A DNA stretch of 64,000 bases from Halichondria panicea (Eukaryota > Porifera > Demospongiae > Suberitida > Halichondriidae), in the NCBI RefSeq assembly GCF_963675165.1, contig NC_087386.1, forward strand, positions 3,664,169 through 3,728,168. The letters run 5' to 3'. Positions 1-64,000 of this stretch are shown here, piece after piece. Position 1 is the stretch's first letter; each line of letters begins with the position of its first letter. The notes under the pieces were generated by a model. The model made no database searches. It worked only from the letters and a program-made list of their open reading frames with translations, and was not told the DNA's origin. The position numbers and the translations under genes are program-made.

Positions 1-159
1 TCGTCTTCACTGCCTTGTGTAAAAAGACCCCAACTGCCAGTTTTTGTTGAGTGAGAAGCCAGGATCTTCTCCTGGAGTGAAGGTAGCACAGATAAATCTG
101 CAGTATTCTTATATAAATTGTCCAAATGTTTTTTTAGGTGGTGGTTGATTATAAAAATC

Positions 160-2345
160 GCCGAACAAGTTTCAACCTTACACCAAAGAGAAAAGTGCTT
201 GGCAAAGCAATTGCTCGTCGAAGTAAAGCAAAGGTTGCTCAAGAGTGATTTAAAGATGAGAAAATACGAAAGCATATTATCAAGATCGTTGCATCAAGAG
301 TAAAATCAGAATTGGTAACGCTTTGTAAGACATCACAGAATTCAATTTTGCTGCTTTTCATTCACCTATTTTGTTCAACATTTTGCAGCAGTGTACAGCT
401 ACCAAAATTCCTCGATCCAATAGAAGCTTTGTAATCGGAATGTGTGCTGCTACTTTATGCAAGCGAGTCTTCTACACAAAATTGTGTCGGGTCACTGTTC
501 AAAATTGTATATATAGAGTGCATGTCTGCAATTCTATATTCATTTGCTTTATAAATAGAGTATAATCCTTCATGTTAACGAATTCTACAGGCATTTTCAT
601 TCTACAGGCATTTCACAAACTTGGGGTTGTGATATCGAGAAACTAGGTGAAGGACATGGAAACTTTGTCACAGCAGAGAAGTGGGGTAACACAGCTAGAT
701 ATGTCTCGGTGGTGACATGCTAGAAGATGAGGATACGTGTCAAAGCCGAATGCTTGGATAATCAATCTGATGTTTGTAATATTATGGACATGTCAATTCA
801 AAGCTCTGAACTATTTGATTTCTCACCAATTATTCGCCAGCGGATACACTATCAGAAAACGGACTCTCCAAGAGAGCATTGGAATTCAGCCAATAAAAGC
901 GATTGTGACCAAATCAATTTACCCAAGCCTTGGCATGGTTTTACTATCGTTGACGATAATCTCGACATGAATGTTCATCGTCGACATGTGAGAATTGATC
1001 AGCAGACACGTTCTCTTCATCACTTTCAATGCTATGCCGTATCTGATGATACCCCCCACAGGTTGTAAAATGTATTAAGACTGAGAGTGATTTATTGCTG
1101 GACAACTTCGCAATATTGTTGGCTGTGTCAATATGTCACCTATTTTTCGAAGACGCTATTGATCAACATATCACCCATAAACACTCAAAAGAAATGTCAC
1201 TTAAGTCAGAAATTGTAAGTCATATAATTATACATGTACATACTTAGAGGTATAAAAAATTATAGCTTCATGTGTGCATGCATGTTTATTATGTGTGTAA
1301 TGCAGAGTTCATAAAATATATTATATAGGCTCCTCTAGGAGTTATTTTGAAAAACGAAAGTATAAGAAGTGATTTGATTCAAGAAGTTCTACAGAAATAT
1401 GTACCATCACAAGGCAACAGTGGTCACACTCTTTTGTTTCGTGGTGATGCCTCCCGTGCAAGGAGTTGTGCTGAATTGAGAATAAACTCAGACGATGCGT
1501 TTGGAAGACTGCAGACATTTATACCGAAGATTGGCACACATTTGGAGTAATTTTGAAGGTATACGAAGATATAAGACTGTCATGCATGCGTGTCAATATC
1601 TATGATTTGATGCAGGTGATGTGGAACCAGCTTTATAACCGAGGGAAACTGAAGCATCTACCTGCTGACCCAAAGGCAAACTTCCATGCCTGCGATGTTA
1701 CAGTTGTAACCGCTTATTTTCTAGTGTCAGCAATGAACATGCTGGGCATGAGGGCATGACTTCATTTCATCATATGCCTCAAATTGATTCATTTGATGAA
1801 AATAACTTGGATGAAAACGTGTGAGGAGAGGAAACGTGTGAGGAGAGGAAAGAACTTTTGTATACTTTTTGCAAGAAAGTTCCATGTTAATTTATCTTTT
1901 GTTACAAAGCCAACAGACCACCACCAGAGAGATGGGGTACTAGAATATGCTAATGAGTTGATGACACTAGGCATGCTTTTTATTAACTACAAGGATGCTG
2001 TACAAGAAGGAGATGGCTTCAGCTTATGGAAACATCTTCTACCAATTTTTCGTTTCTCTGGTCGCAAAAACTACTCTGTCGAAGTTTTACTTACGTTGTA
2101 TCAGTTTTACTACGCTCGTCAATTTTTATGGAGCAGGTTTGTGAACACACGTGGATTACCATCTAGGAATAAGGCTACATATGGAATAAGCTGTGTAAGG
2201 ATTGTATATCAGCTAACAAGTCAACATCCGCTATTACAAGAATTGGGAAGGCCCTTTTTACAATATCACCGAGGTGTCCAGTGTTAGCACAAAGTTTGGA
2301 ACTTGACATCAAGAAAGTTTCCAATGAGTTACTGACTAGCAGTGT
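160..2345 (+). pseudogene. DUF6589-domain gene, decayed
   Basis: Fragments in several frames line up in the order expected of the DUF6589 family, a domain of unknown role found in multicopy animal proteins. Seen: an N-terminal helical part near 240-410, a part with IVDDNLDMNVHRRHVR and SLHHFQCYAV (about 900-1045), a part starting APLGVILKNE after a GT-AG intron (about 1216-1329), a part with VMWNQLYNRGKLKHLP after a second short intron (ends about 1614), and a C-terminal part with DGVLEYANELMTLG and FSGRKNYSVE. Frame is lost several times: a few bases are missing near 1535 (between IPK and DWH), a 17-bp duplication lies at 1818-1851, and bases are missing near 2170 (before the NKLCK part). 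Probably a dead copy of a repeated family. The family call is from memory of its motifs. Confidence 0.7.
1818..1851. repeat. exact 17-bp tandem duplication
   Basis: Two identical 17-bp copies, head to tail (1818-1834 and 1835-1851), inside the DUF6589 pseudogene. The extra copy shifts the reading frame. Confidence 0.95.
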
Positions 2346-2904
2346 GCTTAAGAAACCATAGTTACTTCCCTACAGAAACAATACGAAGTGAGATGCAATG
2401 GTGAAAACATTGAAATTAAACGTGACAAAAAGTGCAAAGCTTCACAAAAAGATCTCATTTGGAGCAAACGAGATGAGATTTCAGAGCAGCCGCCTAGATG
2501 ATGTTGAAAACCTTCTCCAATCTATCTGCATTTTGTATTGAAAATCAGTCCAACAATCTTTCTGACCGAACAGCGAATGGTAGACCATTTAGAGGTAATT
2601 GTTTCTTTGCTTTGGTAGTTGTACTCAGCGTGAAGAATGCTGCAGTGTCAACAAGGTTATCTTATCAATGAACCAATGAACGAACCGATGATACTAGCTG
2701 CAATTTCAGTTTTGCCTCAAGGTAACAATCTGAAACTAGAAACTAGAGACGTGGATCATTTAGAGTTATGGATTAACAGTTAATTTTGTTCATTAGAATA
2801 TAAGCCAAAAAAGAACTATTTAATCATGTATGAAAAATCAAGACATTCAATATCAAATTCACAGGCTTTACATTGGCATTGCCTAGTACAAATGTCACAG
2901 CACA
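2346..2904. other. no gene recognised
   Basis: AT-rich sequence after the DUF6589 remnant. Up to about 2550 it may still be decayed 3' sequence of that gene; beyond this nothing was recognised. Confidence 0.4.
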
Positions 2905-4035
2905 AGCATTTTTTACTAGGTGGTAGGTGGAGATGGGTCCCGAAATAAAACTAATCTTCGACATTTATATGTTGTCTTTATATGTTGTCTTCCACCTTTG
3001 CATTTTCTTCCACCTTTGCATTTGATGATTTACCATCCCTTCCTGCCCGACCAACAGCCTGAACATATGATTCGATGTCTTCACACGCACCAAAATGAAT
3101 TATACTTCGTATATTGGGAATATCGATTGTTACAAACGTAGATTAGAGGAGGTTGATGAGAGAAGTTGATGAGAGAATGCTTTCTTTTATACATGATTCT
3201 GTGCAGCTATGATACATGTCAACGAGTCTGACCCAGGAGGGTATGTACCTAAATGTTTGCGAAAAACCTATAGAGCAGGGGACAGTCATCAAGCCTTTGA
3301 CAAAAGATTACACATCTTGGTGAAGAGGGGCCAAACTTTAATAATTGGTCGCCAATAGGTCCAAACGTTGAGTGCAACAATATACCTTATGTTTGATTTA
3401 TCAGGAGGAACTGACACAAACACTTCCTGGATCATTCCGACGTTATTGCTTGCTTCTGACTCTTAGTGGCTGTGGCTGTTGCTGTGAGGGCCATGATGTT
3501 GATACTCCTAGGCAGAACACTACGAAGCTGAGTGTATTCAGTACGAAAGCTCTCACCCCTGTGAAATAAAGCATCTTAACATGCTCTTTTTTATTACACC
3601 ACTTACCATTTGTGAAGGCCTCATCAATTACTAGAGCAACAACATTGTCACGATAGGGTTTGGACTGAATTACACTTCTCCATGTAGATACGATAGCCTC
3701 AGGGCTGAAGAATACCAGCTCCCTAACTTTCTTCTCTTCTGAAGAGCTTTCTTTGGTGACACACCCAGCTTTTAATCCCTTCTCCGCAAAACCGCAAAAC
3801 TTTGGACTTGATCCCTCATTAAAGCTATGAGCGGGGAGACCACAATCACAATTGATCTTTGGATACTTACATCTCCAAATCTTTTTAAATCAAAAACAAG
3901 TGGAAGAAGCCCATAGCAAAGGCTCTTGCCAAATCCAGTAGGGAGAGACAAACACATCATTTCCTCCAACAAAATATTCAGACTAGAATAGCCAAGGTGA
4001 ATTGCAGCTTGATTGATAAGCTCGCTGTCCTTCAC
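2905..4035 (-). pseudogene. RecQ-like DEAD-box helicase, frame-broken
   Basis: Read on the minus strand, RecQ-family helicase motifs occur in the right order. They are the P-loop LPTGFGKSLCY and then VVSPLIALMRDQV (about 3810-3950), the box VALVIDEA (about 3620), MALTATAT (about 3480), RLVDMY (about 3230), and near the end FGACEDIESY followed by QAVGRAGRDG (about 3030-3110). RecQ helicases unwind DNA with ATP; the divergent IDEA box and isolated copy suggest one of the multicopy RecQ-like proteins of basal animals rather than a BLM/WRN orthologue. A probable 46-bp intron lies at about 3562-3607. Several frameshifts are present: an exact 8-bp duplication at 3784-3799 breaks the frame just after the DQVQSFA stretch, and further short duplications lie near 2966-3017 and 3150-3175. 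Most likely a non-functional copy. Confidence 0.75.
3784..3799. repeat. exact 8-bp tandem duplication breaking RecQ frame
   Basis: The unit ccgcaaaa occurs twice, head to tail. Counting one copy only, the helicase frame runs on from motif Ia into the next conserved stretch, so the duplication itself is the lesion. Confidence 0.9.
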
Positions 4036-4111
4036 TGCTTGCTCTGCGCTAGCAGCATCCTATTGCATGCATTCTACCACAAAGACTATACCGTGGGCTT
4101 AAGAATGTCAC

Positions 4112-4340
4112 ATGACATTGATCACACGCACACAACACAGGTGCACACACACATACACGGTACCGACCACATACACGGTACCTGAATCTGTGTTTGCGTG
4201 TGTGTGTGTGTGTGCGTGTGTGTGTGCCCTGTGTGTGTGTGTGCCCTGTGTGTGTGTGTGCCCCTGTGTGTGTATGTGTGTGCGTGCCTGTGTGTGCGTG
4301 TGTGTGTATGTGTGAGCCCCTGTGTGTCTGTGTGCATGTA
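4112..4340. repeat. CA/TG-rich simple sequence
   Basis: ACAC-type repeats at 4120-4170 are followed by irregular TG/TGTGTGCC repeats to about 4340. All overlapping reading frames here are low-complexity and not genes. Confidence 0.95.
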
Positions 4341-5646
4341 GAGTGTACGTACATACACACAGCTAAGCTGCTTAGCACTACCAATTCTAGATACAACTAC
4401 TATCTACCATTACCAGACCATAGAGCTTCTAGCGATTCTACAAACGGCATGCAACAAGTACTGTAGCAACTACAACCGGCTGTATTTTTAATTTATGGTA
4501 TTTTTAATTTATGGGCTTGATTTTAAAGTCTACAATAGGCCCTAAAGTAGACTCTAAACATTCAGTAGAGTCAACATACAAGTCAACATACAGCTTAGGA
4601 AGCTTGTACTCACCACTGCCACTGTTTCTCAGCCACACCCAGTATCTTGTGTAGCTGCACAGAAAAAGGCTAAGCAACGCACTACAAACTCTCCTATATA
4701 CTTACTACAATAAGCTGTATGAAGCTTCTAGCGAATCTAAAAAGCCATGTAACAAAGCAGTATTATACGTAACTACTACTTACGGCTTGACAGAAGCAGA
4801 TCACAGCCAATCCGTCGAGCATCATCTTGTAGATCATCTTGTAGATCTTTGACTGGTCTTTCTTCCTAGTCTAACTTGCACAATCAAAAGTCGAAGCGCT
4901 TTCAAGTTGCTTTCAAGTTACGGACAGTTTTCTAAGAACTGATTAATTTGTGCATTTTTTAAAAATCAATGTGGCTGCGGGGGTGTTTCCGCAACGTGAC
5001 GTCATGTCGGTTAACTTTATCAGTCGTCTTGTCATGCTCGTCCTCAGTCAGTTCTAGGAATGCAGCACCGTCCCAACTTACAGGGTTTTGCAGAGTTCCT
5101 GCGCATGCGTAGAGATCTGCCACCATGTGATCAGTAAAAATGGATTCTAAAGTGAAGTCCAGGACTTATATCACTATGTAGCTAGCTGAGGCAAGTAGTA
5201 AAATCAAAAGTGGGCAGCCCAGAAGTCTATCTTGGGATGGTGTTGTCACTGTCATTGGTCCTACAAGGCTGAAACACTGCCATTCGATTGAAGTCTTTAT
5301 AAGGATACGGCCAACTTAAAATGTTACAAAACTAGGGTATTAAAGCTTCCTCTTCTACCCTACCAAGTTCCTATTGGTTCGAACTCATGCATGGATGTAT
5401 TGTTTTGACCACGATGTCAATCCCACACTACAGTGAACTCTGCTACATTCTACAACATCCACGAGTTAGAGCTGGCACCACTGGTTGCAAGCTCGAAGTT
5501 TAATACACTAGGCTATTTAATACACCAGGTAATGGCGACCTCTGCAAATTTTAACTCCTGCTGATGCATGCTGCACTCACAACATCACTATAATAAATTA
5601 ATTTGGGGTTCAGACACTTCCACGCTGGAGTACTCTGGCTCACCAA
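4341..5646. other. no gene recognised
   Basis: No convincing coding sequence. Short duplications occur near 4477-4513 and 4821-4845. The stretch cagggttttgcagagtt at about 5082-5098 recurs inverted near 5800-5816, while the neighbouring cgtcccaactta recurs in direct orientation, which points to a small local rearrangement. A palindromic gcgcatgcg lies near 5101. Confidence 0.4.
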
Positions 5647-5886
5647 TTACATCGTAATATCATTTCTGTACACATCACCCTCCACTGTTATAATTATGTG
5701 AAAAGAGAGTTTTGAGGCTGCCTTACTCATTTCCACACACACGTGCACTTGACCCTTAGCTAATAGTCTGCGGTGAGTCTTCGCAAGTTCATGTTGCAAC
5801 AACTCTGCAAAACCCTGTACGTCCCAACTTAATGTTAAAACATACACATTTTCACGCTCTATAGAGTATTGTAATATTGTAAACAT
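5647..5886 (-). CDS. unassigned short ORF
   Basis: A 79-codon frame on the minus strand with a normal ATG. The composition looks protein-like (a helical stretch VQGFAELLQHELAKTHRRLL, then a beta-like C-terminus), but no family is recognised and no splice partners were found. It overlaps the small inverted duplication near 5800. It could be one exon of a lost gene or chance. Confidence 0.2.
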   Translation of the reverse strand: MFTILQYSIERENVYVLTLSWDVQGFAELLQHELAKTHRRLLAKGQVHVCVEMSKAASKLSFHIIITVEGDVYRNDITM

Positions 5887-6116
5887 GCCAGAATAGAATA
5901 ATTTTATTATGGGTGTGGTTACATGAGCATCATAATTATATCTCTAGCGCTGCAAGTGTTGTGTCAATTTACTACTAGTACGCTCAGCTCATTCAAAGAC
6001 ATACCTCAAGTTGTCTACAGACACTATCTATAATCTGACCAGAGACTGCAGCCTTGCCTTCTCCGTGGATAATAGTGCAAAATGTGCTCCTCAAGCATAC
6101 AGTAAAAGTAAAATTT

Positions 6117-6150
6117 TTTTCTTTGTACTGTGATTTTCTTTGTACTGTGA
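6117..6150. repeat. exact 17-bp tandem duplication
   Basis: Two identical adjacent 17-bp copies (6117-6133, 6134-6150) in non-coding sequence. Confidence 0.95.
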
Positions 6151-6661
6151 AGCAGCTGTACCCCGCGAAGTGGCCTTACCCTATGCTATTTTACCTGAAA
6201 CAACTAGAGACGTACTATACAAGATTTGATATTGGTGTTTTGTAAATAAACGAGCTGAAGATATTTAATTTATGGTTTTTGGGCTACAGGCACATGAAAT
6301 TCTGTGGTAAATCTGAGCCAAATTTTCCCATCAAATTTTCCCGTTATACGGTATGTATTATCAACTCATTGTTGTTGTACCACGTATGATTGTGTACCAC
6401 GTATGATTAGCTAGAACTAAACACCCCCTCATTTTACTTTTGACTCGGTTAATCATTTTTATATAACATTAGATCATGTTTGTCATAAATACTTAAATAC
6501 TGCAATCTGATTGGTTAGAGGAAATGTTCTATCCAATTTAGAAAATCATGTACTTCAATAGAAAATCATGTACTTCACTTAGAAAATCATGTAGCACAGT
6601 TTAGATAAGAACATTCAAATCTGATTGGCTAAATACTCATGGTTGCTATGATCTAAAATGC

Positions 6662-6794
6662 TTAGACACTGTTTAAGAAGTTTCCACATGATTTAGAAGT
6701 CCTCAGGGCTAGTAGAACCCTCACTGCGTTCGGGATACTACAACCAGCCCTTTGGGCTTCTAAATCATGTAGAAACTTCCTAAACAGTGTCTAA
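6662..6794. mobile_element. small inverted-repeat element (MITE-like)
   Basis: Terminal inverted repeats of 38 bp at 6662-6699 and 6757-6794 match at about 36 positions. There is no coding capacity. The flanks carry repeated motifs such as aaaatcatgtacttc and aatctgattgg, so the true element may be longer, about 6475-6800. Confidence 0.8.
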
Positions 6795-6824
6795 CTATTA
6801 TGTAGACCCTGCATTGCTGCAGCT

Positions 6825-7000
6825 CGGGAAATAGCCGCGGCTTAAAAACGCGAATCTAATGACTACTTTTGCGGTTCTTGTCTCGAGGATAATGAATTCA
6901 TGAATTCTCTAAGTTTGCTAAACCACAACCACACGTCATATCCGGCCGTATAAAATTACATTGAAAACCTTGTTTGGGACAGCCAGCACCACATGCAGGT
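6825..7000 (+). repeat. fragment of Tigger/pogo-type MITE
   Basis: Closely similar, with small indels, to the interior of the element at 55898-56292: shared stretches include aaatagccgcggcttaaaaa, tctaatgactacttttgc and aaattacattgaaaacc. The terminal repeats are missing here. Confidence 0.75.
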
Positions 7001-7115
7001 ACCGGTATATGCGACAGGTCAATTTTTATATGCTTAAATTGGCTTCATAGCGTCAGATACAATTTAGATGTTCTTTATGCTACAACAAAACACAAGCAGC
7101 TTAGTCCAATAGTAT

Positions 7116-7149
7116 TCAGACAGTATCACTAATCAGACAGTATCACTAA
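7116..7149. repeat. exact 17-bp tandem duplication
   Basis: Two identical adjacent 17-bp copies (7116-7132, 7133-7149). Confidence 0.95.
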
Positions 7150-7199
7150 AACCATGTCAGATGGTCACAACAAAACACAGGCAATAGTATCATTATCAA

Positions 7200-7480
7200 C
7201 TTGATGGTAAATTCTTGCCTTCAAAAGGGTAACACGTGACCAGCTCTACCAGTCTCTTGTACATAGCTACTGATATCGTCTGGCAGGCCATCATTCAGGC
7301 CAACATGAATGATTTGCCGAATGTTGGGACAATCAACATACCAAATGCCATAGTAGTGCGAAGATTGCCACCACCCTTAAATAAACGAATGATTTCATTT
7401 ATGGGCTGGATCAGTTGCGTCATGTGACAGGAAATGCCATACTTAACCCCTAACGCACCATAATTTAACTGGTTCCACAT
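7200..7480 (-). pseudogene. RecQ-like helicase C-terminal remnant
   Basis: On the minus strand the frames together give RecQ motifs V-VI: TMAFGM, then VDCPNIRQIIHVG, PDDISSYVQETGRAG. The frame changes near 7340, and a 12-bp in-frame insertion splits HVGL from PDD. The arginine finger region QETGRAG is kept but the following RDG is lost. This is a second, independent RecQ-like copy besides the one at 2905-4035. Dead fragment. Confidence 0.75.
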
Positions 7481-7614
7481 GGAATATGATGGAAACAGAA
7501 AAAGAACAAACGATCAAAGATAATAATTAACCAAGAAGAGGTAATTATGTATGGATACGGATAGCATCAAGTTTGTATTTCTTCATGTTGAAGAAGAAGA
7601 AGAGAAGAAGTTGA

Positions 7615-7809
7615 CTAAGAAGTTGACTGCCAGAGAGACGGTACTTCCTGCTTTAATTTCCCATTTCCAACACTAACAGGCTCCTTCACCTTCACTATAG
7701 TGACACGGTCATCAATATCAAATTCAGATAAATATAAAACGTAAGAAGTTTCGGCTTGAACAGGAGATATAGATCGAACTACAGCTTCCAACGGTGAAAG
7801 CGGTGTCAT
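7615..7809 (-). CDS. short exon-like ORF, possibly OB-fold
   Basis: A 64-codon frame with an ATG and a stretch VTIVKVKEPVSVGNGKLKQE ending at a possible splice donor. This loosely recalls the start of OB-fold DNA-binding domains in multicopy sponge and cnidarian proteins. No partner exon was identified. It lies just upstream, on the same strand, of the RecQ remnant, so both may belong to one dead element. Confidence 0.25.
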   Translation of the reverse strand: MTPLSPLEAVVRSISPVQAETSYVLYLSEFDIDDRVTIVKVKEPVSVGNGKLKQEVPSLWQSTS

Positions 7810-8296
7810 TTTTTTTTAGGAGTTGTACACATTATCATTTTGTTGCCATGTTGCAAGCTCATGGATTCAATATTAATTTTAAATTCCAAAAATGGTAGTA
7901 CTGTACATGAAGAAGTAGTACTGTACATGATTAATTTAATACAATAGTGAACAATTTTTATCCACTGTATACTGAAACTGTATCGAACCTGGAGCCTGAG
8001 ACTCTACTGTGATCCTAATCCACAGTGCAAGCGCATATTATCTATAGTACGTTCATTTAGTCTAGAGAGTAGATTACCACAAATGTGTGAGTAGTTGTAC
8101 TTAAATGTAAATATCGGAGCATTTCTAAGAAATGGTGTTGATACCCGTGTAGATGAATGACTGAACTACAACATATCCAAAAAATTGTGGTGATTAATAG
8201 AACAACAGCAAATTGTTATAGTGGGTAATCTTGTACAGCTAAGGTCCTAGACTTCATCACATAATTGTTCGTATCCTGGCCATCCCTTTATGGGTG

Positions 8297-8330
8297 TTAC
8301 AAATGTTCACAGTTTACAAATGTTCACAGT
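8297..8330. repeat. exact 17-bp tandem duplication
   Basis: Identical copies 8297-8313 and 8314-8330; absent from the matching position of the right palindrome arm. Confidence 0.95.
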
Positions 8331-8473
8331 TCATGATTTACTGGTGTTCAGGTACTGTTAGAGTAATAACTTTTGAAAAATTAATAGCTTAGCTTTCAAA
8401 TAACTGTAGTAAGTTTACAGATAAATGGGCTACATTTTGATACCGAAAACATCCTATATGCTTATTTCATTGC

Positions 8474-8507
8474 TGAGATAACACTGAAAATGAGATAACA
8501 CTGAAAA
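8474..8507. repeat. exact 17-bp tandem duplication
   Basis: Identical copies 8474-8490 and 8491-8507; the corresponding right-arm sequence near 8715 has a single copy. Confidence 0.95.
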
Positions 8508-9254
8508 GCTACATAATTTACTATTTTCTACTGTTTTGATGACATCAGCAGCTGCAAACCAGCTGCAAACCACAAACCAATGATGCTTTAATCAACCACA
8601 AACGTAATTAAAAGTGGGCGTACAGTTATTGTACGCCCACTTACGTAGTGTCATCGATTTGTGGCTTGTGATGTCATCAAAACAGTAGAAAATAGTAGAA
8701 TATGTAGTTTTTCAGTGATATCTCAACAATGGAATAAGCATAGAGGATGTTCTTGGTATCAAAATGTAGCCCATTTATTTGTAAACTTACCAGAGAACTT
8801 TTAAAGCTAAGCTATAAAATTTTCAGAAGATATTACTCAAACCAAAAGTGTACCTAAAAACCGGTAAATCATGAATTATAGACACTGTGAGCATATGTAA
8901 GACCCATAAAGGGATGGTCAGGATACCTAAACCATTAAACTATTGTGTGATAAAAGTCTAAGACCTTAGCTGTTTAAGGTTAGTGTTTTATTACTCTAAC
9001 CGATTACCCACTATAACAATTTGCTGTTGTTCTATTAATCACCACAAACCCACCATCTTATGTTTCCATGGAAACATTTTCAGAAAGAATTGAAAGAAGA
9101 ATTTGTTGGCGTTCCTGACCTAGTCTAAGTTGTTACAGATTGTTTACAAGTGATTCGCAGCAATCTGATAATAGGGAGTTTGCCAGTCGCTCGCGCACGC
9201 GAGGGGCTGTTGCCGCCAGTCTAACTCATTGTATCAACAATGAACTCTATTTGA

Positions 9255-9470
9255 AGAAATGGATGAGTACATTCGTGGTGATATTGGACACCTAAGTTGT
9301 GATGTGTGTGCTAAAAATTGTCCTTGTGGTGCACAAAATCACTCTAAATTCATTATACTGTGATTCATAAAACAAATCATTCGTGGTGATAGTTGTGATG
9401 TGTGTGCTAAAAATTGTGGTGCTTGTGAACTAAATTCATTATACTGTGATTCATAAAACAAATGTTGTAT
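9255..9470 (+). repeat. two imperfect ~100-bp direct repeats
   Basis: The stretch from attcgtggtgatattgg to attcataaaacaaat (about 9269-9375) is repeated at about 9379-9465 with internal gaps. No coding content. Confidence 0.8.
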
Positions 9471-9863
9471 CTTTTCAAAATAAACGTATCTTTTCTGTCA
9501 CCCACTCCACTACATCTGCTATCAGTTTTCCATTCATCGGGTCGGAGGGTGATGTCTGGGGGTGAGAGAGAGAGGGTGATGTCTGGGGTGATATAAGTCT
9601 GGATGTGAGAGAACTGGGTGGTAGTTTGAAGTTGAAGTGTGTCTGTGTAAAAATAATTAATTTTCTACATACTCGTGAGATTGGTATTCACGCTGGTCAG
9701 CACTGCCCAAAATTCAGTGTGGAAAGAACCCATTATGCCCCACATAATAATTATGATTGCTTTAAAAAGTGCTCATGAGATGTGCCTTCACAATGGTGAA
9801 GTGAGAGCGTGCTCTTGAGCAGGATGACCTTGTGAGTCGTTCTTGTCCTTGTCAACACAAGAG

Positions 9864-10619
9864 CTTTAACCTTCGGATTCTTAATTAACAGTGAAGTGAA
9901 ATGTCTGTAAATTCTCTATCGGCCCATACAACAAGGAATAAAATGGTGCAACATGTGTTGCCATAACAACCACGGTCACCCGTTTTTATCATTTTAAATG
10001 CTCGGCCAGCGGTGAGATAAAATCCAAAAATTTTTTTTTATGGATCAGCTTGACTAAGCTTGATTTTCACATCATATGAATGTAACAGTGCTAAGATAAC
10101 AGTGCTCAATTTGAAGTACAATACGTACATGTATTACTATATCGGTGAACGATCTATGAAATTTACAAGCTCGACTGTTCATTAATGCTGATCCACTACT
10201 GATATTCTAGCTATACTATACTACTTGCCAGACTCCTGGTCTTTCACCCATAGCGCTAGCGTCTAGGTCCATGTCATCAGTCCCAGACAGTTCATCAGCG
10301 TCTAGCATAAAGCCTTTGGGAGGTATCCTACTATCCCCTCTCCTCCAGAGGAGACATCGCCCTCAAGCTGTTCAAAGCACATCGGCACAAGTAAACAATC
10401 TAGCCATTGCTTCGTGCGGTAAGATGCTAATGAAATTTTAACATAGCAACGTGGCTTGGAAAATTCTAAACTAAATTGCACGTGATTCTACAGCTCTTCC
10501 TCTATACAGGGATGTGCGTATACAGGGATGTGCATAGTTCAAGCTACTTCCTAAGTATCGCAGAATTAGAATTTCGCAAAAAAAGTCACTATTGCGGGCC
10601 ACGATCGACGGTTAAAGGG
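9864..10619 (-). mobile_element. piggyBac-derived non-autonomous element, degraded left end
   Basis: Read on the minus strand it matches the intact element at 51496-51973. It ends at 10619 with cggttaaaggg followed by TTAA, the piggyBac target. It keeps a piece of the acidic N-terminal coding region (minus strand, about 10215-10420: elements of LEQL, SSGD, GYLP, DELSGTDDM). Its other end, ctttaaccttcggattc, has lost the outermost bases and the TTAA. About 315 bp (9910-10225) are present here but absent from the 51.5-kb copy. Confidence 0.8.
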
Positions 10620-11011
10620 TTAAGATTGCTAGGTCACACTCGATATACTGGCCAGCGTGTGTACATGTACCACGACAACGACTAGGAAACTGCTACTTTG
10701 TTTGTTGAGGGGTGACAGCAAATTGGTAAATGTGAAATGTATGTTTAGTCTTAGTACCTCGAAAAGTAACCCACTATACGACATAGCCTCTATAATAGGT
10801 ACTTACCGTGAGGTCATTCACTTTCTATTTCTGTTTCGATATCGTTGCTCTGCTCCCAATCCTGTTAGACCAAGTGTGTGAGTGTGATAGCCAAAATTAA
10901 TGTCTACAGCTTACGGAAATGGCTGGTATGGGGTCCCCAGTGGCCTTCAAACTGGATGTATGCCGGGCTTGCTACCCACTTAGCTGTAGAACGGAAGGCA
11001 ACAGGTCGATG

Positions 11012-11275
11012 CTATGGGGCTAGTTGCTCATCACAATACACAGCACATGTAACTGCGTAGAGTCGTAGAGTCAGACAACCAGTAAACACATCGTCTACTA
11101 GAGTGATTTGGTAGAGTGCAACTGAGCCGTGACAATAAACATTAGGTGAGACATGAATTATTACCAGTTGACCCATTTTGTAGCCGATCTTACTGAGATG
11201 ATCGGCCAGCTCCCTCGTTGGTCGTCCAGACGCTCTAAATGACAGTTCTTCCTGGATACTGAACCACTGAACCAC
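11012..11275 (-). CDS. unassigned ORF, exon-like
   Basis: An 87-codon frame. The first 40 residues, including RPTRELADHLSKIGYKMGQ, look protein-like and are followed at once by a possible splice donor; the rest looks non-coding. There is a weak resemblance to the 'GY.IG..L' region of TRAPP-complex subunits, too weak to name. It could be one isolated exon or a remnant. Confidence 0.2.
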   Translation of the reverse strand: MVQWFSIQEELSFRASGRPTRELADHLSKIGYKMGQLVIIHVSPNVYCHGSVALYQITLVDDVFTGCLTLRLYAVTCAVYCDEQLAP

Positions 11276-12077
11276 AAGGTAAACACGAATAATGGCTACA
11301 ATCTAGGGTCATTGAGCTCAGCTAAAAAATAAAGCCCATAATAATTTACGGTACTCACCTTCACAGGAGGAGAGTGCTTTTGACCTGTCGCAGACTGTGT
11401 AGCTAGTATAGAATTTGTAGATTGACTGTAGAGAAGTGTGAAGGGTCAAAGATGGCTGTAGTCTTTCCAGAAAAAATAATTCCAGAACAGTCGGCGCTTA
11501 TTTTAGGACCTAAAAAATTATGTTGATGCTGACGTGGCGCTTAAATTATGGTGGCGCGTAGTACGGTTGGTGGCAGCAGAAGTTGAAGTCAACCATGCAT
11601 TAGTGAAGTGAAACACGTACAGTGTGCGTGCGCACACTTCAACTTCTAATGCACTTCAACTTCTAACTGTTTACATGTACACAAACATCACTAAAAGATG
11701 TTTGTGGACCAAAATCAATAGACCTAGGACTAGGAGTGCCTTGCATGCTTTTCACAAAAACTTTCAAACTCCTTTTCTATATAAAAAGCACCCAATCATC
11801 CGGATGGCAGGCCCCGCGGATTGACTCGAATAACCGCGGCTATTATTTCAGTATTTCAGTGGCCGCGGCGAAGGCCCCATCGAGTAGCCGCGGCTAGTTG
11901 ATTAATCACGTCCCATTTTTAGAGCCACATCATATTACGACACGTGACGTCACGCTTGATCATGTGAGCTGATGTGAAAGCTGTCCAACCTTAATTAAAT
12001 GAATTACTCGTGTTGTAGTGTTTGCAGGTTACACATCTCGGATGCTGGATTGTTGTTTTAGCAGTTTAGCAGCAGTC

Positions 12078-12111
12078 GTGTGTGGTCCTGCTCGGTGTGT
12101 GGTCCTGCTCG
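12078..12111. repeat. exact 17-bp tandem duplication
   Basis: Identical copies 12078-12094 and 12095-12111. Confidence 0.95.
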
Positions 12112-12342
12112 TCTGTGGGTGCTCGTCTGTGGGGTTGGTGGGGTTGATTCGTTCTCGCACTAATTCTCGCACTAATTTGTTGCGTAGAGTTTTGTGGCCT
12201 AAGTGAGACGAAATTGTGGACTGGTGGAGTTAAACATCTGGTGGAGGTAAACATTTACATTTTAGGATTGGTCGTCCCGCAGAGTTTTGGTGTGGTGTTG
12301 GTGAAAGACATATCTGATGCATTCTCCTTGGATAATACCTTT

Positions 12343-12376
12343 GTATAATTTGCGTGAAAGTATAATTTGCGTGAAA
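12343..12376. repeat. exact 17-bp tandem duplication
   Basis: Identical copies 12343-12359 and 12360-12376. Confidence 0.95.
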
Positions 12377-12612
12377 GGGCTATGTTTTCGTGTTGATATT
12401 TTCGTGTTGATATGTTTTCGTGTTGAGTGTGTTTGTGTAGGGTGTGTTGGTGTAGGGAAAGGTGTCGTGCTTAAAACTTAAAAATAGTGATGTCTAAAAA
12501 AATTGGTTTCTCCACAGCAAAATACGGTGGGGTCAATAAACGGTATCCCCGTGTTTCACCGTGATGGAGCTACACACAAACGAGCTAATAGACTGTCAAC
12601 CGTTCATGCTAT

Positions 12613-13020
12613 AGGCTCTGGGAAAACCAGACATTTGGAGCAGAATTTGGTATTAAGCTATAGCTAAATTTGTGCCTACAGTGTAAAATCTCAAATAAAA
12701 TTTTATTGGTGTATAAGTATCTATAGTCCTTTTACTACCTCTCTGTAAAATCTGATGCTCTAAATCCAACTCTTTCCATCGAAGCACCTCGTCCAAACTT
12801 TCGCTATTACCTTATTTTTCCTAATTGAGCAATGTTTGAGAGGCGTTTTTCTCGATACTACATTTTACGGCTTCAAGTTTCTAACGCGCATAACTCGGGT
12901 ATGAAACCAGGTATGTGAACACTAAGCATATCATTATGTAGGCAATGCTCTGCTCTATCATTTGGTACATTAATCAACGAAATTTTAGTCTGCTCCAAAT
13001 GTCTGGTTTTCCCAGAGCCT
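12613..13020. mobile_element. 408-bp MITE with perfect 32-bp terminal repeats
   Basis: 12613-12644 (starting aggctctgggaaaaccag) is the exact reverse complement of 12989-13020. The interior is AT-rich and non-coding. No clear target-site duplication is visible, so the superfamily is open. Identical ends suggest a fairly recent insertion. Confidence 0.9.
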
Positions 13021-13169
13021 GTCACATATAATCGATCGTTGTATACTAGTGACAGCACATGCACGAGACTTAGTCACTATAGGAACATTTTCAAACGGCA
13101 CACAAATCACCAGATTACCCATCTATGTACTGGGAATCCGTATGGCTTCAGTTTATCATAACCCTGCAC

Positions 13170-13203
13170 GTGTCAATTCAATTTATGTGTCAATTCAATT
13201 TAT
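13170..13203. repeat. exact 17-bp tandem duplication
   Basis: Identical copies 13170-13186 and 13187-13203. Confidence 0.95.
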
Positions 13204-13266
13204 TATTGCAGGGCATTTCATAATTTTATAAATGCCATACGCAGTAAATGTCTCAAGGAATTCTCT

Positions 13267-13300
13267 CCTTTGTAATCTTAATACCTTTGTAATCTTAATA
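13267..13300. repeat. exact 17-bp tandem duplication
   Basis: Identical copies 13267-13283 and 13284-13300. Confidence 0.95.
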
Positions 13301-13689
13301 ATCCTATTCCTCCGTCACATTAAATAAACAAACTATTAAAGGATGATGGAAAAAACAGTGAACTTATTTCTTAAATAGCATAAGGACTCGGAAGAGACGG
13401 AAGATAAGAATGATAAAAAATAATAAAAAAGGTGGACGAAAGAAATGCAATTGGAGCAGACCAGGAGCATGAAACCAGGAGCATGAATACATGAATACAC
13501 CAGGAGCATGAATACAGAATGATGACCCACCACCACAGTTGACACTACATTTTAGCTAGCAAGTTTAACAACCTATACCAACCTATACCAACATAACTCA
13601 TTATAGTCGACAAGAAACCATAGTATTACACAATCATATTCATACAGCAGTCAGTCATTGATTAATTACTGTACATTTAATAAATAATT

Positions 13690-14005
13690 ATTTTAGGGGT
13701 AGAGTAGGTTCATCTTGTATCCAATCATCATGGAATGTCTCTCATGGAGAACACAACAAGCAGCAATTAAGCAAGGCACGTCCCTCTTCAGGAGACACCG
13801 CCATCGACCTTTTAGCCTCATGTTCAACAATAACACGGGCTTTGCTTAGACTGTAGTTAAAGAGTTTCTGCTCAGCTGTCAATGAGCCATGATCAATGAA
13901 AGCCTTTAGCAACCATGGAAGGAGAGGGTACGCAGGATCACCAAGCACCAACAGTGGAACAGCTTGGCCACAGATAAACAGTGTACCGCCTTGACCTTCA
14001 CCCAT
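13690..14005 (-). pseudogene. Harbinger (HARBI1-like) transposase, C-terminal part
   Basis: On the minus strand the frame reads GQAVPLLVLGDPAYPLLPWL and then FNYSLSKARVIVEH, typical of the DDE_Tnp_4 nuclease of PIF/Harbinger transposases: the aspartate in GDPAYPL and the glutamate in VIVEH are the second and third catalytic residues. After VEH the frame slips; the expected continuation RLKGRWRCLLKR is present one frame over (about 13775-13820) and a stretch of about four residues between them is missing. The upstream catalytic half is not present. The fragment abuts a G/C homopolymer at 14018-14032, and no terminal repeats were identified. Confidence 0.85.
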
Positions 14006-14017
14006 TTCTCAACCTGT

Positions 14018-14032
14018 GGGGGGGGGGGGGGG
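14018..14032. repeat. poly-G run (15 nt)
   Basis: Fifteen consecutive G on the plus strand, a likely sequencing-error and slippage site. Confidence 0.95.
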
Positions 14033-14140
14033 AATTTTTGTTTTTGGTATATTGATTTGGCGTTCGAGTTTTTCATCCAAATGTGTTTTTGTTTCGTCTA
14101 TGTATGATTTGAGGGTGGGATTTCTTGAGAATACTTGTGT

Positions 14141-14240
14141 GCAGAGGAGGAATGCCAGTGTCAAAAGGTCACAAATTAAAACACCCTATGTTTTACATGT
14201 AAAACTGAGTTTACCCTCGCGCCCCTGAGTTTATACACCA
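14141..14240 (+). repeat. interspersed repeat, inverted partner at 35789-35889
   Basis: Contains gaggaatgccagtgtcaaaa and actcaggggcgcgagggtaa (minus), which also occur in opposite orientation at 35.8 kb. Small indels separate the copies. Nature unknown, non-coding. Confidence 0.8.
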
Positions 14241-14359
14241 TCAATAGCTCTTTATAATCACAACAGAAATCGGCACCCACTGCATTCAGTGCAAAGAACG
14301 AGCTTCTGCCTATCGAGATTCTGCTGTTACCGATCTTAGAATTCCCAGGTGTGATGGGT

Positions 14360-15430
14360 TTCGTCATATTCTTTTATTGTCTGGTCCCCATTTACCCCTT
14401 CCATTGCCGAATACCAGTGCGTGATAAGATTCCCTTTGATTCCCTTGGTGTGAAGTTTGGATAGGAGGAAGTTGCACTGAGTAATAGCTTAGCTGCCCGG
14501 ATCTTTGTTTGGACCTTTTAGGATAGGGATGAGGAGACCTTCCCGAATGATATGGGCCCAACAAGTGCGATTGAGGTGTGTAAGGGGTGGTATTAACCAT
14601 TCTCCCGCGTGGACTGTTTCAATACCATCCGGGCCAGGGAATTGATTGCGGATTCCACCTCTGAGGGGACAGTTTCATTAGGGGTTGAGATGGACTTGAT
14701 GGTTTCCAGATGATGTCCCTTGGGCAGAAAGATGACACTGGGGGTGGTGAGAGGAGGTCACTGAGCCCAGCCCAGCCCTCGAATTTTTTTCCATTCACAG
14801 TAAGGGAGGCAGTCAGAGCTTCCCATAATGCCTTTTGATGAGTGTCCTCTGTTGACGAGTCAAGGTTGTCATTCAGCAGATCTTTATTGTGGTGACAGAG
14901 TTCAGAGCGGAATTTACCCTTCGCAGCTTTGTATTTTTACCACAGGTCCAGTTGGTGTATATCCCATTTTGGGAGACTGAAACTTTTTCAGTGGGATGTG
15001 ATTAGCGGTGCTAGGTGGTATGAAGGGTAGATAGGATTATTCTTATATAGGATTTTGTCTCTCTCAGTTAGGTTTCTCCATTGAACAGCATACTGGCAGG
15101 TGGTCTGACAAGCTGACTTAATAGAGCTGTTGTGGACAATGATGTAGTCTATCGTAGATGTTGTGCTCACTTACATACGTGTGTGATAGTACCCTCTGGT
15201 TGTGAGCTGACCAACGAATATGCGTCCTTGCTCGTTAGAGGACCACCTTCTGTACCAGTGAAATCACCCAAAAAGATCACTTCTTTGTCTGTTCCAGTGC
15301 AACCGGTATACTGAGAAGAAACATAGGGGCAGTTGCAAAGGCAGAATTTGAACATGTTCAGTGCTATCTGATGAACATCTATAATTATGTAATTGTTTTT
15401 CCTGTCGATCCATTGAGAGTCGAGAAATGC
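14360..15430 (-). pseudogene. LINE-type non-LTR retrotransposon fragment
   Basis: On the minus strand, an endonuclease (APE/EEP) part comes first. It has EVIFLGDFTG (about 15270) and STIDYIIVHNS (about 15145), matching the GDFN and S.IDYI motifs of LINE endonucleases with N changed to T. It is followed by the start of a reverse transcriptase: PGPDGIETV (about 14625) and IREGLLIPILKGPNKDPGS (about 14530). Stops and frame changes interrupt it, and the catalytic YADD block and the 3' end are missing. Clade not assignable by eye. Dead, 3'-truncated in sense orientation. Confidence 0.8.
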
Positions 15431-15479
15431 ATCGTTGTATAAAAGTCAGAGAGATGTGAGCACTGTCCAACAGATATCC

Positions 15480-16471
15480 TCCTCAATAGCATCGTCGTCG
15501 TACTTGTATTCTGTGTGGTACGAAACATATGAACATATGCTATTATTACAGGTCAAACAATTTTTTAATCATAAACAGACCACCCCACACCACCCCACCC
15601 CACGCTCAGCTAACCTACCCAGCATACCTAGCAAGTCACCTGTAATGTTACCCATAAATTATTCCCAGCAACAGCTTGTCACTGTCACTCGTCTTCAACT
15701 TTCGTTTCAGCAATCTCTCTGCAAATGGACCAGAAGTACACCCTGGTCCACAGCCACAGCTGTATCCCACTGCTGATAACATTTAGAAATGCTTTAAAAT
15801 TCGCTATTACGTGGCAAATAACAGGAGAATAATTATAGAGAAGACGAATTGATAGATATGCACTAAACATTTAACCATAGATAATGTATTGTTTACACAA
15901 TATTTATGATATACATGTATTCACAATGTAGTGCCATCTACAAAAGTCAACTCTACACTTAGCTTAATAACATTGCTTACATAGTTAGAAGTTGTGTCCC
16001 ACCGACTAGCGCTACTCCATGTAAAAGCCCAAAATCATTTTTACAAGAATGGCAATTAATTTTTGGTTACATTACTCCATAGATTAAGGAGGGAGAGGGA
16101 TTGGAAACGCAAGTATATATTGACGTCATGTATATAGGCCACCGGGCTTGAATCGAGGTAGCAAGGACAGGGCATTGTTCCTGCATACATGCTGTAGGGG
16201 AGAGCTTGTAGCATGATCTCACCTAAGGGACTATATTATTATGCCTGTTGGCTGTCTTACTATTGTGATATTTATGACTACAATAACAACAAACTACGAA
16301 AAAACTTTCTTCGTCTACTCCTGACTTTTTAACTCGTATAGGGATCCCATAATCTTTCTGAAGTTCTTGTATTTGCCTGGTGATGTTACATACACAAACG
16401 GTAAATTGAGCAAGGTGTAACTTCTCACATGAATGTCATAGAAATAGGACATTACAATGAACCTATTCCTA
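15480..16471. other. no gene; one orphan transposon end
   Basis: No coding sequence recognised. At 16078 the sequence catagattaaggagggagag followed by ggattggaaacgc resembles the terminal repeat of the CATAGATA family (16894, 28549, 35034), but no partner end was found, so it is probably a truncated copy. Confidence 0.5.
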
Positions 16472-16543
16472 TGCAAACTCTGAGAATAATACGTAGTGTA
16501 CTATAATTAGATAATATGTGATTGTAACGACCTTTTGATTCAG
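16472..16543 (+). repeat. left LTR remnant of gypsy A
   Basis: Matches 27696-27804 but lacks about 16 bp after tgcaa and about 20 bp after attagata. Confidence 0.7.
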
Positions 16544-16893
16544 TATAACAATCGTCCTAAATACAGCTAGAAACCGTCTCCAAAAGTACTCGAAGGAAGG
16601 ACTATCTATCCTTTGCAGGATATTTCACTCGGAAAAGAGGAAGGAGGTCAAGTCCAGACCAGGTGGCAAGAGACTCAAGACTTGCCGACTTGCCGGTTGG
16701 ACGAGCGTTCGCCTTGAACTCCAGAGCAAGGCATGGGTCTTCCCACGAAGGTAGCAGGTGATGAGCTACGGCTGCTAATCGAAGGACACCTCAGTGAAGA
16801 AGGATTCAAGTCATAATCGACGAGAAGACAAGGCAAGAGGAAGGTAAAGCATATTGGTGCCTTTACCTAGCTGATGATTATGGTGTGTTTAAA

Positions 16894-17595
16894 CATAGAT
16901 ATAAGAAGGGAGAGGGATGGCACTGCGCACAATCACTTCTGTGTAATGCCAAAAGGTTGATCCGCGTTTCGGCTCTAGACACCCCACCAATCCAGCGGGA
17001 AATGTTATTACTATCCCCACTGGGACTCTTGGTGCCTACGTCACCAAGAGCTTGAAAACTTTCGAAGGCAGTTTTTTGAGTGTTGTATTATCGTTTCGGC
17101 TCGTTTCGGCTCTATCTAGTGGAAGGAGACTACAGCCCAAAATATTAATGATTCCCTCTTTCTTAAGTAGCTGGGCATTGTATGCAAGTAAAATAAAAGC
17201 CACTTGGCTTTAGGTTGGTAAGTAATGTTCATTTTTGTCTTAGTAAGCTGGTTTATAAAAGCAGACTTTTTGTGTACCCATTTAAGAATGTAGGTAACTG
17301 TCTCTTTGTATTCGCAGAAGTTTGCTAATTCTCTATCATGTCTGTGACTGTACTGGAATACTCAACGGTACAGACAGAGCTCCTCTCAACTGTCCAAGCT
17401 GGTCTCACTGCTGCTACCTTGTTGTGACTGTTCCACTAGCCATTGCTAATACATAGAGCTCAGTAGCTACTTTTTAGCCTAGTACTAGCTAAAAGCATGG
17501 GTTGGAGGAAATAAAGAAGAAAACATTGACCGAAACGCGGATCGTCAATGCTATTTACGTAGGGTTTCCCATCCCTCTCCCTTCTTATATCTATG
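16894..17595 (+). mobile_element. CATAGATA-family DNA element, 702 bp
   Basis: Ends catagatataagaagggaga at the left and its complement near 17572-17595. The flanks are gtttaaa (16887-16893) and gtttaga (17596-17602), a 7-bp target duplication with one mismatch. It is non-coding and inserted in the 5' part of gypsy A. The same element in opposite orientation, interrupted, makes up 28549-29167 plus 34603-34658. It contains tgtgtaatgccaaaaggttg next to an undisturbed cacttctgtg, which serves as the empty site for the P-like insertion at 29168. Confidence 0.9.
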
Positions 17596-17607
17596 GTTTA
17601 GAGAAAT

Positions 17608-18265
17608 ACGTGTATGCAATGATGAATATGTTGATGAATACAATGATGAAGAGCATGAACAGGGCGAACGTAAAAATAATGATAGAGCGGAAAACGACTG
17701 AGCGTTATAGAGACGGCAGTCAGTCGTACAGGAGCAGCTAAGACAACACAGTAGAGACAGAGTAGAGACAGAGCATGAGGCAGCCCTACGAGAGAGAGAC
17801 TGAACCGACGGAGTTAGCCAAGCAGTTATGGAAGATAAATTGCCATCAACTGAGCACAGGAACTGAATGCCCTGAATGCCCAGATATTCACCCTCCAAGA
17901 AATTACAGAGAGCGGCGTTCTCTGACGAGAGGCGACCCTTGCCGATTGCCAGTAGAACGGAAAGACGACCCCGTCCCAGATCACAGTAGACCCAGATACC
18001 AGATTGACTCTGGATACTCGTAGCCCAGTTAATACGGGTAAAAGGAGGGGCAGGGCTCCACCAATAGACGGCGAGGATACAGAAATAAGGTTCCAGGATT
18101 GGCTACCTGCATTGATCCGGACATCGAAATGGAATCAATGGAATCAATGGACCACTGAAGAAGAGTTGGCAGGACATCTCCGTGGACGTGCCCTACACGA
18201 GTGGGAGCTGATGGAGGAGTGTGATTGTGTTAGGGCTAGTGACATATTGTGTACTCGATTAGACC
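17608..18265 (+). pseudogene. gypsy A gag, first part
   Basis: Charged, coiled-coil-like region (frames disrupted, 17610-17900), then a frame at 18004-18265 with RAPPIDGEDTEIRFQDWLP and AGHLRGRALHEWEL, typical of Ty3 gag capsid. A 9-bp in-frame duplication gives WNQWNQW near 18131. The gene is cut at 18265 by the 5.86-kb transposon and resumes at 24126. Confidence 0.75.
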
Positions 18266-18586
18266 CAGAGGAGGTTGGACACGATCACGCGAGCTAGTTT
18301 TTCTGCTGACTCAGCACTGTTTTGTAGGGCAAAACCAATGTACATTTCAAAGAGGTATATCTCATCTAACTAGTAAAAAAATCACTGTTTTTTGTGTTTT
18401 CCTATTCAAGTAAGTAGTCTTGCTGTCAGTAGCCACCCGATCCCTGCCGATCCCCGCTCATTGGTGACAGTGCAGTGAGTTTTATAGTTTTATGTGCCAG
18501 CTAGCTATCATGAGTACTTTTTAAATTATACAGCATGTAATATTATTCTAATCTATCAACAGGAACAGAAGTACCTGGTACCCAAT

Positions 18587-21500
18587 ATGGCCAACTTTTC
18601 AGATACTGTTGAGCAGTTGTGTGAGGGTGTTAACGCTCTAATGGTCACTCCACCACCCACCCCTGTGCCTACAACACCCCCTGCTAGACGTCGGAAGCAA
18701 AGTGTTACCCAACTTTCTCAAAGCCCTTCTTCTCGCCCAAGATTAAGACAGGGTATAAGAGACCAAATAATTGGTAAGAAGTTGTTTGGAAAGCATACGA
18801 AGAATCAACCACCTGTTTGGTCGAAAGAAGAAGAATCAAGGCTGATAGAATTTATGCTAATCTTTACGGAAGGCAAATCGTGGGTGATGCACAAGTACAC
18901 CCCATTTTGGAATGAGGCTGGGAAGCATATTCAGCGATGTCTGAAAACGTTTCACCGTCGATCAGGTACATAAGGTTTTAGGTATTGTGGTTGCTAGATA
19001 ACTTTGACATTATGTGTCATTCGGGCAAGAATGTTTGTTTGGATCGTGTATTTGTAATTATGACAATGTACTTACATTCTATAGGGAATGCCTGCCGTAA
19101 AAGGGTTATCAACTTGTCATCGAAATTTGAATCTCCCCTGCAAGCCGACCAGAGCTGTAACAGTGAAGAAGCGATTGTCACTTTTGAAGATAAGTCTTCT
19201 TCCTCAGCAAGTCATTCTATGCCCGTTTCTCCTAAGTCCAGTGATCCTTTGGTTGTTATCGGAAAATGCAAAGAAAACTTGAGGTCACTTAAACAAACAG
19301 AACAACTAGAAGCTCTGTCACAATTGTTTAGTGATTTTGGCCAGGTAGTCATTCCACCTGACTTCCTAGAGCTAACTCGTAATGCAGTGTGTAACCTTAA
19401 GGAAGAAGGTAGAGCTAACCTTGTTTATAAGCTTGCCAGATGCCTTGGCACAAAGCGTGAAGATGGTAGTGACACATTGCTCCCGGTTAAAAGAATGCCA
19501 ACCGGTTTGATTGAGTATATTGTCAGCTTTTTTAATGCGGAAAATCTTCAAAAGGTATGTCTTAACCATTCAAATGTAACTGTGTAATTATCTTGTTCTT
19601 TAAATATAGGTACAATGTCCTGCTGACTACAGACTTTGGCAACAAACGTTGTTCGGAATGAAGTGGGTAAAGATACATGCTGGACCCATGTGGAGTGAGG
19701 ACACAGTTTCCCAAGGAAGTACCCTGGGTCATAGCAAAGCTCAGAACCCTACGAAGGTATTAATTGAATATCACATCACATAATTATTTAATGGTTATAA
19801 AGGTTCCTGTGCTATAATTTTGTTTGCACTGTCAGGCGAGAGTCAACATACCTGGTCTGTCTGATAGAACCCTAAGGAGAGATATAGTATCAAGTGGCTA
19901 TACCATGGGATCTGAAATTCAGGTAGCATATTTTCTAAATTTTGTGTTTCCAATTATGTTTAACCCTACAATAGGCCAATGCACTTGACCAAGCTGCTGC
20001 AATGTTCCCAACTGACACCCAATGGTGGATCAAAGGGGATGCAGTCGATATAGTCCCGGGACTAAGTGACTCCGTTAGAGGTGAATGGTCTGGTGATGTA
20101 GACCTAAATGACGGCAAGCTGCAACTGATGTTTTCTGAGTACCAAGAACGCTTGGACAAGATCAAACACTTTGGCATGGGTACCAAAACGGAAATTGAAG
20201 CTGGAATCGTTCATGAGAATCATAAAATGGAAGACACTCTTGCCTTTCTTACTGCAAGTAAGTCAACATGTATTTTAAGCATACCGTTAGGTCCATCCCT
20301 GTAACATAGTGCCTTATTCTGATGTGTTTATGCTGTAATTATCCTTCAGAACTAGTGGAAGCCAATGCTGACTATGAAAACAAGCTGAAAAATGCTAAAA
20401 AATTGGATAAGACTATGTTTGAAGCTGCCTGGAAAGTAGAAGAATTGGATCGTGTGTGTATAGGGTGTCGTTCTATACGCACAGAGCTAACTGTTGTGCT
20501 TGATGGATTGCGTGAGTCAGAATCTACCGTCCAGCAACTGAATATCCCCCGTCGCCTTACTGCCATTAGACAAAGGTTGTCTGCTATCGTAAAGGCGTTG
20601 TATCGATGGAAACGAACAGCTGCATCTCATGTGTTTGTGTTCATGATATCATCTGAGCTGCGAAACAAAAAGCCGTATGCATTGCCTGTTCAATGTGTTC
20701 CATGTGTCGGTCTGAAAGAAAATGATATCAGACAGCTTACAAACAAGCTTATAGCCGAGATTGTGAAGCGCAAGATGGAAGTTGTAGGTACATGTTGTTT
20801 AACCATACATCTACATGTACATGCACATGCATAATTATGTTGATTGATTGCTAGCTGTATTCTGTGTTGCTGACCGTGCATCCTTTCCTCAGGGTCAGTG
20901 TCAAATGGGGAGTTTAACTACATGAGATACAAGGGCTACACACGTCCCTTGAGTGTTTTCAAGATCAGGGCAGATGTACGCTCTAGATACTCTCGGATGT
21001 CTGAACATGCTGCACTACCATAATTATACACTTACCATGTGTTTCTTACATGTATGTTGTTATGAGTCCTGCATGTGAAATTAAATAGTAGGAGTGCATG
21101 TTGAAAAAAACAACACTGGAAATTGTGTATTCATGACTGTCTTGCATATTATTTATAAGTTTCGACGTTGTTATTGTTAGGGTTCCCTGATGGTACTGTT
21201 CATGCAAAACGTGACAACCCTGCTGTTTCAGTAATGCTTCTAAATGAAATTTGGAACTGGAAACAATTGGGTGCTTCTACAGAGGATGTGATTTCTCGGC
21301 TGCGCCCAAGAACTGTCCCTAGTGGCTACACGTTTAACACATGGATATCTGGTACGTTTTATGTAACAAAATAAAACTACTGATGACTGAAATGGTTCCC
21401 CAACTACTTTGATCAGTTATTATTCTTACTACAGGGAAATCAGAGAGTATGCCAGATATGTTAAGATCGATCCTGTCTCAACTTCAGTATACCTATCTCG

Positions 21501-22802
21501 TACACAAATGGGATAGAGAAGGCATTCCGTTCAAACAACATGTCTATGTGCCTGAAGTACACCCTCTAACTGGTAAAACCTATCATGAGAGGGAAGACGA
21601 AGACGAACCTCATGTCTTAAAGGTACATTGTACATGTACGGACATGTACATGTTTTAGGTCACTTAGCATTGGGGTTAGAGTTTGCATATAAGTAATGCT
21701 TAGCAGTTTAATTGTAAAATTTGCTGTGGTGTAAGACTGCATGTATACTTTGCTCCTACATAGTATTTTATTATGTACACATATATTCTGTTCCCTACAG
21801 AGAATGGCAACAAGTACCAGAGAGGGAGGCCCTGATAATGTACATGTAGAGAGGTATGTCGAAGCTTTGTCTTGTCCTTCAGCAAGGTTGACATATTCTG
21901 CTCTGTCTGGTGCACGGAAACAATCGGTGCAAGATGCAGAAAGAATGTTCAGTGTGGACATGGTTGAATTCATGAAGGACAAAGGGTATGATATCGAGGC
22001 AACCTATATCTCTGCCATTGGTAATTGGCGTCGATCATGTGACGAGCGTGGTTTATCCCAACTACAAAGGTGTCGGTACAATCATCAACTCTTGATGTTT
22101 GTCATGGATGACCTGATGCCGTGGCACAAGACTGACTATGATCTTAGTGTAATGGAGGTCAATAGGTCAGTAACTTTAGTGAATATACATGTATCTTCCA
22201 AGGAAAATAAATATGCCTGAAAGTATCCGTTGGCCTTAACTTTGCATTTAAGTTGATGCATTACACAATTTATATGCAGAAACGTTTCCAATGTCTGTGG
22301 CTTCACACGGCAAACGTTGATAGCTGTGACGACTAACATTGAAAGTAGAGAGAAGAGGAGGATGGATAATTTACAGATGGGTATACCCCCAGAGCACCCC
22401 AGAGCAAGCACGTCTGATGATGTAGAATGTTTTTTTAGCGTCATGCGAGACAACCTGGGGAAAAACTTTACGCTCAAAGAAGTCAAGTACAATTTTAGGA
22501 AAGTCTGTATGGAATTTGAGAAAAGAATCAATCCAGACCTCCCTTACTTTTATCATACCTCATATCATACCAGGTTTGCTGAGGGTGAGCTTCCCTCATT
22601 TGACAAACCATCGACAAGGGAAAAACGAGTGCAACGAGTCCCTCAAAGAGAGCAAACTGCTTCTTTTGTACCTGGGCGAGCAACTCTCCCAGTAAGAGGC
22701 TCTCTTTCTATTCGACCTCAGTTCCATAACAAGCCGCTTGACCTTCCTCCTCCTCTAAGTGCCCCAGTCCACATTTGCGAACACTCTTATTCTCAACTCT
22801 AG
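18587..22802 (+). CDS. large unfamiliar transposon protein, SANT/Myb-like N-terminus
   Basis: Eleven exons by eye: 18587-18965, 19085-19554, 19610-19756, 19836-19922, 19975-20257, 20350-20787, 20893-about 20985, 21181-21351, 21435-21622, 21801-22165, 22280-22802. Junctions have GT and AG, and the phases agree except at the exon 7 donor, which is uncertain. About 1050 residues. Exon 1 has a Pro/Thr-rich linker, a basic stretch, and a SANT/Myb-like motif (VWSKEEESRLIEFML ... FWNEAGKHIQ), which would suit DNA binding. The middle contains WWIKGDAVDIVPGLSDSVRG and WSGDVDLNDG; exon 6 has CIGCRSIR and a helical stretch; exon 11 has HPRASTSDDVECFFSVM. I recall similar multicopy unnamed proteins in cnidarians, unverified. 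Acidic residues in exons 5 and 11 could belong to a nuclease site; that is inference. The start could lie upstream of the acceptor near 18561. Confidence 0.8.
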
Positions 22803-23073
22803 CTGGTGAACTGCAATTAGTGTGCAAACAGTTATGTAATTAACTCGTTGTGTCATTGTCTTATAATTATTGTGTAAACTTTTGATGTTCCCTTTGAGTC
22901 TGAAATTAGACTGAATTTGTCAAATGAATTTAATTGATGGTTGATGATTGATGATTAATGAATCAGGTTGGTACATAATTATAATTATGACTGAATGATA
23001 CAATAAATATTGGCACGCATGACAGGCCGTGATACAACACAACAAGATATAAAAGAGTTATAAGCACGTAAAT
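22803..23073. other. intergenic spacer between the convergent transposon genes
   Basis: AT-rich, with a ttgatgattgatgatta repeat; no coding sequence. It should hold both 3' ends. Confidence 0.6.
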
Positions 23074-24050
23074 TCATCTTGTACTAGCGCACTGAACAAC
23101 AGGAAGGGCCCACTGCCCTCTAATCGTAATATCGATTCCAGCATAATATCCCGGACCACTACGCCATGCCACACGGTACTTAACCCATGAAAACTGAACA
23201 TTTTCAATAACATTTCTGATGATTGCAGAGTGGACATCCTCCAATGCTTCACGCACCACATAACCTATGGTGAGCCACTCTTCTTTCAGCTTGCAGCGAA
23301 AAGCAATTGCCCTTGCATCATATGGATTAGTGGATTCACAAAATATATTTACAGGTGTCTCTGTCCCATTCTTGAGCAAGTCAGCGACTTGTTTCAGAGC
23401 ATCTTGATAATCAACAGAGCGGGTAGCACCAATGCACTTGAACGTGACAGTGTGAGATGCCGAGAGAGACAGTTGTGAAGAAGATGTGTCATCAGATGGA
23501 TCAGATGGAATATTTTCTTCGTCATCACAATTTTCCTCAACGTTGGCACCAAAACATTTCCATTGTTTCAAAATCAATCCATTCCCACTCCCACAATATA
23601 CAGACACCAACAGATGGCAGATGCAAACCGTTAGTGCACACACAGGCAGCAAAGATGGCAGGCTGCAAATAATAATGGATTACCACTTAATACTATGTTA
23701 CGTAAGTGTATAGACATGATTTTGGTACCTGCACTGCAAATGTAGTTTTAGGATTGAGAGTCGATGGGTAGCTTCGACACAGCCCTGCATCACAGCGAAC
23801 AAAGGCATCAAAACACTCCATCTCCATCTCACTTTCAAGACCATTGTTTGCTACCTCCACCTCCACTTTAATCTGTCTCAACTCGATTGCCATGATCTCA
23901 AAATTGGGTATGTTGTACATAAACGGTTTGCCAATGGACAGTATAATCCATAACTCCTCTTCCCTTTGAGAAAACCACTGAGAATCCAAAAGTACCCCAA
24001 AGTACCCCTGGCATTGAGCAAGGACTGAAGGAGCTAGAGGCCATTGTTTA
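23074..24050 (-). CDS. HIRAN-domain protein of the 5.86-kb transposon
   Basis: Exons on the minus strand: about 24050-23730 and about 23670-23074, separated by a short intron that begins gtacc and ends tttgcag. The downstream exon contains HTVTFKCIGATRSVDYQDAL, VNIFCESTNPYDARAIAFRC and WLTIGYVVREAL, the layout of a HIRAN domain (a beta barrel found in HLTF/Rad5-type remodellers, binding DNA ends or replication-fork structures), with the conserved NPYDARAI core. An acidic serine-rich linker precedes it. The upstream exon is rich in ELRQIKVEVEVANN and unassigned. No in-frame ATG was found at the 5' end, and the phase across the intron is one base off, so the model is incomplete. Convergent with the large gene and inside the transposon ends. 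Confidence 0.7.
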
Positions 24051-24125
24051 GCTGAGAAGAATGAAAGAATGTAATTAAGGTCACATGTCTTATGATAATT
24101 AATGACGCGCGTCCAACCTCCTCTG

Positions 24126-24510
24126 GATTAGATCCTAGTCATAAGATCATGGCAGTCCAAGATTTTAGGCACACCATGCAGGGGGAGGCTGAGTGTGTGT
24201 CTGATTTTATCAGGCGAGCATTTAGAATCGCCTACAATGAGACAAGAGAGCTATGGTCAGTTACAAGAAAGAGGGCATGACATCCCCTGCAGTTTCAGGT
24301 GCATTGTATGGCAGCCAGGAATGAAGAAAAAAGAAAAGCTGAACTGAGAAAACGGAAATCCCACACCGGCCTAACACCTCGTGAGCAAGCACCGAGGAAG
24401 GACTTGAGCAAACGAATGCAGATCCCAACGATCCCAACAACCAGTCGTATGCTAAAAACTGCAAGCAATCGAAAAGCGAGAGAAAAGTCACTAACCGCCA
24501 AGTAATGCCA
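24126..24510 (+). pseudogene. gypsy A gag, second part
   Basis: Continues the gag frame after the 5.86-kb insertion: HKIMAVQDFRHTMQGEAE, SDFIRRAFRIAYN, then after frame loss CMAARNEEKRKAELRKRK, a basic tail. It includes a 10-bp duplication near 24401. Confidence 0.75.
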
Positions 24511-24649
24511 ACTCCGATTCTGAGTACGATGATGAGGTTGGCCTCATCCATGTACCGAGTACACCTAGGTGTGCTCAAGTCGGGCATGCGTCATTGTGGA
24601 TACAGGCGGGACGAGACCTGTTCACTACGATAGCTACAGCTTAAGAAAA

Positions 24650-27600
24650 GAGATCTTAAAAAACCGGACAAAGTGCCTACGATAGACAAACGTTCAAACT
24701 AGCTATAACTACCTGTGTGTATGTAAAGCTAGATGCTTATGACCAGTTACTGCTGTCAGAAGAAGTGTGTCACAGCTTGGGGATAGTGAATTACCATCTA
24801 GCTGTGGTACCGGACCAAGGAAAGGAAACGGGCTGTAAGTACCAAGACCCCCAACTGTGTGACTGATCCTGAGGAACTCCAGACCGTGCGCGTACAATTG
24901 GTACAAGCTGTTACTATGCTGCCTTATCAAGCAGTCCTGGTTCCAGTGGTGTGCGACCAAGAGATACAAAGTACGGCTGTATTCGAACCCAAGAGTAAGT
25001 GATGAAGGAGTGATGGTCGAACCAGCAACCAAATGCCACAGGTTATACACAACATTTGAGCAAGAACCTCGACTAGCCACGGAAGCTAGTGTAGTTGCAG
25101 ACTCCACTCCAATCCTCACTGTCGTGACGAGTGAACCACCAGAAATGGCCACGTACCGGCGTCAAAGCCAAATGGAGAACCGCGACAAACTCACGTTATC
25201 TGAACAGCAGCAGAGAAACCTGATTGAACTGTTGAAGAAGCATCATGTTGCGTTTAGCCTGCGAGAGAGGTGAAACAGACCTGGTCCAGTTTGAGATCAA
25301 CACTGAACAACGGGAGAAATCTCGAGACAGCTGCAGAAAATGCAGGTGTGCCCTTGGGCCAGCCCTGTGGCTCTAGTGAGAAAGAAGGACGGATCACACA
25401 GATTTTGTGTAGAGCTGAACGCGGTCACAAGGAAGGATACGTTTCCTCTACCCCGAGTGGATGATCTACTTGACCAGTTAGGATCTTCACTCCGGTTATT
25501 GGCAAACAAAGTACATCCCGAGTCCCAACCGAAAACTGCTTTCGTATCACAGGAAGGACTTCACGAGTTCGCAGTGATGCAACAAGTGATGATGGCTTCG
25601 TGAGTGTATATATTGACGATGTGCTCATAATTATACTCTAAGAGTTTAGAACAACATATCGAGAAGTGTTGTGCAAGTTGATCGAAGTCGGACTGAAGCT
25701 AAAGCGAAGTCGGATTCCTGGGACATGTCATAACACCTGAAGGCCTAAAGACGAGTCAGCTCTTGCAGTCCAACAATTCCCAACCCCTGAGTCAGTGAAG
25801 CAGTCAGACAGTTTATGGGATTGTGCTTAAGCAGATTTGTGAAGGGGTTTGCAAGCATTGCCCAGCGGAAGGGAGCTTCTTTCAGTTGGAGTGGAGAATG
25901 CGACCGTGCATTCAAAGAGTTGAGGCAACGACTATGTGAGTCACCAATACTTTCCTATCCGGCTTTTGACAATCCATTTGTGTTGGAGACGGACGCCAGC
26001 ATCAAAGGCAATAAGCAGACGGCAAATTACATCCTATTGCGTTTGCAAGTCGTTCTCTTAACGTTGCCAAGAAGAACTATTGTATCAGGGGACGCTCGCT
26101 GTCGTTTGGTCCATAGCTCACTTCAAAACGTACCTGTATGGTCAGAAGGTGACCATCTACACTGACAACACTGGTGGGCGCCATGCAAGATGGTGGACAC
26201 AAGTCGTGGTATGGGAGACATCCAGATAATCTACAGAGCTGGAAAAGATGCCGATGCGTTGTCAAGAAACCCACAAGGACCGAGATGGAATTGCAGAGGG
26301 AGAGAGTCAAGTGGCCGTGATCGATGAAGATGGGATCGCGGAAAGAGATAGTCTGGTGTCCAAACAGTTAATTGAATTACTACAGTTAACCCCAACCCCA
26401 ACCCCACTACAAGTTGACGACATGCTGTTGAGCAAAAACGAGATCCTGTAGTTCGAGCAATGGTACAGTTTCTGAAAAATGGCCAAGAAGATCGCTGCAC
26501 AAGCGACCCAGTTTGAAGTGAGTTTTGTGCTTCATAGACCTCAAGCAACGCAATAAGAAACGTGTAGTTCACGGAAGACCGGACATTTTGCAACAAGTCG
26601 TATGGAATGTATAGATCAACACTATGTGTTATTGTTACAGGAGCCGGAAGACAACCCATTCCAGCCGTTCCAGCATTGATATTATGGGCATTGATATTAT
26701 TATGGACCTATCTCGAACCACTAAAGGAAACAAACATGTGGTAGTCGTGCAAGATTTCTTAACTAATGTCCCAGATCAGAAAACTCATGGTAGAAGAGGT
26801 CGTGCCGATGGTAGGTGTACCAGAAGCGTTGTTGTCCGATAGAGGGACAAATCTCGTCACACCTGATGAGGGATGTGTGTGAATTACCTGGCATGAGAAA
26901 CTCAATACTACGGCACATTGCAACGGCTTAGTTGAAAGGTTCAACAGAACACTGATCGAAGACCATGATCAGGAAGCATGTATCTCCTACATGGATTGGT
27001 ATGGGCATACAGAAATACCCCAGAAACCATCGTTTTTGTTGTTGGGTATGGATTGCCGTTACCCCTCAGAAGCTGCGTTTTTGCCACCCAATGATTGTAA
27101 TCCTGCTCTAGTCGAGGATTATCCAGAGAACCTTGCCACATGCTCGCACTTTGGCAGCGGGCGGAACAGAAGTATAAGGCTCGTTATGGCAGAACGCCTG
27201 CCTACAAAGTGGGAGAGTAGAATCAGGAGCCAATCGGAATGGACCCTATAGAATTGTAACCAGTAACGAAACTGGCGTGCTTGCTACCAAGGTCTATAAG
27301 CCAAGCAGTAAGAACATCCAAGTTCACCAATCCCGAGTTACCCGATGCCCAGTTGGGTTCCCACCAGGCCGACCGACCCCCTAAGTGGGTGGACCAATTG
27401 GTAAGGGATCATACCTCTTTGGGTACCTCGGACGACAAACCTCAACAAGCAACAAACCTCAACAAGCAACAAACCTCAACAAGGAGTAGAGGAGGAAGAC
27501 GAAGACGAAGCTAATGAGGAACCGAGGAACCGACTGATGATGAGATCGAATCATCGATCCGACGAGGAGACCGGATCCGAACCTATTAGGAAGCATCCAG

Positions 27601-27683
27601 TGGTAGATGCACCTAACCCGTTTCTACGAACACGATCAAGACGTATCAAACCCCCTGAACGTTTAATGACTATCACGGTTAAT
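24650..27683 (+). pseudogene. gypsy A pol (protease tail, RT, RNase H, integrase), dead
   Basis: Pieces in order: protease end (YVKLDAYDQLLLSEEVC, about 24722); pre-RT linker at 25010-25272; RT fragments WASPVALVRKKDGS, TRKDTFPLPRVDDLLDQLGS, HPESQPKTAFVSQEGLHEF and VYIDDVL (the catalytic YIDD at about 25607); RNase H fragments (RQFMGLC, FVLETDASIKG, about 25815-26010); integrase fragments (IIMDLSRTTKGNKHVVVVQD about 26700, then NGLVERFNRTL and FLLLGMDCRYPSE about 26920-27080); and a final basic tail RRIKPPERLM before a stop at about 27683. Conserved blocks of the palm and integrase core are missing in short pieces. Not functional. Confidence 0.85.
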
Positions 27684-27695
27684 TGAAGCCCGGGG

Positions 27696-27804
27696 TATGC
27701 AACAGACTGGACTATGAGAACTCTGAGAATAATACGTAGTGTACTATAATTAGATAGCCTAACCTTTATGATAATTAAGTGATTGTAACGACCTTTTGAT
27801 TCAG
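27696..27804 (+). repeat. right LTR remnant of gypsy A
   Basis: Preceded by a purine/G-rich stretch (gaagcccgggg) that may be the polypurine tract. Shares the LTR block with 16472-16543. Confidence 0.7.
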
Positions 27805-28548
27805 AGATGATAACACTTGGTGAAATTAAAACCTCTTCACCTCTGTTGTAAAATTAAAACCTCTTCACCTCTGCATAGAGGTACAAATAAACACATAAAT
27901 CAATTAGCGTAGTTGATCAGGAACACATTCAACACCATTGTGGCTCATTACAATCACTAATGGAATACTTTGAAACACTACATACTTGTTAAAAATTGGG
28001 AGAAAAAAGTCGCCAAAGTGTTGTAGGATCGTCTTGAAACTCAAATTTGGACAAATTCACAACTAATGTGGTTCCAAATGATGAACACTAGAGGTTTATA
28101 GGCTGGGATTTGCCTTTAGAAGCTGGAGAAGAGGAGTTTTAGCATGATATGGTTTTAGTTGCTGCTAGAGCCCACTGCCTATTGTACGAACCGTAACACG
28201 GATGAGGCAACGTTGGTCGCACCTGATCCTGTTTCCAATCTCTGTTACTATATACTACTTCTCTGTACTTACCTTCTGAGCTTTGAGCAGGTGGTCTGGG
28301 TCTATGCTACACAGCTCTAACTAGCTACAAGCAGCTAGCTACTCACAATGGCACCAGCTATTTGCTTTCGGACACGCCCACTTCCTGGAAAATAAATTTC
28401 TCGCATTTATTCCAGTTATTGTTCGACTGCGTTCACGGAAGGTCCTGTAATTATGCCGACTAGACTGTGTGTGTGTTGTGTGTGTGTGTCTGTTCCAGCT
28501 GTAACTATTCGTGGATTAGCAAACTAAAGCTTCTTTCTCGAGTTTGAC
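27805..28548. other. no gene recognised
   Basis: A roughly 30-bp duplication (aaaacctcttcacctctg) lies at 27820-27873. From about 28465 the sequence belongs to a repeat family that follows a GT microsatellite (related to 63322-63580) and forms the left flank of the next element. Confidence 0.5.
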
Positions 28549-31479
28549 CATAGATATAAGGGATAGGGATGGGAAATGGGAAACGCTACGTAAATAGCAT
28601 TGACATCCGTCAATGTTTTCTTCTTTATTTCCTCCAACCTATGCAGCAACTGAGCTCCATGTATTAGCAATGACTAGTGGAACAGTCACAACAAGGTAGC
28701 AGCAATAGTTAGTGAGACCCTCCAAGCAGTAAAAAGCAGCTTGGACAGGCAAATTCTTGAGAGCTGTACCGTTGAGTATTCCAGTACAGAATTATGGAAA
28801 TGTATTACTGTGCCGATACGATGAACCAACTATCAATGAATACAAAGAGACTACATTCAATCATTGATCTAAATGGGTACACAAAAAGTCTGCTTTTAAA
28901 AACCAGCTTACTAAGAACATTACTTACGCCCGCTACTTAATATTATATTTTGGGCTGTAGTCACAGCCTCTCCTTGTAAAAGGTACACAAAGCCACTAGA
29001 TAGACGATAATACAACACTCAAAAAACTGCCTTTGAAAGTTTTCAGGCTAGATACACAACACTAGGTGTGGATGCTCAGCTGTGAATGATAGTAATAACA
29101 TTTCCCGCTAGGTTGGCGGGGTGTCTAGAGCCGAAACGCGGATCAACCTTTTGGCATTACACAGAAGCATAGATAGTGGAGGAAGGGGATTGGCAACTCA
29201 CTCACGTGAGCTTATGTTGAGCTTATGTTTGCAATGTAGCTGAGCCAGAGCTGAGCAGCACATCCGCTATTCGCCTGGGTATTGCGCGGGAGGTTTTACC
29301 ATCACACAAAACAGACTTGCCTCTCTTGAAGTAGAGGTCAACAGCATTCATAACTGTACATACCACACCAACACCAACAGTAAAGTAGGCATCATATGGA
29401 AACGCATCATATGGAAACCACTGGAAAAAACAAAAGCGTGGTTTATTTCAGTGTTTTGTCTCGTTTTTTGTCTTTTGTACCTTTTGTAATCTTCTGGATA
29501 GCTAAAGAATGATACAGATATTTGCTGCACTATTAGAAGCATTGTATAAAGCAATACTTTGTTATGTATTATGCTTATAAAATATTTAATGAGATTGTTT
29601 AGTGGAATTAGATATCCCCATTGTTCTCCCTCTGTCAACAGTTCCTTAACAGCTCAAACACTTTTTCTTTGAGTCTATGATACTATATGTATCGTAATGA
29701 GCTGTCTAGACGATGTTTGTACTGTTGTTTGTTTCATTACTAATTATTGCAGCAATGTCTCGAAAAGGCTGCTTTCAGCTAGCATAGGAAAGCACAAGCA
29801 CACCTGAAGAGTCGAAGGGAACAGCCTAAACGTGTAGATACAAGTAATATTCAGTTGCCGGCCAAAAGACGACTAAGAAGGCAGTTTATTATAAAATAGA
29901 GACAAGTGATGAAGCCTCTGTTGAACCAGCTATTATTACCCCATTAATGATAATGGAACATGGACCCTACATGTGTACAAGAGAGAAGTTACAAAATGTG
30001 ATGAACTAAAGCAGTTTCCAGCTTCCCTTACTCAAGCTCATATTGGACCGTATGACGCTGTGTGTGCTGGTCATCCAGATGAGGATTTTGTGATCATGAT
30101 ACAATCAAAGAAGGGAAAAATAATTTCACGTACCGGTGATGTCACTTCATATTTAGATGAAAATCCTGTGGAATTCTGTGGGAAAAAATATCCCAAAACT
30201 ATTCGAAGTGCTGATTGTAGTGCTATCGCAGCTGGGCGATGTGGTGCCTGTGTGAAGTATAGAGCTAATCTCCGTTCTATATATAAACAATGGAAGAAAT
30301 CGTGTACAACTAGTCCCAGTAGTCATTGCAATGAAAGATACCCAGAAAAGAAGGACAAAATGTCGAAGCTACGTTCCCAAGTTAATGCCTTGGTCTTAAG
30401 ATTACAAGAGAAAGTTGCAACGCTAATTGAGTCTAGAGGAGAGCCGGTTGATGATGATTTGCATACTGATCTATGTTCAATTATGCAAGAAAATAACGAT
30501 AAAATATGCGCAGATTTTCCTGAAGGAAGCTTCCAATGGTTGTTATGGAATGAGCAGAAAAAGGCTGCCTCTGTCTGTAAAGAATGGTACAGAATGAGGT
30601 GGCATCCATTAATGATTAAGTGGTGCGTAAACCTGAAACTTATTTCTTCGAGTGCTTACAATGCCTTGCGCACAAGTGGTTTCTTGAAACTCCCATCTGA
30701 AAGAACTCTTCGAGACTACTCAGACAAACAATTGCTTGATGAAGTAAACGCAAAATCTTTGCCACCTTCAAGAAAATTTGTTGGTTTAATTCTTGATGAA
30801 ATGAAGCTTAAAGAAGGTATTGTGTACAACAAGACGAGTGGCAGTGTTATTGGTTTCACAAGCATTGGTGATATTAACGATGATCTACTGAAGCTTGAGA
30901 GAGAAGGAGAGTCTTGGTACTAATGGTACCACGTACCATGTTTAAACCGTACGCTCATTTTGGGACTGAAGGTATTACGGCAGACTTGCTCTACTTTTGG
31001 GAAGCCGTTAGAAGGTTAGAAGTTAATGGAATCAAAGTAATACATGTGACTGCCGACGGTGCAAGTCCAAACAGGAAGTTTTTTAGAATGCAATGCTACC
31101 TACATCCATAAGGCCTGGAACCCTTACTTTGCCGACCCACCACACTTGATGAAGACGGTTAGAAATTGCTGGTCACATTCAGGATTTCAGGGTACTCGAC
31201 TAATGAAGGTAAGAAAAAATGATTTGATCTATTTTGTGTACATGCTGTGTAATTTATAGATATCTGGAAAATTCATCAAATGGAGGCATCTCATTAATCT
31301 CTATAACAAAGTTTCAAGTACCGCTTCCACTTCAAAAGGCTTATCTCTACTTCCCAAACTAAAGCTAGAGCTTACTTCCTTTTCAAGAATGAGGGCCGCA
31401 CAAATAAGTCTACTTATTAATAATAATACTTGTAAATGTATTTGCGCAATGTTAATTAATTATCTTTGATATCAAACAC

Positions 31480-32180
31480 ATGCATTGCACAGGTTTTGAG
31501 CCAGTGTCGCGATCCCTCCACTAACGGCCTCGCTGAGAGAGCAGTTCAAAGTTTCAAAGAGAACATGAAACGACGGTCAAATGGGACAATTGCCGAGAAA
31601 CTCTCCCAGTTTTTACTCTGGTATAGGTTAACACCTCATTCCACCACTGGAGTACCCCCGGCAGAACTTCTCTTGGGAAGACGACCTAGATCTAAGTTAG
31701 ACCTCCTCAAACCGAATTTGACGGAAAAGGTCCAATCAAAAATTGAAGTGCAGAAAAGGAACCACGATTCCAAGACAAAATTACGATCTTTCAAAATTGA
31801 TGAGAAAGTGTACGTCAAGGATTTTCCAAATGCAAAGAAATGGTGCCTGGAAAGATTGTGGATGTTCGAGGTCCACTGTCGTATCATGTTGAACTTAATG
31901 ATGGAAGAATTGTCAGAAGACATGTGGATGCTGTTCATGATCGTGCAGCTCCAGAGTCGGTGGAGGAGGAGTGGAGGAGGACCAAAACGATCAAACAATT
32001 CCCCCTGTACAATTGGGAAACACCGATACCGAGACACTGGACACTGATACCGAGGCACTGGATACCGATACCGAGAGACAGGCCGAAACCGAACCGCAGG
32101 ATTCCCCACCGATACGTACGTCTAGTCGTATTCGAAGTCCGCCGATCGTTACAGTGTCTAAACCTAAGGGTGAGATGTAA
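31480..32180 (+). pseudogene. gypsy B integrase C-terminal part
   Basis: Starts within the integrase core (STNGLAERAVQSFKENM), continues with FLLWYRLTPHSTTGVPPAEL and LGRRPRSKLDLL, then a linker. After a one-base slip near 31835 it reads VPGKIVDVRGPLSYHVEL, a chromodomain-like or GPY/F-type C-terminal fold, and ends in an acidic repeat TDTETLDTDTEALDTDTE and SKPKGE. A different family from gypsy A. Reverse transcriptase and gag are absent. Confidence 0.8.
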
Positions 32181-32259
32181 GGACTAGAACTGTGAACTAT
32201 GAACTATGTATTATTATTAAATAATAATAATACATAGTTCATAGTTCACAGTTCTAGTC
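32177..32259. repeat. LTR-start palindrome
   Basis: The sequence from ggactagaactgtgaac to tattattatt is followed directly by its reverse complement, giving a near-perfect hairpin of about 80 bp made of two LTR starts head to head. Confidence 0.9.
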
Positions 32260-32682
32260 CAATGACGGCTTCTATGTCTTGGGGCTTCTTGGCCTTGAGT
32301 GCTTCAAAGGTGGTAGTTGTCATCTTTTCTTGCAGCTTTTCTTGAGAACTTTATCTTGAACTTGAACAGCAGGTGAGCAACTGATGTGAGCATCAAATAC
32401 TTGGTCTTTTATACTGAAACAAAAGGATCAAAAATTCTATACTTCAATTACTGCGGTATAATGCATCACGTGTGTCAAGTATGCCCATAAATAAGCACAG
32501 CCCAGCTAGAGATGAACAAGCGCCGCCCTTGAACAAAGCCCCGTTATATCTCTAATGGGTGGGGTAGTAGTAGTAGTTGACCTTTAACCTTTGACCTTTG
32601 ACCTTAACTATTGCTGCGAGGACATTTTACATGATAGGCGTACGCCATTCATGTTACAATGTCCAGCAGCAATAGTTAATAC
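32260..32682 (-). other. sequence trapped between inverted gypsy B ends
   Basis: On the minus strand there is an ATG at about 32323 opening TTTFEALKAKKPQDIEAV, a short protein-like exon that then runs into the LTR palindrome. A hairpin (aactattgctg ... cagcaatagtt) lies at 32613-32677. Origin unknown: it could be retroelement leader/gag or captured host sequence. Confidence 0.4.
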
Positions 32683-32866
32683 ATAGTTCATAGTTCACAG
32701 TTCTAGTCCTTACATTCCCTCACCCTTAGGTTTATTAATAATAATACATAGTTCATAGTTCACAGTTCTAGTCCTTACATTCCCTCACCCTTAGGTTTAG
32801 ACACTGTAACGATCTGGCGGACTTCGAATACGACTAGACGTACGGTTGATGACGTACGGTTGATGA
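32678..32866 (-). repeat. inverted copy of gypsy B pol end/LTR, with ~65-bp duplication
   Basis: Reverse complement of 32110-32217 (cctcacccttaggtttagac and neighbours). The LTR part is duplicated in tandem (about 32678 and 32743). Confidence 0.85.
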
Positions 32867-33509
32867 CCCTGATACAGTTGAAACTCAGCGTTTTGTTTCC
32901 TATTTCCTATTTCGACAAATTTTTCAGTTTAAATGTACGCAGTAAGGTTGAGTGGGTCGGTAAACGAAAACCAAATTTGAAGCCATACGTTTCCCCATCA
33001 GGTTTCCCCATCAGATGAGCGTTTAAACGTAAGATACTTATTGTCATCAATTCTTTGATATTGCTTTCTTATGAGTGGGAGGACTCTGTGAAAGATTTAC
33101 CACCAAATGAAATGACACTCTCTAGGGAGACGCTGGAAGGTATTCAAATTTCAGGTAATTAAGGCTGATTAGGCCACTCACACTGATAAGTTTTTATTTA
33201 TTTATGTAGTCAAGTCTTTTGTGGAGATGGTGAGATACCTACTCAGCCTGGATTCATCCTCGTTTCTGTTGAGTGAACGAATATCTCAGGACCCCTTGGA
33301 ACATTACTTTGGAAACCAGAGGGGGTGTGGTGGAAGAAATGATCATCCCACTCTACACCAGTGTGTTAAGAATGCTCCAGCGCTTCGGATGAAAAAATCT
33401 TATGCATTAGATCAAGTAAAAGGAAACTGTAGGCGTAAAGTAAAGATATGGAAATAGATAGCACTCCACTACCAAAACGTAAACGAACATAAAATTAATT
33501 TGTTCCATT

Positions 33510-34360
33510 TTTGTACTGTCTTCTTCTAACGATGTTTGTATGCTTCTACTGTTTGTATGCTTCTACCCATGAAGCAACCATTGAAAAACCTCTTACAGTA
33601 ACCCACAATTTAATTATTTCAAGTAATAGTTCCTCACATTGTTCTGGATCATCAATGTCTTGTGACAGAATACACCAAAAAAACTGCACATTTTCATTTG
33701 CCGCAATGACATTTTGCTTGAAGCTCTCTTTATTTGCAGTTCGACTGACTTTCTAACACAGTTTTAACAACTTTTTCAATGGCAACAAAAAGAGAGAAAG
33801 AGTTGTCATTTAGAGGAAACAAACCACCCCGATTTACCAGATCAAACCACTTAGTTGTATACAACATGATGTCACTACCTTCACCGACAACACCCATGTC
33901 TCCTAAACAGGTAATGAACCGAGAGAACTTCTCACCTTTTCTTTTTTCGAATCGTTTTAAAAGTGAGTCGGGAACAAACCCTACCGAAGAGCATTGAGCT
34001 CATCTCCGCTTAGACATAATATAGGTTCCTTTTCTTCGCAACTCTTACAGTTCTTGGAAAATTCATCCTTAATCATCCCTTCAAATAATTGTTCGTAGAC
34101 AGCTTGCATGCAAATCGGATTGAACACGTCAATTTTCAATCTAAACAGTAATTCGTTCCATTTAGAGATGAGAACACCTTCTGTGTCATTTCTTAGTTGA
34201 TGAAATAACCTTGTCCTCTTTATTGCTGCTGCATATTTATTGTCACAAACCTGCTGCTGAAGAAACCGTGTGACAGTAACAGAGAAACTCTCAAATACAT
34301 CTGCATTTTCTTCGCTAATGACTTTGTCCAACATTTCCTTTGTCCTCTCATTCACCTCAA
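33510..34360 (-). pseudogene. second gene of the P-like transposon, unassigned
   Basis: On the minus strand a frame from 34355 (MNERTKEMLDKVISEENADV ... RLKIDVFNPICMQAVYEQLF ... CLSGDELNALR) continues one frame over as VPDSLLKRFEKRKGEKFSRF, LGDMGVVGEGSD, TTKWFDLVNRGGLFPLND, SFSLFVAIEKVV, then after another slip VIAANENVQFFWCILSQDID and KLWVTVRGFSMVASWVEAY. The first break looks like a 4-base deletion after NALR (about 33985); an exact 17-bp duplication at 33533-33566 ends it. It is convergent with the transposase and inside the terminal repeats, so it belongs to the transposon. From memory, similar unnamed multicopy proteins exist in sponges and cnidarians. Function unknown. Confidence 0.65.
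33533..33566. repeat. exact 17-bp tandem duplication
   Basis: Identical copies 33533-33549 and 33550-33566, inside the second gene of the P-like transposon. Confidence 0.95.
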
Positions 34361-35033
34361 TGCTCCTGCTACTTCCTGCTACTTCCTGACATAGGTATGC
34401 ATTTCTCTATAGCTCCACGTAAAGCACTAAGCATCAGCCTATTATCAGCAATAATTTAGCAGCATGTGCATAAATAACCCTTTCACCACGAACGAAGGCA
34501 GCAAAGAAAGAAAGTAGGTTTTATTGTATGACTATTAATCCGTATAGCGGATATGCCGCTTGTACGGCTGGAGTTGCCAATCCCCTTCCTCCACTATCTA
34601 TGACAGAAGTGATTGTGCGTACGTGCTCCGTTTCTCCCTTCTTAATCTTATATCTATGGTTTGACTCACACTGAAGGAATCTTTCATAGCATCATCTGTT
34701 CGCACAAACTTTCTATTCAACATACGAGTTAGTCTTGCACTAAAGCGCTAGCTTTTTGTTACAAGACTCAGTTAAAACAGTCAGGTAGCTGTTTTTTCTT
34801 GAAATTGAAAAAAAAGTGTACTATAAAGAACTACCATTTTTTGTAAAAAATGTTGTCAATACACATTTTTTTTTTTCACAAGATGTATCGTAAACAGGAA
34901 TACCTTTTATCTGATAACTTTTATCTGATAACATATCTTGGTATGTGCGTTAACTGTGACCAACTATGACTTACCTTAACAATTGTTTTGAAAATGCTGC
35001 CTCGTTGTAGAAAGCAATAAGCTCTGATTATAG

Positions 35034-35216
35034 CATAGATAGTAAAGGATCACATTAGACATGCTTAGGGCTCCAGCTTGAGATACTCTCATAATTATAC
35101 CTATACCATGTGGCTTCGATTTACACCGCAATGGAGGGCCTGTAATCGAGGCTACAATCCGTAAGTAGGATGTGACGTAATGCGTTTCCAATCTTTACTA
35201 TCTATGATTATAGCAA
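35034..35216. mobile_element. 183-bp CATAGATA-family MITE
   Basis: Starts catagatagtaaagg and ends ctttactatctatg. Perfect 7-bp target duplication attatag at 35027-35033 and 35217-35223. Non-coding. Confidence 0.92.
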
Positions 35217-35223
35217 CTTTATT

Positions 35224-36058
35224 GAAAAAATGCTCAAAAAACTATGATTTGTATGCTTTTTGTATGCTTATTGTACAAAATATAATTATGATAGCAGCCC
35301 TAAATATCCCTATTGCACTGTAGTAACCATGAAAGTGATTATTGGAGACAGCGTTCTTTGGTTTAAAGTTAATGTACACAACAAGGCAGTAACCATGGCA
35401 ACATCGTTATCATCCTGATCCATTTTACATATCTAATATGAATCCCGAATAAAAAGGTACACAATAAAACAATTACACAATTACACAATGACAATGGCCT
35501 GAGCAGCTAGCTAGCTAGCAGCGCCAGGGTCAATAGGGTCACGTTTAATGAAGACATTCTTGTTCTGGGTTCTTGACCTTAGCTGCATATAGCAGCTTCT
35601 GTTTTTTATTTGCTTGCTTGGAAAGCTTACTATACCTAGATCTATCCAGTGCAGCAAACCAGTAATCAAAATTTATACCGTATAGGTGGTTTTGAAGAAT
35701 GTAATAAAAGGTCAAAGGTTGCAATTAAATCCTGGATCTCCTCCAAGCTGATTCCTCTGGGGCGCGAGGCGCGATAGCTCAACCGATTTCTGGTGTATAA
35801 ACTCAGGGGCGCGAGGGTAAACTATGTAAAACATAGGGCCACGTGGTGTTTTAATTAGTGACCTTTTGACACTGGCATTCCTCCTCCTCTGACTCTCTGA
35901 CTTACTGAATATCTTTATGATTGTGATATATTAATCGATGAAATTTAGTAGGAATGTAGTTTTGTACAAAATGTACACGCTTAAAATGTTTGGAGGTCAT
36001 GTGATCTTCAGCGATGGCGTTACAGTGTGATTAAGAAGATAAAAAAGGAGGATTAGAA
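35224..36058. other. no gene; one interspersed repeat
   Basis: 35789-35889 is the inverted partner of 14141-14240. The rest is non-coding, with tandem ttacacaatt and agctagct runs near 35470-35520. Confidence 0.5.
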
Positions 36059-36298
36059 ACAAGTGTAGCCACACCCCCAAATTTTTTTATAAAGTACAAC
36101 TCAGTTTTACTATTTTTGTGGTGCCCAGATATGATGCGTATCATTTACAGGTGCACAGAAATAAGGAGAACTGTCGCATTTTCTATTTAATGCCCTCTAA
36201 TTAAATATGCGTATTTCAATTTTCCGCTTCACTGAAAATGATGTCCATCATATCGAGTTGCACTTCATAAAAAAAGTTGGGGGTGTGGCTGCACTTGT
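36059..36298. mobile_element. 240-bp MITE, 32-bp inverted ends
   Basis: 36059-36090 (acaagtgtagccacaccccc...) and 36267-36298 are inverted copies with two mismatches. No target duplication recognised. Confidence 0.85.
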
Positions 36299-36464
36299 AT
36301 GTATATTCCGGTATTCCGGAAATTGTAAAGTTGTATATTTCACTGTAGCTCCACCCCTGAAAGTCACACGACTTTAAAAACACATTCAACATGTTCCTTC
36401 ATTATAAGACTACATTATTGCAAAGTTTCATCTATGGGGTGCCGTTTGTGTCAAAATGCTAATT

Positions 36465-36726
36465 TTATCTACTTATGCAGAAGTACACTGACTTATGCAG
36501 AAGTACACCGACTTATACACAAGTGCACCGACTTATACACAAGTGCACCGACTTATGCACAAGTGCACTGACTTATACACAAGTACACTGACTTATACAC
36601 AAGTGCACCGACTTATACACAAGTGCACTGACTTATACATATAACCTGAAGTACTTTCACTTATGCACAAGTATGCTGACTTATACATAACTATGCTGAC
36701 TTATACATAAGTATGCTGACTTATAC
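36465..36726 (+). repeat. 20-bp minisatellite, left array (first half)
   Basis: About a dozen units of acttatacacaagtgcaccg with variants. Cut at 36726 by a CATAGATA element and continuing at 37556. Confidence 0.95.
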
Positions 36727-37555
36727 CATAGATACACAAAAGAAAGGGATAGGCAACACCCAGCACTTCCGTTGGATGAGGCGAGTTGCTAAAAAGGGGT
36801 GTGTGCACTCAAAATGTCAGTAAAGATATTAATAGTTTGTAGTATTATAGCAAACTGTGCTCTTGAGGAGACACCAGATACACTTAGACATAGGCTATTA
36901 ATCTTTTAGAGCTACTATATGCAAAGTGATGAGAAAGTGAGGGGTTTCAGTACACTCTACAAACCATAACAGGTCTGTTCCCAAGTCCTTCAAATGCCAT
37001 CTCTTCGATCACACAATGCAGATAAAGGCAGATAAAGATACTTGTGTTCCACTTTCTAATACCTAAACTGTGTCTTAGAGCACTTCAAACTAGATTACCA
37101 TGTACAGTATGAGCAGGAGAGGTACGCAAACTTTCTGGACTTCGGACAAACGTTTCATTGTGCTGCTACTACTTCACTGCATTGAGAGCTGGAAAATATT
37201 TCCATGCAGTTATAAACACACTTTAATTCTGTGAAACGTACATGTTATAAAATTATTTCATATTGGAGATATAGGTACATAAACTGACAAATCGGTGTTT
37301 TTTCACACAAATCAAGCTGAATAAAAGAAAGCTCGGCACTAACATAGCAACTGTAGCTATCAGTAGTGCTGGGTGTATGTGTGCATGATGCCTGATTGCT
37401 TTGAATTTCTCTTTTAGGCCCAATAAGCAGATATAGGGATCATTGTGTACTTTCTTGAGCGCAACTCGCCTCCAACCAGAGGGTGTGACGTCACACACTG
37501 CATTTACCTAGCATCACGTGGGGCGTTGCCTATCCCTTTCTTTCGTGTATCTATG
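36727..37555. mobile_element. 829-bp CATAGATA-family element inside minisatellite
   Basis: Starts catagatacacaaaagaaag and ends ctttctttcgtgtatctatg. Perfect 7-bp duplication cttatac at 36720-36726 and 37556-37562. No convincing gene; the minus frame at 37253-37498 with one hydrophobic stretch is doubtful. Confidence 0.92.
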
Positions 37556-37735
37556 CTTATACACAAGTGCACCGACTTATACACAAGTACACTGACTTAT
37601 ACACAAGTGCACCGACTTATACACAAGTGCACCGACTTATACACAAGTGCACTGACTTATACACAAGTGCACTGACTTATACACAAGTGCACTGACGACT
37701 TATACACAAGTGCACTGACTTATACACAAGCATCA
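37556..37735 (+). repeat. 20-bp minisatellite, left array (second half)
   Basis: About nine further units of the 20-bp repeat, in phase with the first half once the inserted element and one 7-bp duplication are removed. Confidence 0.95.
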
Positions 37736-37827
37736 TTATTAGTTGTAGATTTTTTAAAGCATGTGATCCTCATGCATGTCCTTAATTGCACTGATGAGCT
37801 AATCACTGAGTAGAACATAAGAACAGG

Positions 37828-39636
37828 ATGGCTAGTGGAGAGGATACAGACCAGCAGAGGTGAGTTGTATGTATATAGATATGATGGTTAATTAAAGGTA
37901 AAGGTACTGTAATTATGTTGAAGACCTGGCGTCGCATTCATGACATCATTACAATGATATTACTGCAGTGCTTTCACTTTCTAGATAACAATTTACATGA
38001 GCCCACTACCTGCGCTCTTAGGCTCGCATCAATAATAGTTTACTTGCTCTATGACCGCTTAACATATTAATTATATTTTCAAATGGCTAGGCCTAAAGTT
38101 GTGGAAGCTTTCGCTACTTTTAGATATAAGAAAATTGCCTAAGCTGCAGGGTGTCGCATATTTGGAGGGTCGCCTTAATTAATAGGGGTCCTTACCTATA
38201 GCAGAGTCTACATTAGAGGGTCGCATCTGTAACTCAACCGGCCTAGTCTACTTCAGGCTGCATAAAAACTTATGTGGGTCCGGGTCCGGGAGGGGTATAT
38301 TGCCCCCGCCAGAGGTTCATCTCAGAGATGTCATTATCTCAGAGATGTCATTATAATAACAATTTAGTGAAAATTTGCGTTGTAAAATGTAAATGCATAT
38401 TAGTCTGAAAACCAGGGAGCACCTATATATTAGGTAGGGAACCTTGTACATGATACCGACGTTTAATCATTGTATTTATACCTCAGTGTTGGCAGGCCAA
38501 AGATTGAACTCGACATCGAAGAAATACTATCTCTAAGAAACCCCAGTATAGTTGGACCAAAATCAGCGATTTGGTTGGAGTAGCCCGATCTACATTGTAT
38601 CGACGACTTGATGAAGCTGGAATTTCAACTGATGATTACACACATATAACAGATTGTGAATTGGACGCAAGTGTTAAAGATATTAAGAAAAGTTTCCCTG
38701 GAGATGGAGAGGTAATGCTATCAAGCCATTTACTGCGTGTGGGAATCAAAGTACCACGTCAAAAGCTACGTGATTGCATTCACTGAGTGGACCACGAAAA
38801 CACTGTGGCACGTAGATCACTCACAGTTAAACGCAGGGTATACTCTGTGGACCAACCAAACTCCTTGAGACATCTTGACAGTCACCATAAACTAATCAAG
38901 TGGCGGTTTATTACCCATGCCTGTATTGATGGGTATTCTCGAACTATCACAAACATCACATGTGCCAATAACAACAAATCTGAAACTGTCCTTCAGCAAT
39001 TCTTGATTGGTGTAAATGAATTTGGCCTACCACTGCATATTCGAAGTGACCATGGTGGGGAGAACATCAAGGTATGGGAATATATGTTGACAAGTTACAA
39101 ACGACGAAAGCAGGGGGAGCTCCACACACAACGAAAGAATTGAAAGATTATGGAGGGACGTTCATCGCGGCGTAACAAGCAATTTTGCAGACGTATTTAG
39201 GAACCTTGAAAGCGAGAAGCATTTGGATCCCTTGAACGAAGTGGACATGTTCTGTCTGCACTTCGTTTACATGCCTAGAATCTGCAAGGCACTGAATGAA
39301 TTTCAGCTATGTTGGAATAATCACAAATTGTCCACTGAAGGCCACAAAACACCTCTTCAGTTGTTTTACGAGGGAGTAAGGTACATGAGCCAAGCAAGTG
39401 CAGATTCTGGATCTATGGATGCTAACAGCAATTCGAGTACTACAATGCCACAGTTAGTCAGCAATGAAGACATACAAGTTCCTTTGAACTCCTACACACC
39501 CTGTTCAATTGTTTTGACACAAATACAGGGAATCAATCCTATGGGCGATTCAAGTGATTTTGGCAAAGATATATACAAATCTGTAGTTAGGACAATTGGA
39601 ACTCATCTCCAACAAGGTTGCACAATTTGTGAATAA
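37828..39636 (+). pseudogene. DDE/rve-type integrase of the minisatellite-ended transposon
   Basis: Exon 1 (37828-37859, MASGEDTDQQ) and an intron to about 38486 are followed by VGRPKIELDIEEILSL, an HTH-like stretch (SDLVGVARSTLYRRLDEAG) and an integrase core. The core has HLDSHHKLIKWRFITHACID (first Asp), LPLHIRSDHGGEN (second Asp) and, in another frame, STHNERIERLWRDVH (Glu), then WNNHKLSTEGHKTPLQLFYE. Lesions: a one-base slip near 38540, a TGA at about 38784 where a related protein would have Arg (consistent with CGA to TGA), a Trp to Arg change before HLD, and a frame change near 39110. An exact 17-bp duplication (38319) lies in the intron. This core is shared by multicopy metazoan 'integrase core' proteins, as I recall. 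Confidence 0.75.
38319..38352. repeat. exact 17-bp tandem duplication
   Basis: Identical copies 38319-38335 and 38336-38352, in the integrase intron. Confidence 0.95.
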
Positions 39637-39719
39637 TTTTGTGTGGTAGTTTAATGACGTCATTTAACACATTTGTATCTCAATTGCATGCACACAAAAC
39701 TAATGGTAATCAAGTTATA

Positions 39720-42700
39720 TGTTCTGAAAGCCACTAGAGTTTAACATACACATTTCCATCTTCTTACAAAAATCTTCTGGAGCCATAACTGCCCAGGATC
39801 TCGATACTATTAGACAACAGGTACAAGTGCGAGCAACTGGTAGCTGATCAATTGAGGTGAAATCAATAGTAATCCTGTAGCCGGAATCTTCTGGGATCCA
39901 GTGATGAACTGTAGAACTTCAGACAAAGAAATGTTGGACTCTGTGTGGGCAAAATAATAAAGAATGTGAAATGCATAATTACTTGAGGCACGTGGGCGGC
40001 CACGGGTATAGTTAGTCGGTTGGTTGGTTTGTTTGTAATGTGAGTCTGCTTTAATGTGAGTCTGCTTACCTGTCTGTCATAGCACTGCATGGATAGCCTT
40101 CACACAATAATTTATTAGTTTTAATAGTGGAAGTTAGCTTTGTTGTCTTTGTTGTCGTAAGAAGCTTGAACTTGCAGGTTGGCAGCTTTAGTTAGCTAAC
40201 TACATGCGGCCTTTATTCGAGGTAGACTACGTATTTACAGCTGAAGTGAAACAAACCTAAAATGCATGTCCTAGGTCATGTCAACAGCCGAGCTCTAGTT
40301 ATACAAGTGTATACATACAGTCAACTGACCTTCAATTCCACAAGACGTGATAAATTCAGTCCAGAAAAGAATGATGTCTTCCTCTTTCCTTCTGTCATTG
40401 CTGCCACTAGCGGAATACTTAATGACCACGTCATCAATTAGGTCTGTTTCAGTCGGGTTGAATGCATCTGATGTAACCAGAATACTATGAACTTTCTCAG
40501 CATAACAGGTAGTGACCAATTCCATCTGAAGTGTGTCATTAAAAACCAACTCTCAGCTGCTCAAGAGCAGCATGGGGATGAAAGAAGATATAGTAAAGCC
40601 AGACAGATCGGATTAGGTCATCACGGTCTTTCATAGTATGCGAATCGGCAGGTTTAGAATATCCACAATCATAGATAAATTGGTAATCTGGACGAGAAAG
40701 CAATACCTTCAGATCCTCATTCGTTGCTGCTTCCTGAACCTATTATAAGAGTAGACAATTAATGCAATAATTCACTATACCTACAGTAATTTTTTGTGGC
40801 CACCCCGTGCATGATCTATATAGTAAGTTGTTAACTTGCTTGGGAGAGGGGGAGGGGGGAGGGTTGAGTATTTTAGTTTGATGTTATACACTGAACTACT
40901 ATACATAGTATACACAATACCCGAAAAAGTTGTATCACACTCCATAACTAACCTTAAACAGCAATTGTTGAACATCATGATCAGGGATGTCATTGATTGC
41001 AGCAGGCACACGCACACTTCCGTGTACCAAGAAATCGGCAATTGCAACACAGAAGCATGAAGGTGATAGGCCACCTTGAATGATACATACGGACAGCATT
41101 TTTCCAACACAGTAATAATGATTTTTTGAGAGAGCTTGAATATTGTGGAGTACAACAACATTGGATGGCCACCCCGAAAAAAGACCGGACTCCAAAAAAA
41201 TATCTTTCATCAGCAAAGAGAAAAATTCTCGTCGAGGGCCACCATCATCAACTGTAGCAACTTCTCCAATAAACTTGACCTTTAAAAGTTTTCCAACATT
41301 GAACGAGGGTTTTGAGAAGGCACGCAACGTATAACTAAATACATGACGTCTACGAATGTTTATCCGCTGAAAATCTTCTTCATCTTCCGCCACAATTACT
41401 TTACGTTGATGTTGTATTAAAATATGCTTTATTTCGACATAGTCAGAAATTCTGAAAGAATAATGATGAAATGACTCATAACAAATGATCTTGACGACAT
41501 GCTTACTTTCTGTTGATGTTACTAGGCACAGATTTGGGGTAGTAGCATGTAATCCATATCGCTATCAGAGTCAGCAACATGCTCATTTCCATCTCCAGTT
41601 AGGTCGATAATGTCGAGATAATTCCTAAATGAACACACATTCAACGATAAAGTTGTAATTAATTTTATGCATTACCTGTAACTACACTCCCCAGAAGATT
41701 TCCGCTCACACTGACTGTCAATATGTGTAGATCCTGTATGAGAAGCTGTCATGCAAGCCTAGTAATTACAAGCGGACGTGATCCATGTACTCACGTTTAG
41801 GTAAGGGTTTAGAAGGTACCCCTTCATTGTCATTTGTTTTGAACATTTTTTGCTTTTTTTCTCTACTGCAAGAAATTACATTACATCAAAACAATATTAG
41901 CTATGCATGTACACTCTATCGTCCATGTCGGTATCCTACAACATAGTCAATAAAATTATGGCGAGTGTTATATTTGGCATTTGTGTGGCTACCTGTTAAA
42001 TTTCACCAAATCAAACGCTCACTGCAATTATAGTATCATACAGTATCATACAAACAAATACTCACATCACATGAGGCATCAACATCAGGGAGATCGAAGT
42101 CAGGGAGATCTAAGTCATCAATCTAAGTCATCAATTGCCAGGAACCCTTGGCATTCGATAACTTGGCCACTTGCTGAGGCGTCCATTCATAAGAGGTTGA
42201 CAACACAGGAACCGTAAGGGATCTATTGCCTCCTCCAGTTGGTTGCAGGTAAATAAATTTCATTGGTTCTTTGAACACGGATCGAACCTCTTTTTGTACA
42301 TCTTCCACAGTCATTTCTGAAGTGATATGCACTTTTCCAATTAATCCCCCTGCTCCGGGCTCAGCACGATATCGATTACGAGGGTACGGGATAACATTCA
42401 GTATTTCACCACCTTTAGTTTGTTTGGGCAAGCACACAATATCACGATCCCAGGAGCTCACAGCCTTAGCCTTCTTAGCCTTCTTTCCTTTTGCTCCAAT
42501 GGTACCTTTTCTCTTCAAATATGAAGGTAATAAGTGCTTCGCATTTCTGTCAAGAAAAAATAATTTAATTAATGCACATCTTCACTTACAATTACGGTAA
42601 ATAGACTACATGGGTTAAACACTTAACAAGTAACATTTTGTGCCAAAGTATTAGTCACACTTACACAGAAGTAGCAGGAGAAGTATTAACAATTACATGC

Positions 42701-42828
42701 GGACCACCAATTGTCTGCCTTGACTCTGCAGAAGCTCTGTTAGGAGTTGTAGCAGCTTGAATTGCATTAGTAAACAGGCTTAAAGCGTTTGACAATACTT
42801 GCACATTAACCGCTGAAGATTCTGCCAT
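39720..42828 (-). pseudogene. HECT-type E3 ubiquitin ligase (G2E3-like) of the transposon
   Basis: Minus strand: exon 1 42828-42665 (MAESSAVNVQVLSNALSLF); exon 2 42546-about 42100 with WDRDIVCLPKQTKGG and FIYLQPTGGGNRSL, an N-terminal region seen in G2E3-like proteins; an acidic exon near 41610-41540; a HECT N-lobe at 41460-40958 (INIRRRHVFSYTLRAF, FIGEVATVDDGGPRREFFSL, SVCIIQGGLSPSCF); 40780-40295 (VLLSRPDYQFIYDCGYSKP, SNDRRKEEDIILFWTEF); and a C-lobe near 39930-39790 (NISLSEVLQFITGSQKIP, VARTCTCCLIV, where the catalytic Cys would be). A surplus T in a run at 40545-40550 breaks the frame before NDTLQMELV. HECT enzymes pass ubiquitin from E2 to substrate through a thioester. Convergent with the integrase, so probably transposon-borne. 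Confidence 0.75.
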
Positions 42829-43264
42829 GATGTCTCTAGTCGATCGAGTCTAGTCTACCGTACTTAAAGCGACCCTCCAAATATGCGACACCCTCGATCT
42901 TTTCCAATTTTCTGACCTCTAAAAATAGCGACTGCAGCATTCACAATTATTTTTTTATGTCGCGTCCTAAATAGAGGTCAAACCGCAGCCTCGATTCCAG
43001 GCCGCAAGAAACAATCGCAAGAAACAATGTAATTTAAGCGGCCTATAATCGAGGACAGTAGAATAACCTCCAATTAGATGCGACCCTCTAAATATGCGAC
43101 ACCAGGACTTCAACATAATTTTTCACCCTCCAAAAGAAACGACCTCTGGCTTCGTAATTATTTAAAAGTAAATCGAATAAGTACGGTAGTTATTCAGAGT
43201 CTAGCTAGCTAGAACAACCTTAACCATGTGCAAATTAAGGGGTTAAAGGTTAAAGGTTAAATAA

Positions 43265-43765
43265 TTCAGCATATACTTGTGCATAAGTCAGCATACTAAT
43301 AGGTATAAGTCAGTGTACTTGTGTATAAGTCAGTGTACTTGTGCATAAGTCAGTGTACTTGTGTATAAGTCAGTGTACTTGTGCATGTGTATAAGTCAGC
43401 ATACTTGTGCATAAGTCAGCATACTTGTGTATAAGTCAGCATACTTGTGCATAAGTCAGCATATATACTTGTGCATAAGTCAGCATACTTGTGCATAAGT
43501 TAGTACACTTGTGTATAAGTCAGCATACTTGTGTATAAGTCAGCATACTTGTGTATAAGTCAGCATACTTGTGCACAAGCACTTGTGTATAAGTCAGCAT
43601 ACTTGTGCATAAGTGAAAGTACTTGTATATACAAGTCAGTATAAGTCAGTGCATTTGTGTATAAGTCAGTGTACTTGTGTATAAGTCAGTGCACTTGTGC
43701 ATAAGTCGGTGCACTTGTGTATAAGTCGGTGCACTTGTGTATAAGTCAGTGTACTTCTGCATAAG
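43265..43765 (-). repeat. 20-bp minisatellite, right array (inverted)
   Basis: About 24 units of ataagtcagtgtacttgtgt with gaps, the reverse complement of the left array unit; flanked by gataaaattagcattttgac, the mirror of the left flank. Confidence 0.95.
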
Positions 43766-45487
43766 TGGATAAAATTAGCATTTTGACACAAACGGCACCC
43801 CATATTCATCAGTTCATATGTAACCATCCAAAAGATATAATCACATATACAAGAAATCCACCATTAATTAATTGAGCCATCCTTAACAACACTGAGGAGA
43901 GAGGAGGTTGGACACGCATCATCATGACGCCTTCAGTCATGTGATAATTATAAACCTTTATAGAATTCCTTTGAGGTCAAAGGTGAGAATGTAAAAGCTT
44001 ATCAGTGCAAGTAAGAGCTAGAGAACGCTAAAGAGAAATGGTGCTCTGACCTCCTCTGCTCATATAGGTCATAATCCTGTTAAACAAAAATTGAAAAAGT
44101 GTCAAAAAAATCTAAATACTAGTCTAGATCCATCTTGAAATCTTTTCAGCAGTATAGGGAGGCGGTGGGAATGCACTTCTGGCGACTTGCGGTGTCTCTG
44201 TACATGTACAGCCTACAAAACAGTGAAGCATCAAGGTGCCTAATTAGTCGGGCGCCGCCGACCTCCTTCCGGGCAAGGGGTTGGCTAAGTTCACCGTGTT
44301 TGATGCAGTTCCTGTTTGTCACTAGTTAGCCCCACCCCCTCCACATGGAGCTGGCGGGAAATGCTGTAAATTAAAACTACAGTATGGCCATGGATTGGAC
44401 AGAGGGATTACAGCAGAAGGGGAATTACTATGAGGGATGGGTTGAAGACATTGATGGCCTGCTATCCTCTCATGCAAAGGCCACGGTTACTTGCTATGGT
44501 ACACGTAGATCTTCAAACGCTTCTGGCAATGAAACAACAACTGATAAAGAAAATGTGAGCACTATACAGAAAATTAGAAAAGGGGGGTGAGGGAAGGAGA
44601 GAAAGTAATAGTATTATAAATCAGTTTGTGTTCACAATTTCAGATGACGGTCCCCAAAGTTAAACTCTTCTGGAGTCGTGGAGAGATGAAACGGGATAAC
44701 ACACCCTTCTACATTGCTGAAACTCAGCAGTTAGATTGTCAGTTCGGTCACCACTACTACAAAGAGAAAAAACACAAAAGTTCCCGAATATTAGTACAGG
44801 GTAGTAGGAAAATAGGTTGCCATGCACACATAACGATTAAGAAATGTATAGAATACCCTGAGTACAAAGTAGAGCCACAACATAAGCGTACGATTCGTGA
44901 TAAGAAAATGTCTGAGCTTAAGATAGCTCTGTCTGACGGAAACTGTGTAACAACACGTACCCTGTATTTTGTGTCACTACCAGCAGAAGAATGCCACACT
45001 CACTGGTCATCCTACAGGAGGCGGTACTGCTGGCTTATCTAAGAGAATAGATGAAAAGGTATCTGCAAAAATCACAGAATTAGTGGGTGAAGGAATTACA
45101 GACTTTTACGACACTACGTCATGAAAGATCTATGTAAAGAATGCCTCCCAGACCCCAATGACAGAGCGTACTTTCCTATCGCCAATGACCTAAAGAATCA
45201 CATTTATAATTATGGCTAAAAGAGCCCTTCAGCTTTCATGCCTCGACCAAGATGATGTACGTCAAAAGATTGAGCAATGGAAAGTCACGGATCCCGAAAG
45301 CACTCACTTTTTTCGTCTATATCATGTCAAGGATGGTGAGGAAGACAGTGATTCATGTTCACCACCATCTACAGAGGAAGTGAGGGAAGGTTACTTCAAT
45401 GGCAATGACAGTGGAGATAAGAATAAAACGATAACCGATACAGGTCAATACGAACAAAACCTACTTTGGATACATCAGAGTAAATGG

Positions 45488-46003
45488 TAGCCTCGATTCC
45501 AACCCGAGTTGTTTCTAGCTAGGCCGACAACTAGGCCTGGTGTTGATTGTATCTGGGCGTGTATCTGGGCGTGGTTAGGAACCAAAAAACAAGAAGCAGA
45601 GAGATTTGCAAGAACAACACACCTATCTACATGGGCCGGCAGTGTTGGTCCTACCTACTAGTTTGTAGTCCATCACAAAGGGCAGTGAGTGAAAGCAAGA
45701 GACTTGCCATACCATGTTGAAAACCATGGCAAAGACGTTTCTTCCTTCTGACAAGAGCTGGGCCTGTTCTGCAATGAGAGTAGCTAGCTAGCTAGATAAT
45801 CTATGGCTAGATTTCAGTTACTTCAGAGCATACACGGAGCTAAATTACGGTATTAAACTTATACGGTGAAATATGACAGGAAACAAAGTGTGAAGAATCT
45901 CTGCTTTGGTTTCCGGTTCCTGCCACGCCCAGATACAATCAATACCAGGCCGTATTTTTCAACTTCGTTCTATTAAAAAAAAATCGGCCTGGGACCGAGG
46001 CTA
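45488..46003. mobile_element. 516-bp TAGCCTCG-family MITE in MULE transposase
   Basis: Starts tagcctcgattcc, ends gggaccgaggcta. Perfect 9-bp duplication agtaaatgg at 45479-45487 and 46004-46012. Leaving out the element and one copy of the duplication makes the transposase frame continuous (…HQSKW into QQQLLGRYGN). Non-coding. Confidence 0.95.
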
Positions 46004-48362
46004 AGTAAATGGCAACAACAACTCCTAGGACGATATGGCAATACAATCAGCTTGATTGATGCTACCTACAAAACCACGAAATATGATCTAGCTTTATTCT
46101 TTATCTGCGTTAAGACAAACGTTGGCTACTCTGTCGTTGCAGAGTTTGTAGTTCAAAGTGAAACGTCAGAAAATATTCGTGATGCCTTGTTAAAATTGAA
46201 AGAGTGGAACCCTACATGGTGCCCACCATATTTCATGACTGACTATTCCGAGGCAGAGCTTATGGCCCTAGAACAAGTTTTTCCAACAACTACTGTGTAC
46301 TTGTGTGACTTTCACAGGGAACAAGCATGGGGACGTTCGGTCAAGGATCACAAACATGGTTTGAGTGAATCAGAAGCAGAACAGTTACTCACTTTTCTCC
46401 GCACTTGTGCCTGGGCTCCTTCTGTTGATGGAACTGATCCTACTAGTACATATAAGTCAGCAGTGAATGATCTCAAGCAATCTGGAGTATGGAAAGATCA
46501 CATTCAAGTCAGGGAATGGTTAACGACAAAGTGGTTGAATGTAAAACAAGTAAGTATATTATACCGCATATAGCACGAAATGTTCGAGGCACTTATATTT
46601 TGTGGAATGACTGCTTACCGGACCTTTAATCTTTGTACGGTATAGTAGATAATTATAATTAAAGAACAATTTTTGTAGACTTAATTTTCGTGTAGGATTG
46701 CTAACCCATGCACACAATCTGCGAAAATTAAGCCCCTCGAAATTTCGCGCTATACAGTATACGTATGTCCATATTTATTGTAATTATGTATTAATCAATG
46801 ATGAACTACTTTGTACAGCGCTGGGCTAGAGCTTACAGGGATAACACATACTATGCTGCCATTGATACAAACAACGGGACAGAAGCACAAAACCGATTGT
46901 TCAAATATAGTTTTCTACCAAGAAAAAACCATAGAGCAACACTCTCAAGCACTCGGCATTATTGTTGACAAGTTCTTACCCACTAGGAGACAACAATACC
47001 TGCTTCAGAATTATCAACAATCTTCTTTATATCGGCCCTATCATAGTCACATTCCATCTTACCTACATTGTACACAATCGACCAAGGTCAATAATCATAC
47101 ACTGTCTGGACAGACAAACCAACAGTGCAAAAATTTCTGCTAGTCAGATACATGACATTGATATTGTGAGAGGAGTATTCGAACTGGAGAAATCATCCGG
47201 AAAGAAACATACAGTAGACTTTGCTTTTAATACCTTGGAAAAAATGACTTCCTGCACTTTTTCAGTGTATTTACACACAAACCGGCTTGGCAATGGGACA
47301 AACTTCCTCAATCCTATTTACAAAGTGCGTATCTATCAACTGATAACGAAGCACTTCATGAGTACTTCCAACCATCTGATGACAGTTTTCCCTTTTCAAT
47401 TGTGTGTAATGAAAATACTGATGAAAGTACTGATGAAAGCAATGTCATTGAGGATGCTATACCAAAACGGGTGAGATTATAAATGTATATAATCATTTAT
47501 ATATGCCCCCCTATTTTACACTTATGTATAGGTCAGAAGTGTGTCCATTAAAGCTGCTGGAGAACGAACAAGAATAACTCTTAAGTCTCTAGAATCACTG
47601 ACATACTTGTGCACGGATACAACCAGGCTTTTGGACTTAGACACTCAACTCAAAGATCTACTTCAAAAATTTAGAGCAGACTTACCTCAAGAGGAACAAC
47701 TCATTGTTCGGCCATCAATTGTCTCTCGAGCTATTGGAATAAAGAGGAAGTATGCACGGATCAAATCCAAATTATCCCGTTGCAGTAAATTGCCGAAGAC
47801 AAAGCCAAAAAGGAGAAGAAAAGCTGATAGCAAGTTTCGTAACAGAGTTGGAACTAGAGCTGACCGTTTAGGTATAATATATGTACCCTTTCATTTATTA
47901 TATACAGGAAAGACGAGATTTGATTCACACAAACAGTCAATGAACAGAGAGGAAAGCTCAAAGTAAACAAGATAACATGTGCTGTATATAATCGTATAGT
48001 TTTACGCTATTGTAGACTACCTCAGCAGACAATGACTGATTGTTCCCAGATAACCTCCAGTCAAGTAGGTAAGTCAAAAGGTGAAGTACCCAGCTGAGTA
48101 ACGGCCTTAGAGGCAATAGCATACTACTCCATAAAACATGCTAGTACGGGTTCATATGTTGCTTACCATTAAATGAAAGGTAGAGGAAGAAAAAGAAGGC
48201 GATGTGGGGACTGCCGTGCTTGTAGAGAACAGCAAGATTGTGGCACCTGCACCAACTGCAAAGACAAGCAGAAATTTGGTGGCCCTGGGAGAAAGAAACA
48301 GTGTTGTATCAAAAGAAAATGTGACGGTGAGTATACTCATTTCAAATTTATAGGCATCTATC

Positions 48363-48396
48363 TATGAGAGATAAATAGTTATGAGAGATAAATAGT
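48363..48396. repeat. exact 17-bp tandem duplication
   Basis: Identical copies 48363-48379 and 48380-48396, in a MULE intron. Confidence 0.95.
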
Positions 48397-48408
48397 GCCA
48401 AAATGATG

Positions 48409-48653
48409 CTTAGTTGGTGGCAGCGGCTTAGCTTCAACGATGGCGGCAGTGTTTAGTTGGTGGCGTGCGGCTTAGCCTCGAATATGATGTTGCTGTGGCC
48501 GTGAATAAGATGAAGTTGGAACCACTTTGACCTATCGTTATCTACCAGTCAGATCATGAAGCTACTAATTGGATGGCCACCTTTAAAGGTAAGCCGCCAT
48601 AAGCACTGCCACCACCTTCGAAGCTAAGCCGCCACCAACTAAACACAGGCCGC
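48409..48653. mobile_element. ~245-bp MITE in MULE intron
   Basis: Left end cttagttggtggcagcggct is mirrored by agccgccaccaactaaa at the right; the motif recurs internally. Borders approximate. Confidence 0.7.
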
Positions 48654-49213
48654 CTCCTAATATATACAGATCATGCAGCCACATTTTGGTACAAATATTC
48701 ACCCCTTATATCTACCAGCATCAATTTTATATCCATACAGGCTTGAAGCTTGGTAGCAATGCTACCTATACCAGGGATCAAACTACTACCACCCTCTCTG
48801 ATCAAACTTCAATTACCACAACACTCTCTAGCTCTGCTACCAGTACCAGTAGTACTACTACTACATCTACCCTCACAAAAATGAGTGCACGTACATTTGC
48901 TGTGGGTCTTCTAAATGGAACAATGCAAGCTCCTCCAGGAGTAAGCATCCCTGCTGTGCCACTGCCCATCCTTCAGACTATGATAAACACCAACAACTGG
49001 TCTAACTTCTCTAATTGTTTGTAATGATTATAATGTTTAATGATGACGTAACAACTTCAAACACGGTGAACTTAGCCAACCCCTTCCGGGCAACGGTAGA
49101 GGGCGGCGGCGCCGACTACGAGTGCCTAATTGGCCATTTTAATTACATTCTTATGAGCGCACTTGATAAAACCTGACGGTGGATGACGCGCGTCCAACCT
49201 CTATCCTCCGAGC

Positions 49214-49642
49214 CAGAGGAGGCTGGAACCACTTGACCTTAGCTAATTAAGGTCACTAATTGGATTTATCCAAACCTCTCTTGCAGACTACTTCAAGCCT
49301 AGTTTTTAGTGTCTATCAGTTTAAAATGTTATTTTTTAGGGGGGGTCAAATTTTGTTTTCGCCAATTTTGCTCAGAAGCAGAGATACAATCAAAAGTCTT
49401 GCTCTTGCACTAGCCTCGATATCATGAGCGGCTTGTTCTCGAGGTCACTGCATACTGGCTTGAGACTTGTATCTCTGCTTCTGAGCAAAATTGGCGAAAA
49501 TAAAATTTGACCCCCCCTGAAAAATAAGGTTTTAAACTGATAGACACTAAAAACTAGGCTTGAAGTAGTCTGCAAGAGAAGTTTGGATAAATCCAATTAG
49601 TGACCTTAATTAGCTAAGGTCAAGTGGTTCCAGCCTCCTCTG
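49214..49642. mobile_element. 429-bp foldback element with MULE-like ends
   Basis: Arms of about 190 bp, nearly identical inverted copies (cagaggaggctggaaccact ... agtggttccagcctcctctg), around a short loop near 49400-49455. Perfect 9-bp target duplication cctccgagc at 49205-49213 and 49643-49651. Shares the cagaggagg terminus with the elements at 18266 and 43899. Non-coding. Confidence 0.95.
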
Positions 49643-49651
49643 CCTCCGAGC

Positions 49652-50174
49652 AAGCAGTAGTCTTTGGACACACCCTTTAATTACTCCTGTGGGTGTAATG
49701 CGCATGCGCGCTCATTCCTGTGTGAGAAAATAATATCCAGATCCAGATCCTCCTGGAGAAGCATCTTTTTCTTCTTGAGGGCCACAAAATACTTAGACTG
49801 AACTACAGATCCTGGAAGAATCAATTTTCTTCAGGTCCTGGTAAGCCATATAATACAATACAATAAATGCATGTAAATAAGTATTTTCTTCTCAGTGAGT
49901 TTATATATATAGATAAGCTAATAAAATTCATTATAGAAACTACTATAACACTAATACTTTTTGAGCGAAAGCATAACATGGCGAGAGGCACTAGCAAGCG
50001 CACGCTTGCAACACTCGTTCATAGTATCTATGATAATCAGTCGAACTATATTTAAAATGCTGCAAACACACATAGAAATGCAGTTCTTATGCTATAAAAC
50101 AGGCAAGAGCTATATAAGCAAACAAAAAAGACTATACTAAAGTACTTATATACACATTACCAACAACTACAATA
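49652..50174. other. no gene; downstream of Rab14
   Basis: 3' flank of Rab14 (minus). No other gene recognised; contains a gcgcatgcgcgc palindrome near 49690. Confidence 0.5.
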
Positions 50175-61767
<11,593 letters not shown>

Positions 61768-62128
61768 CTGTATAATTTTACACATTAGAGACAAATCAAT
61801 ACCAACTAAATTACCAATATACAGACACAATCAGCTGTATTTGTTTGGCATAACACAATTATTATACAAAAAATAAGGGGCTAGCTAAGTTGAATAGAAT
61901 AGTATGTGACTGAATAGTTGCACTTGCTACTAGCTATGTGAAACTAGCTAACCCTCAAAGCCATCCATCTATCAACTTGTCAAGGTAATTATTATTGCCC
62001 AGATATTAGAATGTATATACTAACTATGGCTTTGTGGTCACGCCTCTAACTGCAGAGCTCAGCTTGCTGCAGAGAAAGGGAGAACCTGGGAAGCCAACAA
62101 ATACTGTACATGTAAGTAAATCTGATTG

Positions 62129-63202
62129 TAGCCTCGATCCCAGGCCGAGTTTTCGCTTTTATAACGGTTAGGCGAACAACTAGGCCTGGTACTAGTTGTC
62201 TGCGCATGCGTCAACCTCACGAAAACTACCATTTCTCGAGTTGAACGAATTTTTTACCCCACGAAACTTACCCGCTATACAGTATTCTCGGTCACAAAAG
62301 TGACATTTATATTCGTGTACTATCGTGTACTAGAAGTCAATTCCTGTTTTATCATTATTGGAATCGATTGGAATGGCTCTTAGCTGAAGCTTCTCTCTTC
62401 TCTGAAGCTTAGAAAACATTATTCTGAAGACTGAACAACAAGGTAAGAGGTATAAAGCTTTGTCAAGCTTGTTAAGTTTGTGTGGGCCCTATGTATGCTA
62501 TCAAGTCTTGTTCATGTTTGTCAAGATCTAGGTAGACTATAGTTTCATCATTAATATGGTGGATCAAGTGAAGAGTGTGAGCTAGAGAACTTGGTGCTGC
62601 CATCATCAGCTCGTGAACAATGACACTATAACCTGTATAGATCTACATGTATTTAAAATGTCTACTTCTCTGTACAGGAGCAATGGCTAATATCCAGCTA
62701 TCCCAACAGTGCTCCTCTTGGCTATACTAACGGATGAGACTGGACAGTTTGAGGTAAGGGATTAACCGTCTTTGGTTTCTTTTAATATTGTCCTATACTC
62801 ACAGGACTGGAGTATGACCGGTAGCTCAGAGGCATCAAGAGAATCTACGTTTTCTCAAGCAAAATTTAACTGAGTTACGAGTTGGGGCCTAGAATCAGAG
62901 AAGTCCAGCAGCCTGCTAAATCTTTTTGAAACGTAATTTGAAGGCATTGAAATTGCCCTGGGTCACTGTAATCGTGCTGCAGCACAACTGGCAGGCCCTT
63001 GTGAAGCAACTCTCTCTATGTGCATCTTTTGTGTACTCACTCTGTGCACTTTCTGTGCACAAATTTCGATTATTGATTTGTTAAATATTTTTGCCGACCA
63101 CAAATACAATAAAAATTTGACGCAGGCACAGACAACTAGTACCAGGCCTAGTTGTTCGCCTAACCGTTATAAAAGCGAAAACTCGGCCTGGGATCGAGGC
63201 TA
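62129..63202. mobile_element. 1074-bp TAGCCTCG-family element
   Basis: Ends tagcctcgatcccaggccga and tcggcctgggatcgaggcta; the inverted ends extend about 75 bp. Perfect 9-bp duplication atctgattg at 62120-62128 and 63203-63211. Carries gcgcatgcg. No gene recognised inside. Confidence 0.95.
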
Positions 63203-63321
63203 ATCTGATTGGTGCTGACATGCATTACGTCGATCAGTACCCTGCAATCTGATTGGTGCTTATGTGATTATGACTCGAGGCGTAGCCGCACGAAGGATAC
63301 GGTAAAGCTGTATTTCTGTGT

Positions 63322-63580
63322 CTGTTCCAGCTGTAACTGCGCAATGCGCCGAAAACTAACAGCTAACATACATGTACATGTAGGCTTCTTTCTAGCCACG
63401 TTCTCTTGGACTTTGATTTGTGCATAAATTTACAAACTAAAGCTTCTTTCTCGAGTTGTTTTACTTACAGTAAAGGCTGTTGCAGTCTCTTCAGAATCTT
63501 TTTGCACAAACTTTCTATTCAACTTATGAGCTAGCCTTGCACTAAAACGCTAGCTGTTTGTTATAGAGCTCTACAAGAGT
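63322..63580 (+). repeat. interspersed repeat, relative of 28465-28548/34659-34780
   Basis: ctgttccagctgtaact, aaactaaagcttctttctcg and gcacaaactttctattcaac occur in the same order in both places. The 63-kb copy lacks the transposon present in the other, so it is an unoccupied relative. Confidence 0.85.
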
Positions 63581-63639
63581 CATAAAAGAGCTGTACACTG
63601 CCAGAAACAGCGCCATTGTGATTTCCACTAGTGCAGTGG

Positions 63640-63836
63640 CCTCGTTCTCAAGCCAATTTTTTCTGAAAAATACGGCCCGGTATATAATATGTTGAGTCTA
63701 TCTGCATGGGTGTGTTTAGGATCTGGAAACAAAAGAAAATATCTATCAGTCTACCATACAGTTTACGGTTGCTATATAGACACGCCCAGATAATCAATTC
63801 CAGGCTGTATTTTTCAAAATTGGCCTGGGAACGAGG
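63640..63836. mobile_element. ~197-bp MITE
   Basis: cctcgttctcaagccaattt at the left mirrored by aaaattggcctgggaacgag at the right; related to the right half of 45488-46003. Target duplication not clear. Confidence 0.75.
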
Positions 63837-64000
63837 AGACCGGTGAAACTGATGGTGTGTGTGTGTACGGTGTACGTGTCTGTAGTGCAGTCGTAACTGC
63901 TAAACGGTTGCAATGCGAGTACAAATAACAGCTTTGTTTTTAAATTTTACCATAGGTACGGTGCAGTCTCTTCAGAATCGTGCATAACATCACATATTTG

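Follow-up and report, generated by a model that had tools for sequence, protein, structure and literature searches.

Segment 18266-24125 of the window (the whole 64,000-nucleotide stretch of the Halichondria panicea genome that was analysed) is a real, mobile DNA transposon of 5,860 bp that carries two genes, and it quite probably represents a new, P-superfamily-related lineage of cut-and-paste elements. The two genes lie between CAGAGG...CCTCTG ends, the element is flanked by a 9-bp duplication and has a matching empty site, and its relatives are built alike.

The ends of the element are placed exactly at 18266 and 24125. The sequence-only reading, made from the letters of the window, had proposed short inverted ends, a 9-bp duplication with one mismatch, insertion into a gypsy gag and movement as a unit, and all of this is borne out. 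The 15-bp terminal inverted repeats are flanked by the duplications GATTAGACC and GATTAGATC (Table 1), with gag-like reading frames, as judged by eye, on both sides. The search for empty sites and the count of copies with the same ends, both suggested as checks, yielded a paralogous empty site (L053), a related gypsy-like copy in which GATTAGACC occurs once and both flanks are continuous, and 270 occurrences of the 15-bp end in the genome compared with 0 for the reversed control. Furthermore, a second near-complete copy elsewhere has its own perfect 9-bp target duplication. So could what looks like a transposon be just one host gene, or repeats that came together by chance? The window read alone could not rule such a case out, but it is refuted by the duplication of the second copy, the empty site and the 270 end copies, so that its chance of being correct is practically negligible. 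Rfam gave no match within the window at gathering scores.

Table 1. Features of the transposon, its target site and a non-autonomous relative, in window coordinates
Feature	Position	Strand	Remarks
Left target-site duplication GATTAGACC	18257..18265	.	also single in empty site L053
Left 15-bp terminal inverted repeat CAGAGGAGGTTGGAC	18266..18280	+	
Transposase exon 1	18587..18965	+	weakly Myb/SANT-like region from ~18818
Transposase exon 2	19085..19554	+	
Transposase exon 3	19610..19756	+	
Transposase exon 4	19836..19922	+	motif IPGLSDRTLRRDI, aligned with HTH region of P-like elements
Transposase exon 5	19975..20257	+	D1 region WWIKGDAVDI; putative first catalytic Asp codon 20038-20040
Transposase exon 6	20350..20787	+	insert, then strand/helix part of RNase H core
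Transposase exon 7, as left in window copy	20893..21023	+	end and splice donor missing
Transposase exon 8	21181..21351	+	
Transposase exon 9	21435..21622	+	D(2)H motif DEPH at 21602-21613
Transposase exon 10	21801..22165	+	
Transposase exon 11	22280..22802	+	DDVECFFSVMR; putative catalytic Glu 22425-22427
Gene 2 exon 2	23074..23662	-	linker (frame-shifted in window copy) and HIRAN-like domain
Gene 2 exon 1	23729..23893	-	uncertain start codon; similarity to the relatives may extend further upstream
Right 15-bp terminal inverted repeat	24111..24125	-	
Right target-site duplication GATTAGATC	24126..24134	.	one mismatch to left copy
Non-autonomous relative, CAGAGGAGGCTGGAA ends (= ends of relative L005)	49214..49642	.	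perfect 9-bp duplication cctccgagc

At 17 loci there are relatives that share about 46-51% identity in the core of the protein; four of these loci show CAGAGG ends and perfect 9-bp duplications, and some relatives have long inverted ends. The duplication is 9 bp in the window element (with one mismatch) and in five further complete elements, in a scan that admitted 8, 9 and 10 bp and could find only duplication-bearing elements. Fifteen short copies were sampled, with six perfect 9-bp duplications, two of nine with one mismatch, two perfect ones of 8 bp and five unclear cases; L002 and L003, short copies fetched for their matching ends, are outside all counts. The foldback element with a perfect 9-bp duplication that had been noticed in the window is the foldback-like relative in the last row of Table 1. 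These findings support recent mobility of the element, with the same ends carried by relatives and by short non-autonomous copies. A search of viral contigs and prokaryote genomes with short peptide patterns and tblastn found no relatives, and all aligned members therefore come from a single genome.

The main gene can be read as eleven exons that encode a protein of ~1,055 aa, in agreement with the sequence-only reading, whereas the consistent phases and the absence of visible lesions claimed there do not hold. Compared with the C15 copy, 32 bp are missing from the window copy; they include the end of exon 7 together with the splice donor, so that exon 7 runs into a stop and cannot be joined in phase to exon 8. 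This loss is probably the window copy's own because some relatives (e.g., the L006 row) read through that place; the C15 copy, for its part, also carries differences that shift the frame. In gene 2 of the window copy, the linker leading into the HIRAN domain is 11 bp shorter than in C15, and the reading frame is disrupted at that point. Of the proposal that the element is young and may be active, the recent mobility stands; with both genes broken, the activity of the window copy is doubtful, and, judging by its sequence, this copy is probably inactive.

The predicted SANT/Myb-like start of the main protein is detectable below the cut-off in the window (Pfam E=0.003); N-terminal Myb matches are weak in the window protein, L006 and L018, and none is found in L015. 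No THAP domain is seen in the window protein (E<=10) or in N-terminal pieces of three relatives (E<=1). The convergent second gene with a HIRAN-like domain is likewise confirmed, with a sub-cut-off match in the window (Pfam E=0.0047) and one over the cut-off in relative L004 (E=1.5e-9), and a convergent HIRAN match occurs at 16 of the 17 relative loci. Between the HIRAN partner and that of L010, dN is 0.065 and dS is 0.183 (122 codons, one pair). The single-sequence fold of the window HIRAN domain, with a pLDDT of 42, is unusable.

The assertion that the main protein contains no known transposase core finds no support: the protein looks like a carrier of a diverged P-element-type RNase H core. 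The Pfam family TNP-like_RNaseH_N (PF21787) is detected in five of the eight aligned members at E<=1 (best, 4.8e-5) and is the only transposase family matched among the eight at this threshold. In the piece-wise scan with this family (five of the eight members), the curated cut-off of 24.6 bits is passed by the strand-to-D2 pieces of L006, L007 and L012 (27-29 bits), with the window member and L014 below it. Thus, the profile search for an RNase-H-like core that had been advised yields a P-type match in the relatives and a sub-cut-off one in the window member (E 0.0015-0.064), in whose own scan NPHP3_N (0.0029) ranks above TNP-like_RNaseH_N; we take the NPHP3_N match as a chance coiled-coil likeness. 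Comparison of the family profile with P-like elements and a stretch of the P transposase gave a score of 41.1 (P=5e-4) that none of 240 column shuffles reached (maximum 26.4), and a smaller profile comparison gave 39.9 (P=0.0011); one of the P-like elements used has a match to 6p5a, the solved structure of the P transposase (E=3.5e-5). Among the individual motifs, the HTH motif that precedes the core (14 columns) scored higher than all 100 shuffles and the D(2)H alignment was matched by one in 100; the Glu motif aligns in register, yet 11 of 100 shuffles equal its score, and two of the four secondary alignments between the profiles do not fall in the right order. The PDB search found no match for the C-terminal half, and the eight-member profile retrieved only weak coiled-coil proteins.

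How much of the catalytic site is recognizable? The D1 and Glu columns are invariant in all eight aligned members. The placement of D1 follows from conservation and order, its profile match being not significant, and the Pfam score did not improve when the D1 and D2 halves were combined, so that D1 is only putative. Where the second catalytic Asp would be expected, exon 7 has an Asn codon (20904-20906), and among the 11 family groups that cover this position, Asn is found in seven, Asp in three and Ile in one. The family thus departs from the catalytic D-D-E order of the P superfamily, D2 being mostly Asn, and the active site seems to be missing one usual catalytic residue. The insert between D1 and D2, of roughly 110 residues, is probably helical. 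The D and H of the D(2)H motif, which lies ~150 residues downstream of D2 rather than 36, are invariant in the eight aligned members; outside this set, the H is absent from L020, and the motif region of L008 cannot be read. About 325 residues separate D2 from Glu, and no Pfam family of GTP-binding inserts is matched in the eight members (E<=1). A bolder idea, which we consider unlikely, is that of an [N/D]-G-E lineage, that is, a P-derived transposase that would move without the canonical second Asp, with the carboxylate coming from the Glu two positions further along or from Asn-Gly deamidation, and that would work together with a transposon-encoded HIRAN protein handling the 3' ends.

The sequence-only reading suggested that the element may belong to a MULE-related group with an unrecognised catalytic protein, on this view a mutator-type transposase. 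The 9-bp duplications of the window element (with one mismatch), five other complete elements and the sampled short copies fit such a placement, and so do the long inverted ends of some relatives, the 31 MULE matches in the genome and the nearby MULE already pointed out in the window, which is confirmed by a match at 46052-46315. However, none of the eight members matches the MULE family PF10551 at E<=1, comparing the profile with five MULE proteins (partial sequences) from this genome gave P=0.12, and the Glu region DDVECFFS..R resembles, by eye, the local P-like SQDPLENYFG..R and not the local MULE NNRVESIN. The shared 9-bp duplication is therefore more likely a likeness of the staggered cut than a sign of descent, and a MULE relationship is very improbable. 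More weight is due to a reading in which these RNase H transposases form a superfamily of their own, with only deep ancestry in common with P, even if we hold it to be somewhat unlikely: the duplication length, the DNA-binding part, the core insert, the partner gene and the D2 residue all differ from P, the scores are modest, and the Glu motif alone is not significant. Against it, the P-type Pfam family is the sole transposase family matched and reaches its curated cut-off in three members, and the HTH just ahead of D1 and the D(2)H motif recur as well. The separate-superfamily reading is compatible with P-related ancestry, the difference lying in how near to P the lineage is.

In functional terms, the P-related lineage that we favour suggests a cut-and-paste cycle in which the ~1,055-aa protein would bind the ends via its Myb/SANT-like and HTH parts, the P-type RNase H core would cut and join the DNA, and the two target nicks would be staggered by 9 bp. 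The product of the HIRAN gene, a probable DNA-end-binding protein, might attach to 3'-ended single strands, whether at the excised ends or in the donor gap, and, conceivably, protect these strands or help unload the transposase.

The element is best filed as a new P-related lineage and not as a canonical P element, as far as sequence comparison goes; among the papers found in searches of the open PMC library, no title or abstract beginning describes the combination of a P-type core with a HIRAN gene. Few animal transposons have been studied as thoroughly as P elements, and this lineage would illustrate the extent to which a transposase of the P type can be rebuilt, in its DNA-binding end, target stagger, active site and HIRAN partner. 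It would also be a natural case of a fork-remodeller domain serving transposition, and it opens two testable questions, namely, what determines how long the target duplication is among transposases of one type, and what the HIRAN protein does for the transposon.

Among the known systems, MULE/Mutator elements share the 9-bp target duplication and a [C/D](2)H-type motif, whereas the present element has no PF10551 match and a Glu motif that is different by eye. PIF/Harbinger elements have two genes, one part being Myb/SANT-like, and 3-bp duplications; here, by contrast, the transposase itself carries the Myb-like part, the second gene encodes HIRAN, and the duplication is 9 bp, with no match to the PIF/Harbinger transposase DDE_Tnp_4 in the eight members (E<=1). 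With HLTF/Rad5, gene 2 shares the Pfam HIRAN domain, but it is, as read, a small two-domain protein without SNF2 or RING matches in the pieces scanned. The closest likeness is to the P element, THAP9 and Galileo, in the TNP-like RNase H core, the HTH-like motif before it and D(2)H, which, downstream of D2, is a signature of the P superfamily in the cited text (PMC8230255), as well as in the CA...TG termini and short non-autonomous copies of the superfamily. A P-like family of the same genome has CATAGAT termini and a 7-bp duplication (two copies, as read); in the passages cited, Pdre2 has CATACC termini and an 8-bp duplication (PMC10983969), the P element duplicates 8 bp and its transposase makes a 17-nt staggered cut and uses GTP (PMC7776569), and Galileo duplicates mostly 7 bp (PMC4168063). 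Compared with the 7-8 bp of the P superfamily, the duplications of the present element are 9 bp (rarely 8); the GTP-binding insert is not detected (Pfam, eight members, E<=1), the start is weakly Myb/SANT-like without a THAP match, and the element is further set apart by the core insert between D1 and D2, the Asn at D2 in 7 of 11 groups and the HIRAN gene.

The segment that the sequence-only reading took to have moved as a unit did so and left a 9-bp duplication behind, the copies of which, GATTAGACC and GATTAGATC, stand on its two sides, the left flank lying, as judged by eye, in a gag-like reading frame. The empty site for this element is a paralogous copy of the left flank (L053; 85% identical) in which GATTAGACC is present once and both flanks are joined at these nine bases; the single GATTAGACC at this locus suggests that the mismatch between the two target copies arose afterwards, by a C-to-T change on the right. 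A second, near-complete copy, on G000:C15 (L001), which matches the leftmost 335 bp of the window element, is bordered by the perfect 9-bp duplication GATAATGGG. Mobility is recent, since the two copies differ by only 26 substitutions over 5,755 aligned bases, plus 16 indels. The indels are many for so few substitutions; several resemble short tandem duplications, among them a 164-bp one within gene 2 of the C15 copy.

In keeping with the transposon reading, the ends recur: the 15-bp end occurs 270 times in the genome (126 forward, 144 reverse) and its reversed control not once. Among 15 short copies, sampled from the first 100 places listed by a + and a - match within about 1.5 kb (not all such pairs being taken), the duplication is a perfect 9 bp in six, 9 bp with one mismatch in two and a perfect 8 bp in two, with none clear in five.

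Features of the window bearing on the transposon and its neighbours
Feature	Window position	Strand	Genome position	Remarks
Two-gene transposon	18266-24125			5,860 bp; starts CAGAGGAGGTTGGAC, other end its reverse complement
TNP-like_RNaseH_N match	30747-30884	+	G000:C10:3694915-3695052	seemingly a P-like element proper, 6.6 kb downstream of the transposon
Degenerate short element	43899-44058			one end GAGAGGAGGTTGGACACGCATCATCATGACG
MULE transposase domain match	46052-46315	+		E=1.4e-11
Short element	61234-61397			inverted ends, CAGAGGAGGTACGAC; CA-repeat-rich flanks and no clean 9-bp duplication

Protein search of the genome gave at least 78 exon-level matches, and a subset of 17 relatives (L004-L020) was examined, all from this one genome and not independent, given that L004, L005 and L011 form one family, L007 and L018 another, and L014 and L017 a third. 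The genome contains Wnt genes (10 exon-level matches), which makes an animal host probable. Four of the 17 relatives (L005, L007, L014, L015), as well as L001, have CAGAGG ends flanked by a perfect 9-bp duplication, the elements measuring 5.4-7.0 kb. In the other 13, no CAGAGG end pair with a duplication was found inside the stretch taken by a scan that accepted duplications between 8 and 10 bp long and was blind to elements without one; six shuffled loci yielded none. Candidate ends in L006, L011 and L017, along with inner scan hits, were rejected: they were simple repeats, internal repeats or stretches from within long inverted ends. The ends of the relative families diverge beyond CAGAGGAG. 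Those of L005, L014 and L015 are long, near-perfect inverted repeats (roughly 50-150 bp, or longer), against only 15 bp in the window family.

Gene 1 can be read as eleven exons, as had been proposed, and a spliced alignment seeking GT-AG borders recovered nine of its ten introns, with positions 283, 332, 361, 602, 698, 760 and 882 common to relatives. The accompanying claim of an undamaged gene does not hold: the tenth junction fails, the window copy lacking 32 bp of C15 that include the last part of exon 7 and the splice donor after it. In the C15 copy, 75 bp of exon 10 are missing and exons 1 and 2 contain frame-shifting differences, so that neither copy is whole.

So does the encoded protein belong to any known transposase family? 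The sequence-only reading recognised no known core and favoured a MULE-related group, and neither proposal was supported by an alignment of the core of the window protein with that of seven relatives (46-51% identity to it; rows anchored to the window, insertions relative to it absent). In a Pfam scan, five of these eight members matched PF21787 (TNP-like_RNaseH_N; best E=4.8e-5), and no other transposase family appeared at E<=1. For the window member, PF21787 (E=0.057) ranked below NPHP3_N (0.0029), which we take as chance, like single matches such as Phage_int_SAM_4 (0.012). Pieces running from the strand preceding the putative second catalytic position (D2) through D2, scored for five of the eight members, passed the cut-off of 24.6 bits in L006, L007 and L012 (27-29 bits); the window piece scored 19.2 and that of L014 15.4, and adding the D1 half brought no gain. 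The profile was compared with six P-like sequences: the stretch printed for 6p5a, the solved P transposase, and five from this genome. It scored 41.1 (P=5e-4), a value reached by none of 240 column shuffles (maximum 26.4), whereas against five MULE proteins from this genome, all partial, P was 0.12. The comparison with P-like sequences also gave four weaker, secondary alignments; those at the HTH (SDRTLRRDI) and at the D(2)H motif are correctly ordered, the other two are not. Tested separately, the HTH was matched by 0/100 shuffles, D(2)H by 1/100 and Glu by 11/100. The P signature is given in a section of PMC8230255 as D, D, D(2)H, E. The insert that separates D1 from the following core motif may be called helical, on account of its look and of weak coiled-coil matches.

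The D2 column holds Asn in seven family groups (window/L001; L004/L005/L011; L008; L014; L015; L016; L019), Asp in three (L006/L064; L007/L018; L012) and Ile in L063, with no match across it in L009, L010, L013, L017 and L020; in a small unrooted tree Asp falls on two separate branches. The Glu two residues further on is kept in all groups covering it except the decayed L019. Asn at D2 by itself is no mark of dead lineages, because Asn families include elements that are complete and flanked by perfect 9-bp duplications (L001, L005, L014, L015); help in trans is possible. In the DDN triad of SETMAR, Asn is the third residue. SETMAR functions with that triad, according to a passage of PMC8230255.

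The convergent HIRAN gene is matched (tblastn, E<=0.01) downstream of gene 1 in opposite orientation in 16 of the 17 relatives, all but L020, although L019 contributes 29 residues only and the nearby pieces in L016 are weak (E=0.003), a better one lying about 2 kb further away. Pfam HIRAN exceeds its cut-off in L004 (E=1.5e-9) and stays below it in pieces of L014, L015, L018, L012 and L006 (0.00017 to 0.029) and in the window (0.0047), where the frame of gene 2 is broken in the linker. Its N-terminal part seems common to the relatives, and dN of 0.065 against dS of 0.183 over 122 codons, in the single pair of window and L010, suggests that the HIRAN part is under constraint.

By its kinship, the P-type core would carry out excision and strand transfer; P transposase makes 17-nt staggered cuts, as stated in an excerpt of PMC7776569. 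Known ligands of HIRAN domains are the 3'-OH terminus of single-stranded DNA (PMC11237066, in part) and single-stranded or fork-structured DNA (PMC4666394, in part). The transposon-encoded protein might conceivably meet 3'-OH single strands on the ends of the excised element or in the gap left at the donor site.

P-like elements proper are present in the same genome, with at least 46 PF21787 matches among those listed and one element matching 6p5a (E=3.5e-5). Another P-like family is probably young: its copies are nearly identical, L050 and L051 being 99.8% alike across 4,674 bp. Read by eye, these two have CATAGAT ends, and their 7-bp duplications are GTTTTAC and ATTTCAC. No title or abstract opening among the papers listed from the open PMC literature describes the present combination, although the group may have a name all the same. 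Compared with the P superfamily, the window element differs in duplication length (7-8 bp there) and shows neither a THAP match nor Asp at D2, and because of these differences we withhold the name P element from it; it is nevertheless kin to that superfamily and would work like a P element.
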